The translations under genes and the position numbers were made by a program. The notes beneath the pieces were generated by a model, which saw only the letters and a program-made list of their open reading frames with translations, ran no database searches and was not told the DNA's origin. Source: Cellulomonas marina (GTDB taxonomy: Bacteria; Actinomycetota; Actinomycetes; Actinomycetales; Cellulomonadaceae). Taken from it: a stretch of DNA of 64,000 nucleotides. Positions 1 through 64,000 of this stretch are shown here, in pieces (position 1 is the first letter of the stretch; each line of letters opens with the position of its first letter). The stretch lies in assembly GCF_900111925.1 (NCBI RefSeq), contig NZ_FOKA01000005.1, forward strand, positions 186,001-250,000, read 5' to 3'.

Positions 1-218
1 GCAAGGCCGGCCGCATGCGCTGGAAGGGCAAGCGCCCGACCGTCCGTGGTGTCGCCATGAACCCGATCGACCACCCGCACGGTGGTGGTGAGGGCAAGAC
101 CTCCGGTGGTCGTCACCCGGTGAGCCCCTGGGGCCAGCCGGAGGGTCGCACCCGCCGTCCGAACAAGCCGAGCGACAAGCTCATCGTGCGTCGTCGGCGC
201 ACCGGCAAGAAGCGCTGA
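1..218 (+). CDS. rplB: 50S ribosomal protein L2, C-terminal part
   Basis: The start of this gene lies before the window; the first complete in-frame codon is at base 3 and the stop is at 216-218. About 71 residues are visible. They include the L2 signature [16 protein letters not shown], the loop next to the peptidyl-transferase centre of 23S rRNA, and the basic tail ending [10 protein letters not shown]2 is needed for subunit joining and peptidyl transfer. The next gene, rpsS, starts 11 bases downstream, as expected inside the S10 operon. Confidence 0.97.
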
Positions 219-229
219 GGAGTCCGCAG

Positions 230-511
230 ATGCCACGCAGCCTGAAGAAGGGGCCGTTCGTCGACGGCCACCTCCAGAAGAAGGTCGACGTCCAGAACGA
301 GACGGGCGGCAAGAACGTCATCAAGACGTGGTCGCGCCGCTCGGTCATCACGCCGGACTTCCTCGGCCACACCTTCGCGGTGCACGACGGCCGCAAGCAC
401 ACGCCGGTGTTCGTCACCGAGGCGATGGTCGGCCACAAGCTCGGCGAGTTCGCCCCCACGCGGACGTTCCGCGGCCACGAGAAGGACGACCGGAAGGGCC
501 GTCGCCGCTGA
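230..511 (+). CDS. rpsS: 30S ribosomal protein S19
   Basis: This 93-residue protein opens [15 protein letters not shown], the canonical S19 N-terminus, and has the usual length. S19 pairs with S13 in the head of the small subunit and touches the A-site tRNA and subunit bridges. The ATG follows a GAGGAGT Shine-Dalgarno stretch near 217-223. It sits between rplB and rplV in the normal S10-operon order. The C-terminus is basic (DDRKGRRR). Confidence 0.97.
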
Positions 512-560
512 CCCCGGTCAGCAGCGACGCCTGACGGCAGAGACAGAAGGCAGGACAGCA

Positions 561-950
561 ATGGAAGCCAAGGCGAAGGCGCGGTTCGTCCGCGTCACGC
601 CCCAGAAGGCCCGGCGCGTCGTGGACCTCGTCCGTGGCAAGGGGGCCGGCGAGGCCGTCGCGACGCTGAAGTTCGCGCCGCAGGCCGCGGGGGAGACCGT
701 CCTCAAGGTGGTCGAGTCCGCGATCGCCAACGCCCGGCAGACCGCCGCGCGCGACAACGAGCGGTTCGACGAGAGCGCGCTCTACGTCGCCGAGGCGTTC
801 GTCGACGAGGGCCCGACCATGAAGCGGTTCCGTCCGCGCGCCCAGGGGCGTGCCGGCCGGATCCTCAAGCGCACGAGTCACATCACCGTCGTCGTCGCCA
901 CGCGCGAGCCGGCCGGTGCGAAGGCCACCACCAAGGGAGGGACCCGCTAG
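561..950 (+). CDS. rplV: 50S ribosomal protein L22
   Basis: 129 residues. The N-terminal half ([19 protein letters not shown]) and the later [12 protein letters not shown] segment are the conserved L22 core and the tip of the beta hairpin that lines the exit tunnel near the macrolide site. The length is typical. The TAG stop shares its last base with the GTG start of rpsC, so the two are probably translationally coupled. The 49-base gap to rpsS holds no other gene. Confidence 0.96.
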
Positions 951-1783
951 TGGGACAGAAGGTCAACCCGCTCGGGTACCGCCTGGGCATCACCACCGAC
1001 CACCGGTCGCGCTGGTTCGCCGACTCGACCAAGGCCGGGCAGCGGTACCGCGACTACGTCCGCGAGGACGTCCAGATCCGCAAGCTCATGAGCACGGGCC
1101 TGGAGCGCGCCGGCATCGCCAAGGTCGAGATCGAGCGCACCCGTGACCGCGTCCGCGTGGACATCCACACGGCGCGCCCGGGCATCGTCATCGGCCGCCG
1201 CGGCGCCGAGGCCGACCGCATCCGCGGGGAGCTCGAGAAGCTCACCGGCAAGCAGGTGCAGCTGAACATCCTCGAGGTCAAGAACGCCGAGATCGAGGCC
1301 CAGCTCGTCGCCCAGGGCATCGCGGAGCAGCTCGCCAGCCGCGTGTCCTTCCGTCGCGCCATGCGCAAGGGCATCCAGTCGGCGCAGCGCGCCGGCGCCA
1401 AGGGCGTCCGGGTGCAGGTCTCCGGCCGCCTCGGCGGTGCGGAGATGAGCCGCACGGAGTTCTACCGCGAGGGGCGCGTGCCGCTGCACACGCTGCGCGC
1501 GAACATCGACTACGGCTTCTTCGAGGCCCGCACGACCTTCGGCCGCATCGGCGTGAAGGTCTGGGTCTACAAGGGCGACATGACCGAGCGCGAGTTCGCG
1601 GCCCAGCAGGCCACGCAGGCTCCGCGCCAGGCGCGTGGACCCCGGGGCGACCGTCCCGAGCGCGGCGGCGACCGCGGCCCCCGCACGGGTGCCCCGCGTC
1701 GCGAGCGCACGGACGCCCCCGAGGCCGCGCCCGCCGACTCCGCCCCCGCGGCGCCGGCGACCGAGACCGGAAGGGAGGCCTGA
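950..1783 (+). CDS. rpsC: 30S ribosomal protein S3 with long C-terminal tail
   Basis: 277 residues, starting at a GTG that overlaps the rplV stop by one base. The type 2 KH domain shows its GxxG loop at residues 82-85 (GRRG), and the S3 C-terminal domain runs to about residue 210 (KVWVYKGDM). S3 forms the mRNA entry channel with S4 and S5. The last 60 or so residues are a low-complexity tail, first Arg/Gly/Asp-rich and then Ala/Pro-rich. Longer S3 tails are common in high-GC actinobacteria; their role is not known to me. Confidence 0.96.
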
Positions 1784-1786
1784 GCC

Positions 1787-2203
1787 GTGCTGATCCCCCG
1801 GCGGCTGAAGCACCGCAAGCAGCACCACCCCGGGCGCTCCGGCGCCGCCACGGGTGGCACCGCGATCTCGTTCGGCGAGTACGGCATCCAGGCCCTCGAG
1901 CCCGCCTACGTCACGAACCGGCAGATCGAGGCCGCCCGTATCGCCATGACCCGCCACATCAAGCGTGGTGGGAAGGTCTGGATCAACATCTACCCGGACC
2001 GTCCCCTCACGAAGAAGCCCGCCGAGACCCGCATGGGCTCCGGCAAGGGCTCGCCCGAGTGGTGGATCGCCAACGTCAAGCCCGGCCGCGTCATGTTCGA
2101 GCTGGCCGGCGTCCCGGAGCCCCTGGCGCGCGAGGCCATGCGCCGCGCGCAGCACAAGCTCCCGATGAAGACCCGTTTCGTGGTCCGCGAGGGTGGTAAC
2201 TGA
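1787..2203 (+). CDS. rplP: 50S ribosomal protein L16
   Basis: 138 residues from a GTG start three bases after rpsC. The opening [14 protein letters not shown] and the internal [19 protein letters not shown] are diagnostic for L16, which organises the A-site tRNA binding region of 23S rRNA. The length is normal. The TGA stop overlaps the rpmC ATG by one base (TGATG), which implies coupled translation. Confidence 0.97.
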
Positions 2204-2442
2204 TGGTCATCGGAACCAAGGACCTGGCTCCCACGGAGCTGGACGGGTTCGACGACGAGAAGCTGGTCGCCGAGCTGAAGAAGGCCAAGGAGGAGCTGTT
2301 CAACCTCCGCTTCCAGTCGGCGACCGGCCAGCTCGAGAGCCACGGGCGGCTCAAGGCCGTGCGTCGCGACATCGCGCGGATCTACACGATCCTGCGCGAG
2401 CGCGAGCTCGGCATCCGGACCGCCCCCAGCGTGAGCGAGTGA
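2203..2442 (+). CDS. rpmC: 50S ribosomal protein L29
   Basis: 79 residues. The two-helix L29 fold shows in [20 protein letters not shown] and the following [20 protein letters not shown]29 sits near the tunnel exit beside L23, where SRP and trigger factor dock. The N-terminus is about ten residues longer than in enterobacteria, which is common in actinobacteria. The start is fixed by the one-base overlap with rplP; rpsQ follows after seven bases. Confidence 0.95.
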
Positions 2443-2449
2443 GGCTGAC

Positions 2450-2746
2450 ATGACGACCGAGAACGAGACGGCCGGCGGCACGCCCGTCGCCGAGCACCGT
2501 CCCTACCGCAAGACCCGCCGCGGCTACGTCGTGTCGGACAAGATGGACAAGACCGTCGTGGTCGAGGTCGAGGACCGGGTCAAGCACCCGCTCTACGGCA
2601 AGGTGCTGCGGCGGACGAGCAAGGTCAAGGCCCACGACGAGGTCAACACGGCCGGCGTCGGGGACCTCGTCCTCATCATGGAGACCCGGCCGCTGTCCGC
2701 CACCAAGCGGTGGCGCGTGGTCGAGGTCATCGAGAAGGCGAAGTGA
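2450..2746 (+). CDS. rpsQ: 30S ribosomal protein S17
   Basis: 98 residues with the S17 OB-fold core [19 protein letters not shown] and [14 protein letters not shown] 22-residue polar N-terminal extension precedes the core, as in many actinobacteria. S17 is a primary 16S rRNA binder. It is the last gene before a 241-base gap, so it probably ends the upstream translational unit; a promoter candidate follows directly. Confidence 0.96.
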
Positions 2747-2765
2747 CCTCTCCCCACCAGGGGAG

Positions 2766-2795
2766 GTGACCGCAGGCCGCCCGGTCGTGTACGAT
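2766..2795 (+). promoter_or_regulatory. Candidate promoter for the rplN (spc) operon
   Basis: GTGACC at 2766-2771 and TACGAT at 2790-2795 are separated by 18 bases, a reasonable vegetative sigma match for a high-GC actinobacterium. Transcription would start near 2803 and give a leader of about 185 bases before rplN. The -10 lies in the loop of a short inverted repeat (CCGCCCG ... CGGGCGG) that could alternatively act as a weak terminator of the S10 operon. Inference from sequence only. Confidence 0.5.
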
Positions 2796-2838
2796 CGGGC
2801 GGTTTGCGTTTCACGCAAGCACACCCAGTTGCCCACGG

Positions 2839-2893
2839 GCGCGGGCGGCAGCACACGGACGGCACCAGCGGGTGCCGGCGCTGCCGCCCGCGC
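2839..2893 (+). promoter_or_regulatory. Leader hairpin upstream of rplN
   Basis: A perfect 14-base inverted repeat (2839-2852 with 2880-2893) encloses a smaller stem (GGCACC at 2861-2866 with GGTGCC at 2871-2876). It is not followed by a T run and lies about 95 bases before the rplN start, so a 5' leader structure is more likely than a simple terminator. Possible roles are r-protein autoregulation or mRNA processing. No known family could be assigned by eye. Confidence 0.5.
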
Positions 2894-2987
2894 GTCGTGT
2901 GCATGACGGCAACGACGTCCGACCAGGCTCGGCCCGCGCGCACCCGTGCGATCGGTCCGCAGAACCCGTCGGACGACAGGAGCAGCA

Positions 2988-3356
2988 ATGATCCAGCAGG
3001 AGTCGCGACTGCGTGTCGCCGACAACACGGGTGCCAAGGAGATCCTCTGCATCCGTGTCCTCGGCGGCTCCGGTCGCCGGTACGCGGGCATCGGCGACGT
3101 CATCGTCGCCACCGTGAAGGACGCCATCCCCGGCGGCAACGTGAAGAAGGGCGACGTCGTCAAGGCGGTCGTCGTGCGCACCCGCAAGGAGCGCCGCCGT
3201 CCGGACGGCTCGTACATCAAGTTCGACGAGAACGCCGCCGTGATCCTCAAGAACGACGGGGAGCCGCGCGGCACGCGCATCTTCGGCCCCGTCGGCCGCG
3301 AGCTGCGCGACAAGAAGTTCATGCGGATCATCTCGCTGGCGCCGGAGGTGCTCTGA
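2988..3356 (+). CDS. rplN: 50S ribosomal protein L14
   Basis: 122 residues starting [18 protein letters not shown], the invariant L14 opening, which rules out the longer in-frame start 42 bases upstream. A GGAGC Shine-Dalgarno site lies just before the ATG. L14 forms intersubunit bridges with 16S rRNA and is the docking site of the silencing factor RsfS. It is the first gene of the spc-type operon here; rplX follows after two bases. Confidence 0.97.
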
Positions 3357-3358
3357 CC

Positions 3359-3700
3359 ATGGCGAAGATCAAGAAGGGCGACCTCGTCGTCGTCATCTCG
3401 GGTCGCGACAAGAAGAAGCAGGGTCGTGTCCTCGAGGTCCTCCCGGAGACGCAGCGCGTCGTCGTCGAGGGCGTGCAGCGCGTGCAGAAGCACGTCAAGG
3501 CCGGCCAGACGTCGCGCGGGACGCGCACGGGTGGCATCGAGACGGTCGAGGCGCCGATCCACATCTCCAACGTGATGCTGGTCGACCCGGAGACGAAGAA
3601 GGGCACCCGCGTCGGGTACCGCACCGAGCAGGTCGAGCGCGACGGTCGCACCCGCACCGTCCGGGTCCGCGTGGCCAAGCGCTCCGGGAAGGACGTCTGA
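3359..3700 (+). CDS. rplX: 50S ribosomal protein L24
   Basis: 113 residues with the KOW motif near the N-terminus ([20 protein letters not shown]) and the conserved [18 protein letters not shown]24 is an early assembly initiator that binds the 5' end of 23S rRNA. The start is two bases after the rplN stop, and the TGA stop overlaps the rplE ATG by one base. Length and order are standard. Confidence 0.97.
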
Positions 3701-4272
3701 TGTCGCAGACCACCGTCGAGGCCCCGGCCCTGCCGCGCCTCAAGACGCGCTACAACTCGGAGATCCGTCAGGCTCTCCACCAGCAGTTCGGCCACGAGAA
3801 CGTGAACCAGGTCGCGCGCCTGGTCAAGGTCGTCGTGAACATGGGCGTGGGCGAGGCCGCGAAGGACTCCAAGCTCATCGAGGGCGCCATCCGCGACCTC
3901 ACGCTCATCACCGGCCAGAAGCCGCAGGTCACGAAGGCCCGCAAGTCCATCGCGCAGTTCAAGCTCCGCGAGGGCATGCCGATCGGCGCGCACGTCACGC
4001 TGCGCGGCGACCGTGCGTGGGAGTTCCTGGACCGCCTGCTGTCGACGGCTCTGCCGCGCATCCGCGACTTCCGCGGCCTGTCGCCGCAGCAGTTCGACGG
4101 CCACGGCAACTACACCTTCGGCCTCGTGGAGCAGTCCGTGTTCCACGAGATCGACCAGGACAAGATCGACCGCGTCCGCGGCATGGACATCACGGTCGTC
4201 ACCACCGCGACGACGGACGACGAGGGCCGCGCGTTCCTCAAGCTCCTCGGCTTCCCGTTCAAGGAGAACTGA
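3700..4272 (+). CDS. rplE: 50S ribosomal protein L5
   Basis: 190 residues. Family landmarks are [16 protein letters not shown], the [21 protein letters not shown] region, and [19 protein letters not shown]5 binds 5S rRNA and contacts P-site tRNA. The N-terminal dozen residues are a variable extension. The start codon overlaps the rplX stop (TGATG). In E. coli this is the point where S8 represses the spc operon; no obvious S8-site mimic was seen here, but a hairpin precedes rpsH instead. Confidence 0.97.
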
Positions 4273-4274
4273 GC

Positions 4275-4460
4275 ATGGCCAAGACCGCCCTGATCAACAA
4301 GGCCGCGGGCAAGCAGAAGTTCGCCGTCCGCGCCTACACCCGCTGCCAGCGCTGCGGCCGCCCGCACTCCGTGTACCGCAAGTTCGGCCTGTGCCGGATC
4401 TGCGTGCGCGACATGGCGCACCGCGGCGAGCTGCCCGGCGTCACCAAGAGCTCCTGGTAA
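4275..4460 (+). CDS. rpsN: 30S ribosomal protein S14, zinc-binding type
   Basis: 61 residues, the short type Z form. Four cysteines in two CxxC pairs (C24, C27, C40, C43) make a zinc ribbon. S14 helps assemble the 30S head late in biogenesis. Actinobacteria often carry a second, zinc-free S14 elsewhere for use under zinc limitation; none is in this window. The start lies two bases after rplE. Confidence 0.96.
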
Positions 4461-4487
4461 CACCCCACGAGCGTCGGTAGGTCCGTG

Positions 4488-4531
4488 CCGGCGTCAGGCG
4501 CCGCAGCCCCGGCTGCGGCGTCCGGCGCCGG
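4488..4531 (+). promoter_or_regulatory. Two-tier hairpin between rpsN and rpsH
   Basis: An inner 10-base stem (4499-4508 with 4511-4520) is flanked by an outer CCGGCG/CGCCGG pairing (4488-4493 with 4526-4531). It lies 37 bases before the rpsH start and has no T run. The position suggests a translational control or processing site for the rpsH half of the operon. S8 is a known spc-operon repressor in E. coli, but no S8-type helix was demonstrated here. Confidence 0.45.
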
Positions 4532-4567
4532 GCGGATACCCCGGCGAGAGAGGGCTGAGGCCCCCGC

Positions 4568-4966
4568 ATGACCATGACCGACCCGATCGCCGACTTCCTC
4601 ACGCGGATCCGGAACGCGAACTCCGCGCACCACGACACGGTGACGATCCCGTACTCGAAGCTGAAGTCGCACATCGCCGAGATCCTCCAGGCCGAGGGCT
4701 ACATCGCCGGCTGGAGCGTCGAGGACGCCACCGTCGGCAAGAACCTGACGGTGACCCTGAAGTACGGCCCCCACCGCGAGCGTGCGCTCGCCGGCGTCAA
4801 GCGCGTGTCCAAGCCGGGCCTGCGCGTGTACGCCAAGTCGACCAACCTGCCGAAGGTCCTCGGCGGCCTGGGCGTGGCCATCCTGTCCACGTCCTCGGGC
4901 CTCCTGACGGACAAGCAGGCCGCCAAGAAGGGCGTGGGTGGGGAAGTCCTCGCCTACGTCTGGTAA
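4568..4966 (+). CDS. rpsH: 30S ribosomal protein S8
   Basis: 132 residues with [14 protein letters not shown] at the N-terminus and the C-terminal [20 protein letters not shown], both typical of S8. S8 binds the central domain of 16S rRNA and represses the spc operon in enterobacteria. A second ATG two codons downstream is equally usable; the first was taken because [10 protein letters not shown] is the usual actinobacterial form. A 107-base gap with a hairpin precedes it. Confidence 0.96.
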
Positions 4967-4990
4967 GCCCGGGACGGAAGGAGAACAGCC

Positions 4991-5530
4991 ATGTCTCGAA
5001 TCGGCAGGATCCCCGTCGCGGTGCCGGCGGGTGTCGACATCAGCATCGACGGTCCGCAGGTGACCGTGAAGGGCCCCAAGGGGCAGCTCACGCACACGGT
5101 GCCCGCACCTCTCCAGGTCGAGCGGGGCGAGGACGGCACGCTGGTCGTCACGCGTCCCGACGACGAGCGGCTCGCGAAGTCGCTGCACGGCCTGACCCGG
5201 ACCCTCCTCGCGAACCTCGTCACCGGGGTCACGGAGGGCTACACGAAGAAGCTCGAGATCGTCGGCACCGGGTACCGCGTGCAGGCGAAGGGCACGGACC
5301 TCGAGTTCGCCCTCGGCTTCTCGCACCCGGTCGTCGTCACGCCGCCGGAGGGCATCACCTTCGCGGTCGAGGCGCCGACGCGGTTCTCGGTGCAGGGCAT
5401 CGACAAGCAGCAGGTGGGCGAGGTCGCCGCGAACATCCGCAAGATCCGCAAGCCCGAGCCCTACAAGGGCAAGGGCGTGCGCTACGCGGGCGAGAACGTG
5501 CGCCGCAAGGTCGGAAAGGCGGGCAAGTAG
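4991..5530 (+). CDS. rplF: 50S ribosomal protein L6
   Basis: 179 residues with two repeated alpha/beta domains. Landmarks are [14 protein letters not shown] at the start and [20 protein letters not shown] near the end, which sits by the sarcin-ricin loop. The ATG has a GGAAGGAG Shine-Dalgarno site. rplR follows three bases after the stop. Confidence 0.97.
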
Positions 5531-5533
5531 GCC

Positions 5534-5905
5534 ATGGCCATCACCATCAAGGGCAAGGGCAAGTCCATCTCCCGGCAGCGCCGCCACCTCCGGCTGCGCA
5601 AGAAGGTCGTCGGCTCCGCCGCGCGGCCGCGCCTGGTCGTCACCCGGTCCGCCCGGCACATCACGGCGCAGGTCGTGGACGACGCGATCGGACGCACGCT
5701 GGCCTCCGCCTCGACCCTCGAGGCCGACCTGCGGGTCGCCACCGAGGACAAGACGGGCAAGGCCCGGCGGGTCGGCGCCCTCGTCGCCGAGCGCGCCAAG
5801 GCCGCCGGCATCGACGCGGTCGTCTTCGACCGTGGCGGGAACAAGTACCACGGTCGTGTGGCCGCGGTGGCCGACGGCGCTCGCGAGGGCGGTCTGGCCC
5901 TGTGA
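5534..5905 (+). CDS. rplR: 50S ribosomal protein L18
   Basis: 123 residues. The basic N-terminus ([14 protein letters not shown]) and the C-terminal [26 protein letters not shown] are characteristic of L18, which carries 5S rRNA into the large subunit with L5. Length is normal. rpsE follows after 46 bases. Confidence 0.97.
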
Positions 5906-5951
5906 GCGCGTCGACGCATCTGTCCTCGAACGTGAAGAAGAGGTTCATCTG

Positions 5952-6605
5952 ATGGCTGCTCCTCAGCGCAGCAACACCGGCGCCGGCGGCGCCGGGACCG
6001 GCGCCGGCGGCAACGACCGCGGCGGCCGTGACGGCGGCCGCGGCGGGCGCAACGACGCCGAGAAGAGCGCGTTCCTCGAGCGCGTCGTGACGATCAACCG
6101 CGTCGCCAAGGTCGTCAAGGGCGGCCGTCGCTTCAGCTTCACCGCGCTCGTCGTGGTCGGCGACGGCGACGGGACCGTGGGTGTCGGCTACGGCAAGGCC
6201 AAGGAGGTGCCCGCGGCGATCGCCAAGGGTGTCGAGGAGGCGAAGAAGAACTTCTTCCGCGTCCCCCGCATCCAGGGCACCATCCCGCACCCCGTCCAGG
6301 GTGAGGCCGCCGCGGGCGTCGTCTTCCTGCGCCCCGCCTCGCCGGGTACCGGCGTGATCGCCGGTGGTCCGGTCCGCGCGGTGCTGGAGTGCGCCGGCAT
6401 CCACGACGTGCTGAGCAAGTCGCTCGGCTCGTCGAACTCGATCAACATCGTGCACGCGACGGTCGAGGCCCTGCGCGGCCTCGAGGAGCCGGCCGCCGTG
6501 GCGGCGCGTCGTGGCCTCGCGCTCGAGGACGTCGTCCCGGCCCCGCTGCTGCGGGCCCAGGCCGCCGGCATCGCCGCGAAGAGCGCCGAGAAGGTGGGTG
6601 CCTGA
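5952..6605 (+). CDS. rpsE: 30S ribosomal protein S5
   Basis: 217 residues. The conserved core begins at [20 protein letters not shown] (about residue 40) and includes the dsRBD-like N-terminal domain and the C-terminal domain with [13 protein letters not shown]5 acts in decoding accuracy and the mRNA entry helicase. About 35 Gly/Arg/Asp-rich residues precede the core, longer than in E. coli. The start was taken at the ATG at 5952; upstream in-frame codons have no S5 similarity. The TGA overlaps the rpmD start by one base. Confidence 0.95.
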
Positions 6606-6787
6606 TGGCTCGTCTGAAGGTCACGCAGAAGAAGTCCGCCATCGGCGGCAAGCAGAACCAGCGCGACACCCTGCGCACGCTGGGCCTGAAGCGGATCGGC
6701 GACGTCGTCGTCAAGGAGGACCGCCCCGAGATCCGCGGCATGGTCCAGACCGTGACGCACCTCGTCGCGGTCGAGGAGGTCGACTGA
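6605..6787 (+). CDS. rpmD: 50S ribosomal protein L30
   Basis: 60 residues, the compact bacterial L30 form, with [20 protein letters not shown] and the C-terminal [14 protein letters not shown]. The ATG overlaps the rpsE stop (TGATG), and rplO follows two bases after its own stop, so rpsE-rpmD-rplO is a tightly coupled trio. Confidence 0.96.
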
Positions 6788-6789
6788 CC

Positions 6790-7287
6790 ATGGCTGACGA
6801 GAAGAAGGCCGAGCAGGCGGCGGGGCGCACCCCGTCGGCCGGCGGCACGCTGAAGGTGCACCACCTGCGTCCGGCGCCGGGGGCCAAGACCCCCAAGACG
6901 CGCGTCGGCCGCGGTGAGGCGTCCAAGGGCAAGACCGCCGGGCGTGGCACCAAGGGCACCAAGGCGCGCTACCAGGTGCCCGGTGCCTTCGAGGGCGGGC
7001 AGATGCCGCTGCACATGCGGCTGCCCAAGCTCCGCGGGTTCAAGAACCCGTTCCGCACCGAGTACCAGGTCGTCAACCTCGACCGCCTGTCGGCCCTGTA
7101 CCCGCAGGGCGGCGAGGTCACGATCGAGGGCCTCGTGGCCAAGGGCGCGGTCCGCAAGGGCCAGCCGGTCAAGGTGCTCGGCACGGGCGAGGTGACGGTG
7201 CCCCTCGTGGTCACCGTGGACGCCTACTCCGCCACGGCGATCGAGAAGATCACCGCCGCCGGCGGCAGCGTCGCCCAGCAGGGCTGA
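6790..7287 (+). CDS. rplO: 50S ribosomal protein L15
   Basis: 165 residues with the glycine-rich rRNA-binding segment [19 protein letters not shown] and the [12 protein letters not shown] motif. L15 is a late assembly protein that spans several 23S domains. The first 18 residues are a variable polar extension. It is the last ribosomal gene before secY; a strong hairpin follows its stop. Confidence 0.97.
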
Positions 7288-7306
7288 CCCGCACGACACA
7301 GCAGGA

Positions 7307-7351
7307 CCGGACGGGGCCGGTGGGAGCTCGCATCCCACCGGCCCCGTCCGG
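7307..7351 (+). terminator. Strong hairpin between rplO and secY
   Basis: A perfect 19-base inverted repeat (7307-7325 with 7333-7351) has a 7-base loop and begins 20 bases after the rplO stop. There is no T run, which is common for actinobacterial terminators. A possible new -10 box for secY, TAGGGT at 7371-7376, follows, so secY-adk-map may be transcribed partly on its own. Confidence 0.7.
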
Positions 7352-7472
7352 CGTCCCGGGGGGCATCGGTTAGGGTTCCCCCCGGACTCGCAGCGCCGTT
7401 GGCCCGCCGCGAGAGCGACCCGGCCGGGGGACCGGCTGCACGACACGCCGCCCCGGCGGCTCAGGAGGACTG

Positions 7473-8774
7473 GTGCTCAGCGCATTCGCGAGGGCGTTCC
7501 GCACGCCCGACCTGCGGCGCAAGCTGCTCTTCACGATCGGCATCATGGTCGTGTTCCGCGTCGGCTCGTTCCTGCCGACGCCGGGCGTGTCCTACCCGAA
7601 CGTCCAGGCCTGCATCGACCAGGTGGGCAACGACTCCAGCCTGCTCGGGCTGGTCAACCTCTTCAGCGGCGGTGCGCTGCTGCAGCTGTCGGTCTTCGCG
7701 CTGGGGATCATGCCGTACATCACGGCGAGCATCATCATCCAGCTGCTGCGCGTGGTGATCCCGCGCTTCGAGGAGCTGCACAAGGAGGGGCAGTCCGGCA
7801 CCGCGAAGCTCACGCAGTACACGCGGTACCTGACGATCGCGCTGGCGGTGCTGCAGTCGACGACGATCATCACCGTGGCGCGCAGCGGCCAGCTCTTCGC
7901 CGGCTGCACGCTCGACGTCATCCCGGACTCCAGCGTCGTGACGCTGCTCGTCATGGTCATCACGATGACCGCGGGCACCGGCCTCATCATGTGGCTCGGC
8001 GAGCTCATCACGGAGCGCGGCATCGGCAACGGCATGTCCCTGCTGATCTTCACCTCGATCGCGGCGACGTTCCCCACGGCGATGTGGTCCATCGCCGGCG
8101 GCGCCGGCGGCATCGGCAAGTTCATCATCGTGCTGGCCGTCATCGTCCTGGTGATCGCGCTGGTCGTCTTCGTCGAGCAGAGCCAGCGCCGCATCCCGGT
8201 GCAGTACGCCAAGCGCATGGTCGGCCGGCGCATGTACGGCGGGTCGAGCACCTACATCCCCATCAAGCTGAACATGTCGGGCGTCATCCCGATCATCTTC
8301 GCCTCGTCGCTGCTGCAGATCCCGACGCTCGCGGCGCAGTTCGGGGACCAGACGTCGGGCTGGGTGCAGTGGGTCAGCCTGAACCTCGCGCCCTCCGACG
8401 CGGGGCTGCACATCGCGCTGTACGTGCTGCTCATCATCTTCTTCTGCTACTTCTACACGGCGATCACGTTCAACCCCGACGAGGTCGCCGACAACATGAA
8501 GCGCTACGGCGGCTTCATCCCCGGCATCCGTGCGGGTCGTCCGACGGCCGAGTACCTCGACTACGTGATCACGCGCATCACCGCGCCGGGGTCGCTGTAC
8601 CTCGCGGCGGTCGCGCTGATCCCGACGGTCGTGTTCATCCTCCTGGGGATCAACGCCGCCACGATCCCGTTCGGCGGCTCGTCCATCCTCATCATCGTCG
8701 GGGTGGGCCTGGAGACCGTGAAGCAGATCCAGTCCCAGCTCGAGCAGCGGCACTACGAAGGGTTCCTCCGATGA
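7473..8774 (+). CDS. secY: Protein translocase subunit SecY
   Basis: 433 residues and ten hydrophobic segments. SecY is the pore of the SecYEG channel for export and membrane insertion. The conserved plug and TM2 region (LLGLVNLFSGGALLQLSVFALGIMPYI), the cytoplasmic loop before TM6 (AKRMVGRRMYG) and the C-terminal loop with GRPTAEYLDYVITRI are visible. The GTG start has a CAGGAGG Shine-Dalgarno site. The stop overlaps the adk start by four bases (ATGA). Confidence 0.97.
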   Translation: MLSAFARAFRTPDLRRKLLFTIGIMVVFRVGSFLPTPGVSYPNVQACIDQVGNDSSLLGLVNLFSGGALLQLSVFALGIMPYITASIIIQLLRVVIPRFEELHKEGQSGTAKLTQYTRYLTIALAVLQSTTIITVARSGQLFAGCTLDVIPDSSVVTLLVMVITMTAGTGLIMWLGELITERGIGNGMSLLIFTSIAATFPTAMWSIAGGAGGIGKFIIVLAVIVLVIALVVFVEQSQRRIPVQYAKRMVGRRMYGGSSTYIPIKLNMSGVIPIIFASSLLQIPTLAAQFGDQTSGWVQWVSLNLAPSDAGLHIALYVLLIIFFCYFYTAITFNPDEVADNMKRYGGFIPGIRAGRPTAEYLDYVITRITAPGSLYLAAVALIPTVVFILLGINAATIPFGGSSILIIVGVGLETVKQIQSQLEQRHYEGFLR

Positions 8775-9349
8775 GCGCTCGCCTCGTCCTCCTCGGCCCG
8801 CCCGGCGCGGGCAAGGGCACCCAGGCGGCTCGCCTCGCCGAGCGGCTGGGCGTCCCGGCCATCTCCACCGGCGACATCTTCCGCGCGAACATCAAGGGCG
8901 GCACGGAGCTGGGCCGCACCGCCCAGGCCTACACGGCCCGCGGCGAGCTGGTGCCGGACGAGGTCACGAACGCCATGGTGCGCGACCGCCTGGGCGAGGA
9001 CGACGCGCGCGAGGGCTTCCTCCTCGACGGCTACCCGCGCAACGTGGCCCAGGTGCGCGAGCTCGACGAGATCCTCGCCGCGACCGGCCGCACGCTGGAC
9101 CTCGCGGTCGAGATCACCGCGAACGCGGACGTCGTCGTGGCGCGGCTGCTGCAGCGCGCGCAGATCGAGGGCCGCGAGGACGACACCGAGGACGTCGTGC
9201 GGCACCGCCTCGCGGTCTACGCGGAGCAGACAGCACCCGTGGCCGGCGTCTACGCCGAGCGCGGGGCGCTGGTCCAGGTGGACGGCATCGGCGAGGTCGA
9301 CGAGGTGACGGGGCGCCTTCTGGGCGCGATCGGCACGCTCGCCGGCTGA
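8771..9349 (+). CDS. adk: Adenylate kinase, short form
   Basis: 192 residues. It interconverts ATP + AMP and 2 ADP. The P-loop GPPGAGKGT is at residues 9-17 and GFLLDGYPR at 82-90. The LID segment is short and carries no zinc-binding cysteines, so this is the short actinobacterial type. The start overlaps the secY stop by four bases; secY-adk-map is the classical order. Confidence 0.97.
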   Translation: MSARLVLLGPPGAGKGTQAARLAERLGVPAISTGDIFRANIKGGTELGRTAQAYTARGELVPDEVTNAMVRDRLGEDDAREGFLLDGYPRNVAQVRELDEILAATGRTLDLAVEITANADVVVARLLQRAQIEGREDDTEDVVRHRLAVYAEQTAPVAGVYAERGALVQVDGIGEVDEVTGRLLGAIGTLAG

Positions 9350-9368
9350 CGGCGGGGACGGACCGCAG

Positions 9369-10208
9369 GTGTTCGGCCGCGAGAAGATCGAGCTGAAGAC
9401 GCCCGACGAGGTGCGCCTCATGCGTCGCGCCGGCCTCGTCGTCGCCGACGCGCTGGACGCGGTGCTGGCGCACGCCGCACCGGGCGTGACGACCGCCGAG
9501 CTGGACGCCGTCGCCGCCGAGGTCATCGCGGCGACGGGCGCGACGCCGTCGTTCCTCGGGTACCTCGACTACCCGGCGACGATCTGCGTGTCGGTCAACG
9601 ACGAGGTCGTGCACGGCATCCCCGGTCCGCGCGTGCTGGCCGAGGGCGACGTGCTCAGCGTCGACTGCGGGGCCGTCGTCGAGGGGTGGCACGGGGACGC
9701 CGCACGGACGCGGGTCGTCGGAACGGCCGACCCGGCCGACGCCGAGCTGGTGGCCACCGGGGAGGACGCGCTCTGGGCGGGCATCGCGGCGCTGGCCGGC
9801 GGTGAGCGGCTCGGCGCCGTCGGCGAGGCCGTCGAGACGGTCGTCGAGCTGGCCGCGACGGCCGGCCGCAACGGCGGGCAGCCCTACGGGATCGTCGAGG
9901 AGTACGTCGGGCACGGCATCGGGCGCGCCATGCACCAGCCGCCGGACGTGCTCAACTACCGGGCCCGTGACAAGGGGCCGCGCCTGCGCCCGGGCATGTG
10001 CCTGGCCATCGAGCCGATGCTCGTGCGGGGCGCCCGGTACACGCGGACGCTCGACGACGAGTGGACGGTCGTGACCGAGGACGGCTCCCGCGCGGTGCAC
10101 TGGGAGCACACGGTGGCGCTGCTGCCCGGCGGCGTGTGGGTGCTCACGGCCCGCGACGGGGGAGCGGACCGGCTCGCGGCGCTCGGCGTCCGGGTCGTCC
10201 CGCTCTGA
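9369..10208 (+). CDS. map: Methionine aminopeptidase, type I
   Basis: 279 residues. It removes the initiator Met from nascent proteins after deformylation. All five metal ligands can be placed: D99, D110, H182, E215 and E246, with the substrate His at 82. There is no N-terminal zinc finger, so it is the MAP Ia form. It starts at GTG, 19 bases after adk. The C-terminus is about 20 residues longer than minimal MAPs. A deformylase is encoded at 31982. Confidence 0.96.
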
Positions 10209-10266
10209 CGGTCCCGGCTCCGGGGCGGGTCCTGCCGACCCGTTTCGCGCTCGTGCCATCGTGCCG

Positions 10267-10272
10267 TACGAT
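10267..10272 (+). promoter_or_regulatory. Candidate -10 box for the infA-rpmJ operon
   Basis: TACGAT lies about 215 bases before infA in the 278-base gap after map. The -35 region (TTTCGC at 10243-10248, 18-base spacing) is a poor match. The same TACGAT hexamer is the -10 candidate before rplN. A long GC-rich leader would result; no clear fold was assigned to it. Confidence 0.4.
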
Positions 10273-10486
10273 GGTCCGTCGGGTGCGTGCGCCCTGCGTG
10301 CGTCCGGGAGGACGGTCGGCCCCGTGCCGGCGCCTCCCGCACGGGCCGGGCCCCGCCGTCCGGTCGTCGGGCCATGTCGGTCCGGCACCGGGTTGGGCAC
10401 CACCCTCCTCGGACCGTCCAGCCACCGCACCTGCGGGGGCCGTCGCGGTGCGCGGACCAGGAGTCGTCACAGAGTTAGCGGAGGAC

Positions 10487-10708
10487 ATGGCGAAGAAGGA
10501 CGGTGTCATCGAGATCGAGGGCGCTGTGGTCGAGGCACTGCCGAACGCGATGTTCCGCGTGGAGCTGGCCAACGGCCACAAGGTGCTCGCCCACATCTCG
10601 GGCAAGATGCGCCAGCACTACATCCGGATCCTCCCCGAGGACCGGGTCGTGGTCGAGCTGAGCCCGTACGACCTGTCCCGCGGGCGCATCGTCTACCGCT
10701 ACAAGTAA
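10487..10708 (+). CDS. infA: Translation initiation factor IF-1
   Basis: 73 residues, the standard length. The OB-fold protein starts [20 protein letters not shown] and has [18 protein letters not shown], matching IF-1 almost throughout. IF-1 occupies the 30S A site during initiation. A GCGGAGGAC Shine-Dalgarno site precedes the ATG. It opens the alpha-type operon here. Confidence 0.97.
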
Positions 10709-10776
10709 CCCACCACGACGAGAACGCCGTCTGCCCCGCCCTCGCGGGGCGTCACGGCGGCGAAGGACGAACCGCC

Positions 10777-10890
10777 ATGAAGGTCAAGCCCAGCGTCAAG
10801 AAGATCTGCGACAAGTGCAAGGTGATCCGTCGCCACGGCCGCGTCCAGGTCATCTGCGAGAACCTGCGGCACAAGCAGCGCCAGGGCTGA
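10777..10890 (+). CDS. rpmJ: 50S ribosomal protein L36, zinc-binding type
   Basis: 37 residues. The zinc ligands C11, C14, C27 and H32 are all present, so this is the C+ form. L36 stabilises the large-subunit rRNA late in assembly. Its place between infA and rpsM is normal. A zinc-free paralogue, often present in actinobacteria, is not in this window. Confidence 0.96.
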
Positions 10891-11110
10891 TCCCCGGCGC
10901 CGCCCGACGGTCGCGGCCCTGACGGGGCACGCGCCGTCGTCGCAGCACGTCAGACCCGGCCCGCGAGGGCCGGCCAGCGCATCGCCTCACCGGTGCCGCC
11001 CCGCCTGCGCGCGGGTGCGCGCCGGTGCACCCCCGGTCGGAGGCCGGGGCCCGCGGACCGCGGGACGGCGGTGCGGAAGACCTCCGCGCAGTTCCAGGAG
11101 TTCCCTGCAC

Positions 11111-11491
11111 ATGGCACGTCTCATCGGCGTCGACCTCCCCCGCGAGAAGCGGCTCGAGATCGCGCTCACCTACATCTTCGGCGTCGGGCGCACGCGTGCG
11201 GCCGAGACGCTCGCGGCCACCGGGATCAGCGGCGACGTCCGCGTCAAGGACCTCGGCGAGGCCGAGCTGGTCGCGCTCCGCGACCACCTCGAGGGCAGCT
11301 ACAAGCTCGAGGGCGACCTGCGCCGCGAGGTCGCCGCCGACATCCGCCGCAAGGTGGAGATCGGCACCTACGAGGGCCTGCGGCACCGTCGCGGCCTGCC
11401 GGTGCGCGGTCAGCGCACCAAGACCAACGCGCGCACCCGCAAGGGCCCGAAGCGCACCGTCGCCGGCAAGAAGAAGGCCGGGCGCAAGTAG
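11111..11491 (+). CDS. rpsM: 30S ribosomal protein S13
   Basis: 126 residues with [26 protein letters not shown] and the C-terminal [20 protein letters not shown]13 sits at the top of the 30S head, contacts P-site tRNA and bridges to L5. The ATG at 11111 matches the family start; open reading upstream is not conserved. The 220-base gap after rpmJ holds small inverted repeats, such as CCGGCCC/GGGCCGG at 10956-10973. Confidence 0.96.
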
Positions 11492-11574
11492 CCCGCCCGC
11501 GCGGGTCCCCGACCCGCGTGCCGGCACGCGCGCGACGCGCGCCCTCGTCCAGCTGAGCCCGAAGAGAGAAGCGA

Positions 11575-11976
11575 ATGCCTCCCAAGTCCCGCACCGCCGT
11601 GCGCAAGCCGCGCCGCAAGGAGAAGAAGAACGTCTCCCACGGCCAGGCGCACATCAAGAGCACGTTCAACAACACGATCATCTCCATCACGGACCCGTCG
11701 GGTGCGGTGATCGCCTCCGCCTCGTCCGGCCAGGTCGGCTTCAAGGGCTCCCGCAAGAGCACCCCGTTCGCCGCCCAGCTGGCCGCGGAGGCCGCCGCGC
11801 GCCGTGCGCAGGAGCACGGCATGCGGAAGGTCGACGTCTTCGTCAAGGGTCCGGGCTCCGGCCGCGAGACCGCGATCCGCTCGCTGCAGGCCACCGGCCT
11901 CGAGGTGGGCTCGATCCAGGACGTCACGCCCCAGGCGCACAACGGCTGCCGCCCGCCGAAGCGCCGCCGCGTCTGA
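11575..11976 (+). CDS. rpsK: 30S ribosomal protein S11
   Basis: 133 residues. The segments [18 protein letters not shown] and [16 protein letters not shown] and the ending CRPPKRRRV are diagnostic. S11 lines the platform near the anti-Shine-Dalgarno helix. The start has a GAAGAGAGAAG Shine-Dalgarno stretch. A small hairpin (11500-11518) lies in the gap after rpsM. rpsD, which often follows rpsK, is absent here. Confidence 0.96.
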
Positions 11977-11990
11977 CGCACCGACCACGG

Positions 11991-12069
11991 CACCGCGTCC
12001 GGTGCGCGGGCCCCATCAGGGGTCCGTGCACCGGCGCGGTGCCACCTGCTGTCCACCGGCCCGGTGGAC
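11991..12069 (+). promoter_or_regulatory. Hairpin-rich leader before rpoA
   Basis: A 51-base hairpin pairs 11991-11997 with 12035-12041, 11999-12005 with 12028-12034, and CCCC with GGGG at 12011-12022. A second stem pairs 12051-12059 with 12061-12069. Neither is followed by a T run. They lie 70-150 bases before rpoA, where E. coli S4 regulates its alpha operon, but rpsD is missing here. They could attenuate transcription or set the ratio of S11 to RNA polymerase alpha. Confidence 0.45.
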
Positions 12070-12138
12070 CGAGACCGGGCCGGCCCCGTGGTACTGCGCG
12101 GCGTCATATGGCGGACGCCCGCTGAGAGGATCTCCACC

Positions 12139-13152
12139 GTGCTGATCGCACAGCGCCCCACCCTGACCGAAGAGGTCATCTCGGAGCACCGCTCGCGGTT
12201 CTCCATCGAGCCGCTGGAGCCGGGCTTCGGCTACACGCTCGGCAACTCGCTGCGCCGGACCCTGCTGTCGTCCATCCCGGGCGCGGCGGTGACGTCGATC
12301 CGGATCGACGGCGTGCTCCACGAGTTCTCGACGATCCCCGGGGTCACCGAGGACGTCACCGAGATCATCCTCAACATCAAGAACCTGGTCGTCTCCTCCG
12401 AGAACGACGAGCCCGTCGTCATGTACCTGCGCAAGCAGGGCGCCGGCAAGGTCACCGCGGCCGACATCGTGCCGCCCGCGGGCGTCGAGGTGCACAACCA
12501 CGACCTGCACCTGGCCACCCTCGGCGACAAGGGCAAGCTCGAGATCGAGCTGACGGTCGAGCGCGGCCGTGGCTACGTGTCCGCCAACCAGAACAAGTCG
12601 TTCGACGCCGAGATCGGCCGCATCCCGGTCGACTCCATCTACTCGCCGGTCCTCAAGGTGACCTACAAGGTCGAGGCCACGCGTGTCGAGCAGCGCACCG
12701 ACTTCGACAAGCTCGTCGTCGACGTGGAGACCAAGCCGGCCATCACGCCGCGCGACGCCCTCGCCTCCGCCGGCAAGACGCTCGTCGAGCTGTTCGGCCT
12801 GGCGCGCGAGCTCAACGTCGAGGCCGAGGGCATCGAGATCGGCCCGTCGCCGACGGACGCGGCCCTGGCCGCGGACCTGGCGCTGCCGATCGAGGACCTG
12901 ACGCTGACCATCCGGTCCTACAACTGCCTCAAGCGCGAGGGCATCCACACCGTGGGTGAGCTGGTGGCCCGGTCCGAGGCCGACCTGCTGGACATCCGCA
13001 ACTTCGGTGCGAAGTCGATCACCGAGGTCAAGGAGAAGCTCGGCGAGCTCGGTCTCTCGCTCAAGGACAGCCCGCTCGACTTCGACCCCACCGCGGCCGC
13101 CGCGTACTACGGCGACGACGAGGTGGACTTCACCGAGGACGAGCAGTACTGA
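12139..13152 (+). CDS. rpoA: RNA polymerase alpha subunit
   Basis: 337 residues. The N-terminal assembly domain (about 1-230) has [24 protein letters not shown] and the dimer interface. The C-terminal domain (about 255-320) has [20 protein letters not shown] and [13 protein letters not shown], which bind UP elements and activators. An acidic tail ends the protein. The GTG start was chosen because [13 protein letters not shown] is the actinobacterial N-terminus and GAGAGGA lies just upstream. Confidence 0.97.
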
Positions 13153-13238
13153 CCACCGGGGACCGCGACCGGGGCTGAGCCTGCCGCTCGGTCCCGGGGC
13201 GCGGGACGCAGAACACCAGAACCCAAGGAGCAACGACC

Positions 13239-13847
13239 ATGCCTCAGCCCACCAAGGGCGCCCGCCTCGGTGGCGGACCGGCCCACGAGCGGCTGATCCT
13301 CGCGAACCTCGCGACCCAGCTCTTCGCCCACCGCCGCATCACGACCACCGAGACGAAGGCCAAGCGCGTGCGTCCGCTGGCCGAGCGCCTCATCACGTTC
13401 GCCAAGCGCGGCGACCTGCACGCGCGTCGCCGCGTCATGACGGTCGTGCGGGACAAGGGCGTCGTGCACGAGCTCTTCACCGAGATCGCGCCGGCGGTCG
13501 CCGAGCGCCAGGGCGGCTACACGCGCATCACGAAGATCGGCCCGCGCAAGGGCGACAACGCCCCCATGGCGGTCATCGAGCTCGTGCTGGAGCCGCTGTC
13601 GGCCAAGCAGGGCGTCGTCCGCGAGGCGACCCGTGCCGCCGCCAAGGCCGCGCCCGCCGCCGCCCCGGCCGCCGAGCCGGCGGACGCCCCCGTCGAGGAG
13701 GTCGTGACGGACGACGCTGCGACCGCGGACTCCGGCGCGACGGCGGACGACGCGACGGCGGCCCCCGCGGAGGCGACGGAGACCGAGCTGGCGGCCGCCG
13801 AGGACGCGGCGCAGCCGGCCGACGACGCGGGCACGACGAAGGCCTGA
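13239..13847 (+). CDS. rplQ: 50S ribosomal protein L17 with long acidic tail
   Basis: 202 residues. The first 116 or so are a normal L17 ([30 protein letters not shown], ending in the ELVLEPL region). The remaining 86 are an Ala/Asp/Glu/Thr-rich tail with few basic residues, unusual for an rRNA-binding protein though tails on L17 do occur in actinobacteria. It is the last gene of the ribosomal block and has a GGAG Shine-Dalgarno site. Confidence 0.96.
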
Positions 13848-13867
13848 CCGAGACCGGTCGGACCACT

Positions 13868-13903
13868 ACGCAGGGCCCGGGGCGCACGCCCCGGGCCCTG
13901 CGT
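13868..13903 (+). terminator. Terminator of the rpoA-rplQ operon
   Basis: A perfect 16-base inverted repeat (13868-13883 with 13888-13903) has a 4-base loop and starts 20 bases after rplQ. The stem is almost entirely G/C and lacks a T run. It marks the end of the ribosomal block. Confidence 0.8.
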
Positions 13904-14006
13904 GCGTCCGGGGCGCGGACCCGGTCGGGTGACCGCCGTCGGCCGACGGGTGAGGCGGGTGCCGGGGGATGGCGCCGGTCGCGACCGTCCGCCTACGGTC
14001 CCTGAC

Positions 14007-14756
14007 GTGTCCCGACGACGCGACGCGCTGCGCAACCGCGAGCTCCTCCTCCTCGCCGCCGAGGAGGAGTTCCGCGCCCACGGGACGGGTGTCGCCCTCG
14101 GTCGGGTCGCCGACCGCGCGGGGGTGGGCCGCGGCACCCTGTACCGCCACTTCCCCGACCGGCAGGCGCTCGTGCGCGCCGTCTACGACCGCCGGCTCGA
14201 CGAGGTCGCCGTCATCGTGCAGGCGGCCGCCGCGGGTGAGGACGAGGCTGCCGACGGCGCTGCCGACGGCGCTGCCGACGGCGCTGCCGACGGCGCTGCC
14301 GACGGCGCGGGGGGCGGCGCTGGGGGCGGTGCGCGGGACGAGCCGGGGGACGTGGCGGCGGCGACCGCCGCCCTGTCCCGCGAGGACGGGACCGCCGCGC
14401 CGCGCGCGCTGCCGCCGGGGACCTGGGGGGCGCGCCTCGAGGCGGCGGTGACGGCCCTGACGGGGTTCCAGCAGGACCTGCCGGGGCTCCTGACGGTGAT
14501 CCGCGCGACGCCGGAGGGGCTCGTGCAGCTCGCCGAGGTGGGTGAGCGCACGCTGGACCTGCTGTCCGAGCCCCTGCGGCGCGCCCAGGAGGAGGGCACG
14601 GTGGCCGCCGACGTCACGCGGGAGGACCTGCTCACGCTGTTCCTCATGGTCGTGGCCCTCGTCGAGAGCCTGCCGGCCGCCGCGGTGCCCGCGGCGGTGG
14701 ACCGCGCGCGGACGGTGTACCTGCGCGGCATCCGGACCCCGGGCACGGCATCCTGA
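14007..14756 (+). CDS. TetR family transcriptional regulator
   Basis: 249 residues. The TetR DNA-binding domain is at about residues 10-55, with the helix-turn-helix VALGRVADRAGVGRGTLYRHFPDR. The start is GTG at 14007 because TACGGT, a -10 box, lies at 13994-13999 and would give a leaderless mRNA; longer frames begin inside the rplQ terminator. The linker after the HTH has a tandem 12-base DNA repeat (residues 81-100, Ala-Asp-Gly-Ala). The C-terminal ligand domain is not diagnostic. A hydrolase gene follows four bases later and is its likely partner or target. Confidence 0.85.
   Translation: MSRRRDALRNRELLLLAAEEEFRAHGTGVALGRVADRAGVGRGTLYRHFPDRQALVRAVYDRRLDEVAVIVQAAAAGEDEAADGAADGAADGAADGAADGAGGGAGGGARDEPGDVAAATAALSREDGTAAPRALPPGTWGARLEAAVTALTGFQQDLPGLLTVIRATPEGLVQLAEVGERTLDLLSEPLRRAQEEGTVAADVTREDLLTLFLMVVALVESLPAAAVPAAVDRARTVYLRGIRTPGTAS
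14247..14306 (+). repeat. Five tandem 12-base repeats within the TetR gene
   Basis: Five perfect copies of GCTGCCGACGGC run in frame and code for repeated Ala-Ala-Asp-Gly. The unit is a multiple of three, so copy-number change would keep the reading frame and lengthen or shorten the linker after the DNA-binding domain. Confidence 0.95.
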
Positions 14757-14760
14757 GCGT

Positions 14761-15642
14761 GTGAGCACGACGGGCGCGACGAGCCCCACGACGGGCCCGG
14801 CGTCGGGCCCCACGACAGGCCCGGCGTCGGCTGCGGCGGCCCCGGCGACGGCCGGGCAGGGGACGCCGGCGCCGGTGCCGCCCGGCGTGCTGCCCGTCGT
14901 GCTGCTGCACGGCATGCGCACGAGCGGGACGATGTGGCGGGCCCAGCGCGAGGCGCTGGAGCGGCTCGGCATCCCCGTCGCCGCACCCGACCTGCCGGGC
15001 CACGGCACCCGGCTGCACGAGCGCTTCACGCTCGAGAACGCCTTCCGCGCCGTCGACGAGGCCGTGGCCGGGCTGGGGCGGCCGGTGCTCCTCGTCGGGC
15101 TGTCGCTCGGCGGGTACGTGGGCGCGGCGTGGGCGGCGCGTCGACCGGGGGCGGTGGCGGGGCTGGTCGCCGCGTCGTGCAGCACGCGTCCGTTGCGGCC
15201 CGTGGTCGGCGGCTGGACGGTGGCGGCCCACGGCTTCGCGCGGCTGCCGGACCGCGGGGCGGGCATCAACCAGTGGCTCGTCGACCGCACGCTGCCGGCG
15301 TCCGCCGCCGTCGACGTAGGTGCGGGCGGGTTCGCGCTCGACGTCGTCGCCGACGCCCTGCGGGCGGTCGGCACCCTGCGGCCGCTGGAGGACCTGGCGG
15401 CCCTGGAGGTGCCCGTGTGGCTCGTCAACGGCCGCTTCGACCACTTCCGCGGGGAGGAGCGCCGCTTCCTCGCGGCGTGCCGGGACGGGCGGCTCGTCGT
15501 CGTGCCGGGCTCGACGCACCTCGTGAGCCTCGTGCGGCCCGTCGCGTTCACCCGGGCCGTGCTCGACGCCCACGCGGAGGTCGCCGCGACCCTGGCGGCC
15601 CGGTCGGCAAACGGACCCGCACAGCCCGCCCGCGGGGCGTGA
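14761..15642 (+). CDS. Alpha/beta-fold hydrolase
   Basis: 293 residues from GTG. The fold shows in VVLLHGMRTSGTMW (oxyanion loop), APDLPGHG, the nucleophile elbow GLSLGG, and a C-terminal GSTHL with the probable catalytic His; the acid may be the Asp in NGRFDHF. The first 40 residues are a Thr/Gly/Ala/Pro-rich low-complexity tail. It starts four bases after the TetR stop, so the two form an operon. The substrate cannot be told from sequence. Confidence 0.8.
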   Translation: MSTTGATSPTTGPASGPTTGPASAAAAPATAGQGTPAPVPPGVLPVVLLHGMRTSGTMWRAQREALERLGIPVAAPDLPGHGTRLHERFTLENAFRAVDEAVAGLGRPVLLVGLSLGGYVGAAWAARRPGAVAGLVAASCSTRPLRPVVGGWTVAAHGFARLPDRGAGINQWLVDRTLPASAAVDVGAGGFALDVVADALRAVGTLRPLEDLAALEVPVWLVNGRFDHFRGEERRFLAACRDGRLVVVPGSTHLVSLVRPVAFTRAVLDAHAEVAATLAARSANGPAQPARGA

Positions 15643-15646
15643 GGCC

Positions 15647-15666
15647 GGCCCGGACAGCTCCGGGCC
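15647..15666. terminator. Bidirectional terminator between convergent genes
   Basis: GGCCCGGA (15647-15654) and TCCGGGCC (15659-15666) form an 8-base stem with a 4-base loop. It sits exactly between the stops of the alpha/beta hydrolase (+) and the ROK kinase (-), so it can serve both strands. Confidence 0.6.
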
Positions 15667-15673
15667 CGCCCCC

Positions 15674-16453
15674 TCAAGCGCCCAGGGACCAGGCGCGCAC
15701 ACCCCCGACGATCCCCGCCTGGTTGGGCACGATGACGACGTCGTCGCCGAGCCGGTCGAGCACCACGGGGGTGATCTGGCGGGCGTTGCCGCCGCCGAGG
15801 TAGAGGCGGTCCCACCAGAAGACGGGTCGCAGCCCGTCCACGACCCGCCGCACGCGCCGCGACCACAGCCCGTCGCCGAGCCGGGCCCGCTCGGTCTGCC
15901 CGATGTAGGAGTCGTAGGTCGAGGCGAACCGCAGCGGGGCGTGGGACAGCTCGAGGTGCGGGGCGAGCCGCCCGCCGTCGAACATCGCCGAGCCGAGCCC
16001 GGTGCCCAGCGTGAGGACCAGCTCCGTGCCGGTCCCGGAGACGACGCCCGCCCCGTGCACCTCGGCGTCGTTGAGCACCAGCGCCGGCACCCCGAGCCGC
16101 GCCTCGACGGCGGCGCGCATGTCGAACCCCGCCCAGCGGGCGACGAGGTCGGAGTCGACCGCCGTGCGGGGCCCGGACCGCGTGACGTAGTGCGGCGTGG
16201 CGACGACGACGCCGTGCCGGATCATGCCCGGCATGCCGACGGTCACCCGGTCGGCGGGCGGGAGGCCGGCGGCGATGTCGGCGATGGTGCCGACCAGGCG
16301 CTCGGGCGGCAGCGGGTAGGGCGTGGGGACGCGTACCGGCGCGGCGTGCAGGGTGCCGGCCTCGTCGAGCACGGAGGCCTTGATCCCGCCGCCGCCGCAG
16401 TCGACGGCGAGCGTGAACGGTGACAGCGCGGAGGGCGACGGCGCGGAGGGCAC
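15674..16453 (-). CDS. ROK family kinase, polyphosphate glucokinase-like
   Basis: 259 residues. The phosphate-1 motif LAVDCGGGGIKASVLD, the VGMPG segment, LNDAEVHGAG and LGTGLGSA belong to the ROK/ASKHA fold. Overall it resembles actinobacterial polyphosphate/ATP glucokinases, although the loop reads GGGGIK where PPGKs usually have GGSGIKG. It probably phosphorylates glucose or a related sugar. On the - strand, TAGCGT (16465-16460) stands six bases before the GTG, so the mRNA is likely leaderless. It is transcribed alone. Confidence 0.75.
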   Translation of the reverse strand: MPSAPSPSALSPFTLAVDCGGGGIKASVLDEAGTLHAAPVRVPTPYPLPPERLVGTIADIAAGLPPADRVTVGMPGMIRHGVVVATPHYVTRSGPRTAVDSDLVARWAGFDMRAAVEARLGVPALVLNDAEVHGAGVVSGTGTELVLTLGTGLGSAMFDGGRLAPHLELSHAPLRFASTYDSYIGQTERARLGDGLWSRRVRRVVDGLRPVFWWDRLYLGGGNARQITPVVLDRLGDDVVIVPNQAGIVGGVRAWSLGA

Positions 16454-16478
16454 CGCGACACGCTAGCGGCGGCCGGCG

Positions 16479-17420
16479 TCAGGCCGCGTGGCGACCGCTG
16501 CGGCGCACCGGCAGGGCGAGGACGGCCCGCCGCAGGGCGCTGTCGTCGCCGAGCCCGTCGACGAGCGGCTGGTGCGTCACGCGCTCGAGCGTCCCGTCGG
16601 GGGAGCGGTAGTAGACGGCGGGGCTGACCGGGCCGGCGCCCGACGCCGCCGCGGCGCCCGCCAGGGTGAGCATGAGGCGCAGGGCGCCGACGACCGTGCC
16701 GGCGTCCTCGAGCGGGTGCACGGCCAGCAGGTGCCGGTTGGGCACGACGACGAGCATGCCGTGCTCGGGCCGCTCGCGGCCGAGGGCGTCAGCGACGAGC
16801 GCGTCGAGCACGAGCAGGCGCGAGGCGCCGAAGACGTCGTCGGCGACGAAGACCTCGACGGCGCCGCCGCCCTCGGCGGTCAGGGTGCGGTGCCGGGGCG
16901 CGGGCAGCGCGCGCAGGGCGGCCAGCGCCGCCGGGGCCACGGCGGTCCAGCCGCCGTGCGGTCGCAGGTCCACGGGGCCGTGCACGTGCTCGGGGAGGTC
17001 GAGGCAGACGACGGCCCGCAGGCCCGGGGCCAGCAGGGGACCGAGGTGCTCGGCGCCCCCGCCGTCCCGCACGTCGGTCGCGTCGTCGGCGACCACCCGC
17101 GCGACCGCGCGCGCGAGCACGTCCGGCGTGGCCAACGGCACCGGGGTGGCGCGCACGCGGGCGAGCGTCCGGGCGTGGGCCCGCACCCGCGAGCCCCACG
17201 TGAGCCGCGGGTGCCGGCTGAGGGCGTCGGCGAGGGTGCCGACGCCGAAGGTCGTGCCGTCGGTCGTCTCGAGGCGGTCGCCCAGGTGGACGACGTCGTC
17301 GACGCCGGCGTGGGCGAGCTCGGCCGCCAGGCGGTCGCGGAGCCAGGCCTCGTCGGGCCGGCGAGCACTGCCGAGCCAGGCGGGGCGACGCTGCCCGGCG
17401 GGACGGGAGGAGTGGCGCAT
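16479..17420 (-). CDS. Conserved hypothetical protein
   Basis: 313 residues, not recognised. There is no signal peptide or membrane segment. It is rich in Ala, Leu, Arg and Val, with two mixed alpha/beta halves; the C-terminal segment GMLVVVPNRHLLAVHPLEDA and the following VYYRSPDG look like an enzyme or sensor core, but no motif can be named. The ATG was chosen because TAGCGT (17433-17428 on the - strand) lies seven bases upstream, giving a leaderless start. It follows the sulfur operon but has its own promoter. Confidence 0.7.
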   Translation of the reverse strand: MRHSSRPAGQRRPAWLGSARRPDEAWLRDRLAAELAHAGVDDVVHLGDRLETTDGTTFGVGTLADALSRHPRLTWGSRVRAHARTLARVRATPVPLATPDVLARAVARVVADDATDVRDGGGAEHLGPLLAPGLRAVVCLDLPEHVHGPVDLRPHGGWTAVAPAALAALRALPAPRHRTLTAEGGGAVEVFVADDVFGASRLLVLDALVADALGRERPEHGMLVVVPNRHLLAVHPLEDAGTVVGALRLMLTLAGAAAASGAGPVSPAVYYRSPDGTLERVTHQPLVDGLGDDSALRRAVLALPVRRSGRHAA

Positions 17421-17512
17421 ACCGGACACGCTAGGCACGCCCCGTCGCCGACGGGCACCCCCGGGGGCGGAGTTCACCCGCGCGGCGGCGCCTCGTCGCC
17501 CGGCCGTGCAGG

Positions 17513-18430
17513 TCAGCCCTTCGTGCCCGTCAGGCCGCGCTGGTGCAGCACGCGCCGCTCGAGCGGGGAGAAGACGAGCAGGTCGACCGCGACGCCGACG
17601 AGGAGGATGAGCAGGATGCCGACGAAGACGCCGTCCATCTGGTGCAGCTGCCGTGCCTGGTCGAGGTACTGCCCGAGGCCGATCCCGAGCTGGGGGGAGG
17701 CGGCGATGAGCTCGGCGGCCATGAGGGAGCGCCAGGAGAAGGCCCAGCCCTGCTTGAGCCCGGCGAGGTAGCCGGGCAGGGCGGCGGGCAGGAGCACGTG
17801 GCGCACGCGGTCGGGTGCGGACAGCCCCAGCACGCGCCCGACCTTGTCGAACAGCGGCGGTACCTGGTCCAGGCCCGAGAGCAGCCCGTTGATGACCGAG
17901 GGGACGGCGCCGAGCAGGATGACGGCGTAGATGGCGTCGTCCGTGAGCCCGAACCAGATGATGGCGGCCGGGACCCATGCGACGGAGGGCAGCGACTGCA
18001 GCCCCGAGATGAGGGGCCCGAAGCCGGCCCGCAGCAGCCGGCTGCGCGACAGGACGATCCCCAGCACGGTCCCGACGAGCACGGCGACGACGAAGCCGAG
18101 CACGCCGCGCGAGACGCTCGTCCAGAGGATGTCCCACACCCGGCCGGTGGTGACGAGCTCCGCGACGGTGCCGGCGACCTCCGTGGGTGCGGGCAGGATG
18201 TAGCGCGGCTTGAGCTCCAGGGACACGGCGACCTGCCACACCGCCAGCAGGCCCAGCAGCACGACGACCGGGGGGAGGAGCGAGCGGGCCGTCGCGCGGG
18301 CTCCGGGGGCGCGCGGTGCGGCCGTCTCCAGGGCGTCGAGCCCCGCCTCGAGCGCGCGCGTGCCGGTGCGGTCCCCCGTGTGGTCCTCCGTGCGGTCCCC
18401 GGAGGACCGCACCTGTGCCTCAGCGGCCAT
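17513..18430 (-). CDS. ABC transporter permease, sulfonate/nitrate/taurine type
   Basis: 305 residues with about six membrane segments from residue 50 on. The cytoplasmic EAA loop is visible around LGLSAPDRVRHVLLPAALP. It belongs to the SsuC/TauC/NrtB family. The gene overlaps the end of the ATPase gene by 11 bases and is the last of the three-gene transporter set, itself downstream of cysN. The context suggests uptake of sulfate or an organosulfur compound. No desulfonating monooxygenase (SsuD or TauD) is nearby, so the substrate stays open. Confidence 0.85.
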   Translation of the reverse strand: MAAEAQVRSSGDRTEDHTGDRTGTRALEAGLDALETAAPRAPGARATARSLLPPVVVLLGLLAVWQVAVSLELKPRYILPAPTEVAGTVAELVTTGRVWDILWTSVSRGVLGFVVAVLVGTVLGIVLSRSRLLRAGFGPLISGLQSLPSVAWVPAAIIWFGLTDDAIYAVILLGAVPSVINGLLSGLDQVPPLFDKVGRVLGLSAPDRVRHVLLPAALPGYLAGLKQGWAFSWRSLMAAELIAASPQLGIGLGQYLDQARQLHQMDGVFVGILLILLVGVAVDLLVFSPLERRVLHQRGLTGTKG

Positions 18431-19304
18431 GGCGGCTGATCTCCCCTCGCAGGTGCTCCGTGATCTCGACGGCGAGCTGGGCGACGCCGGGCGACTCGAT
18501 GCGCCGCGGCTGCGGCAGGTCGACGGCCCACTCGCGGATGATCCGGCCGGGCCGGGAGCTCATGAGCAGCACGCGCTGGCCGAGCCGGACGGCCTCGCGC
18601 ACGTTGTGGGTGACGAACACGACCGCGAGGCGCTGCTCCGCCCACACCCGCGTCAGCTCCTCGTGCAGGACGTCGCGCGTGATGGCGTCGAGGGCCGCGA
18701 AGGGCTCGTCCATGAGCAGGACGGGCGAGTCCTGGGCGAGCGCGCGCGCCAGGGCGACGCGCTGGCGCATCCCGCCCGACAGCTCGTGGACGCGCTTGGC
18801 GCCCTGCCCGCCGAGGTTGACCCGCTCGAGCAGCTCGGCGGCGCGGGTCCGCCGCTCGGCGCGGGGCACCTTGCGGGCCCGCAGCGCGAGCTCGACGTTC
18901 GCCGACGCGGTCAGCCACGGCAGCAGGGCCGAGTCCTGGAACATGAGCGAGGGCCGGCCCGCCGGCACCTCCACCCGTCCGGCGGTGGGGGTCTCGAGAC
19001 CCGCGACGAGCTGCAGCAGCGTCGACTTGCCGCAGCCGGACGCCCCGAGCAGGCACACGAACTCGCCCGGGCGGACGGTGAGGTCCACGCCGTCGAGCAC
19101 GGGCGCCGCGCCCGGGGTGAACGCGTGCGTCACCCCGGTCAGGCGCAGGGCCGCGTCGTCGGCGGGACGGGAGCCGGGCGCACGGGGACCGGTGCTCGTC
19201 GTGGTGCTCGTCGTGGTGCTCGTCCCGGTGCTCGTCCCGGTGCTCCCGGTGCTCCCGGTGCCCGTCCCGGCCGCGACGGCCGCCGTCGCGCTGCTGGTGC
19301 TCAT
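18420..19304 (-). CDS. ABC transporter ATP-binding protein, sulfonate/nitrate/taurine type
   Basis: 294 residues. Walker A GASGCGKST is at residues 87-95, the signature LSGGMRQR near 175, Walker B LLMDEPFAALD next, and the H-loop in VFVTHN. It energises import together with the neighbouring permease. The first 48 residues are a Ser/Thr/Gly-rich low-complexity extension from short DNA repeats; the ATPase proper begins near residue 50, so a shorter start cannot be excluded. The ATG overlaps the stop of the upstream binding-protein gene by four bases. Confidence 0.87.
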   Translation of the reverse strand: MSTSSATAAVAAGTGTGSTGSTGTSTGTSTTTSTTTSTGPRAPGSRPADDAALRLTGVTHAFTPGAAPVLDGVDLTVRPGEFVCLLGASGCGKSTLLQLVAGLETPTAGRVEVPAGRPSLMFQDSALLPWLTASANVELALRARKVPRAERRTRAAELLERVNLGGQGAKRVHELSGGMRQRVALARALAQDSPVLLMDEPFAALDAITRDVLHEELTRVWAEQRLAVVFVTHNVREAVRLGQRVLLMSSRPGRIIREWAVDLPQPRRIESPGVAQLAVEITEHLRGEISRHGR

Positions 19305-20440
19305 TCCTCCCCCAGACCGCCGGCGGACACCGGCTCCAGCCCCTGCGCCGACAGCTCGGCGTTGAGGGGACGCAGGTCGTACAGGCCGCCGAGGTCCACC
19401 TCGGCGTCGAGCGTGCCCGCCGTGACGGCGTGCTCCATGGCCGCCTGCAGCGAGGCGGCGACCGGGTCCTCCGTCACCGCCAGGTGCTCCCAGGCGGTGG
19501 CGATGGTCTCCTCGGACAGCGCCGAGCCCGTCAGCTCCTCGAGCCGGCCGTTGACGACCTCGCGGGCGCCGGCCGGGTCGTCGACCGCGCGGGTGACCGC
19601 GGCGACGTGGCCGCGCAGCAGCGCCGCGACCGTCTCGGGGTACTGCGCGAGGTACTCCGTGCGCACGACGAGGTGCGTCGTGACGAACTGCCCCTCGGGC
19701 CACAGGTCGCGCTCGTCGACGAGCGTGGTGCCGCCCGCCTCGAGGACGAGGCGCGTCGCCCACGGCTCGGGCATCCAGGCGCCGTCGATCTCCCCGGACT
19801 GCAGGAGGGTGAGGGAGTCGGCGTTGGCCGACAGGGGGGCGATCGTCACGTCGCCGCCCCCCTCGACCGACGTCTCGAGCCCCTGCTCGGCGAGCCAGTT
19901 CCGCAACGCCACGTCCTGGGTGTTGCCGAGCTGGGGGGAGGCGAGGGTCAGTCCGCGCAGGTCCTCGGCGCTCGTGATCCCCGCGCGGACGACGAGGGAC
20001 GCGCCGCCCGAGGTCGCCCCCGCGACGATGCGCACGATCTGCCCGTCGCTCTGGGCGTGGGCGTTGATCGTCGGTCCGGGGCCGATGTAGGCGGCGTCGA
20101 TGGACCCGCCGAGGAGGCCCTCGACCGCGGACGGCCCGGCGTTGACGACCTGCTCGACGAGCTCCGTGCTGCCGAGCTCGGCCGTGAACAGGCCCTCCGC
20201 GACGCCGATGAGCGCGGCGGCGTGCGTGAGGTTGGCGAAGTACGCGAGGTTGAGGGTCGCGGCCGTGCCCGGGGTGGCGCCGGCGGCGGGGGCGTCGTCC
20301 GAGCAGGCGGCGAGCAGCGGGACCGCGAGGGCGCCGAGCCCTCCGGCCAGGACGGTGCGGCGGGACAGCGGGCCGGACAGCGGACCCGACAGCGTGCCGG
20401 GGATCGAGCCGGGGACGGGAGAGGGCTGGCGGGAGGTCAT
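19301..20440 (-). CDS. Substrate-binding lipoprotein of the sulfur ABC transporter
   Basis: 379 residues. A twin-arginine-like stretch (SRRTVLAGG, residues 26-34) runs into a lipobox LLAAC with Cys46, so it should be a membrane-anchored lipoprotein. The mature part is a SsuA/THI5/NMT1-type binding domain (LAYFANLTHAAALIGVAEGLF, IGPGPTINA, GEIDGAWMPEPWA). It delivers the ligand to the permease/ATPase pair. It starts 61 bases after cysN, in the same direction, and probably belongs to the same transcript. Confidence 0.87.
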   Translation of the reverse strand: MTSRQPSPVPGSIPGTLSGPLSGPLSRRTVLAGGLGALAVPLLAACSDDAPAAGATPGTAATLNLAYFANLTHAAALIGVAEGLFTAELGSTELVEQVVNAGPSAVEGLLGGSIDAAYIGPGPTINAHAQSDGQIVRIVAGATSGGASLVVRAGITSAEDLRGLTLASPQLGNTQDVALRNWLAEQGLETSVEGGGDVTIAPLSANADSLTLLQSGEIDGAWMPEPWATRLVLEAGGTTLVDERDLWPEGQFVTTHLVVRTEYLAQYPETVAALLRGHVAAVTRAVDDPAGAREVVNGRLEELTGSALSEETIATAWEHLAVTEDPVAASLQAAMEHAVTAGTLDAEVDLGGLYDLRPLNAELSAQGLEPVSAGGLGEE

Positions 20441-20501
20441 GGGGGCCTTCCAGGGGTGCGACGACGGACGGGACCGGTGCCTACGGGCCGCCCGGGCGCG
20501 C

Positions 20502-21860
20502 TCAGGCGCTCGGACGGCCCCCCGGACACCCGCCGGCGAGGGGGTCGCCGACCATGCCGGCGGCCAGCGTCATGCCGTCGGCCTCGTCGACGAGGAGGAA
20601 GGCGCCGCCGTGGCGCAGGGTGGCGTACTCGTCGACCGCCACGGGCTCGGCCAGGCGCAGCGTCAGCCGGCCGATGTCGTTGAGCGCGAACGACGTCGGC
20701 GCGGGGTGCCGCTCGAGGGTCGTCACGTCGAGGCCCTCGTCGAGGGAGCGGATCATCGCGCGGACGGTGCGCGTCCCCGTGCGGACCAGGACGCGCTGCC
20801 GCGGGGCCGCCGGGGTGTCCCCGAGCCAGCACACCGTGCCGGACAGGTCCTGCGTGACCGTCGCGGGGCGGGTCGCGTCGGCCAGGAGGTCGCCGCGGGA
20901 GATGTCGATGTCGTCGGCCAGCCGCAGCGTGACGGACCGCGGCGCCCACGCCGCGTCCAGCGGGCCGTCGGCGGTGTCGATGCCGACGACCGTCGTCGTC
21001 CGGCCCGCGGGCTGCACGACGACCGTGTCGCCGACCGCGACGCCGCCCTGCTCGATGCGCCCCGCGTAGCCGCGGTAGTCCGGGAAGTCCGGCGTCTGCG
21101 GGCGGATGACGACCTGGACGGGGAAGCGCAGGGGCTCCGTGCGCGGGTCGCGCTCGACCGGGACGGCCTCGAGGTGCTCCAGGAGCGTCGGCCCGTCGTA
21201 CCAGGGCATGGCGGCGGAGCGCTCGACGACGTTGTCCCCGGCGAGGGCGGACAGCGGGATGGCGGTGACGTCCTCGACGCCCAGCCCCGTGGCGAGCTCG
21301 GCGAACGCCCCGGCGTGGGTGCGGAACGTCGCCTCGTCGTACCCGACGAGGTCCATCTTGTTCACGGCGAGCACGACGTGCGGCACCCGCAGCAGCGCCG
21401 CGACCGAGACGTGGCGACGGGTCTGCTCCAGCACGCCCTTGCGCGCGTCGAGCAGGACCACGGCGAGCTGGGCCGTCGAGGCGCCCGTGACCATGTTGCG
21501 GGTGTACTGCACGTGACCGGGGGTGTCGGCGAGCACGAAGGCGCGGCGGTCCGTGGCGAAGTAGCGGTACGCGACGTCGATGGTGATGCCCTGCTCGCGC
21601 TCGGCGCGCAGGCCGTCGGTGAGCAGCGCGAGGTCGGCGGCGGCCAGGCCGCGCTCGGCGCTCACGCGCTCGACGGCGGCGAGCTGGTCGGCCAGCACCG
21701 ACTTCGTGTCGTGCAGCAGGCGCCCGACGAGGGTCGACTTGCCGTCGTCGACGGAGCCCGCCGTGGCCAGCCGCAGCAGGTCGCGGGCGCGGGCGGCGCC
21801 GGCCTGCACGGACTCCTGCGCCGACCCCGTCCGGAGCGGGGCGGTCGTCGTGGTGCCCAT
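20502..21860 (-). CDS. cysN: Sulfate adenylyltransferase GTPase subunit CysN
   Basis: 452 residues. An EF-Tu-like GTPase with P-loop GSVDDGKST (35-43), DTPGH and NKMD, followed by two beta-barrel domains. With CysD it couples GTP hydrolysis to formation of adenylyl sulfate (APS) from sulfate and ATP. There is no fused APS kinase, in line with an APS-using reductase (cysH). The ATG overlaps the cysD stop by one base (TGATG). Confidence 0.95.
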   Translation of the reverse strand: MGTTTTAPLRTGSAQESVQAGAARARDLLRLATAGSVDDGKSTLVGRLLHDTKSVLADQLAAVERVSAERGLAAADLALLTDGLRAEREQGITIDVAYRYFATDRRAFVLADTPGHVQYTRNMVTGASTAQLAVVLLDARKGVLEQTRRHVSVAALLRVPHVVLAVNKMDLVGYDEATFRTHAGAFAELATGLGVEDVTAIPLSALAGDNVVERSAAMPWYDGPTLLEHLEAVPVERDPRTEPLRFPVQVVIRPQTPDFPDYRGYAGRIEQGGVAVGDTVVVQPAGRTTTVVGIDTADGPLDAAWAPRSVTLRLADDIDISRGDLLADATRPATVTQDLSGTVCWLGDTPAAPRQRVLVRTGTRTVRAMIRSLDEGLDVTTLERHPAPTSFALNDIGRLTLRLAEPVAVDEYATLRHGGAFLLVDEADGMTLAAGMVGDPLAGGCPGGRPSA

Positions 21861-22807
21861 CAGAAGTACCCCTCGCGCTTGCGGTCCTCCATGGCGGCCT
21901 CGGACATCCGGTCGTCGGCCCGCGTGGCGCCGCGCTCGGTGAGCCGGCTGCCCGCGACCTCGGCGATGACGTCGGCCACGGTCGCGGCGTCGGAGTCCAC
22001 GGCACCCGTGCAGGACATGTCCCCGACCGTGCGGTACCGCACCTGCCGGCGCTCGACCGTCTCGTGCGGCTTCGGCCCGCCCCAGTCGCCGGCGGTCAGC
22101 CACATGCCGTCGCGGGAGAACACGTCGCGCTCGTGCGCGTAGTAGATCGACGGCAGGTCGATGCCCTCGCGCTCGATGTAGAGCCACACGTCCATCTCGG
22201 TCCAGTTGGACAGCGGGAAGACGCGCACGTGCTCGCCCGGGCGGTGGCGGCCGTTGTACAGCCCCCACAGCTCGGGGCGCTGGCGGCGCGGGTCCCAGGC
22301 GCCGAACTCGTCGCGCAGGGAGAAGACGCGCTCCTTGGCGCGGGCCTTCTCCTCGTCGCGGCGGCCGCCGCCGAAGACCGCGTCGAAGCGGCCCTCCTCG
22401 ATCGCCTCGAGGAGGGGGACGGTCTGCAGCGGGTTGCGGGTGCCGTCAGGGCGCTCGCGGAGCTTGCCCGCGTCGATCGCGTCCTGCACGGACGCGACGA
22501 GCAGCCGCAGCCCGAGCCTCTCGGCGGTGGCGTCGCGGTGCGCGAGGACCTCGGGGAAGTTGTGCCCCGTGTCGACGTGCAGCAGCGGGAACGGCACCGG
22601 GGCCGGCCAGAACGCCTTGACCGCCAGGTGCAGCATGACGATCGAGTCCTTGCCGCCGGAGAACAGGAGCACGGGGCGCTCGAGCTCGCCGACGACCTCG
22701 CGGAAGATGTGGATGGCCTCCGACTCGAGGTCGTCGAGCTGGGACAGGGCGACGCCGGCGAGGTCCCGCGCCTGCTCGGACGTGCGGTCCGCCGTCACGG
22801 CGCTCAC
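21860..22807 (-). CDS. cysD: Sulfate adenylyltransferase subunit CysD
   Basis: 315 residues. The PP-loop SGGKDS (50-55), the HVDTGHNFPEV region, the RRDEEKARAKER stretch and the C-terminal KREGYF are all standard. It transfers AMP from ATP to sulfate. GTG at 22807 was chosen because it overlaps the cysH stop by four bases (GTGA); a GTG five codons upstream is possible but has no better ribosome site. Confidence 0.95.
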   Translation of the reverse strand: MSAVTADRTSEQARDLAGVALSQLDDLESEAIHIFREVVGELERPVLLFSGGKDSIVMLHLAVKAFWPAPVPFPLLHVDTGHNFPEVLAHRDATAERLGLRLLVASVQDAIDAGKLRERPDGTRNPLQTVPLLEAIEEGRFDAVFGGGRRDEEKARAKERVFSLRDEFGAWDPRRQRPELWGLYNGRHRPGEHVRVFPLSNWTEMDVWLYIEREGIDLPSIYYAHERDVFSRDGMWLTAGDWGGPKPHETVERRQVRYRTVGDMSCTGAVDSDAATVADVIAEVAGSRLTERGATRADDRMSEAAMEDRKREGYF

Positions 22808-23610
22808 GTGTGCAGCCCGCACTCGGTCTTGGCGCGGCCGGCCCAGCGGCCGGCGCGCGCGTCCTCGCCGGGAGCGACCGGGCGCGTGCAGGGCTCGCAG
22901 CCGATCGAGGCGTACCCCGCGTCGCGCAGGAGGTTCATGAGGACCCCGTTCTCGGCGGCGAACCGCTGGACGTCGTCGTCGGTCCAGGCGGCGACCGGGT
23001 TGAGCTTGACCTTGCCGCGGCGGGCGTCCCAGCCGACGAGCGTGATGTCGGTGCGCGTCGGGGCGTCGGCGCGGCGCATGCCCGTGACCCAGGCGCGGTA
23101 GGGCGCCAGCCCCCGCTGCAGCGGCTCGACCTTGCGGATCGCGCAGCAGGCGTCGGGGTCGCGGTCGTGCAGGCGCGGGCCGTGCTGGGCGTCCTGCTGC
23201 GCGACCGTGAGCAGCGGCAGGACCGTGCGGACCGTGACGGGCAGCGTCGCGGCGACCGCGTCGCGCGTGCCCAGCGTCTCGGCGAAGTGGTAGCCCGTGT
23301 CGAGGAAGAGCACGTCCACGCCCGGCGCCGTCTGCGAGGCCAGGTGGACGAGGACCTCGTCGCCCATGGAGGACGCGACGACGAGATCGTCGCCGAACGT
23401 CCCGTGCGCCCAGCGCAGGGCCCGCGCCGCGAGGTCGACGCGCGCCTCGTAGGTGTCCGGCGCGTCGGCCTCGAGGGCGGCGAACCGCGCCTCCGCCTCG
23501 AGGGCCAGCGCGCGCAGCGCGTCGTCGGCGGCCGGGTCGTGCCCGGCGACGTGGTCGGCGACGCCGACCCGCGGGGCCGTGCTCGTGCTCGTGCTCGTGG
23601 TGCTGCTCAT
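22804..23610 (-). CDS. cysH: Assimilatory APS reductase (phosphoadenylyl/adenylyl-sulfate reductase)
   Basis: 268 residues. It reduces APS to sulfite. The 4Fe-4S ligands of the APS-specific type are present: Cys155-Cys156, Cys238 and Cys241. The catalytic Cys is 264 in ECGLH, near the C-terminus. The PP-loop region reads VVASSMGDEVLVHL. The first dozen residues are a Ser/Thr repeat. The ATG overlaps the stop of the preceding zinc-ribbon gene by four bases. The iron-sulfur cysteines argue for APS rather than PAPS as substrate. Confidence 0.93.
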   Translation of the reverse strand: MSSTTSTSTSTAPRVGVADHVAGHDPAADDALRALALEAEARFAALEADAPDTYEARVDLAARALRWAHGTFGDDLVVASSMGDEVLVHLASQTAPGVDVLFLDTGYHFAETLGTRDAVAATLPVTVRTVLPLLTVAQQDAQHGPRLHDRDPDACCAIRKVEPLQRGLAPYRAWVTGMRRADAPTRTDITLVGWDARRGKVKLNPVAAWTDDDVQRFAAENGVLMNLLRDAGYASIGCEPCTRPVAPGEDARAGRWAGRAKTECGLHT

Positions 23611-23786
23611 GACCTCTCCACCTGCCCCACCGTCTGGCCGACCCTCTGACCGACCATGCGCAGCGCGAACACGCGCGTGCAGCCGCGGCATTCCCACGTC
23701 GCGTGCTCCGGGCCCGCGGGGCGCAGGTCCTCCTCCCCGCAGAACGGGCAGAAGTACGGCACCGCGCGGCCGCCCTCCTCGCTCAC
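23607..23786 (-). CDS. Small zinc-ribbon protein of the sulfite-reductase operon
   Basis: 59 residues, with CPFC (13-16) and CRGC (33-36) making a rubredoxin-like or zinc-ribbon knuckle pair. It overlaps the sulfite reductase stop (GTGA) and the cysH start (ATGA), four bases each, so it is translated between the two enzymes. I recall similar small genes between sulfite reductase and cysH in other actinobacteria, with no assigned role. It may bind zinc or iron and help assemble or feed electrons to one of the neighbours; this is inference. Confidence 0.8.
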   Translation of the reverse strand: MSEEGGRAVPYFCPFCGEEDLRPAGPEHATWECRGCTRVFALRMVGQRVGQTVGQVERS

Positions 23787-25471
23787 CGCAGCACCTCCTC
23801 GTCGGCGCGCTGGACCCACTGGGCGAACGTCTCGTCGGCCTCGCGGCCGGCCTCGAAGGCACGGGCCAGGCGCTCGACGTACGCCGGGAGCTCGTCGCCC
23901 ACGACCTTGTGGCCGCGCAGCTTGCGGCCGAAGGAGGCCTGACCGCCGAGCGTGCCGCCCAGGTGGACCTGGAACCCCTCGACCTGGCGGCCCTCGTCGT
24001 CCGTGACGATCTGACCCTTGAGGCCGATGTCCGCGGTCTGGATGCGCGCGCAGGAGTTGGGGCAGCCGTTGACGTTGATCGTCAGCGGGTGCTCGAACGT
24101 CGGCAGCGCCGCCTCGAGGGCCGCGACCGTGCGGGCGGCGCGGGCCTTCGTCTCGACGATGGCGAGCTTGCAGTACTCGATGCCGGTGCAGGCGATGGTG
24201 CCCCGACGGAACTCGGAGGGGTCGGCGTGCAGGCCCAGCCCCGCCAGCCCGGCGACGAGGGCGTCCACCCGGTCGGCCGCCACGTCGAGGACGAGCAGCT
24301 TCTGCTCCACCGTCAGGCGGACGCGGTCGGAGCCGGCGGCCTCGACGAGGTCCGCGACGCGGTCGAGGACCTCGCCCGAGATGCGGCCGACCGTCGGGCT
24401 GACGCCGACGTAGAACCGGCCGTCCTTCTGCCGGTGCACGCCGAGGTGGTCGCGGCGGCCCTCCGCCGGGGCGGGGGCGGGCCCGTCGAGCAGGGGGCGG
24501 TGCAGGTACTCGGTCTCGAGCACGTCGCGGAAGCGCTGCGCGCCCCAGTCGGCGACGAGGTACTTCAGCCGCGCGCGGTTGCGCAGCCGGCGGTAGCCGT
24601 AGTCGCGGAAGATCCCGATGACGCCCGCCCACACCTCGGGGACCTCGGCCAGCGGGACCCAGGCGCCGAGGCGCTGGGCGACGTGCGCGGACGTGGACAG
24701 CCCGCCGCCCACCCACACGTCGAAGCCCGGGCCGTGCTCGGGGTGCACGACGCCGACGAAGGACACGTCGTTGATCTCGTGGACGACGTCGAGGTGCGGG
24801 TTGCCGGAGATGGCGGTCTTGAACTTGCGGGGGAGGTTGGAGAACGCCGGGTCCCCGACGTAGCGCTCGGTGATGGCGTCGATGGCCGGCGTGCCGTCGA
24901 TGATCTCGTCGGCCGCGACGCCGGCGACGGGGGAGCCGAGCACCACGCGCGGGGTGTCGCCGCAGGCCTCGGTCGTCGACAGGCCGGCGCCCTCGAGCGC
25001 CCGCCAGATCTCGGGGACGTCCTCGATGCGGACCCAGTGCAGCTGGATGTTCTGCCGGTCGGTGATGTCCGCGGTGCTGCGGGCGAACCGGCGCGAGACC
25101 TCGGCCACCGCGCGCGTCTGGGCGACGGTCAGCCGGCCGCCGTCGAGGCGGACCCGGAGCATGAAGTACTCGTCGTCGAGCTCGTGCGGCTCGAGCACGG
25201 CCGTCCGGCCGCCGTCGATGCCGGGCTTGCGCTGGGTGTACAGGCCCCACCAGCGCATCCGCCCGCGCAGGTCCTGGGGCGCGATCGAGGCGAAGCCCTC
25301 CCGGGCGTAGACCTCCTCGATCCGCGCGCGGACGTTGAGGCCGTCGTCCTCCTGCTTGAACCGCTCGTTGGGGTTGAGCGGCTCACGGCTGCCCAGGGCC
25401 CACTGGCCGTGGTCCTGGGTGCGCGTCGGCCGGCCCGCGGCGCGGGGGGTCGAGGTGGTGTCGGCCGACAT
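23783..25471 (-). CDS. sir: Ferredoxin-dependent sulfite reductase (nitrite/sulfite reductase family)
   Basis: 562 residues with two ferredoxin-like and two siroheme/4Fe-4S half-domains. The cluster ligands are Cys428 and Cys434 (CTGIEYC) and Cys470 and Cys474 (NGCPNSC). It reduces sulfite to sulfide with six electrons. Placement next to cysH, cysD and cysN favours sulfite over nitrite. No flavoprotein subunit is present, so ferredoxin is the likely donor. It is the first enzyme gene of the operon, 107 bases after the leader peptide. Confidence 0.93.
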   Translation of the reverse strand: MSADTTSTPRAAGRPTRTQDHGQWALGSREPLNPNERFKQEDDGLNVRARIEEVYAREGFASIAPQDLRGRMRWWGLYTQRKPGIDGGRTAVLEPHELDDEYFMLRVRLDGGRLTVAQTRAVAEVSRRFARSTADITDRQNIQLHWVRIEDVPEIWRALEGAGLSTTEACGDTPRVVLGSPVAGVAADEIIDGTPAIDAITERYVGDPAFSNLPRKFKTAISGNPHLDVVHEINDVSFVGVVHPEHGPGFDVWVGGGLSTSAHVAQRLGAWVPLAEVPEVWAGVIGIFRDYGYRRLRNRARLKYLVADWGAQRFRDVLETEYLHRPLLDGPAPAPAEGRRDHLGVHRQKDGRFYVGVSPTVGRISGEVLDRVADLVEAAGSDRVRLTVEQKLLVLDVAADRVDALVAGLAGLGLHADPSEFRRGTIACTGIEYCKLAIVETKARAARTVAALEAALPTFEHPLTINVNGCPNSCARIQTADIGLKGQIVTDDEGRQVEGFQVHLGGTLGGQASFGRKLRGHKVVGDELPAYVERLARAFEAGREADETFAQWVQRADEEVLR

Positions 25472-25531
25472 GGTGCGGCGGTCCTCCGGTGGGGGCGGAG
25501 GGTGCCGGGGCGCAGGTCCGCGCAGCGTTCA

Positions 25532-25558
25532 CGCGGGTGCTGGCCGTCGGCACCCGCG
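25532..25558 (-). promoter_or_regulatory. Attenuator hairpin downstream of the Cys leader peptide
   Basis: Read on the - strand, CGCGGGTGC (25558-25550) pairs with GCACCCGCG (25540-25532), a 9-base stem with a 9-base loop. The left arm can also pair with GGCACCC (25590-25584), which lies in the last codons of the leader peptide, so the two pairings exclude each other. That is the layout of ribosome-controlled attenuation. There is no T run, so termination could be Rho-dependent or the structure may act on translation. Confidence 0.6.
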
Positions 25559-25578
25559 GAGAGGTCTGAGGGGGTGCG

Positions 25579-25689
25579 TCAGGGGGTGCCAACCGGCCGA
25601 CAACAGGCCGGCGCGGCGCAGGCCATCGAGGCCAGACGCATGAGGTCGACGTGCAGGCGCGCGGTGAGCAGCGCAGCGGCGGTCGACAT
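25579..25689 (-). CDS. Cys-rich leader peptide of the sulfur assimilation operon
   Basis: 36 residues with the core LLTARLHVDLMRLASMACAA and then a Cys-Cys pair. I recognise this as the short 'LTARxHVDLxR' leader peptide found upstream of sulfur genes in actinobacteria. The adjacent TGT TGT codons lie in the loop of a hairpin (CCGGCC/GGCCGG at 25611-25606 and 25598-25593), and a third Cys codon lies five codons earlier. No Shine-Dalgarno site is seen, so it may be leaderless. A stalled ribosome at these codons under cysteine shortage would change the downstream folding. Confidence 0.8.
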   Translation of the reverse strand: MSTAAALLTARLHVDLMRLASMACAAPACCRPVGTP

Positions 25690-25799
25690 GGCGAGGAGTC
25701 TCGCACGGCCGCCCCGGGGGCTGTCACGTCGTGTCCGCCCATTGGATGGGACGAGGTGTCCGGCAAGTGAGACAGGTGCGCGACGGCTACCGTGCTGCC

Positions 25800-26786
25800 G
25801 TGCTCGACCACCCCTCGCCACCACCGGATGCGATGCCGCCGGACGCGGTGCCGGGGACGCCGTCGGTGCGCCTGCGCCTGGACCTGGCCTACGACGGCAC
25901 GGACTTCGCCGGCTGGGCCCGTCAGCCCGGGCTCCGCAGCGTGCAGGGCGTGCTGGAGGACGCCCTGGCCACCGTGCTGCGGACCGCGGCGCGCGACGAG
26001 GCGGCGCCCCGGCTCGTGGTCGCGGGACGGACGGACGCCGGTGTCCACGCCCGGGGGCAGGTGGCGCACGTGGACGTGACGGCGGTCGCCTGGGCGGCCG
26101 CCGGCGGGCGCGGCGGCCGGTCGTCGGAGGACGCGCTCGTCGCGCGCCTCGGCGGGCTGCTGCCCGACGACCTCGTCGTCCGGCGGGTGGCGGTGGCGCC
26201 GGCCGGGTTCGACGCGCGGTTCTCCGCCCTGCGCCGGCGCTACGCGTACCGCGTGTGCGACGACCCCGCCGGGCGCGACCCCCTGCACCGCGCCTCGGTG
26301 CTGTGGCACCGGCGACGGCTCGACGTCGCCGCGATGGACGCCGCGGCGGGGGAGCTCGTCGGGCTGCACGACTTCGCGGCGTTCTGCAAGCCGCGCGAGG
26401 GGGCGACGACCATCCGCCGCCTCGAGCGGTTCGGCTGGGAGCGGCCGCCCGACGGGCCCGACGCGGGGCTCGTGGTGGCCGCCGTGCAGGCGGACGCGTT
26501 CTGCCACTCCATGGTGCGGGCGCTCGTGGGCGCGTCGCTGGCCGTGGGGGAGGGGCGCCGGCCGGTCGGCTGGCCCGCGGGGCTGCTCGCCTCGCGCTCG
26601 CGGGCGGGCGGGGCCGCCGTCGTGGCGGCGCACGGGCTCACGCTCGAGGAGGTCGGCTACCCCGACGACGACGCGCTCGCGGCCCGCGCGGACGCCACCA
26701 GGGCCCGCCGCGGTGCCCACGAGGTGGGACCGCAGCCGGGCGCGGCACCGGCCGGGACCGGCGCCGCGCCCGGCGGCTGCTGCTGA
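25800..26786 (+). CDS. truA: tRNA pseudouridine(38-40) synthase TruA
   Basis: 328 residues. The catalytic motif GRTDAGVHA is at 76-84 with Asp79, preceded by LAYDGTDFAGWARQP and followed by FSALRRRYAYRV. It modifies the anticodon stem-loop of many tRNAs. GTG at 25800 was chosen because TACCGT (25788-25793) precedes it by six bases, a leaderless layout. The last 45 residues are a Gly/Ala/Pro tail ending GGCC, beyond the normal domain. Confidence 0.92.
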   Translation: MLDHPSPPPDAMPPDAVPGTPSVRLRLDLAYDGTDFAGWARQPGLRSVQGVLEDALATVLRTAARDEAAPRLVVAGRTDAGVHARGQVAHVDVTAVAWAAAGGRGGRSSEDALVARLGGLLPDDLVVRRVAVAPAGFDARFSALRRRYAYRVCDDPAGRDPLHRASVLWHRRRLDVAAMDAAAGELVGLHDFAAFCKPREGATTIRRLERFGWERPPDGPDAGLVVAAVQADAFCHSMVRALVGASLAVGEGRRPVGWPAGLLASRSRAGGAAVVAAHGLTLEEVGYPDDDALAARADATRARRGAHEVGPQPGAAPAGTGAAPGGCC

Positions 26787-26816
26787 CGCGGGTCGCCCCG
26801 CATCGTGACGCCCTGA

Positions 26817-27413
26817 TCAGGCGCGGGGGCCGGCCTCCGTCGTCGAGCCGTCGACCGTGGGGAGCCCGCTGGTGAGACCGGCCTCCTCGATGTCGGGGTC
26901 CGGGGCCTCCAGCTGCTCGTCCGGCTCCTGGCCGGCCTCCTCGAGCTCGGCGTCCAGCTCGTCGAGCTCGGCGGCGTTGTCACGGACGTACTCGTCGTCG
27001 GTCTCCTCGGCGACGAGGTGCACCGCCGCCTCCTCCGCCGAGGCGGCGCCGCCGTCGACGCCCTGGTCGACCGCGAACATGTCGGTGCCGCCGGCCTCGA
27101 CGGCGTCGTCGTCCTCGGACAGGCGGCCGGCGCGCAGGGGCTCGCGCTCCGGGCTCGGCGGCTCGTCCTGGTCCCAGACCTCGGGCTCCTCCTGGACGAT
27201 GCGCTGGTCGATCGTCTCGCGGTGCTGCTCCTCCCACTCCGTCTCGCCGTAGCGCTGCGTGGCGGTGCGGGGGCGCTCGGGCGGCGTGTACCCCTCGTCG
27301 AGCAGGTCGTCGACCCCCCGCCCGATCATCGTGTCCTCGCCGGGGAGCTGGTCGGAGTCGCCCTCGCTGCCCAGGGCGGCGTCCGTGCTGGTGGCGGGAG
27401 TGTTCTCGGTCAT
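26817..27413 (-). CDS. DUF5709-like acidic protein
   Basis: 198 residues, strongly acidic and probably disordered. The conserved part is LPGEDTMIGRGVDDLLDEGYTPPERP (about residues 23-48), which I recognise as the DUF5709 signature of actinobacteria, followed by TATQRYGETEWEEQHRETIDQRI. The rest is Glu/Asp/Ala-rich. Function unknown. The start lies seven bases after a CAGGGT -10-like box on the - strand. It is divergent from the ABC-F gene and convergent with truA. Confidence 0.75.
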   Translation of the reverse strand: MTENTPATSTDAALGSEGDSDQLPGEDTMIGRGVDDLLDEGYTPPERPRTATQRYGETEWEEQHRETIDQRIVQEEPEVWDQDEPPSPEREPLRAGRLSEDDDAVEAGGTDMFAVDQGVDGGAASAEEAAVHLVAEETDDEYVRDNAAELDELDAELEEAGQEPDEQLEAPDPDIEEAGLTSGLPTVDGSTTEAGPRA

Positions 27414-27497
27414 GGGCCCGACCCTGGCACCGGGCGCGGCGGGTCGCCAGCGGAAAGGCGGTGACCAGCGCGGGCGCCGTGCAGCAGACTCGGGCCC

Positions 27498-29192
27498 ATG
27501 GGCCACGTCGACATCTCCGGGGTCGGCTACGTCCTGCCCGACGGCCGACCGCTCCTCGACGGCGTGTCCTTCCGCGTCGGCGACGGGCAGCGGATGGCCC
27601 TCGTCGGGCCGAACGGCACCGGCAAGTCCACGCTCCTGCGCATCGTCACCGGGGACGAGGTGCCGCACGCCGGCGGCGTCGCGCGCTCCGGCGGGCTCGG
27701 CGTCATGCGGCAGGACGTGGGCCGCATCGCCGACGACCGCTCCGTGCGCGACCTGCTCGGCTCGCTCGCCCCGCCCGCCGTGGCGGCCGCGGCGGCCGAG
27801 CTCGCGGCCGCGGAGCTCGGGATCATGACGGTCGACGACGAGCCCGCGCAGCTGCGGTACGCGCAGGCGCTCGTCGACTGGGCGGACGTCGGTGGCTACG
27901 AGGCGGAGGCGCAGTGGGACCGGGTCACCGACGCGGTCCTGTCCGTGCCCTTCGAGCGGGCGCAGGACCGCGAGGTGCGGTCCCTGTCGGGCGGCGAGCA
28001 GAAGCGGCTCGTCCTCGAGGCGCTGCTGCGCGGCCCCGACGAGGTGCTCCTGCTCGACGAGCCCGACAACGCCCTCGACGTGCCCACGAAGCGCTGGCTG
28101 GAGGAGCGCCTCGTCGCCTCGGGTCGGACGGTGCTGTTCGTCAGCCACGACCGGGAGCTGCTCGCGCGCGTGGCCACGCACGTCATCACGCTCGAGCCGA
28201 CGCCGGTGGGGGCGCGGGCCTGGGTGCACGGCGGCGGCTTCGCGACCTACGCGTCCGCGCGCGCGGACCGCCGGGCGCGGGAGGAGGAGCTGCTGCGCCG
28301 CTGGGACGAGGAGCACGCCCAGCTCCGCGACCTCGTCCAGACCCTGCGCACGAAGGCCGCCTTCAACGACGGCCTGGCCTCCCGCTACTCGGCCGCGCAG
28401 ACGCGGCTGCGGCGCTTCGAGGAGGCCGGGCCCCCCGCCGTGCTCGCGCGGGACCAGCAGGTGCGCGTGCGGCTGCGCGGCGGCCGGACGGGCCGGCGCG
28501 CCGTCGTCGCCGAGGGGCTCGAGCTGACCGGGCTCCTGCAGCCCTTCGACCTCGAGGTGTGGTTCGGCGAGCGCGTGGCGCTGCTCGGCTCGAACGGCTC
28601 GGGCAAGTCGCACCTGCTGCGGCTGCTGGCGGCGGGCGGGACCGACCCCGACCCGGCGCAGCTGCCCGTCGACGACGGGCCGGGCGTCGAGCCGGTGGCG
28701 CACACCGGACGGGTGACGCTGGGGGCGCGGGTGCGACCGGGCTGGTTCGCGCAGAACCACGGCCACCCGGAGCTCGTCGGGCGGACCCTGCTGGAGATCC
28801 TGCACCGCGGCGACGGCCGGCCCGGCGGGCGCGCGGGCCTCGGCCGGGAGCCGGCGAGCAAGGCGCTGGACCGGTACGAGCTCGTCGCCGCCGCGGAGCA
28901 GCGGTACGAGACCCTGTCGGGCGGCCAGAAGGCGCGGTTCCAGATCCTGCTGCTGGAGCTCGGCGGGGCGACGCTCCTGCTGCTCGACGAGCCCACCGAC
29001 AACCTCGACCTGCACTCGGCGGAGGCGCTGGAGGCCGGGCTGGCGGCCTTCGAGGGCACGGTGCTGGCCGTCACGCACGACCGCTGGTTCACGCGCGGCT
29101 TCGACCGGTTCCTCGTCGTGGGGGCGGACGGGCAGGTGGTGGAGACGCCGGAGCCCGTGTGGGACGTCGGGCGGGTGGCCCGGGCGCGCTGA
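27498..29192 (+). CDS. ABC-F family ATPase
   Basis: 564 residues with two ATPase domains and no membrane segments. The first Walker A is GPNGTGKST (37-45) with LSGGEQKRL; the second is GSNGSGKSH with LSGGQKARF and LLLDEPTDNLDL. The charged linker (about 255-300) would reach the ribosomal E site. ABC-F proteins act on stalled ribosomes or give ribosome-targeting antibiotic resistance; which applies here is unknown. CAGACT (27485-27490) is seven bases before the ATG, so the gene looks leaderless. Confidence 0.87.
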   Translation: MGHVDISGVGYVLPDGRPLLDGVSFRVGDGQRMALVGPNGTGKSTLLRIVTGDEVPHAGGVARSGGLGVMRQDVGRIADDRSVRDLLGSLAPPAVAAAAAELAAAELGIMTVDDEPAQLRYAQALVDWADVGGYEAEAQWDRVTDAVLSVPFERAQDREVRSLSGGEQKRLVLEALLRGPDEVLLLDEPDNALDVPTKRWLEERLVASGRTVLFVSHDRELLARVATHVITLEPTPVGARAWVHGGGFATYASARADRRAREEELLRRWDEEHAQLRDLVQTLRTKAAFNDGLASRYSAAQTRLRRFEEAGPPAVLARDQQVRVRLRGGRTGRRAVVAEGLELTGLLQPFDLEVWFGERVALLGSNGSGKSHLLRLLAAGGTDPDPAQLPVDDGPGVEPVAHTGRVTLGARVRPGWFAQNHGHPELVGRTLLEILHRGDGRPGGRAGLGREPASKALDRYELVAAAEQRYETLSGGQKARFQILLLELGGATLLLLDEPTDNLDLHSAEALEAGLAAFEGTVLAVTHDRWFTRGFDRFLVVGADGQVVETPEPVWDVGRVARAR

Positions 29193-29200
29193 CCCACGGA

Positions 29201-29254
29201 GCCGCCGGTGCCGCCGGAGCCGCCGGTGCCGCCGGTGCCGCCGGTGCCGCCGGT
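29201..29254 (+). repeat. Tandem 9-base GCCGCCGGT/A repeats
   Basis: Six imperfect copies of GCCGCCGGT lie directly after the ABC-F stop (29192) and before the rplM promoter. They are non-coding in the sense used here. The array may help end transcription or may simply be slippage-prone sequence. Confidence 0.8.
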
Positions 29255-29292
29255 CGCCGGCGCGTGCCCGCCGCGGTGCGTCCGGCGCCACT

Positions 29293-29322
29293 TTGACCGT
29301 CGCGTCGTCGTGCCCTTACCCT
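29293..29322 (+). promoter_or_regulatory. Promoter of rplM-rpsI
   Basis: TTGACC (29293-29298) and TACCCT (29317-29322) are spaced by 18 bases, a good vegetative match. Transcription should start near 29329 and give a leader of about 200 bases before rplM. The leader is GC-rich and could hold an L13-type autoregulatory structure, but no convincing fold was found by eye. With the repeat above, this accounts for the 338-base gap between 29193 and 29530. Confidence 0.65.
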
Positions 29323-29530
29323 GGTGAGTCGTCGTACGTCCCCTGTCGCGCTCGGGTGCAGCTTCAGCACCCCGGCGCACGGCAGGCCCGGTGTGGTCCC
29401 ACTCGCCGGTCCGTCGGGATGACACCGACAGCCCGCACCGGCGGGCGCCCGTCCACGGACGCGTCACCGACGCGTGCTGCGGCGGCGCCCCGCCGAGACC
29501 ACCGGTTCAACGAAACGAAGGCTCACGACC

Positions 29531-29980
29531 GTGCGCACGTACACCCCGAAGCCCGGCGACGTCGAGCGGACCTGGCACGTCATCGACGCGACCGATGTCG
29601 TCCTGGGCCGCCTGGCCACCCACGTGGCCACGCTGCTGCGCGGCAAGCACAAGGCGACCTTCGCCCCCCACGTCGACGGCGGCGACTTCGTCATCGTCAT
29701 CAACGCGGAGAAGGTCGCGCTGACCGGCAACAAGCGCGAGACCAAGCTGGCGTACCGCCACTCCGGCTACCCGGGCGGCCTGCGGGCCACCGCGTACCGG
29801 GACCTGCTGGACAAGCACCCCGAGCGTGCGGTGGAGAAGGCCGTCCGCGGCATGATCCCCAAGACCTCGCTCGGCCGCCAGCAGCTCGGCAAGCTCAAGG
29901 TCTACGCCGGTCCGGTGCACCCGCACCAGGCGCAGCAGCCCCAGCCCTTCGAGATCACCCAGGTCGTGCAGGGCGCCTGA
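29531..29980 (+). CDS. rplM: 50S ribosomal protein L13
   Basis: 149 residues. [21 protein letters not shown], the HSGYPGGLR loop and [22 protein letters not shown] are typical. L13 is one of the earliest 23S assembly proteins. GTG at 29531 matches the conserved [10 protein letters not shown] start; a longer in-frame start at 29474 has no family support. rpsI follows in the same transcript. Confidence 0.96.
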
Positions 29981-30016
29981 CGCCCGCGCGACGACGACAG
30001 GACGCGAGGACCACCA

Positions 30017-30496
30017 GTGACGGTCGAGATCGACCTCGAGGGCGACGAGACGCCCACCAGCTACACCTCCGAGAGCAGCGCGCCCACCGGGCGCGGCCAG
30101 TCGCTCACGGCTCCCGGGCAGGCCCTCGGCCGCCGCAAGGAGGCCGTGGCGCGGGTCCGCCTCGTCCCCGGCACGGGGACGTGGACGATCAACGGGCGCA
30201 CGCTCGAGGACTACTTCCCGAACAAGGTGCACCAGCAGATCGCCGGCTCGCCGCTCAAGGTGGTCGACGTCGAGGGTCGCTTCGACGTCATCGCCCGCGT
30301 CAGCGGCGGCGGCGTCTCGGGCCAGGCCGGCGCGGTGCGCCTCGGCATCGCCCGGGCCCTCAACGCGATCGACGCCGAGCACAACCGCCCGGCGCTGAAG
30401 AAGGCCGGCTTCCTCACGCGCGACGCCCGCGTCGTCGAGCGCAAGAAGGCCGGTCTGAAGAAGGCGCGCAAGGCGCCGCAGTACTCCAAGCGCTGA
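30017..30496 (+). CDS. rpsI: 30S ribosomal protein S9
   Basis: 159 residues. [24 protein letters not shown] and the C-terminal [12 protein letters not shown], whose last Arg reaches the P-site tRNA, identify S9. About 35 acidic/Thr-rich residues precede the core, a normal actinobacterial extension. It starts at GTG, 36 bases after rplM. Confidence 0.96.
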
Positions 30497-30507
30497 TCCC
30501 GCAGGCG

Positions 30508-30585
30508 GCACCCGGGGTGTCCCCGGGTGCTGCACGGGCTGCGCACGGCACGATGGCCCCGCCGGTCGGCGACGACCGCGGGGCC
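30508..30585 (+). terminator. Terminator hairpins after rpsI
   Basis: The first stem is a perfect 10-base repeat (30508-30517 with 30521-30530, loop TGT), 12 bases after the rpsI stop. A second one pairs GGCCCCGC (30555-30562) with GCGGGGCC (30578-30585) and has an inner GGTC/GACC. Either could stop rplM-rpsI transcripts before glmM. Confidence 0.65.
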
Positions 30586-30638
30586 GTCGTCGTCCCCGGG
30601 CGCTGCGCCCCGGCACGTACGAGCGAAGGAGTCTGAGG

Positions 30639-31985
30639 ATGGCGCGACTGTTCGGGACCGACGGGGTCCGCGGGCTGGCGAACCGGGACGTGACGGCCGA
30701 GCTGGCCCTGGACCTCTCGGTGGCGGCGGCGCACGTGCTGGCGGCGTCCGGCGCGTTCGCCGGGCACCGGCCGCGGGCGGTCGTCGGGCGGGACGGCCGG
30801 GCGTCGGGGGAGTTCCTCTCGGCCGCGGTGTGCGCGGGGCTGGCCTCGGCCGGTGTTGACGTCGACGACGTGGGGGTCCTGCCGACCCCGGCGGTCGCCT
30901 TCCTCACCGCGGACTCGGGCGTCGACCTCGGGGTGGTGCTGTCGGCGTCGCACAACCCGATGCCGGACAACGGCATCAAGTTCCTGGCCCGCGGGGGGCA
31001 GAAGCTCGACGACGAGCTCGAGGCAGCCATCGAGGCCCGCATCGGCGAGAGCTGGGACCGGCCCACCGGTGCCGGCGTCGGCCGCCTACGCCGGGACACG
31101 GGCCGCGCAGGGGAGCGCTACGTCGACCACCTGGTCGGCACGATCGGCACGAGCCTGGCCGGCCTGCGCATCGCCGTCGACTGCGCGAACGGCGCGGCGA
31201 GCGAGGTCGGGCCGCAGGCGCTGCGGGCCGCCGGTGCCGACGTCGTCGTCATCAACGCCTCGCCCGACGGCCGCAACATCAACGAGAAGTGCGGCTCCAC
31301 GCACCCCGAGCAGCTCCAGGCGGCCGTCGTCGCCTCGCAGGCCGACCTCGGCGTGGCCTTCGACGGCGACGCGGACCGGTGCCTGGCGGTGGACCGCCAC
31401 GGCGTCCTCGTCGACGGCGACCAGATCATGGGCGTCCTCGCGCTGGCGCTGCACGAGCGGGGCCAGCTCGTCGACGGGACGCTGGTCACCACCGTCATGA
31501 GCAACCTCGGGCTCCGGCTGGCGATGGGCGAGCACGGCGTGCGCACGGTCGAGACGGCGGTCGGCGACCGGTACGTCCTCGAGGCGATGCGCGCGGGCGG
31601 CTACGCCCTGGGCGGCGAGCAGTCCGGGCACATCATCATGGCCGAGCACGCCACCACCGGCGACGGCGTCCTCACCGCCCTGCAGCTCGCGGCGCGGGTC
31701 GCGGCGACGGGCCGACCGCTGGACGACCTGGCCGCCGTCGTGCGACGGCTGCCGCAGACGCTCGTCAACGTGGACGGCGTGGACCGCGGGCGCACGGGTG
31801 ACGACGCGCTGGCCGACGCCGTGCGCGACGCCGAGGGCCGACTGGGCACGACCGGGCGCGTGCTCCTGCGCCCGTCCGGCACCGAGCCGCTGGTCCGCGT
31901 CATGGTCGAGGCGGCCACGCAGGACGAGGCGGACGAGGTCGCGCACGCGCTGGCGGACGTCGTCCGCGAGCGGCTCGCCCTGTGA
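30639..31985 (+). CDS. glmM: Phosphoglucosamine mutase
   Basis: 448 residues. The active-site loop LSASHNP places the phosphoserine at Ser104; the metal loop DGDADR is at 242-247, and the C-terminal phosphate site [14 protein letters not shown] is present. It converts glucosamine-6-phosphate to glucosamine-1-phosphate for UDP-GlcNAc; glmS, the step before, is at 39008. A GAAGGAG Shine-Dalgarno site precedes the ATG. The stop overlaps the def start (GTGA). Confidence 0.96.
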
Positions 31986-32686
31986 GCGCCCCGGGCGCGC
32001 CGCGCGCGGTGGGCCCGTCCCGCGACCTCGTGCCCGTGCTGCGCGAGGCCGTGCTGCGGCTGCTGGACCGGGCGGACGACGACGGCGTGGTGCCGATCGT
32101 GCAGGCCGGGCACCCCGTGCTCCGCGCGGTCGCGCACCGGTACGACGGCTGGCTGGCCGACGACGAGCTCGCGCGGCTCCTCGACGTGCTGCGCGCGACG
32201 ATGCGGGCGGCGCCCGGGGTGGGCCTCGCCGCCCCGCAGGTGGGGCTGCCGGTCGCGGTCGCCGTGCTCGCCGACCCCGGGTCGCCCGACCCGGACGTGG
32301 CGCTCGTACGCGAGCGTCCCGTGCTCGCGCCGCGGGTCCTGGTGAACCCCCGCTACGAGGCGCTCGACGAGGAGCGCGTCGGCTTCTACGAGGGCTGCCT
32401 GTCGGTCGTGGGGTACCAGGCCGTCGTGGCACGTCCGCGGCGGGTGCGCCTCGTCGGGCAGGACGAGACCGGGCGGGCGCTCGACGAGGTCGTGGAGGGG
32501 TGGCCGGCGCGCATCGTGCAGCACGAGACCGACCACCTGCACGGCACGCTGTACCTCGACCGGGCCGAGCTGCGGTCCCTGTCGACGAGCGACGCGCAGG
32601 GGGCCCGGTGGGCCGTGCCCGCGCGGCCCGTGGAGGCGGCACGCCTCCTGGGCTTCCCGCTGGCGGGCCTCGACACGGACGCCTGA
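31982..32686 (+). CDS. def: Peptide deformylase
   Basis: 234 residues. All three motifs are present: GVGLAAPQ (79-86), EGCLS (137-141, metal ligand Cys139) and HETDH (181-185). It removes the formyl group from nascent proteins, upstream of Map. It is longer than the typical 170-190 residues because of an N-terminal extension of about 35 residues. The GTG overlaps the glmM stop by four bases. Confidence 0.94.
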
Positions 32687-32717
32687 GCGCTGCGCCTCCC
32701 GTCCGGTAGCCGGGGGC

Positions 32718-33308
32718 TCAGGCCGCGACCGGGACCGGGACCGCGACAGGGGCCACCGCTCGCGGCAGCGCGACGGCCGCGGGCCGCGTCCCCGGCGTGG
32801 CGAGGACCTGCGCCCGGTGCGCGGCGAAGCGGCGGCGCCCGACGGCCCACCACAGCGCCCGGGCGGACGCCGGGGCGTGGTCGCGCAGCCACGCCGCCCG
32901 CTCGGCGGCCGGCACCCCGTCCAGCGCCCAGCCGAGGCGCAGCAGCATCCGCAGCCGCTCGGCGGGCGGCACGTCCGCGTCCGCCAGCCGCCCGAGGTGC
33001 AGGCCCGCGACGAGGGGGTCCGCCGCGGCCGTGTCGTCGGGCTGCACGGGGACCAGCGCGTCGGCGACCGCGTCGCGCGCGGCCGGGTCGGCGGCCGGCT
33101 CCCAGTCCCGCAGCGCCGCCTCGAGCCGGGCGGCACGCAGGTCGGCGGGACCGGTCGCGTCCGGCGCGCCGACGAGGGTCCGCACGTGCTCGGCGAGCAG
33201 CCGCGCGCGGGCCACGTCTCCGGCCGCGGTCGTGCGGACGAGCGCGGCGGCGTCGAGGAGCGCCCGCCGCAGCGGTGCGGTCGGGGCGAGGGTCGGGGCG
33301 GTGCTCAC
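32718..33308 (-). CDS. Hypothetical protein
   Basis: 196 residues, not recognised. It is Ala/Arg/Asp/Leu-rich and mostly helical in appearance, with no signal peptide or membrane segment and only a Pro/Val/Ala tail at the end. GTG at 33308 is the best start (MSTAPTLAP); upstream sequence in the frame is low-complexity. It lies 175 bases behind the STAND regulator on the same strand and could share its transcript, but an inverted repeat (33447-33469) lies between. Confidence 0.6.
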   Translation of the reverse strand: MSTAPTLAPTAPLRRALLDAAALVRTTAAGDVARARLLAEHVRTLVGAPDATGPADLRAARLEAALRDWEPAADPAARDAVADALVPVQPDDTAAADPLVAGLHLGRLADADVPPAERLRMLLRLGWALDGVPAAERAAWLRDHAPASARALWWAVGRRRFAAHRAQVLATPGTRPAAVALPRAVAPVAVPVPVAA

Positions 33309-33419
33309 GGTCGCGGCCTTCCGTCGGTGGCCGCGGGGCGGCCGGTCCAGGGGCGCCGGGCGGGTGGTCCCGGCACCACCGAGCCTGTCGGCGCGACGAC
33401 GGGACGGACAGGCACAGCA

Positions 33420-33469
33420 CCCGCTCACCACCCGCTCACCACTCGCACAGCCACGAGCCGTGCGGCTGT
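33420..33469 (-). terminator. Repeat and inverted repeat after the STAND regulator gene
   Basis: Two direct copies of CCCGCTCACCA (33420-33430 and 33431-33441) are followed by an inverted repeat, ACAGC (33447-33451) with GCTGT (33465-33469), extended by CACG/CGTG inside. On the - strand the hairpin starts 15 bases after the regulator's stop, a plausible terminator position. The stem is modest. Confidence 0.4.
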
Positions 33470-33483
33470 CCGGACGGCGTGCC

Positions 33484-36090
33484 TCAGGGGGCGGGGGTCG
33501 GACCGGCCGCGACGGCGACGGCCTCGTCGGGGGACAGGGCACGCCCCCTCGCCAGGTGCTGCATCCAGCCGTCCGGTCCCAGGGCCTGGCGGGCGCCGGC
33601 ATCGGCGGCAGCCCGCAGCGCGGGATCGGGCAGGTAGTAGCCGTGCGACGCGGCGCCGACGCGGTCGCGCAGGGCCTCGGAGGCGCCGAGCAGCACGGCC
33701 GTCCGCTCCGGCCGGCCCGCCGCCTGCTCCACCACGGCCAGGCTCTCGAGGAAGTAGGCGGTGTTCGGCACGTCGCCGGTCTCCTGCGACAGCCGAACCC
33801 CCTCCAGCGCGTGGGCGCGGGCGTCGTCGGGCCGGTCCTGGGCCAGCAGCGCCTGCACGAGGTCGTACAGCGCGATGTACGTGCTCAGACGGTCGCCGCG
33901 CGCCCGCGCCGACGCGAGGGCCGGCTCGACGTGCCGGACGGCGGCCGCCGGGTCGCCCGACCGCAGCAGCACCGTCCCCAGCCACACCTGCAGCAGCGCG
34001 ACCACCCACGTGCCGGCCAGCCCGGCGGCCTCCGCGTGCGCCAGGGCCGCCGCGAAGCCGTCCCGCGCGTCGTCGAGCGCCCCCTCCGCGAGGTGGACCA
34101 GCCCGCGACCCGCCGTCGCGTAGAGCACGCCCTCGGGGTCGTCGCCGGCGGTGGCGAGGTCGAGGGCCTCCTGCCAGCGGGCGGCGCTCGTCGCCAGCTC
34201 GCCCTGCGCGAAGGCCATCGTCGCCGTCGTCGCCAGGACCCGGACGCGCACGGGGTCGGGCAGGGGCAGGGGCAGGGTCGCCTCGGCCAGCCGGCGACCG
34301 CGCCGCAGCCGCCCCCGCAGCCACCAGTAGAGCCACAGCGCCCAGACCATCGTCCCGGCGCGGCCGCCGTCGCCGACCTGCACCCAGTGCTCGAGGGCGG
34401 CGGTGAGGTTGCCGTCCTCCCGCTCCGCGCGATCGAGCCAGGCGACCTGGTCGGGGCGCTCGTAGTGCGGTGCTGCCCGCAGCGCGAGGTCGAGGTAGTA
34501 CGTCGCGTGGGCGGTGCGGACGGCGGCGGCCTCCTCGTCGGGGGCGAGCCCGCGCGCGTGCTGGAGCACCGGTTCGAGCATGCCGAACCGGGGCCCGGCC
34601 GGGCCGTCCGTGACGGTGACGAGCGAGTGCTCGACGAGGCGCTCGAGCCCGCCGAGGACGTCCACCACGTCCGCGGCCACCGCCTCGACGGCCTCGAGGT
34701 CGCCGCCGTCGACGAACACGGCCAGCCGGCGCAGGAGGCGGCGCTCGTCGGCGGAGAGCAGGCGGTAGCTCCAGTCGAGCGTCGCGCGAAGGGTGCGCTG
34801 CCGCTCGGGCAGGTCGCTCGCGCCGGCGCGGTTCGTCGCGTCCTCCAGCCGTGCGAGCAGGGTCGGGGCGTCGAGCACGCGGGCGCGGGCGGCGGCCAGC
34901 TCCAGCGCCAGGGGGATGCCCGCCAGCCGTCGGCACAGCGCCGCCAGCGGCGCGGCGTCGTCGGGCCGGGTGCCGAAGGAGCGCTGCACCGCGCGGGCCC
35001 GTTGCAGCAGCAGCGCTCCGGCGGGCGACGCGGCGACCGCGGCCAGGTCGGGCTGGTCGCCGGACGGCAGCGCCAGGGGGCGCACGGCGTGCTCGACCTC
35101 GCCGCGCAGCCGCAGCGCCGCGCGGCTCGTGGCGAGCACGACGAGGTCCGGGCAGGCCGCGAGCAGGTCCGCGACGACGTCCGCCACGCCCGGCAGGTGC
35201 TCGAGGTTGTCGAGCACGAGCAGCGCGTCGAGCCGCGCGAGGGCGGCCGGCACGGCGGTGTCGGCCGCGCCCGTCTCGGCTCCCGGCAGGCCCAGCACCC
35301 GACCCACCGCGGGCAGCACGAGCGCGGTCTCGTCGACGCCGGCCAGCGCGACGGCGACGACGCCGTCCGTGAAGCGCGTCGGTGCGGGCGGAGCGCCGTG
35401 GGCGGCGGGAGCCGGTGGCTGGGGTGGTGGCTGGGGTGGTGGCTGGGGTGGTGGCTCGGTGACCGCGCGGGCGACGGCGTGCGCGAGGGTCGTCTTGCCG
35501 ACGCCGCCGGTGCCCGTCAGCGTGACGAGGCGGGCGTGCTCGTCGTGCAGGAGGGCGGTGACCGCGGCGAGGTCGTCCTCCCGCCCGACGAGCGCCGTGA
35601 CCGGTGGGGGCAGACCGCGGCGCGGGGCCGACGCGGCCGGGGCTGAGGTCGGGGCTGAGGTCGGGGCCGCATCCGGGGCGGAGGTCGGTGAGGACGCCGC
35701 CGTGGCGGTCGGCACGGGCGTCGGTGGGGGCGTCGGTGGGGGCGTCGCGGTGGGCGTGGCGGAGCCGGCGGCCCGGCCCGTCCGGTCCCGCCGGGCGGTG
35801 GCGGCGCCGTGCGCGGCGGCGCGCAGGGTGTCGTCCTCGGGCGGCAGGCCGAGGGCCGCCGCCAGGGCGCGGACCGTGTGCGGGTACGGGCGGGTGCGGG
35901 CGCCCCGCTCGAGCGCGCCGACGCCGTGCGCGGTGAGGCCCGCCCGCTCGGCGAGCTCCTCCTGCGTGAGCCCCGCCACCTCCCGCAGGCGCCGCAGCAC
36001 GGCCGCGAAGGACCCGGGACCGGCCGGGGAGGTCGCGGCTGGTGGCGCGGCCGGGGGCGTCGCGTGCGCGGACGCGTCCCGGGAGGCCAC
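33484..36090 (-). CDS. XRE-HTH STAND ATPase regulator with TPR-like C-terminus
   Basis: 868 residues. An XRE helix-turn-helix is at about 28-82 (LTQEELAERAGLTAHGVGALERG). A Pro/Ala/Thr linker follows, then an NB-ARC/STAND ATPase with Walker A GTGGVGKTT (193-201) and Walker B LLVLDNLEHL near 285. From about 500 on there are Ala-rich TPR-like helices, a sensor surface. The ligand is unknown. GTG at 36090 follows CATACT by six bases on the - strand, suggesting a leaderless mRNA. It is divergent from a DedA gene across 265 bases with repeated boxes. Confidence 0.85.
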   Translation of the reverse strand: MASRDASAHATPPAAPPAATSPAGPGSFAAVLRRLREVAGLTQEELAERAGLTAHGVGALERGARTRPYPHTVRALAAALGLPPEDDTLRAAAHGAATARRDRTGRAAGSATPTATPPPTPPPTPVPTATAASSPTSAPDAAPTSAPTSAPAASAPRRGLPPPVTALVGREDDLAAVTALLHDEHARLVTLTGTGGVGKTTLAHAVARAVTEPPPQPPPQPPPQPPAPAAHGAPPAPTRFTDGVVAVALAGVDETALVLPAVGRVLGLPGAETGAADTAVPAALARLDALLVLDNLEHLPGVADVVADLLAACPDLVVLATSRAALRLRGEVEHAVRPLALPSGDQPDLAAVAASPAGALLLQRARAVQRSFGTRPDDAAPLAALCRRLAGIPLALELAAARARVLDAPTLLARLEDATNRAGASDLPERQRTLRATLDWSYRLLSADERRLLRRLAVFVDGGDLEAVEAVAADVVDVLGGLERLVEHSLVTVTDGPAGPRFGMLEPVLQHARGLAPDEEAAAVRTAHATYYLDLALRAAPHYERPDQVAWLDRAEREDGNLTAALEHWVQVGDGGRAGTMVWALWLYWWLRGRLRRGRRLAEATLPLPLPDPVRVRVLATTATMAFAQGELATSAARWQEALDLATAGDDPEGVLYATAGRGLVHLAEGALDDARDGFAAALAHAEAAGLAGTWVVALLQVWLGTVLLRSGDPAAAVRHVEPALASARARGDRLSTYIALYDLVQALLAQDRPDDARAHALEGVRLSQETGDVPNTAYFLESLAVVEQAAGRPERTAVLLGASEALRDRVGAASHGYYLPDPALRAAADAGARQALGPDGWMQHLARGRALSPDEAVAVAAGPTPAP
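35414..35460 (-). repeat. 12-base repeat coding for Pro-Pro-Pro-Gln
   Basis: Three perfect copies of GGTGGCTGGGGT plus a partial one (+ strand reading) code on the - strand for PPPQ repeats at residues 213-225 of the STAND regulator. The repeat lies just after the first ATPase helix, an odd place for a proline run, and probably forms a surface loop. Confidence 0.9.
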
Positions 36091-36142
36091 GGGCGCAGTA
36101 TGGCAGCGCGGCAGCGGCGTGCGGCAGGCCCGCGGCCGGCGT

Positions 36143-36192
36143 CGTCCCCCCGGGGTGGGACCGGACCCCGGGCGGCGTCCCCCCGGGGTGGG
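36143..36192. promoter_or_regulatory. Paired 17-base direct repeat in a divergent promoter region
   Basis: CGTCCCCCCGGGGTGGG occurs twice, at 36143-36159 and 36176-36192. The copies are 33 bases apart, about three helical turns, so they face the same side of the DNA. Each contains a CCCCGGGG palindrome. They sit between the STAND regulator and dedA starts and are good candidates for an operator, possibly of the regulator itself. TAGCGT at 36252-36257 could be the dedA -10. Confidence 0.55.
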
Positions 36193-36355
36193 GGGTCTCT
36201 CGGGGTGCGGATCAGGCCCCTCCCCGATGTGGCGCGTCGGTGCCCCCGCCTAGCGTCGACGGCGGGCGCCACCGGTGCCCCCGGCGCACGTCGCCGTCCG
36301 CCCGGCCCCGGCCGGCGGGCGGGGCGGCCCGGTGCGGCGGTGGAGGGTGCGCGAC

Positions 36356-37153
36356 GTGGAGCAGTGGCTGCTGGACCTGCTCGGGAGCGCCTGGGTCCAC
36401 CCGGGGCTGTTCGCGTTCGCAGCGCTCGACGGGTTCTTCCCGCCGGTGCCCAGCGAGTCGGCGGTGATCGCGGTGGCGAGCGTGGCGGCCGCGACGGGGG
36501 CGCCGGACCTGCGCCTCGTGGTGCTCGCCGCGGCGCTGGGCGCGTGGGTGGGCGACCAGGTGGCCTACGCGATCGGGCGGCGGGTGGACGTGCGGTCGCT
36601 GCGCGTGCTGCGGGGGGCCCGCGCGCAGCGGGCGGTGGACCGGGCGGAGGCGGCGCTCGCCCGCCGGCCGGCGGCGCTCCTGCTGGCCGCGCGCTACGTG
36701 CCCGTCGGGCGGGTGGCCGTCAACATGACCGCCGGCGCCGTGCGCTACCCGTGGCGCCGGTTCGCGGCGGTGTCGGCCCTCGGCGGGCTCCTCTGGTCCC
36801 TGTGGTCGACGCTGCTGGGGGTGGCCGCGGGGGCGTGGCTGCACGGCCGGCCGCTCGTGGCGGTGGCGGTCGGCGTCGTCGGCGGGCTGCTCGTGGGGCT
36901 GGGGGTCGACCGCGTGGCCGCGGCCGTGTCCCGGCGGCGTCGACGCCGGGGGGCGGCGGCGCCGCGGGCGGCCGGCCGGCCGGGGAGCGGGGCGGAGGCC
37001 GCCGGTGCCCCGGCGTCGGGCGTTCACCCGGGCGGGGGAACGTCGCCGGTGCCCGGCCCGCTGACCTCGGCGCTCGCAGGCGCCGGTGCGCGCGTGTGGA
37101 CGACCGGTGACGACTCGGTCACGGCCCGGGCACGATCGGGCGCCCCCGGCTAA
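36356..37153 (+). CDS. DedA family membrane protein
   Basis: 265 residues with several membrane segments in the first 200. DedA family features are FAFAALDGFFPPVPSESAVIAVAS, GDQVAYAIGRR and the RYVPVGRVAVNMTAGAVRYPWRRF stretch with its conserved Arg. The family moves undecaprenyl phosphate or other lipids across the membrane and supports proton-motive force. The GTG was chosen for its GGAGGG site eight bases upstream; another GTG nine bases earlier is possible. The C-terminal 65 residues are a polar tail. Confidence 0.83.
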   Translation: MEQWLLDLLGSAWVHPGLFAFAALDGFFPPVPSESAVIAVASVAAATGAPDLRLVVLAAALGAWVGDQVAYAIGRRVDVRSLRVLRGARAQRAVDRAEAALARRPAALLLAARYVPVGRVAVNMTAGAVRYPWRRFAAVSALGGLLWSLWSTLLGVAAGAWLHGRPLVAVAVGVVGGLLVGLGVDRVAAAVSRRRRRRGAAAPRAAGRPGSGAEAAGAPASGVHPGGGTSPVPGPLTSALAGAGARVWTTGDDSVTARARSGAPG

Positions 37154-37284
37154 CGATCCGGTCTCGGTGCGGGGGACCGCGCCGTCGCCGTGCCTAGGGT
37201 CGTCGCAGGCCGGCGCCGCTGCCGCTCCCACCCGGTCGTCCGCCCACGCCCGCCGTGGGACGACGACGGGCGCAGGAGGTGGAC

Positions 37285-37953
37285 GTGCGCGACCGCACGG
37301 TCAGCCCCCGCGCAGCGACCCCTACGGCGCTCGCGGGGGTCCTCGTCGCGGTCCTCGCCGGGTGCGGGCCGACCGCCGCCGCCGGCCCGGTGGCCGCGGT
37401 GCAGCCCGCCGCGGACTGCCGCGCGCCGGCCGTGCTCGCGGCGCTGGGCCTCGAACCCGGGACGGACGCCTCGGCGGCACCGGCGACGTCGGGCGGGGCC
37501 CGGTCGGCCGTCGCGGCACCGGGTGCGGTCCCGGACGACTTCCGGGCGACGGGCGTGGTCGTCTGCACCCGCGGCGGCACCGCGCGCGACGTCGAGGGCC
37601 TCTGGACGACGGTCAGCGAGCAGGTCCTCGAGGGCGACCTCGCGGGCCTCGTCGACGCGCTGGCCCGCACCTCGGGGCCCTCGTCGCCCGCGGGGCGCAC
37701 CGCGGTCGTCGCCGGCGGTCCCGAGGAGGGGTGCGCCGCCGCGGTGCTCGCCGACGGCGGGCCGGCGCTCTGGCTCGTGGACGCGCTCGGGCGCGCGGTG
37801 TGGGTCCAGGTGCCCGGCGCGGCGTGCGCCGCGGCGTCGGCGGCCGTGGCCGACGAGCTGGCCGGGCTCGACGAGACCGACGCGACGGACTGGTCCGTCG
37901 CGCTCGCGGTCCCGCGCGCGACGGTGACGCCCGCGGCGCCCTCGTCGTCCTGA
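37285..37953 (+). CDS. Putative lipoprotein
   Basis: 222 residues, not recognised beyond its export signal. A hydrophobic stretch runs into a lipobox VLAGC within the first 28 residues, so it should be a surface lipoprotein. The mature part is Ala/Val/Gly-rich with four more cysteines that could form two disulfides. GTG at 37285 has AGGAGG five bases upstream, which decides the start. TAGGGT at 37195-37200 may be its -10 box. Confidence 0.65.
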   Translation: MRDRTVSPRAATPTALAGVLVAVLAGCGPTAAAGPVAAVQPAADCRAPAVLAALGLEPGTDASAAPATSGGARSAVAAPGAVPDDFRATGVVVCTRGGTARDVEGLWTTVSEQVLEGDLAGLVDALARTSGPSSPAGRTAVVAGGPEEGCAAAVLADGGPALWLVDALGRAVWVQVPGAACAAASAAVADELAGLDETDATDWSVALAVPRATVTPAAPSSS

Positions 37954-37983
37954 GCACCGACGGCGGGCCGGAGGGACGGCCCC

Positions 37984-38928
37984 CTACAGCTTGCGCAGCC
38001 GGACGTGCTCCACGCGGTGGTCGTACCCCTTCGTCAGCACGAGGGTCGCGCGGTCCCTCGTCGGGGCGATGTTGCGCCGCAGGTTCGGGGCGTTGATGGA
38101 GTCCCAGATGGCACCGGCGCGGTCGAGGGCCTCGTCGTCGGACAGGGCCGCGTAGCGGCGGAAGTACGACTCGGGCCGGGCGAACGCGGTGCGCCGCAGC
38201 GCCAGGAACCGGTCGAGGTACCACTGCCGCACGTCCGCCTCCTCCGCGTGCACGTAGATGGAGAAGTCGAAGAAGTCCGAGACGGCCACGCCGCCGGCCG
38301 CCCCGCGCCGGGACGGCTGCAGCACGTTGAGCCCTTCCACGATGAGCACGTCGGGGCGGCGCACGACGTTCCAGCGCCCCGGCACGATGTCGTACGTGAG
38401 GTGGTCGTAGACGGGCGCCTCGACCTCCGGCTCGCCGGCCTTCACGCGCGAGACGAACCGCACGAGCGCCCGCCGGTCGTACGACTCCGGGAAGCCCTTG
38501 CGCTCCATGAGCCCGCGCCGGGTCAGCTCGGCGTTGGGGTGCAGGAAGCCGTCCGTCGTCACCAGCTCGACGCGGGGCGTCGCCGGCCAGCGCGCCATGA
38601 GCTCGCGCAGCAGGCGGGCGGTCGTCGACTTGCCGACGGCCACCGACCCCGCCACGCCGATGACGAACGGCGTGCGCGTGACGTCCTCGCGCAGGAAGGT
38701 GCCGGTCGCGGCGTGGAGCGCGCGCACCGCGCCCACGTGCAGGTCGAGCAGGCGGGACAACGGGCGGTAGACGGTGTCGACCTCGGCGAGGTCGATGGGG
38801 TCGCCGAGCGCCCGCAGGCGCTGCACGTCCGTCGCGGTCAGCGGCAGCGGGGTGGACGCGGACAGGCGCGACCAGGCGTCGCGGTCGAGGTCCACCCAGG
38901 GGGTGGCCAGCAGGGACGGCGACGGCAC
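37984..38928 (-). CDS. coaA: Pantothenate kinase, type I
   Basis: 314 residues. The P-loop [12 protein letters not shown] is at 91-102, with [17 protein letters not shown] and [10 protein letters not shown] after it. It phosphorylates pantothenate, the first step of coenzyme A synthesis. GTG at 38928 was chosen: CAGACT stands seven bases upstream on the - strand, and the residues before it are not conserved. It is divergent from glmS with only 79 bases between starts. Confidence 0.94.
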
Positions 38929-39007
38929 GGCGCCCAGTCTGCCGCAGCGCCGCGGCGGCGCGCGTCCGGCCGGGGCGCGCGGCACCCCCCGCGTAGACTC
39001 CGCAGCC

Positions 39008-40864
39008 ATGTGCGGCATCGTGGGGTACGTGGGGTCGGCCGACGCGGACGGGCGCCCCGTCGACGTCGTCCTCGAGGGGCTGCGCCGCCTGGAGTACCGC
39101 GGCTACGACTCCGCGGGCGTCGCGGCCGTCGGGCCGGGGGGCGCGCTCGCGACCGCCAAGAAGGCGGGCAAGCTCGCCAACCTCGTGGAGGAGCTGGACG
39201 CGCACCCGCTGCCGGACGCGACCGCCGCGATCGGCCACACGCGCTGGGCGACGCACGGCGCGCCGACGGACCGCAACGCGCACCCGCACGTCGCCGGCCG
39301 CGTCGCCGTCATCCACAACGGCATCGTCGAGAACTTCGTCGCCCTGCGGGCCGAGCTGGCCGCGGAGGGCGTGGAGTTCCTCTCGGAGACCGACACCGAG
39401 GTCGCCGCGCACCTGCTCGACCGGGCCTACGCGACGACGGGCGACCTCACGACCGCGATGCAGGCCGTCGCGCGGCGGCTCGAGGGGACCTTCACGCTGC
39501 TCGCGGTGCACGCGGACCACCCGCGCACGGTCGTCGGCGCACGCCACGACTCGCCGCTGGTCGTCGGACTGGGGCAGGGCGAGAACTACCTCGGCTCGGA
39601 CGTGGCCGCGTTCATCTCCCACACGCGCGAGGCGCTGGAGCTCGGCCAGGACCAGGTGGTCACCATCACGCCGACGTCCGTCGAGGTGACGGACTTCGCC
39701 GGCGCGAGCGTGCACGCCCGGCGCTACACCGTGGACTGGGACGCGGCGGCGGCGGAGAAGGGCGGATTCCGCTCCTTCATGGACAAGGAGATCCACGACC
39801 AGCCGCACGCGGTGGCCGACACGCTCCTGGGCCGCACGGACGTGCGCGGTCGGCTCGTGCTCGACGAGGTGCGCATCTCCGAGGACGTCCTGCGCGCGGT
39901 GGACAAGATCGTCGTCGTCGCCTGCGGCACCGCCGCGTACGCGGGCCACGTCGCCAAGTACGCCATCGAGCACTGGTGCCGCGTCCCCGTCGAGGTCGAG
40001 CTGGCGCACGAGTTCCGCTACCGGGACCCGGTCGTGAACGCCCGCACGCTCGTCGTCGCCATCTCACAGTCGGGGGAGACCATGGACACGCTCATGGCGG
40101 TGCGGCACGCGCGGGAGCAGGGCGCGACCGCCCTCGCGATCGTCAACACCCACGGCTCGACGATCCCGCGCGAGTCCGACGCGGTCCTCTACACGCACGC
40201 GGGCCCGGAGATCGCCGTCGCCTCGACGAAGGCGTTCCTCGCGCAGATCACGGCGACGTACCTGCTCGGCCTGTACCTGGCCCAGCTCCGCGGCAACATG
40301 TTCGCCGACGAGGTCGAGACGATCCTCGCCGAGCTGCGGGCCATGCCGGACAAGATCCAGACGGTCCTCGACCGGTCCGCCCGCGTGCAGGAGATCGCGC
40401 GGTGGATGGCCGACACCCCGTCGGTGCTGTTCCTCGGCCGGCACGTCGGCTACCCCGTGGCGCTCGAGGGTGCGCTCAAGCTCAAGGAGCTCGCGTACAT
40501 CCACGCCGAGGGGTTCGCGGCGGGCGAGCTCAAGCACGGGCCGATCGCGCTCGTCGAGCCCGGGCAGCCCGTGTTCGTCGTCGTGCCGTCGCCGCGCGGG
40601 CGGCACTCGCTGCACGCGAAGGTCGTCTCGAACATCCAGGAGATCCGGGCGCGCGGGGCGCGGACCATCGTCATCGCGGAGGACGGCGACGAGGCCGTGG
40701 TGCCCTTCGCCGACGAGGTGTTCCGCGTGCCGCAGGCGCCCACGCTGCTGGCCCCGCTGCTGTCGGTCGTGCCGCTGCAGGTCTTCGCGTGCGAGCTCGC
40801 GACGGCCAAGGGCCTCGACGTGGACCAGCCGCGCAACCTCGCCAAGTCCGTCACGGTCGAGTGA
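39008..40864 (+). CDS. glmS: Glucosamine--fructose-6-phosphate aminotransferase (isomerizing)
   Basis: 618 residues. Cys2 is the glutaminase nucleophile (MCGIVGYVG), with HTRWATHG in the same domain, and two SIS sugar-isomerase domains follow ([40 protein letters not shown]). It makes glucosamine-6-phosphate for cell wall synthesis. TAGACT (38994-38999) is eight bases before the ATG, so translation is probably leaderless and no glmS ribozyme is possible. The C-terminus ends KSVTVE as expected. Confidence 0.96.
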
Positions 40865-40949
40865 GGCCTGCGGGCGCGCCGGGCGCGACGAGCAGCCCGG
40901 ACGCCCCCGGCAGGCGCGCGGCCGCCCGCCGCTGCCCCGGCGGGCGGCC

Positions 40950-41303
40950 GTGATCGTCGGCGTGGGCGTCGACGTCGTCGACGTGGCGCGGTTCATGGCG
41001 ACCCTGGAGCGCGCGCCCGGGCTGCGCGCGCGGCTCTTCACGCCCGCCGAGCGGGCCCTGCCGCCCGCGTCGCTGGCCGCGCGGTTCGCGGCGAAGGAGG
41101 CGATCGCCAAGTCCCTCGGCGCGCCCGCGGGCATGCGCTGGCACGACGCGACGGTCCACCGCGTGAGCGGCGGACCGCCCGTCGTCGAGGTGACGGGGAC
41201 GGTGGAGGCGGCCGCCCGGGCTGCCGGGGTCGACCGCTTCCACCTGTCCCTGTCGCACGACGCCGGCATCGCGTCGGCGATGGTCGTCGCCGAACGCGAC
41301 TGA
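40950..41303 (+). CDS. acpS: Holo-[acyl-carrier-protein] synthase
   Basis: 117 residues. AcpS motifs are [12 protein letters not shown] with Asp8 and [12 protein letters not shown] with Glu50 and Lys54. It transfers phosphopantetheine from CoA to ACP. GTG at 40950 begins the conserved MIVGVGVD. It lies 85 bases after glmS, on the same strand. Confidence 0.94.
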
Positions 41304-41324
41304 CGGCGCGTGGCGGCGCACGCC

Positions 41325-42314
41325 TCAGCCGCGCAGGGCCGGGACCACCTCGCGCTCGAACAGCTCGATGCCCGAGCGGTCGTAGGCGGCCTCCGCGAAG
41401 TACGTGATGGCGTACGTCATCCCGAGGCCCTCGAGCTGGCGCAGGGTCTCGACGATCTTCTCCGGCGTGCCGACGAGCGGACCGTTGCGGAAGTCCTCGG
41501 CGATGCCCGGCGCCTTGTCCGGGACGGTCCGGGACATGTGCTCCTCGACCCAGGCGATGCGGTCGTCCACCTCCGCGTCCGTGGCGCCGATGACGACGTT
41601 GTAGTTGGCCGACCGGACGATGCTGTCGAAGTCGCGCCCGAGGTCCTCGCAGTGGCCCCGCAGGATCTCCGACTTGTGCACGAAGCCCTCGGGCGACCCG
41701 TCGAAGTTCGTGTACGCGGCGTGCTCGGCGGCGATGCGCAGCGTCTTCTTCTCCCCGCCGCCCGCGATCCACAGCGGCGGCCCGCCGGCCTGCAGGGGCA
41801 GCGGCGCGAGCTGGGCGCCGTCCACCTGGTAGTGCTTCCCGTCCAGCGTGGCGACGCCGTCGCGCCACAGCTGCTCGAAGATCTGCACGCCCTCGTCGAG
41901 CATGGCCAGCCGCTCGCCCGCGCGCGGGAAGCCGTAGCCGTAGGCGCGCCACTCGTGCTCGTACCAGCCGGCGCCGATGCCCATCTCCACGCGGCCGCCG
42001 GAGACGACGTCGGCCGTCGCGGCGACCTTCGCCAGGTAGGCGGGGTTGCGGTAGGCCATGCACGTGCACATCTGGCCGAGGCGCACGCGGCGGGTCACGG
42101 CGGCGAAGGCGTTGATGAGGCTCCACGCCTCGTGCACCGCCTCGCCGTTGGGCTCGGGGACCGCGTGGAAGTGGTCGTAGACCCACACCGACTCCCACAC
42201 GTCGCCCTCGTCCGCGTGCAGCGCGAGGTCGCGCATGACCGGCCAGTGCTGCGCCGTCTCGATGCCGGTGAGGTCCTGCCGCCAGCCCTGGGGGATGAAC
42301 AGTCCGAATCGCAT
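41325..42314 (-). CDS. LLM-class flavin-dependent oxidoreductase (F420-type)
   Basis: 329 residues with a luciferase-like TIM barrel: RFGLFIPQGW at the start, GRVEMGIGAGWYEHE and LWIAGGGEKKTLR. It resembles actinobacterial F420-dependent enzymes more than FMN luciferases, but the cofactor cannot be settled by eye. The substrate is unknown. On the - strand, TAGCGT (42327-42322) is seven bases before the ATG, a leaderless start. It is convergent with acpS and divergent from nnr. Confidence 0.82.
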   Translation of the reverse strand: MRFGLFIPQGWRQDLTGIETAQHWPVMRDLALHADEGDVWESVWVYDHFHAVPEPNGEAVHEAWSLINAFAAVTRRVRLGQMCTCMAYRNPAYLAKVAATADVVSGGRVEMGIGAGWYEHEWRAYGYGFPRAGERLAMLDEGVQIFEQLWRDGVATLDGKHYQVDGAQLAPLPLQAGGPPLWIAGGGEKKTLRIAAEHAAYTNFDGSPEGFVHKSEILRGHCEDLGRDFDSIVRSANYNVVIGATDAEVDDRIAWVEEHMSRTVPDKAPGIAEDFRNGPLVGTPEKIVETLRQLEGLGMTYAITYFAEAAYDRSGIELFEREVVPALRG

Positions 42315-42440
42315 GGTCCGCACGCTAATGCCGGGCGGGGACGGGGGCGCACCGGGGCGGGCGGGGCGTCGAGGTCCGCTGGGCACGGCGGGGCGCGGCG
42401 TGCCGCTGCGCGGCCGCGCCCCCGCGGGGAGGATGGCCGC

Positions 42441-44150
42441 GTGCTCCGCGCCTGGTCCTCCGCCGACGTCCGTGCCGCCGAGGCCCCCCTGCTCGCCGCG
42501 GGGGAGCCGCTGATGGACCGGGCGGCCTTCGCGCTGCACGTCGAGGTGGTGCGGCTGCTGCGTGCCCATCGGCGGGAGCGGCGCGTGCACGGGGCCCGCG
42601 TGGTGGTGCTGGCCGGCGGCGGCGCCAACGGCGGCGACGCCCTGCACGCCGGCGCCCTCCTGGCGCGCCGCGGCGCCGCCGTCACCGCCGTGCTGGCGGG
42701 GGAGCGGGCGCACGCGGGCGGCCTGGCCGCGGCGCGGGCGGCAGGGGTGCGGGTGCTGGGGGACGTGGCCGTCGGCGACGCCGTCGTCGGTGACGCCGTC
42801 GGCCCCGATGACGAGGGCGACGAGCCCGGTCCGCTGGTCTGCGATGCGCTCGCCGGTGCGGACCTCGTGCTCGACGGCCTCGTCGGCATCGGGTCGGACG
42901 GCTCCGGGCTTCGAGGGCTCGCGCGAGCGCTGGTGGCGGCGGTGCCGACGGGCACGGGCGGCGGGCACAGGCCGGTGGTCGTCGCCGTCGACGTGCCGTC
43001 GGGGAGCGGCGTCGACGACGGCCGGGTGGCCGGCGACGTCCTGCGCGCTGACGTCACGGTCACCTTCGGCGCGCCCAAGCCCGGCCTCCTGCTGCCCCCC
43101 GCCTCCGGGCTCGCGGGGCAGGTCGTCCCTGTCGACATCGGTCTGACGCTGCCGGCCGGCGGCGTGGCGGTGGGGCGGCTCGAGGGCGCCGACGTCGCCG
43201 CGCTCTGGCCGGTGCCGGGCGCGACGTCGCAGAAGTACGCGCGCGGGGTGCTCGGCGTCGTGTGCGGCACCACCCGGTACCCGGGCGCCGGCGTCCTGGC
43301 GACGAGCGCGGCCGTGCTGGCGGGCGTCGGCATGGTGCGCTTCGTCGACGAGCGCGACGAGCGCGACGAGCGCGACGAGCGCGACGAGCGCGACGAGCGC
43401 GACGAGCGCGAGGATCCCGCCGCGCCGCCGCGGCCGGCGGGTCCGCTCGCCACCGCGGTGCTGGCGGCGCGGCCGGAGGTCGTCGTGGCCGGAGCCGTCG
43501 GCGACGGGCGGGTGCAGGCGTGGGCGGCCGGCTCCGGGGTCGACCCGGCGGACCCCGCGCGCCGGCGGGACGTGGCGGCGGTCGTGGCGGCGGCGCGGGA
43601 CGGGGTGCCCGCCGTGCTCGACGCGGGCGCGCTGGACCTGGTGACGGAAGGGCTCGGCGCCCACGTGGTCCTCACCCCGCACGCCGGGGAGCTGGCGCGG
43701 TGGCTCGCGGACCGGGGCGAGCGGGTCGGCGGCGTGCCCGTCGACCGCGACGCGGTGGAGGCGGAGCCGTGGCGGTGGGCGCGCCGGGCGCACGATCTGT
43801 CGGGTGCGACGGTGCTGCTCAAGGGCGCGACGACGCTCGTCGTCGGAGCGGGCGGCAGCACGTGGTCGCAGGCCGACGGGCCCGCCTGGCTGGCGACGGC
43901 CGGGTCCGGGGACGTGCTCGCCGGCGTCGTCGGCGCCCTGCTGGCCGGCCGCGCCGAGGACGTGGTCGCCGACCCGGCGCTCGCGGCGCGGCTGGCGGCG
44001 GCGGCGGCGCTCGTCCACGGCCGCGCCGCCCACCACGCCACCCCCGGCGGGCCCGTGAGCGCGCTGGCGGTGGCGCACGCGCTGCCCGCGGTCGTCGCGG
44101 ACCTGCTGGCGCAGGACGGCGCCCCGGCGGTGAGAGACTGCCCGGCGTGA
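42441..44150 (+). CDS. nnr: Bifunctional NAD(P)HX epimerase / ADP-dependent dehydratase
   Basis: 569 residues. The YjeF N-terminal epimerase domain (about 1-215) has VVVLAGGGANGGDALHAGALLARRG. The C-terminal ribokinase-like dehydratase (about 230-560) has the KYARGVLGVV start, LTPHAGELARWL and TAGSGDVLAG. It repairs hydrated NAD(P)H. Residues 303-323 are a pure Asp-Glu-Arg repeat inside the dehydratase core. It starts at GTG with GGAGGA upstream; the stop overlaps the alr start (GTGA). Confidence 0.92.
   Translation: MLRAWSSADVRAAEAPLLAAGEPLMDRAAFALHVEVVRLLRAHRRERRVHGARVVVLAGGGANGGDALHAGALLARRGAAVTAVLAGERAHAGGLAAARAAGVRVLGDVAVGDAVVGDAVGPDDEGDEPGPLVCDALAGADLVLDGLVGIGSDGSGLRGLARALVAAVPTGTGGGHRPVVVAVDVPSGSGVDDGRVAGDVLRADVTVTFGAPKPGLLLPPASGLAGQVVPVDIGLTLPAGGVAVGRLEGADVAALWPVPGATSQKYARGVLGVVCGTTRYPGAGVLATSAAVLAGVGMVRFVDERDERDERDERDERDERDEREDPAAPPRPAGPLATAVLAARPEVVVAGAVGDGRVQAWAAGSGVDPADPARRRDVAAVVAAARDGVPAVLDAGALDLVTEGLGAHVVLTPHAGELARWLADRGERVGGVPVDRDAVEAEPWRWARRAHDLSGATVLLKGATTLVVGAGGSTWSQADGPAWLATAGSGDVLAGVVGALLAGRAEDVVADPALAARLAAAAALVHGRAAHHATPGGPVSALAVAHALPAVVADLLAQDGAPAVRDCPA
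43347..43409 (+). repeat. Seven tandem 9-base repeats in nnr
   Basis: Seven perfect copies of GACGAGCGC code for (Asp-Glu-Arg)7 in the dehydratase half of Nnr. The unit keeps the frame, so gain or loss of copies would only change the length of a charged loop or helix. Confidence 0.97.
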
Positions 44151-45376
44151 CCGACGCGCCCGACGACCCGGCCGTCGCCGCGGCGTACCACCCGGCCCGC
44201 GCGGTCGTCGATCTCGACGCGATCGCCGCCAACGTCGGCGTCCTCACCGGGTACGCCGGCGGGGCCGCGGTGATGGCGGTGGTCAAGGCCGACGCGTACG
44301 GGCACGGGCTGGTGCCCGCCGCCCGCGCGGCGCTGGCCGGCGGCGCCACCTGGCTCGGGACCGCGCAGGTCGGCGAGGCGCTGGCCCTGCGCGCCGCGGG
44401 CGTGACGGCGCCGCGGCTTCTCACCTGGCTGTACGACCCCGCGGTCCCCATGGACGCCCTGCTGGCCGCCGACGTCGACGTGACCGTCGCGGCGCCCTGG
44501 GCGCTGGACGCGGTCGTCGACGCCGCGCGCCGCACCGGCCGCACGGCCCGCGTGCACATCAAGGTCGACACCGGCCTCGGCCGCAACGGGCTGCCGCCGG
44601 CGGACCTGCACGCGCTCCTCCCGGCCCTGGCGGCCGCCCACGCCGAGGGCGCGCTGGAGCTCATCGGGGTCTGGTCGCACCTGGCCGCCGCGGACGAGCC
44701 GGGCAACCCGCTCGCCCACGCGCAGGCCGCCGTGCTCGACGACGCCGTCCGCGCCCTCGAGGCCGCCGGCCTGCCGCCCCAGGTCCGCCACCTGGCCAAC
44801 TCCGCCGCGCTGCTCACGGACCCGCGGCTGCGCTACGACCTCGTCCGCCCGGGCATCGCGGTGTACGGGCTGACGCCCGCGGTGTCGCTCGGCACCTCCG
44901 ACCGCTGGGGGCTGACGCCGGCGATGACGCTCGAGGCGCGTCTGGCGACGGTCAAGCACCTGCCGGCCGGCCACGGCATCTCCTACGGCCACGCCTACGT
45001 GACGCCGGCCGACACGACGGTCGCGGTGGTGCCGCTGGGCTACGCCGACGGCATCCCGCGCCACGCGTCCGGCACCGCCGACCGCCCCGGCGGCCCCGTC
45101 GGGGTCAACGGCCGCGTCGTCCCCGTGGCGGGGCGGGTGTGCATGGACCAGGTCGTCCTCGACCTGGGTCCGGGGGCGACGGAGCGGGCCGGCGACGTCG
45201 TCGAGGTCTTCGGCACCGGCCGTGACGGCGGCCCCACCGCCGAGGACTGGGCGCAGCGGGCGGGCACCATCGGCTACGAGATCGTGACGCGCGTGGGGTC
45301 CCGCATCCCGCGCGTGCACGTGGGCACCGCCGGACGCGCCGGCGGCCCGGAAGCGACGGAGGGGACGGACGGATGA
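44147..45376 (+). CDS. alr: Alanine racemase
   Basis: 409 residues. PLP-binding Lys47 sits in VVKADAYGHG, and the second catalytic Tyr is expected in the GISYGHAY region; the C-terminal beta domain has GRVCMDQVVLDLG. It makes D-alanine for peptidoglycan. GTG overlaps the nnr stop by four bases, and the alr stop overlaps tsaE, so nnr-alr-tsaE is one coupled operon. The tail after residue 390 is a Gly/Ala extension. Confidence 0.95.
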   Translation: MTDAPDDPAVAAAYHPARAVVDLDAIAANVGVLTGYAGGAAVMAVVKADAYGHGLVPAARAALAGGATWLGTAQVGEALALRAAGVTAPRLLTWLYDPAVPMDALLAADVDVTVAAPWALDAVVDAARRTGRTARVHIKVDTGLGRNGLPPADLHALLPALAAAHAEGALELIGVWSHLAAADEPGNPLAHAQAAVLDDAVRALEAAGLPPQVRHLANSAALLTDPRLRYDLVRPGIAVYGLTPAVSLGTSDRWGLTPAMTLEARLATVKHLPAGHGISYGHAYVTPADTTVAVVPLGYADGIPRHASGTADRPGGPVGVNGRVVPVAGRVCMDQVVLDLGPGATERAGDVVEVFGTGRDGGPTAEDWAQRAGTIGYEIVTRVGSRIPRVHVGTAGRAGGPEATEGTDG

Positions 45377-45918
45377 GCGGCACCACCGCACCGGCGCACC
45401 GCAGCGTGCTGCCCGACGAGGACGCCACCCGCGCGCTGGGCCGCGCACTCGCGGCGCTGCTGCGCGCGGGGGACCTCGTCGTGCTCACGGGCGGGCTCGG
45501 CGCGGGCAAGACGACCCTCACCCAGGGCATCGGCGCGGGGCTGCACGTGCGGGGCCCCGTGCTGTCGCCGACCTTCACCATCGCGCGGGTGCAGCCGCCG
45601 CTGCCCCGCGAGGACGGCTCGACCGGTCCCGCGCTCGTGCACGTCGACGCGTACCGGCTCGGCTCGCTGGAGGAGGTCGACGCCCTGGACCTCGAGGCCG
45701 GCCTCGACGAGTCGGTCACCGTCGTGGAGTGGGGCGCGGGCTGGGTCGAGCCCCTGGCTTCCGACCGGCTCGAGGTGGAGCTGGTCCGGCCGCGCGGCGC
45801 CGAGTCCGGGCCGCTCGACCCGCAGGACGCCGCGGCCGGCGCTCGCGTCGCGCTCGTGCGGGGCGTCGGGGAGCGGTGGGCAGGGGTCGTCCTGCCCGGC
45901 GAGCCCGTCGCGGGCTGA
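45373..45918 (+). CDS. tsaE: tRNA t6A biosynthesis ATPase TsaE
   Basis: 181 residues. The P-loop GGLGAGKTT (40-48) is followed by SPTFTI, HVDAYRL and VVEWG, the full TsaE set. It drives t6A formation at A37 of ANN-decoding tRNAs together with TsaB and TsaD. The start overlaps the alr stop by four bases (ATGA). Confidence 0.94.
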   Translation: MSGTTAPAHRSVLPDEDATRALGRALAALLRAGDLVVLTGGLGAGKTTLTQGIGAGLHVRGPVLSPTFTIARVQPPLPREDGSTGPALVHVDAYRLGSLEEVDALDLEAGLDESVTVVEWGAGWVEPLASDRLEVELVRPRGAESGPLDPQDAAAGARVALVRGVGERWAGVVLPGEPVAG

Positions 45919-45933
45919 CCCTAGGCTGACCTC

Positions 45934-46716
45934 GTGCCCGTCCTCGCCCTCGACACCTCCGCCGCCGTCGCCGTGGCGGTCACCGACGACGCCGGCACCG
46001 CGCTGGCCGTCCGCGCGGTCACGGCGCAGCGCCACCACGCCGAGCTCCTGGCGCCGCTGGTCGCCGAGGCGCTGGCCGCCGCCGGCCTGACCCCGCGCGA
46101 CCTCACCGCGCTGGCCGTCGGCACGGGCCCGGCCCCCTTCACCGGCCTGCGCGTCGGCCTGGTCACCGCGCGCACCCTGGGCCTCGCGCTCGGCCTGCCC
46201 GTGCACGGCGTGCCGTCGCTGGACGCCCTGGCGCTGCGGGCGCTGGAGGCGGCCGGGGCCGGTGGGGACGACGGGGACGACGAGGACGTCGACGTGCTGG
46301 CCGTGACGGACGCCCGCCGGCGCGAGGTCTACGCCGGGCGCTACCGGCGCGGGCCGGGGTGGTCGGCCGGCGCGTCGGGCCCGGCCTCCGACGGCACGTC
46401 CGGCGACCCGCTCCTGCGCGTCGACGGGCCGTCGGTGGGACCGGCGGCCGCCCTGCTCACAGCCGGCGGCGACGCGCCGGACGCCGGTCGGCGCGTGCTC
46501 GTCGTCGGGCGGGGCGCCCTGACGGACCCGGTGCTGGCCGAGGCCGCCGTGCCGGAGCTGGCGGTGCGCCCCGAGCTGCTGGACCCGGACCCCGTCGCCC
46601 TGGCCCGGCTGGCGCTGACCCGCGCGGCCGCCGGGCAGGAGCAGCCCACGGAGCCGCTCTACCTGCGCCGGCCCGACGCCGTGCCGCCGAACGAGCGCAA
46701 GCGGGTCCTGGCGTGA
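45934..46716 (+). CDS. tsaB: tRNA t6A biosynthesis protein TsaB
   Basis: 260 residues. ASKHA-fold partner of TsaD: VLALDTSAAVAVAV at the start and VGTGPAPFTGLRVGLVTARTLGLAL. It acts as a scaffold, not a transferase. A TAGGCT box (45922-45927) is six bases before the GTG, so besides read-through from tsaE it may have its own leaderless transcript. The stop overlaps rimI (GTGA). Confidence 0.93.
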   Translation: MPVLALDTSAAVAVAVTDDAGTALAVRAVTAQRHHAELLAPLVAEALAAAGLTPRDLTALAVGTGPAPFTGLRVGLVTARTLGLALGLPVHGVPSLDALALRALEAAGAGGDDGDDEDVDVLAVTDARRREVYAGRYRRGPGWSAGASGPASDGTSGDPLLRVDGPSVGPAAALLTAGGDAPDAGRRVLVVGRGALTDPVLAEAAVPELAVRPELLDPDPVALARLALTRAAAGQEQPTEPLYLRRPDAVPPNERKRVLA

Positions 46717-47288
46717 GCGAGCCGGCCGTGCCGACCGGCACGAGCACGGGCACGAGCACGGGCGCCGACGCGGGCACGGGCGGCGTCGCCCGCCGCCCCC
46801 TGGCGCCCGACGACCTGCCGGCCGTCATGGCGCTGGAGCGCGAGCTGTTCGGCCCGACCGCGTGGTCCGAGGACTCCATGCGGGCCGAGCTCGACGGTCC
46901 GGGCCGCACCTACCTCGCCGCGGTCGACACCGCGACGGGCGCCCTCGTCGGCTACGCGGGGCTGTGGTTCGACGGCGACGACGCCCAGGTCATGACGGTC
47001 GCCACCGCCACGGGCCACCAGAACCGCGGCGTCGCCCGCGGGATGCTCACCGACCTGCTGACGGAGGCGGAGCGCCTGGGGGCGCGGACCGTCCTGCTCG
47101 AGGTGCGCGTCGACAACGCCCCCGCGCAGCACCTGTACGAGAGCCTCGGGTTCGAGCGCCTGGGCACGCGCCGCAACTACTACCCCGGCGGCATCGACGC
47201 CTACACGATGCGCTGGCAGCCGGCCCGTGCGGCGGGCGGCCCGGTCGGCGGCGAGCGCGGGACGCACGACGAGGGCTCGCCCGCGTGA
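46713..47288 (+). CDS. rimI: Ribosomal-protein-alanine N-acetyltransferase RimI-like
   Basis: 191 residues of GNAT fold. The acetyl-CoA loop is QNRGVARGML, followed by LEVRVDNAPAQHLYESLGFERLGTRRNYY, typical of RimI. RimI acetylates the S18 N-terminus in E. coli, and in actinobacteria may act on other N-termini. About 25 residues of Thr/Ser/Gly repeat precede the domain. Overlaps join it to tsaB and to the next gene. Confidence 0.88.
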   Translation: MSEPAVPTGTSTGTSTGADAGTGGVARRPLAPDDLPAVMALERELFGPTAWSEDSMRAELDGPGRTYLAAVDTATGALVGYAGLWFDGDDAQVMTVATATGHQNRGVARGMLTDLLTEAERLGARTVLLEVRVDNAPAQHLYESLGFERLGTRRNYYPGGIDAYTMRWQPARAAGGPVGGERGTHDEGSPA

Positions 47289-48139
47289 GCACGGACCCGC
47301 GCGCCGCCGTCCTCGTCGAGCCGCTGGCGCTCGCGGCCGAGCTCGCGGACGACGAACCGCCCGCGCTGCTCGACGTGCGCTGGTCCCTCGGCGGGCCGCC
47401 CGGGCGCGAGGAGCACCTCGCCGCGCACGTGCCGGGGGCGGTGTTCGTCGACCTCGACGCCGAGCTCGCCGCCCCCGCCGCCCCGGCCCACGGCCGGCAC
47501 CCGCTCCCGGACGTCGCCGCGCTCGAGGCGGCGGCGCGCTCCTGGGGGCTGCGCGAGGCGCGGCCGGTCGTCGTGTACGACGCGACCGGCGGCACCGCCG
47601 CGGCGCGCGCCTGGTGGCTGCTGCGCTGGGCGGGCCTGCGCGACGTGCGCCTCCTCGCCGGCGGACTGCCGGCCTGGCGCGCCGCCGGCCTACCGGTCGA
47701 GGCGGGCGCGGTGACCCCGGAGCCGGGCGACGTCGTCCTGCGGCCCGGCGCCCTGCCGACGGCCGGCGCCGACGAGGTGGCCGGCTGGCCGGCACGGGGC
47801 GTGCTCCTCGACGCCCGCGCGGGCGAGCGGTACCGGGGCGAGGTCGAGCCCGTCGACCCGCGGGCGGGGCACGTGCCCGGCGCCCGCAGCGCCCCGACGG
47901 CCGGCAACCTCGACGCCGACGGCCGCTTCCTGCCCGCCGACTCCCTGCGTCGGCGGTTCGCGTCCCTCGGGGCGCTGGACGCCCCCGTCGCCGTCTACTG
48001 CGGCTCGGGCGTCACCGCCGCCCACGAGGTCGCCGCGCTCGCCTCGCTCGGCGTGGACGCGACGCTCTACCCCGGCTCGTGGTCCCAGTGGTCGCACGAC
48101 CCCGCGCGTCCGGTGGCGACGGGGCCGGACGAGGGCTGA
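47285..48139 (+). CDS. Rhodanese-type sulfurtransferase
   Basis: 284 residues with two rhodanese domains. The second has the active loop CGSGVTA with Cys239. The CGSGV form is typical of 3-mercaptopyruvate sulfurtransferases (SseA), so cysteine-derived sulfur is a possible substrate; thiosulfate is the alternative. Its GTG overlaps the rimI stop (GTGA), putting it in the t6A operon, which is not an obvious functional match. Confidence 0.88.
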   Translation: MSTDPRAAVLVEPLALAAELADDEPPALLDVRWSLGGPPGREEHLAAHVPGAVFVDLDAELAAPAAPAHGRHPLPDVAALEAAARSWGLREARPVVVYDATGGTAAARAWWLLRWAGLRDVRLLAGGLPAWRAAGLPVEAGAVTPEPGDVVLRPGALPTAGADEVAGWPARGVLLDARAGERYRGEVEPVDPRAGHVPGARSAPTAGNLDADGRFLPADSLRRRFASLGALDAPVAVYCGSGVTAAHEVAALASLGVDATLYPGSWSQWSHDPARPVATGPDEG

Positions 48140-48199
48140 CCCCCGTCCGACCCCGCACGTGGGGGACCGCGCGGACCGCGCGGACCGCGCCGACCGCGC

Positions 48200-48841
48200 T
48201 CAGACGGTCCGGCTGACCTGCTCCCACGTCAGCCGCGGCGCGCGCGGGTGGTGCGTGCCCTCGCCCTGCGCGTGCCCGACGAGCAGGACCAGCACCGTGC
48301 GCCACCCGCTCTCGGCGAAGAACTCGGCGTCGATGCCGGCCGCGTCCATGCCGCCCATCGGCCCGACGGCCAGGCCGGCGGCGCGCAGCGCGATGGTGAG
48401 GTAGCCGGCCTGGAGCAGCGTGTTGGTGCGCGCCATGCCCTCGCGGGCCTCCACGGCGCCCTCGAGCTCGTCGGCCTTGCCCGGCATGTGCGGCGCCAGC
48501 ACCGGCAGGTGGCGGTGGAACGCGGGGTCCGCGGCGACGACGAGCGCCATCGGCGCGGCGAGGACCCGCGCCCGGTTGCCCTCGGCCATGTGCGCGGCGA
48601 GGCGCTCGCGGCCCTCGCGGCTGCGCACGACGAGCGTGCGCATGGGGCTGGTGTTGAGGGCGGTGGGGCCCCACTTGGCGAGGTCGTGCACGGCCTCGAG
48701 GTCCTCGTCCGTCACCGGCTCGTCCGTGAACGCACCCGCCGACCGCGCGTGGCGGAACAGCAGGTCCGCGACGTCGTCGTCGACGGCGAGGCGGGAGGCG
48801 GGGAAGTCGAGGTCGTCCAGCGTGCCCAGATCGGTGGTCAT
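48200..48841 (-). CDS. Nitroreductase family protein, RutE-like
   Basis: 213 residues. FMN-binding nitroreductase fold: the RSAGAFTDEPVTDEDLEAVHDLAKWGPTALNTSPMR stretch and GLAVGPMGGMDAAGID resemble the malonic semialdehyde reductase RutE/HadB group. No other rut genes are near. The ATG at 48841 was preferred to one 33 bases upstream because a CGTTGA-N4-TCAACG palindrome (48846-48861) lies just before it and would be coding otherwise. It is divergent from tsaD. Confidence 0.83.
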   Translation of the reverse strand: MTTDLGTLDDLDFPASRLAVDDDVADLLFRHARSAGAFTDEPVTDEDLEAVHDLAKWGPTALNTSPMRTLVVRSREGRERLAAHMAEGNRARVLAAPMALVVAADPAFHRHLPVLAPHMPGKADELEGAVEAREGMARTNTLLQAGYLTIALRAAGLAVGPMGGMDAAGIDAEFFAESGWRTVLVLLVGHAQGEGTHHPRAPRLTWEQVSRTV

Positions 48842-48845
48842 GGCT

Positions 48846-48861
48846 CGTTGAACGCTCAACG
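48846..48861. promoter_or_regulatory. Palindromic operator before the nitroreductase gene
   Basis: CGTTGAACGCTCAACG is a 6-4-6 inverted repeat four bases upstream of the nitroreductase ATG, in the place of a -10 region. AT-containing palindromes are rare in this GC-rich DNA. Redox-sensing MarR/HxlR-type or TetR-type repressors often bind such sites before nitroreductase genes; no such regulator is adjacent. Confidence 0.6.
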
Positions 48862-48940
48862 ACCTGGAGATCATCCCAGGGCCGTCCGTGAGCAGCGGTG
48901 ACGAGCATCACGCCGGGGTGCGCGCCCTATCCTGGGGCCC

Positions 48941-49990
48941 GTGAGCAGCGACCGCCCCCCGCTCGTCCTCGGCCTCGAGACCTCCTGCGACGAGACGGGT
49001 GTCGCCCTCGTCCGCGGTTACGAGCTCCTCGTCGACGCCGTGGCCAGCTCGGTCGAGGAGCACGCGCGGTTCGGCGGGATCATCCCGGAGATCGCCTCGC
49101 GCGCCCACCTCGAGGCGATGGTGCCGACCATCGAGCGCGCCCTGGCCGGTGCCGGCGTGACGCTGGCCGACGTCGACGCGGTCGCGGTCACCGCCGGGCC
49201 GGGCCTCGTCGGCCCCCTGACGGTCGGCGCCGCCGCCGCCAAGGCCCTCGCGCTCGCGCTCGACCGGCCGCTGTACGGCGTCAACCACGTCATCGGGCAC
49301 GCCGTCGTCGACGAGCTGGTGCACGGCCCCTTCCCCGAGCGCGTCATGGCGCTCGTCGTCTCCGGCGGCCACTCGAGCCTGCTCCTGCTCGACGACACCG
49401 TTCAGGTCACGGAGCTCGGCTCGACCCTCGACGACGCCGCGGGCGAGGCGTTCGACAAGGTGGGTCGGCTGCTGGGCCTGCCCTACCCGGGCGGCCCGCA
49501 CATCGACCGGCTCGCGCGCGAGGGCGACCCGGACGCCATCCGGTTCCCGCGCGGCCTGACGGCGCCGAAGGACCAGGCCGCCCACGCGCAGGACTTCTCG
49601 TTCTCCGGCCTCAAGACGGCCGTCGCGCGTTGGGTCGAGGCCCGTCAGGACGCGGGGGAGGAGATCCCGCTGCCCGACGTCGCGGCCTCCTTCGCCGCGG
49701 CGGTGGCCGACGTCCTCGTCGCCAAGACGCTGGCCGCCTGCGAGCGGCACGGCGTGGGCACCCTCGTCGTCGGGGGCGGGTTCTCCGCGAACTCCCAGCT
49801 GCGGGACCTGCTGGCGCAGCGGTGCGGCGAGGCGGGCGTCGAGCTGCGCATCCCGCCCATCCGGTACTGCACCGACAACGGCGCGATGATCGCCGCCCTG
49901 GGGTCCGCGGTCGTCGCCCGCGGGATGGCGCCCTCGTCGCTCGACCTCGGCGTGGACTCGACGATGCCGCTCACCCGGGTCCTCGTCTGA
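48941..49990 (+). CDS. tsaD: tRNA N6-adenosine threonylcarbamoyltransferase TsaD
   Basis: 349 residues. The metal site H116-x3-H120 (HVIGH) and [33 protein letters not shown] and [12 protein letters not shown] are all present. It completes t6A synthesis with TsaB and TsaE. TATCCT (48928-48933) is seven bases before the GTG, so it is probably leaderless and not in the tsaE-tsaB-rimI transcript. Confidence 0.95.
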
Positions 49991-50027
49991 GAGGTCCGAC
50001 GAGGACCCGGGCGGGGCGGTCAGGGCG

Positions 50028-50921
50028 TCACGGGGTGGGCGAGCCGCCGTTGGCGTTGAGCGTCTCGCCGGAGACGTAGCTCGACTCGGACGACGCGAGG
50101 AAGACGTACGCCGGGGCCATCTCGACGGGCTGCCCCGCACGGGCCAGCGGCGTCTGCGAGCCGAACTCCGGCAGCGCCTCCTGCGGCTGCCCGCCGGCCG
50201 TCTGCAGCGGCGTCCACACCGGTCCGGGCGCCACGACGTTGACACGGATGCCCTTGGGGGCGAGCTGCTGCGCGAGGGCCTTGCTCATCGTGTTGATGGC
50301 GGCCTTCGTCGTGGCGTAGTCCACCAGCGACGGCGACGGGTTGTACGCCTGGATGGAGCTCGTCGTGATGATGCTCGACCCCGGGGGCAGCACCGGGACG
50401 GCCTCCTGCACGATCCAGTACAGCGCGTACACGTTCGTCTTGAACGTCTCGTCGAACTGCTCGGGGGTCAGCTCCGTGATGTCCTCGACCGTCTGCTGCT
50501 TGCCCGCGACGACGACGAGCGTGTCCAGCCCGCCGAGCTCGGAGACGGCGGTGTGCACCAGCGAGCGCGAGTAGGCCTCGTCGGTCACGTCGCCCGGCGC
50601 CAGGGCGACGGTGCGGCCCTCGGCGCGGATGATCTCGGCGACCGAGTCCGCGTCGGGCTGCTCCTCCGGCAGGTACGACAGCACGACGTCGGCGCCCTCG
50701 CGGGCGAAGGCGATGGCGACCGCGCGGCCGATGCCGGAGTCGCCGCCGGTGATGAGGGCCTTGCGCCCGACGAGGCGGCCCGTGCCGCGGTAGGTCTGCG
50801 CGCCGTCGTCGGCCTGCACCGCCAGGTCCTGCTCGAGACCGGGCCCGTCCTGGTACTGCTCGGGGAAGCCCTCGGTGCGGTAGCGGGTCGTCGGGTCGGA
50901 GAAGGTGAGCTGGTCGGTCAT
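50028..50921 (-). CDS. Short-chain dehydrogenase/reductase, general-stress type
   Basis: 297 residues. The NAD(P) motif TGGDSGIG is at 58-65 and the active-site YATTK near residue 205, with a SYVSGETLNANGG C-terminus. The 50-residue N-terminal extension (TTRYRTEGFPEQYQDGPGLEQ) is typical of the YghA/YdaD subgroup, induced by general stress in other bacteria. A GGAGGG site precedes the ATG. The substrate is unknown. Confidence 0.86.
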   Translation of the reverse strand: MTDQLTFSDPTTRYRTEGFPEQYQDGPGLEQDLAVQADDGAQTYRGTGRLVGRKALITGGDSGIGRAVAIAFAREGADVVLSYLPEEQPDADSVAEIIRAEGRTVALAPGDVTDEAYSRSLVHTAVSELGGLDTLVVVAGKQQTVEDITELTPEQFDETFKTNVYALYWIVQEAVPVLPPGSSIITTSSIQAYNPSPSLVDYATTKAAINTMSKALAQQLAPKGIRVNVVAPGPVWTPLQTAGGQPQEALPEFGSQTPLARAGQPVEMAPAYVFLASSESSYVSGETLNANGGSPTP

Positions 50922-51007
50922 AAGTGTCCCTCCGCAGGCTGCTGGGAGCCCCGTGCGGTCCAGGGGTCGCCGCTTCTGGGCGGCCGGCGCACCGGGCCTC
51001 CCCATCG

Positions 51008-52216
51008 TCACCCGCCCGGGCGAGGCGCGCCCGTCGGGCGGGACCCGGCCGACGGGCCGGCCGCCGACTGCAGCGGGCGGCCGGCGTGGCGCTCGGCGAC
51101 GAGGTGCTCGACGACCGGCCGCAGCGCGCCCGCGTGCCGGCGGGCCACCGCGCGCTGGCGCTGGTACGACGCGCCCTTGCGCAGCACGACCCGCACCTCG
51201 TCGAGCTCGCGGGCGCAGCCCAGGCGCTCCGCCACGGGCTCGAGCACCCGCAGCCACCGGCTCACGGAGTCGGTGACGAGCTCCTCGTCGCCCGACGCGT
51301 CGGTGATGAGGATGGCGTCCATGCCGTAGCGGGCCGCGCGCCACTTGTTCTCCTGCGCGAACCACGGCGGCAGGGTGGGCAGCGGGCGACCCTCGTCGAG
51401 CACGGTCGAGAAGTGCTCGACGAGGCAGTGCGTCAGCGCGGAGATGGCGCCGACCTCCAGCAGGTTCGAGGCGCCGTCGGCGATGCGCATCTCCAGCGTG
51501 CCGAAGCGCGGCGCCGGCCGGACGTCCCAACGCACCTCGTCGAACGCGTCGATGACGCCCGTGTGGAGCATGTCCCCGACGTACTGCTCGAGCTGCTCCC
51601 AGTGGTCGAAGCCGAACGGCAGGCCCGCCGTCGGCAGCTGCTGGAACAGCAGGGCCCGGTTCGAGGCGTAGCCCGTGTCGGCGCCGTCCCAGAAGGGTGA
51701 GGACGACGAGAGCGACTGCAGCAGGCCGAAGACGGTGAGCATCGCGCGCGAGAGCGGCAGCACCTTCGCGCGGTCCTCGATGCCCACGTGCACGTGCACG
51801 CCGTAGATGAGCATCTGCCGGCCCCACCACTGCGTGCGGTCGATGAGCGTCGCGTAGCGCTGCTTGTCCGTGACGCGCTGCTGGTCCCACCGCGCGAAGG
51901 GGTGCGTCCCGGCGCCCATGAGCTCGATGCGCAGCGGGCTCGCCGCGGCGGCGACGGCGTCGGTGGCAGCCCGCAGGTCCGCGACCGCCTCCCCGATGGT
52001 CGTGCACTTGCCCGACGAGACCTCGACGGTGTTGAGCAGCAGCTCCGGGGTGAGCCGCCAGCGGTCCGCGTCGCCGGGGCGCACCTGCGCGAAGATCGCC
52101 TCGGCCGCCTGGCGCAGGTCCCCGGAGTCGGCGTCGACGAGCGCGAGCTCCCACTCCAGCCCGACCGTCGAGCGCTCGGACGCGGCGAAGTCGAGGCGGG
52201 CGGGGGCGGCGCTCAC
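51008..52216 (-). CDS. Carboxylate-amine ligase of the YbdK/glutamate--cysteine ligase 2 family
   Basis: 402 residues. The family start [17 protein letters not shown], the [10 protein letters not shown] motif and [18 protein letters not shown] are clear. YbdK-type enzymes have weak glutamate-cysteine ligase activity in E. coli; in actinobacteria, which use mycothiol, their role is uncertain. GTG at 52216 overlaps the stop of the upstream methyltransferase by four bases, so the two are coupled. Confidence 0.85.
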
Positions 52217-53421
52217 AGCGGCTCCACCACGAGGACGGTCTGCGCGCCCGCGACCCGGGTGAGCACCACCGTGGCCTCGGCGTCGCCGCGCAGGTCGAGC
52301 TGGCGCCGCAGCTGCTCCGGCACCACCGCGGTGCCCCGCTTCTTGATGGTCAGCCGCCCGACCCCGCGCGTGCGCAGGTAGGACCGCAGGGCCTTGAGGC
52401 CGAACGGCATGCGGTCGAGCACGCGGTAGGCGGTGGCCGTGGGCGCGGCGTGGCGCACGTCGGAGGTCACGTAGGCGATCGTGCGGTCGACGAGGCGTCC
52501 CTGCACCTCCTGGGCGACGAGGGCGACGAGGCCGGCGCGGATGACGGCGCCGTCCGGCTCGTAGAGGTAGCCGCCGACGGGTCCCGCGTCGACGGGGGGC
52601 AGCTCGGGCTCGGCGGTGCCGGGCACGAGGGGCGCGCGCAGCTCGTGGGCGGCTCCGGCCTCGTCGAGCACGAGGGCGCTGCGGGCCGGGCCGACCGGCG
52701 CCAGCGGCCCGAACCACAGGCCCAGCTCGACGACGTCGCCGCCGACCGACACCCACTGCGCCTCCGCGTCGGCCGGCAGCGCGGTGTGCGGGACGCCGGG
52801 GCCGAGCTTGAGGCCGAGCGCCGGGACGCGCCCGCGCAGGGCGAGGACCGCGTCGAGCGGCGGGAGGTAGGCGGCGGGGTCGAAGAGGCGGCTGCCGGAG
52901 CCCGTGCGCCGGGCCGGGTCGGCGTAGACCCCGTCGACGCCCTCCGCCGCGAGGTCGAGGGACAGCCCGTCGGCCTGCCGCACGCGTGCCTCGGGGAAGT
53001 GCCGCAGGTTCACGGTGGCCAGGGCGGCGGTGGTCTCGTCGACGTCGGTGGCGAGCACGCGCAGGCCCGAGCCCGCCAGCGCGAGGCTGTCCGCGCCGAT
53101 CCCGCACGTGAGGTCGGCGACGTGCGTGCAGCCCGCGTCGCGGTAGCGCCGGGCGTGCCGCGCGGCGACCACGAGCCGCGTCGCCTGCTCCAGGCCGGCG
53201 GGCGTCAGCAGCATGCCCTCGGCGAACTCCCCGAACTTCGCCCGCGCCCGGGCCCGCAGCCGGGACTGCGTGAGCGCCGCGGCGACGAGGGCCGGGTCCA
53301 GCCCGTCGGCCCGCAGGCGCGTGGACAGCGCCATCGCGCGGTCCTCGTCGTAGGGCGGCAGGGCCTGCAGCAGCGCCCACCCCTCGGGCGAGAGGAGCTG
53401 GGCCAGGCCGTCGGCATCCAC
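52213..53421 (-). CDS. Class I SAM-dependent methyltransferase, THUMP-like
   Basis: 402 residues. The SAM-binding motif [15 protein letters not shown] is at 101-115 and the later DPARR resembles the catalytic loop of nucleic-acid methyltransferases. The C-terminus has an RNA-binding-like stretch ([14 protein letters not shown]). I recognise a family often annotated THUMP-like; the substrate is not known. It is divergent from groES. The GTG has GGGAGG upstream. Confidence 0.8.
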
Positions 53422-53464
53422 GTCGCGATCCTCCCACGCCCCTCCGGCGGGGCGGGGAGGCGTG

Positions 53465-53491
53465 CTGGCACTCGCCTTGACCGAGTGCTAA
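53465..53491 (+). promoter_or_regulatory. CIRCE operator of groES
   Basis: CTGGCACTC, a 9-base spacer, and GAGTGCTAA form a near-consensus CIRCE element (consensus arms TTAGCACTC and GAGTGCTAA). It is the binding site of the heat-shock repressor HrcA. It overlaps the promoter below, as in other HrcA targets. The left arm has two mismatches at its outer end. Confidence 0.92.
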
Positions 53492-53505
53492 CGCGTTCCT
53501 ACAGT
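53477..53505 (+). promoter_or_regulatory. groES promoter
   Basis: TTGACC (53477-53482) and TACAGT (53500-53505) are 17 bases apart, a very good vegetative promoter. The -35 lies in the CIRCE spacer and the right CIRCE arm fills the start of the spacer, so HrcA would block polymerase directly. The transcript would start near 53512, about 100 bases before groES. Confidence 0.85.
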
Positions 53506-53610
53506 GAGCACCGGCACGCGACAGGCCCCGGCACCCGCGACGACGGTGGCCCGCAGCGTGGCAACCGACATCCGCAAGCAGTTCCCTCACACGTGAAGGG
53601 GAGGTCCGCT

Positions 53611-53925
53611 GTGACGGTCTCCACGGAGTCCAAGGTCGGCATCAAGCCGCTCGAGGACCGCATCCTCGTCAAGACGCTCGAGGCGGAGCAGACGACCTCG
53701 TTCGGTCTGGTCATCCCGGACAGCGCCAAGGAGAAGCCCCAGGAGGGCACCGTCCTGGCCGTCGGCCCGGGCCGGATCGACGACAAGGGCAACCGCGTCC
53801 CGCTGGACGTCGCCGTCGACGACGTCGTCATCTACTCCAAGTACGGCGGCACCGAGGTGAAGTACAACGGCGAGGAGTACCTCATCCTCTCCGCGCGCGA
53901 CATCCTGGCGGTCGTCACGAAGTGA
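53611..53925 (+). CDS. groES: Co-chaperonin GroES
   Basis: 104 residues. [36 protein letters not shown], including the mobile loop, and the end [13 protein letters not shown] are typical. It caps the GroEL chamber. The GTG has GAAGGGGAGG upstream. groEL does not follow; a terminator and whiB do. Actinobacteria often keep a second GroEL elsewhere, so the partner must be outside this window. Confidence 0.96.
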
Positions 53926-53957
53926 CCCCGCCGCCGCGGTGACGCGGCAGCAGCACG

Positions 53958-53989
53958 GAGGCCCCTCGTCCTGACGGACGGGGGGCCTC
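53958..53989 (+). terminator. Terminator after groES
   Basis: A 14-base stem with one G-T pair (53958-53971 with 53976-53989) starts 32 bases after the groES stop. It ends the groES transcript as a single gene. The remaining gap up to 54257 holds a GGTCGT hexamer array (about 54036-54065) and nothing else I can name. Confidence 0.7.
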
Positions 53990-54034
53990 TGTCGTCGCGC
54001 GTGCCGGGGTCGCACCGATGGGGGTGCGCACCTC

Positions 54035-54066
<32 letters not shown>

Positions 54067-54257
54067 GCGGCGCGGTCGGCACGCACGACGTGGTGGTGGT
54101 CGACCGCCGACCTACCGGCGGTGCCATCTGCCCGGGGACGCAGACGGGCCGCGGTCCCCGGCGCCCTGCCGCGCCGGGCCGCGGCCCGTCCTGGAGAGCC
54201 GACGGCGCAGGGCCGGCGGCGAGCTGGTGCAGCCGGCGCAGGGCGCCGGCCGAAGGG

Positions 54258-54554
54258 TCAGACGACGGCGCGCCGACCGGACTGCTGGGCGAGGACCTCG
54301 GCCCGCTCGTCCTCGGACAGGCCGCCCCACACGCCGTAGGGCTCCCGCACGCTGAGCGACTGCTTGCGGCACTGCTCGATGACCGGGCAGGTGGCGCAGA
54401 CGGCCTTGGCCGCCTCGGCACGACGACGACGGGCGGCGCCGCGCTCACCCTCGGGGTGGAAGAACAGCGTCGGGTCGGCCTCGCGGCACGCGCCCTCGAA
54501 CTGCCACTCCCACAGGTCCATCACCGGTCCGGGCAGTCGCGAGATCTCCGCCAT
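54258..54554 (-). CDS. WhiB family iron-sulfur regulator, WhiD/WhiB3-like
   Basis: 98 residues. The 4Fe-4S ligands are Cys23, Cys53, Cys56 and Cys62, and the GVWGG turn follows near 74. The N-terminus SRLPGPVMDLWEWQ and the FFHPEGERGAAR segment match the WhiD/WhiB3 subgroup as I recall it. These proteins bind sigma factor domain 4 and respond to redox or nitric oxide. A strong promoter lies about 100 bases upstream, and GAGGAGG precedes the ATG. Confidence 0.92.
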   Translation of the reverse strand: MAEISRLPGPVMDLWEWQFEGACREADPTLFFHPEGERGAARRRRAEAAKAVCATCPVIEQCRKQSLSVREPYGVWGGLSEDERAEVLAQQSGRRAVV

Positions 54555-54650
54555 GTCGTCCTCCTCGTGTCGGCCCGGGGGCCGGTCAGTGCGTGGTGCG
54601 GGCCTCGGAGTCCCGGTGCCTCGGCACCCGCTCCGTCCTGCTGAGCAGCA

Positions 54651-54679
54651 ACGCTACAACCGCGCCAGAAGTTGTTCAA
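54651..54679 (-). promoter_or_regulatory. whiB promoter
   Basis: On the - strand TTGAAC (54679-54674) and TAGCGT (54656-54651) are 17 bases apart, a strong vegetative match. Transcription would start near 54645 and leave a 90-base leader before the WhiB ATG. Confidence 0.7.
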
Positions 54680-54802
54680 GGGTCTGACCCTGACCAATTT
54701 CGACCGGTTCCGGAGCGGTCCATGGCGCGGTGCTGACCCGCTGCCACGTCGACCACCGGGACGGGCCGGGCTCGGTCGGCGTCCGGCTGGCATGATCGGG
54801 CC

Positions 54803-58608
<3,806 letters not shown>

Positions 58609-58617
58609 GGGCGGCTG

Positions 58618-59439
58618 TCAGGCGGCGACGGGCGACGGCACGACGAGGGCCGGCCAGGACGGGTCCGCGTCCGGGCCGGTCTCCCCGCGCTCGCGGCGCC
58701 GGGCGTTGACGGCCTCGGCCCAGCGCCGGTGCGCCCGGGCCTGGAAGGCGTGCAGCTCGGCGGGGTCGGCGTCGCCGAGCGCCGGGAACCGCTCGACGAG
58801 GCGGCCCAGCACGTCGAGCGTCGCCAGCACGTCGACGTGCGCGGTGTGCAGGTCGCCGTCGGCCGTCACGCCGTAGAGGCGGCACAGGTCGCCCAGCCGG
58901 CGGGGGCCGCGCCGGTGACGGTCCTGGGCGCGGTCGAGCACGAGCGGGTCGAGCACCGGCGCGGCGGCGCGGCCCAGGCGCTCGGGCAGCGTGGGCAGGC
59001 CGTGCCGGCGCAGCTCCGCGTCGAGGATCGACAGGTCGAAGCAGGCGTTGAAGGCCACCACGGGCGTGCCCTCGGCCAGCGCGGCGGCCAGGGCGCCGGC
59101 GACCTCGTCGAGCACGGCGGCCGGCGGGCGCCCGTGGGCGCGCGCGTGCGCGGTGCTGATGCCGTGCACGGCGCTGGCCGCCGCCGGGATCTCCACCCCG
59201 GGGTCGACCAGCCAGGAGCGCACGCGGGTGCCGTGCGCGTCCCGGAGCACCAGCGCCGCGGCGACGATGCGGTCCCGGGCCACGTCCACCCCGGTGGTCT
59301 CCGTGTCGAAGCCCAGGAGCGGCCCCCGCGTCCACGACGCCGGACGTGCCCACGTGCGCCGGACGGCCACCGCCACGACGCGGCCCACCCAGCGGCCCAG
59401 CGGTCCGTGCGCCCCGTGCCTGCCGTCGCTGCCGTGCAC
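58618..59439 (-). CDS. DEDDh 3'-5' exonuclease (DNA polymerase III epsilon-like)
   Basis: 273 residues. The exonuclease motifs are FDTETTG (Asp45, Glu47), FNACFDLSILDAEL and HTAHVDVLATLDVL, with the His and final Asp of the DEDDh class. It degrades single DNA or RNA strands; whether it proofreads with DnaE is unknown. The C-terminal RAHRRWAEAVNARR is a usual feature of the actinobacterial version. It is convergent with guaB with only nine bases between. Confidence 0.85.
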   Translation of the reverse strand: MHGSDGRHGAHGPLGRWVGRVVAVAVRRTWARPASWTRGPLLGFDTETTGVDVARDRIVAAALVLRDAHGTRVRSWLVDPGVEIPAAASAVHGISTAHARAHGRPPAAVLDEVAGALAAALAEGTPVVAFNACFDLSILDAELRRHGLPTLPERLGRAAAPVLDPLVLDRAQDRHRRGPRRLGDLCRLYGVTADGDLHTAHVDVLATLDVLGRLVERFPALGDADPAELHAFQARAHRRWAEAVNARRRERGETGPDADPSWPALVVPSPVAA

Positions 59440-59595
59440 GCGTCCCGTCCCGTCCCTCTCCGCACGACCTCACCCGGTCGCGTCGTGCTCCTCGTCGTGA
59501 CGTCCGTCCGTCCGACCGTGCGCCAGCCTCCCACCGCCCACCGACAGGCCGGGGCAGGCGCACCGGCGTCGTGGGCGGCCGATAGCCTGGGCCGC

Positions 59596-60720
59596 GTGAG
59601 CAACGAGATCGAGATCGGCCGGGGCAAGCGCGGGCGTCGGGCGTACTCCTTCGACGACGTCGCCGTCGTCCCCTCCCGCCGGACCCGCGACCCCGAGGAG
59701 GTCTCGGTCGGCTGGCAGATCGACGCCTACCACCTGGACCTGCCCATCCTCGCGGCGCCGATGGACTCCGTCATGAGCCCCGCGACGGCGGTCGCGCTCG
59801 GCCGCGCCGGTGGCGTCGGCGTGCTCGACCTCGAGGGGCTGTGGACGCGCCACGAGGACCCGCAGCCCCTGCTCGACGAGATCGCGGCCCTGCCCGCGGA
59901 CGGGGTCACCGCCCGCCTGCAGGAGATCTACGCCGCGCCCGTGCGCCCGGAGCTCATCGCCGAGCGCATCCGGCAGATCCGGGCGGAGGGCGTCGTCGTC
60001 GCCGGGTCGCTGTCGCCGCAGCGGACCCAGGAGCACTGGCGGACCGTCGTCGACGCCGGCGTCGACCTGTTCGTCATCCGCGGGACCACCGTGTCGGCCG
60101 AGCACGTGTCGGCGCGCGCCGAGCCGCTCAACCTCAAGCGCTTCATCTACGAGCTGGACGTGCCCGTCATCGTCGGCGGCGCGGCCACGTACACCGCGGC
60201 CCTGCACCTCATGCGCACCGGCGCCGCGGGCGTCCTCGTCGGGTTCGGCGGCGGCGCCGCGCACACGACGCGCACGTCGCTGGGGATCCACGCGCCCATG
60301 GCCACGGCGGTCGCCGACGTGGCCGCCGCCCGCCGGGACTACCTCGACGAGTCCGGCGGCCGGTACGTGCACGTCATCGCCGACGGCGGCGTCGGCCGGT
60401 CCGGGGACCTCGTCAAGGCCATCGCCTGCGGGGCGGACGCCGTCATGCTCGGCGCGGCCCTCGCACGCGCCGCCGAGGCGCCCGGTGACGGCTACCACTG
60501 GGGCTCCGAGGCGCACCACCCGCGGCTGCCCCGCGGCGAGCGCGTGCACGTGGGCACCGCCGGCACGCTCGAGCAGATCCTGTTCGGCCCCGGGCGCACG
60601 GCCGACGGCACGCTGAACCTCGTCGGCGCCCTGCGGCACGCGATGGCGACGACCGGGTACTCCGACCTCAAGGAGTTCCAGCGCGTCGAGGTCGTCGTGT
60701 CGCCGTACCAGCCCCGCTGA
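59596..60720 (+). CDS. guaB3: GuaB3 family IMP dehydrogenase-related protein
   Basis: 374 residues, the same barrel as GuaB but without CBS domains. Where GuaB has Cys317, this has GGGAAHTTRTSLG with no cysteine, so it cannot make the normal thioimidate intermediate at that site. The family is widely annotated GuaB3. TAGCCT (59583-59588) is seven bases before the GTG, a leaderless start. fumC follows in the same direction after 68 bases with its own Shine-Dalgarno site. Confidence 0.9.
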   Translation: MSNEIEIGRGKRGRRAYSFDDVAVVPSRRTRDPEEVSVGWQIDAYHLDLPILAAPMDSVMSPATAVALGRAGGVGVLDLEGLWTRHEDPQPLLDEIAALPADGVTARLQEIYAAPVRPELIAERIRQIRAEGVVVAGSLSPQRTQEHWRTVVDAGVDLFVIRGTTVSAEHVSARAEPLNLKRFIYELDVPVIVGGAATYTAALHLMRTGAAGVLVGFGGGAAHTTRTSLGIHAPMATAVADVAAARRDYLDESGGRYVHVIADGGVGRSGDLVKAIACGADAVMLGAALARAAEAPGDGYHWGSEAHHPRLPRGERVHVGTAGTLEQILFGPGRTADGTLNLVGALRHAMATTGYSDLKEFQRVEVVVSPYQPR

Positions 60721-60788
60721 GCCCTCCGCCGTCCCCGTCCACGCCGCCGTCCGTGCCGCCGTTCCGTCCCCGATCGCAGAGGTAGGTC

Positions 60789-62189
60789 ATGTCCGACGAC
60801 GAGTACCGCATCGAGCACGACACGATGGGGGAGGTCCGCGTGCCCGCGAAGGCCCGCTACCGCGCCCAGACGCAGCGCGCGGTGGAGAACTTCGCCATCT
60901 CCGGCACCGGCCTGGCGCGGCACCACATCGCCGCGCTGGCGCAGATCAAGCGGGCCGCGGCGCTGGCCAACGCCGAGCGCGGGATCCTCGCCCAGGACCT
61001 GGCCGAGGCGATCGCCGCCGCCGCCGACGAGGTCGTCGAGGGCCGCTGGGACGCCGAGTTCCCCGTCGACGTGTTCCAGACGGGTTCGGGCACGAGCTCC
61101 AACATGAACACGAACGAGGTTCTGGCCACGCTCGCCGCCGAGCGCCTCGGAGCGCCGGTCCACCCGAACGACCACGTGAACGCCTCGCAGTCGTCCAACG
61201 ACGTCTTCCCGGCCTCCATCCACGTCGCCGCCTACGCCGCCCTCGAGGCGGACCTCCTGCCCGCGCTGGACCACCTGGCCGCGACCCTCGAGGCGAAGGC
61301 CGCGGAGTTCGCCACCGTCGTGAAGTCGGGGCGCACGCACCTCATGGACGCCACGCCGGTCACGCTCGGCCAGGAGTTCGGCGGGTACGCCGCCCAGGTG
61401 CGGCACGGCATCGCCCGGGTCCGCGCGGTGCTGCCGCGCCTGGCGGAGCTGCCCCTGGGCGGCACGGCCGTCGGCACGGGCATCAACACGCCGCCCGGCT
61501 TCCCCCAGCGGGTCATCGCGCTCGTCGCCGAGCGGACGGGGCTGCCCTTCGTCGAGGCCGCGGACCACTTCGAGGCCCAGAGCGCGCAGGACTCCTTCGT
61601 CGAGACGTCGGGTGCCCTGCGGACGGTGGCGGTGTCCCTCGTCAAGATCTGCAACGACCTGCGGTGGATGGGCTCGGGGCCGCGTGCCGGCCTGGGCGAG
61701 ATCGCCCTGCCGGACCTGCAGCCGGGCTCGTCGATCATGCCGGGCAAGGTGAACCCGGTCATCCCCGAGGCGGTGCTGCAGGTCTGCGCGCAGGTCATCG
61801 GCAACGACGCGGCCATCGTCTTCGCGGGCTCGTCCGGGGCGTTCGAGCTGAACGTCATGCTCCCGGTCACGGCGCGCAACCTGCTCGAGCAGATCACCCT
61901 GCTGGCGCGGGGGTCCGAGCACCTGGCGGACCGGTGCGTGGCCGGCACGACGGCGAACGTCGAGCGGTGCCTGGAGCTCGCGGAGTCCTCCCCGTCCATC
62001 GTCACGCCGCTGAACCGCCACATCGGCTACGAGGCCGCGGCGAAGATCGCCAAGCACGCGGTGGCGGAGGGGCTGACGATCCGCCAGGCGGTGCTCGACC
62101 TGGGCTACGTCGAGCGCGGCGAGCTCACCACCGAGACCCTCGACCAGGCCCTCGACGTGCTCTCCATGACGGCGCCGCCGCGGGGCTGA
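60789..62189 (+). CDS. fumC: Class II fumarate hydratase
   Basis: 466 residues. The signature [11 protein letters not shown] is at 313-323, with [15 protein letters not shown] and SSNDVFPAS earlier. It interconverts fumarate and malate, and needs no iron-sulfur cluster. AGGTAGG precedes the ATG. A terminator-like hairpin follows. Confidence 0.96.
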
Positions 62190-62208
62190 CCCGCCGCGCC
62201 GCCGCCGG

Positions 62209-62240
62209 CAGGGCCAGGTTCCCGCGGGGACCTGGCCCTG
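62209..62240 (+). terminator. Terminator after fumC
   Basis: The arms 62209-62223 and 62227-62240 pair over 14 bases with a one-base bulge and a GCG loop, 19 bases after the fumC stop. Together with the promoter below it separates fumC from the fructose operon. Confidence 0.75.
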
Positions 62241-62349
62241 TGGCGTACCCGGGGATCGTCGGGCACCGTGGGTCACCCGGGCGGGGAAGAACGGGCAGGA
62301 CCGGTCTCCATCCGGATGTGGGAATGCGCCCGAATCTGCCCGGAAGGGC

Positions 62350-62379
62350 TTGACATGGTGCTCCGACCCGGCGCATCCT
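62350..62379 (+). promoter_or_regulatory. Promoter of the DeoR-fruK operon
   Basis: TTGACA (62350-62355) and CATCCT (62374-62379) are 18 bases apart; the -35 is perfect. The transcript would start near 62386, about 50 bases before the regulator. The AT-richer GGAATGCGCCCGAATC (62321-62336) just upstream could be part of the repressor's operator. Confidence 0.7.
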
Positions 62380-62434
62380 GGTCCTACCACGGCGCCAGCA
62401 GAGAAGCGCGCCCCGTCACGACGGAGTCGACGAC

Positions 62435-63196
62435 GTGTACGCACCGGAGCGCCACCAGCAGATCCTGGCGTGGGCCCGCCAGCGGGGCCGCGTGGACGTC
62501 ACCTCCCTGGCGGCCGAGCTCGACGTGACCGCCGAGACCGTCCGCCGGGACCTCACCGCCCTCGAGCGGCACGGCCTGGTGCGGCGCGTGCACGGCGGCG
62601 CCATCCCGGTCGAGCGCCTCGGCATCGAGCCGGGCATCGCCGACCGCGAGCGGGTGCTGTCGGGGGAGAAGGAGCGGATCGCCAAGACCGCGCTCGAGGA
62701 GCTGCCCGAGGGCGGCGCCGTCATCCTCGACGCGGGCACCACGACCGTGCGCCTGGCGGAGATGCTGCCCACGGACCGCGAGCTGACCGTCGTCACGCAC
62801 GCCCTGCCGGTGGCGACCGTGCTGGCCACGCGGCCGGGCATCACGCTGCACCTCGTCGGCGGCACCGTCCGCGGGCGCACGCTGGCCGCGGTCGGCACCT
62901 GGGCGGAGCGCGCGCTGCAGGACATCCACGCCGACGTCGCGATCCTCGGCACCAACGGGCTGAGCGTCGAGCACGGCGTCACCACCCCCGACCTCGCGGA
63001 GGCCGCCGTGAAGCGCATGCTCGTCCAGGCCGCCCGGCGCACCGTCGTGCTGGCGGACCACACGAAGATCGGCCGCTCGGAGTTCGCGCGCGTCGCCGCC
63101 CTGTCGGAGGTCGACACGGTGGTCACCGACGACGGCGTCGACGGCGACCTCGTCGACGAGATCGAGGCCGCCGGCCCCCGGGTGGTGCGGGCATGA
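62435..63196 (+). CDS. DeoR family sugar-responsive repressor (FruR-like)
   Basis: 253 residues. The DeoR helix-turn-helix is at residues 5-55 (VTSLAAELDVTAETVRRDLTALERHGLVRRVHGGA), and the sugar-phosphate-binding domain follows (ILDAGTTTVRLAEML, VGGTVRGRTLAAVG). It probably represses its own operon until fructose-1-phosphate accumulates. GTG start. Its stop overlaps the fruK start by four bases (ATGA). Confidence 0.9.
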   Translation: MYAPERHQQILAWARQRGRVDVTSLAAELDVTAETVRRDLTALERHGLVRRVHGGAIPVERLGIEPGIADRERVLSGEKERIAKTALEELPEGGAVILDAGTTTVRLAEMLPTDRELTVVTHALPVATVLATRPGITLHLVGGTVRGRTLAAVGTWAERALQDIHADVAILGTNGLSVEHGVTTPDLAEAAVKRMLVQAARRTVVLADHTKIGRSEFARVAALSEVDTVVTDDGVDGDLVDEIEAAGPRVVRA

Positions 63197-64000
63197 TCGT
63201 CACGCTGACCCCGAACCCGTCGCTGGACCGCGCGCTGGACGTCGAGCACGTCGAGCTCGGCGAGGTGAACCGGGCCGTCGCCGCCCACACGGACCCGGGC
63301 GGCAAGGGCATCAACGTCTCCCGCGCGCTCGTCGCGCAGGGCGTCGCCTCCGTCGCCGTGCTGCCGGTCGGCGGCGCGGACGGCGCGCACCTCACCGCGC
63401 TGCTCGCCGAGGTCGGCGTGCCGGCCGTGGCCGTGCCCGTCTCCGGCGCGACGCGGTCCAACTTCACGCTCGCCGAGATCGGCGGCGCCACGACGAAGGT
63501 CAACGCCCCCGGCCACGTCCTGTCCGACGCCGAGGTGGGGGCCCTGCTCGACGCGGTCGACGCCCAGCTCGCGCTGGCGCCCCGCGCGCTCGTCGGCGCC
63601 GGCAGCCTGCCGGCCGGGGCGGGTGACGACCTCTACGCCCGCGTCGGCGCGCTCGCCGCCCGGCACGGCGTCCCCTACGTGCTCGACACCTCGGGCACGG
63701 CGCTCACCGCGGCGGTCGCCGCCGGGGGCGTCGAGCTCGTCAAGCCCAACGACGAGGAGCTCGCCGAGCTCGTCGGCCGTGACCTCGTCACGGTCGGGGA
63801 CGTCGTCGGCGCCGCATCCGAGGTCATCGCCCGTGGCACGCGGGCCGTCCTCGTCTCCCTCGGGTCGCACGGCGCGCTGCTCGTGCGGGCGGAGGGCACC
63901 TGGTGGGCCGGGGGAGCACCCCTCGTCGCCGCCTCCACGGTCGGCGCGGGGGACACCACCCTCGCCGGCTACCTCGCCGCGGAGGACCCCGCGACCGACC
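63193..64000 (+). CDS. fruK: 1-phosphofructokinase, N-terminal part (cut by window end)
   Basis: 269 residues are visible and the frame is open to the end of the window. PfkB family: LTPNPSLDRALDVEHVELGEVNR at the start, DPGGKGINVSRAL, and the ATP/catalytic motif STVGAGDTTLAG. It phosphorylates fructose-1-phosphate. The ATG overlaps the regulator stop. A fructose PTS gene probably follows beyond the window. Confidence 0.92.
   Translation, partial: MIVTLTPNPSLDRALDVEHVELGEVNRAVAAHTDPGGKGINVSRALVAQGVASVAVLPVGGADGAHLTALLAEVGVPAVAVPVSGATRSNFTLAEIGGATTKVNAPGHVLSDAEVGALLDAVDAQLALAPRALVGAGSLPAGAGDDLYARVGALAARHGVPYVLDTSGTALTAAVAAGGVELVKPNDEELAELVGRDLVTVGDVVGAASEVIARGTRAVLVSLGSHGALLVRAEGTWWAGGAPLVAASTVGAGDTTLAGYLAAEDPATD

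Follow-up and report, generated by a model that had tools for sequence, protein, structure and literature searches.

A likely cysteine-responsive leader peptide with a near-fixed TGT codon upstream of the sulfite reductase operon of Cellulomonas marina

How is the sulfate assimilation operon of Cellulomonas marina tuned to the supply of cysteine, and does the short frame that precedes it act as the sensor? We analyzed a stretch of 64,000 nucleotides (contig NZ_FOKA01000005.1, positions 186,001 to 250,000), called the window below. A first-pass annotation had placed in it, ahead of a sulfur operon, a 36-codon frame with three Cys codons, and had proposed that ribosomes stalling on these codons choose between two RNA folds. 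The frame is indeed present, from 25689 to 25579 on the minus strand, with Cys at codons 24, 29 and 30, and so is the operon, as sir, its first gene, is accompanied on the same strand by cysH-, cysD- and cysN-like genes and by the genes of an ABC importer whose substrate is probably a sulfonate or another sulfur compound (Table 1). The names cysD (21860..22822) and cysN (20502..22268) are presumptive, taken from gene position. The leader stop lies 107 nt from the sir ATG.

Table 1. Features of the leader region and the downstream operon (window coordinates; G059 is the genome of the nearest relative)
Feature	Position	Strand	Evidence or remark
Possible -35 element TGACAG; function inferred	25721..25726	-	Present too in the G059 alignment
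-10-like hexamer GAGACT of extended -10 type (TGCGAGACT), 7 nt ahead of the leader ATG	25697..25702	-	Equivalent block in G059, 6 nt ahead of its ATG
Leader peptide ORF MSTAAALLTARLHVDLMRLASMACAAPACCRPVGTP*	25579..25689	-	36 codons; near-NF042934 score; kept in G059
Cys codon 24, TGC	25618..25620	-	Cys position of the LTARxHVDLxR motif
Cys codons 29-30, TGT TGT, adjacent; presumed sensing codons	25600..25605	-	Identical in G059
Hairpin CCGGCC-TGTTGTC-GGCCGG around the Cys codons	25593..25611	-	-13.7 kcal/mol; 2 of 6 pairs broken in G059
Leader end GGTTGGCACCC	25584..25594	-	10/11 pairs with GGGTGCCGACG at 25555-25545; -19.3 kcal/mol for 25545-25595
Spacer behind the leader stop, rich in C and poor in G; candidate Rho-loading stretch	25559..25578	-	Composition (C 0.60, G 0.10)
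Downstream hairpin H2, CGCGGGTGC-(9 nt)-GCACCCGCG	25532..25558	-	-20.2 kcal/mol; 8/9 pairs in G059
Hairpin CCTCCG-CCCCCAC-CGGAGG, would bury the sir Shine-Dalgarno	25483..25501	-	-9.8 kcal/mol; CCTCC...GGAGG also in G059
CGGCCGACACCA, sir codons 2-6	25456..25467	-	11/12 complementary to 25605-25594 (Cys-codon segment)
sir (NirA-type ferredoxin sulfite/nitrite reductase), opening the operon	23783..25471	-	Profile matches
cysH-like APS/PAPS reductase (ORF, start not refined)	22804..23862	-	PF01507
cysD-like sulfate adenylyltransferase small subunit	21860..22822	-	PF01507
cysN-like GTPase subunit of sulfate adenylyltransferase (ORF with unrefined start)	20502..22268	-	PF00009
ABC importer: substrate-binding protein, ATPase, permease	17513..20440	-	PF13379, PF00005, PF00528

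The frame, its family resemblance, a leaderless signature and a bias for TGT were all obtained by computation. Against the NCBIfam model NF042934, the peptide scores 26.6 bits (E 3.3e-6; 26.3 bits in the genome scan), just under the curated cut-off of 27, and its orthologue in G059, MSTDRAVRLVARRHVDLLRTASAACGTPACCRTARAL, scores 32.6 bits (26.4 with NF042936). Thus, the window copy narrowly misses the formal cut-off and the sister copy passes it, and the LTARxHVDLxR family assignment made in the first pass holds in the form of a near-member. The model of the Ms4527A leader, NF042936, gives the window peptide 12.8 bits, far under its curated cut-off of 45. NF042934 leaders are typically found upstream of sulfur or cysteine genes, which is also where the window leader is located, given the sir, cysH-, cysD-, cysN-like and ABC genes that follow it. 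A peptide search of 60 genomes of the genus returned a single strong match, in G059 (E 4.3e-7), the next one (0.0018) containing an internal stop; among the 81 genus genomes, G059 is also the only other one with a close sir (88%; next 75%). Conservation in this nearest relative and the NF042934 match take the frame beyond chance, and it is very probably a genuine leader peptide. Rfam gave no match up to E 1 in 25300-25800, and a literature search found nothing on this leader locus.

Leaders of this general kind are widespread upstream of sir. The gene was detected at E <= 1e-100 in 55 of the 81 genus genomes, the window's own counted, and upstream DNA was taken for all 55; the other 26 genomes had no sir at this threshold. 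A Cys-rich leader was called at 49 of 50 other genus loci, a count that omits the window, G059 and three loci (L171-L173) with a diverged sir (65-66% identity). At those three, a quick scan noticed no Cys leader of these types. The genus leaders are polycysteine peptides such as VNLPGTRCLCRCCRAAAVPCACCPRNR, devoid of the HVDL motif, and none of the five that were tested matched an NCBIfam model at E <= 1, so that annotation may miss such leaders. In the sister genus g96, a leader was called at all seven loci, and in other genera of the family at 45 of 60 loci, many being of the kind MTTAAHLLLVTARHESTACARNSFCCCC; these two groups cover 67 hand-chosen genomes of the 105 that carry sir. A named set composed mostly of Streptomyces and Kitasatospora, the best 80 of 587 candidates, yielded leaders at 79 loci, typically MSGTGIALVSRRHVDLGRMSSAICPAS with one Cys. 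No leader was called at L065 and at 15 of the 60 loci of other genera, and L145 is truncated by a contig end. The caller is loose and automatic; its calls at L037, L083 and L253 are probably wrong, and L247 was kept with an uncertain sir start. A scan of the order with NF042934 placed 38 of 297 genomes above the cut-off, matches at E up to 1 being uninformative because 6 of 14 control genomes also responded.

With both an HVDL core and a terminal CC pair, the window leader is a hybrid of the two types, which replace each other before one and the same gene, sir. The leader is thus of a kind known in relatives, and what is new here is its leaderless look, its TGT TGT pair and its hybrid type, which differs from the genus polycysteine leaders.

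The sequences upstream of the leaders share a promoter-like arrangement. A hexamer of the form nAnnnT (A second, T last) precedes the leader start by 6 or 7 nt in 42 of 49 genus leaders, 40 of 45 from other genera, 77 of 77 from the named set (L037 and L083 of its 79 excluded) and both the window and G059, and it occurs at the other tested offsets in only 0 to 4 leaders; the start choice is uncertain for some leaders. The sister genus g96 has it at this distance in merely 2 of 7. Shine-Dalgarno-like sequences before the leader start are rare (genus, 1/49; other genera, 3/45; named set, 1/77; window and G059, 0/2). A scan for consensus sigma-70 promoters found no match in the window leader region. 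The spacing of the -10-like hexamer and the missing Shine-Dalgarno sequence suggest that the leader mRNA is leaderless, as it would be in most relatives. The layout of a leaderless cysteine attenuator would thereby be extended to sulfite reductase operons across a whole actinobacterial family.

The Cys codons themselves depart from the codon usage of their surroundings. A selection of 33 gene frames from the window contains 63 TGC and no TGT codons for Cys, and the last Cys codon of the leader is TGT in the window and G059 (2/2), in all 49 genus leaders, in 44 of 45 from other genera and in 77 of 78 from the Streptomyces-dominated named set, where L037 was excluded and the single TGC (L031) belongs to an extra Cys behind the usual one. 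The exceptions cluster in g96, where 3 of 7 leaders have TGT. Removal of duplicates left the pattern in place (genus, 41/41; other genera, 41/42; named set, 52/54; g96, 3/7). At the preceding Cys codons of the leaders both forms occur, TGT accounting for 91 of 275 in the genus and 83 of 175 in other genera. The sir genes use TGT at none of 10 Cys codons in the window and G059, none of 170 in the genus loci held whole, 2 of 46 in g96 and 6 of 424 in the named set. Nor are the genus leaders relaxed at their non-Cys codons, with A or T in the third position in 71 of 1099 and T in 6 of 174 two-fold pyrimidine codons; the other codons of the named-set leaders show more relaxation (512/1910 and 90/352, respectively). 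The bias extends to the order, where the Cys after the LTARxHVDLxR motif is TGT in 16 of 18 NF042934-type leaders, mostly before genes other than sir. For this count, 18 of the 30 fetched loci fitted the pattern, and the Cys after the motif was taken rather than the last one, L185 for instance ending in TGT TGC TGC. Thus, the leader Cys codons are under unusual constraint.

Two origins of the bias were considered. Selective charging of isoacceptors at regulatory codons, a phenomenon treated in PMC1183508, is ruled out, as the tRNA scan of the genome gave 45 hits with one tRNA-Cys (GCA), implying that TGC and TGT are both read by one tRNA. Direct pairing with the sir start is suggested by the named set, where a segment around the leader Cys (GCCAT, TGTCC) is complementary to the sir Shine-Dalgarno (GGAC) and start (ATGGC) at 62 of 79 loci and could represent an anti-start-site element; it probably does not fully explain TGT because the family Cys is TGT in leaders of the order that mostly precede other genes. 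A search of largely open-access literature brought up no mention of a TGT/UGU bias in leaders of this kind. We tentatively propose, with rather more doubt than conviction, that actinobacterial cysteine leaders sense with a "forbidden" synonymous codon: the near-fixed last UGU, read through a G-U wobble by the single tRNA-Cys in genomes whose ordinary genes use almost only UGC, might be the slowest point of translation under Cys-tRNA shortage. Such a rule would span leader families and downstream genes, one sister genus excepted, and the window leader, an HVDL and CC hybrid with TGT TGT, would be an intermediate. It is the part most worth following, as it offers a sharp and cheap test of what makes a good starvation-sensor codon where isoacceptor charging cannot be the cause, and as the bias could help to find leaders like the five polycysteine ones that NCBIfam missed.

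We infer stalling, the direction of control and the mode of output as follows. Transcription would start at or beside the leader ATG, as the promoter spacing suggests, and the ribosome would then load on the bare 5′ end. With ample Cys-tRNA, the ribosome would pass TGT TGT and leave at the stop codon, and the RNA between the leader and sir would keep sir expression low. When Cys-tRNA is short, it would pause at the two TGT codons, 8 codons ahead of the stop, block pairing of the Cys-codon segment with the complementary sir codons 2-6, and perhaps free the leader end for pairing with the left arm of the downstream hairpin, with the outcome that sir is expressed. We consider it likely that the locus is a cysteine-responsive Cys-codon attenuator of sir and the sulfate assimilation operon that operates by ribosome stalling. 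By analogy with the mycobacterial polycysteine leaders, for which this has been reported, its output could be translational, with the sir start site being uncovered, a proposal whose chances we put slightly short of even; other or mixed modes of output seem very improbable.

Translational output was examined by masked folding, a check that had been put forward with the first-pass annotation. With a stalled rather than a terminating ribosome, the predicted cost of opening the sir start site decreased in the window (16.3 versus 18.6 kcal/mol), in agreement with the model, but not in G059 (14.0 versus 13.4 kcal/mol), and the relatives were inconsistent, the stalled state being more open in 30 of 49 genus loci, 2 of 7 in g96, 14 of 45 in other genera and 43 of 79 in the named set. 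Compared with the free full-length RNA, stalling made the start more open in the window, G059, 33 of 49 genus loci, 6 of 7 in g96, 33 of 45 in other genera and 63 of 79 in the named set; we rejected this comparison as support because cutting RNA away trivially favors opening. Occlusion of the sir start is ordinary, 11 of 25 window genes being equally or more occluded. The hairpin that would bury the sir Shine-Dalgarno has a z score of -2.16 (4 of 200 shuffles as good). Complementarity between the Cys region and the start site beat permutation in 67 representatives (21 of 5000 as good), and in the three groups tested singly it did not (2415, 3335 and 951 of 5000). The pairing of the Cys segment with sir codons 2-6 keeps 11 of 12 pairs in the window and 10 of 12 in G059, with no two-sided change.

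Scanning the leader region for intrinsic terminators gave no terminator-like site, and a T run is missing, as the first pass had remarked; the output should thus be translational or of the Rho type. In the latter mode of the attenuator, Rho would load on the C-rich spacer after ribosome release and terminate transcription before sir, unless the spacer is covered by a stalled ribosome or by pairing of the leader end. C-rich, G-poor stretches are of the kind that Rho likes, and all 49 genus leaders are followed by a spacer with C > 2G (mean C 0.72, G 0.11). In the window, merely 214 of 127,960 stretches of 20 nt on both strands are comparably C-rich (11 C or more, no more than 2 G). C-richness is nevertheless no proof of a Rho site, and the usual loading site is longer than 20 nt. 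For mycobacterial cys leaders, PMC1262725 suggests Rho as one possibility, but it calls its own poly-Y evidence, and the prediction, weak, and the mycobacterial relatives have been described as translational. We regard Rho-dependent attenuation as unlikely, yet as an alternative to be taken seriously.

The switch as first formulated was more specific, in that a hairpin holding the Cys codons and a leader-end pairing mutually exclusive with a downstream stem would together decide expression. All of its segments exist. The TGT TGT pair sits in the loop of a perfect 6-bp hairpin (arms 25611-25606 and 25598-25593), GGCACCC (25590-25584) and GGGTGCC (25555-25549) are exact reverse complements, and the 9-base stem pairs over 9 bp between 25558-25550 and 25540-25532; the competing folds are similar in energy (-19.3 versus -20.2 kcal/mol). 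In shuffling tests on segments that were picked after the fact, the z scores were -2.70 for the downstream stem (3 of 200 shuffles as good), -2.78 for the Cys-codon hairpin (3 of 200) and -1.86 for the alternative pairing (8 of 200), and the whole 218-nt leader fold gave -1.59, with 12 of 200 shuffles equal. The leader-end pairing is maintained in G059, where, as in the window, it forms 10 of 11 pairs and where one pair differs on both sides, but 4 of 6 pairs remain there in the Cys-codon hairpin and 8 of 9, without compensation, in the downstream stem. This comparison involves the one close relative found among 81 genus genomes.

Covariation in the genus, another check proposed for the switch, gave a divided answer, with the single compensatory change in G059 on one side and, on the other, no covariation of the analogous leader-end pairing (S1:S2a) across 49 genus loci, 40 of them distinct (311 of 2000 permutations as good). 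A hairpin at the place analogous to H2 does covary in the genus (0 of 2000 permutations as good), with 91.1% of cells paired compared with 88.6 in shuffles (0 of 500 as high) and 11 cells changed on both sides compared with 4.9 (1 of 500). Its two-sided changes are confined to the two outermost pairs; on two additional measures the signal was weak, 45 and 319 of 500 shuffles reaching the observed value. We do not claim the downstream hairpin of the window as its homologue: model R1, built on the genus hairpin, has no match in the window and, for L120, a match on the opposite strand only. Partner swaps among distinct pairs of the 49 loci gave no signal either (of 2000 permutations as good: S2b:downstream, 223; S2b:sir start, 213; S2a:start site, 193; Cys region:sir start, 760; Cys region:start site, 494). 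At L121-L170, an inner hairpin H3 downstream of H2 varies widely in sequence yet keeps its pairing (0 of 2000), a permutation test that is circular because the arms were picked by folding. The consensus fold of 56 named-set leaders has little structure (-7.3 kcal/mol over 177 columns). Since the genus H2 covaries and the leader-end pairing does not, a hairpin after the leader is common to the genus, and the exclusive design is a hypothesis. The mutually exclusive two-fold switch is thus weakly supported, and we consider it doubtful that the locus works in exactly this way.

A nascent-chain mechanism, in which the LTARxHVDLxR motif in the exit tunnel rather than the Cys codons pauses the ribosome, could account for the conservation of the motif in leaders that precede a variety of genes and frequently have one Cys codon only; we find it improbable, given that the other called genus leaders are Cys-rich without the motif and that the Cys codon is unusually constrained. 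The motif is dispensable before sir because genus leaders lack it and because the five polycysteine leaders tested are unmatched by the NCBIfam leader models. That the frame is a chance ORF upstream of an operon under ordinary transcription factor control alone is hardly credible, as short ORFs are presumably common at this GC content but conservation at the protein level, leaderless spacing, TGT bias and a consistent position before sir all speak against it.

The cysteine attenuator that we favor can be set beside several known systems. Classical attenuators, as in the trp, his and ilv leaders, combine regulatory codons with competing folds. The window leader shares both, but it is apparently leaderless, is served by one tRNA-Cys and lacks the U-run terminator hairpin of classical transcription attenuators. 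With the NF042934 family, annotated as cis_reg_atten "putative leader peptide", it has in common the LTARxHVDLxRxxSxxC core, Cys at the family position and a site before sulfur genes, and it differs by its score just short of the cut-off and by 12 extra residues, including APACCR, behind the family Cys. Canestrari et al. reportedly described, in 2020, leaderless short ORFs with adjacent Cys codons upstream of cysteine and sulfur genes. The window leader resembles these mycobacterial polycysteine ORFs in being short and apparently leaderless, with adjacent Cys codons and sulfur genes downstream, but it carries the LTARxHVDLxR motif and a single CC pair, scores 12.8 against 45 bits for NF042936, and its mechanism is putative. 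The mycobacterial ORFs (Canestrari et al. 2020, doi 10.1111/mmi.14498) are known to us through PMC13236596 and PMC9094748, the former stating, with reference to Canestrari 2020, that the cysteine biosynthetic genes of M. smegmatis are regulated by translation attenuation. In Seliverstov 2005 (PMC1262725), cys leader peptides without terminators were predicted in Mycobacterium, Propionibacterium acnes and Bifidobacterium longum. These candidates are like the window leader in having Cys codons near the stop (in the window a pair only, CC at 29-30 of 36), no terminator hairpin and a proposed role for Rho, the window host being another actinobacterium. Among these systems, the leader upstream of sir is most likely a cysteine attenuator akin to the mycobacterial polycysteine leaders.
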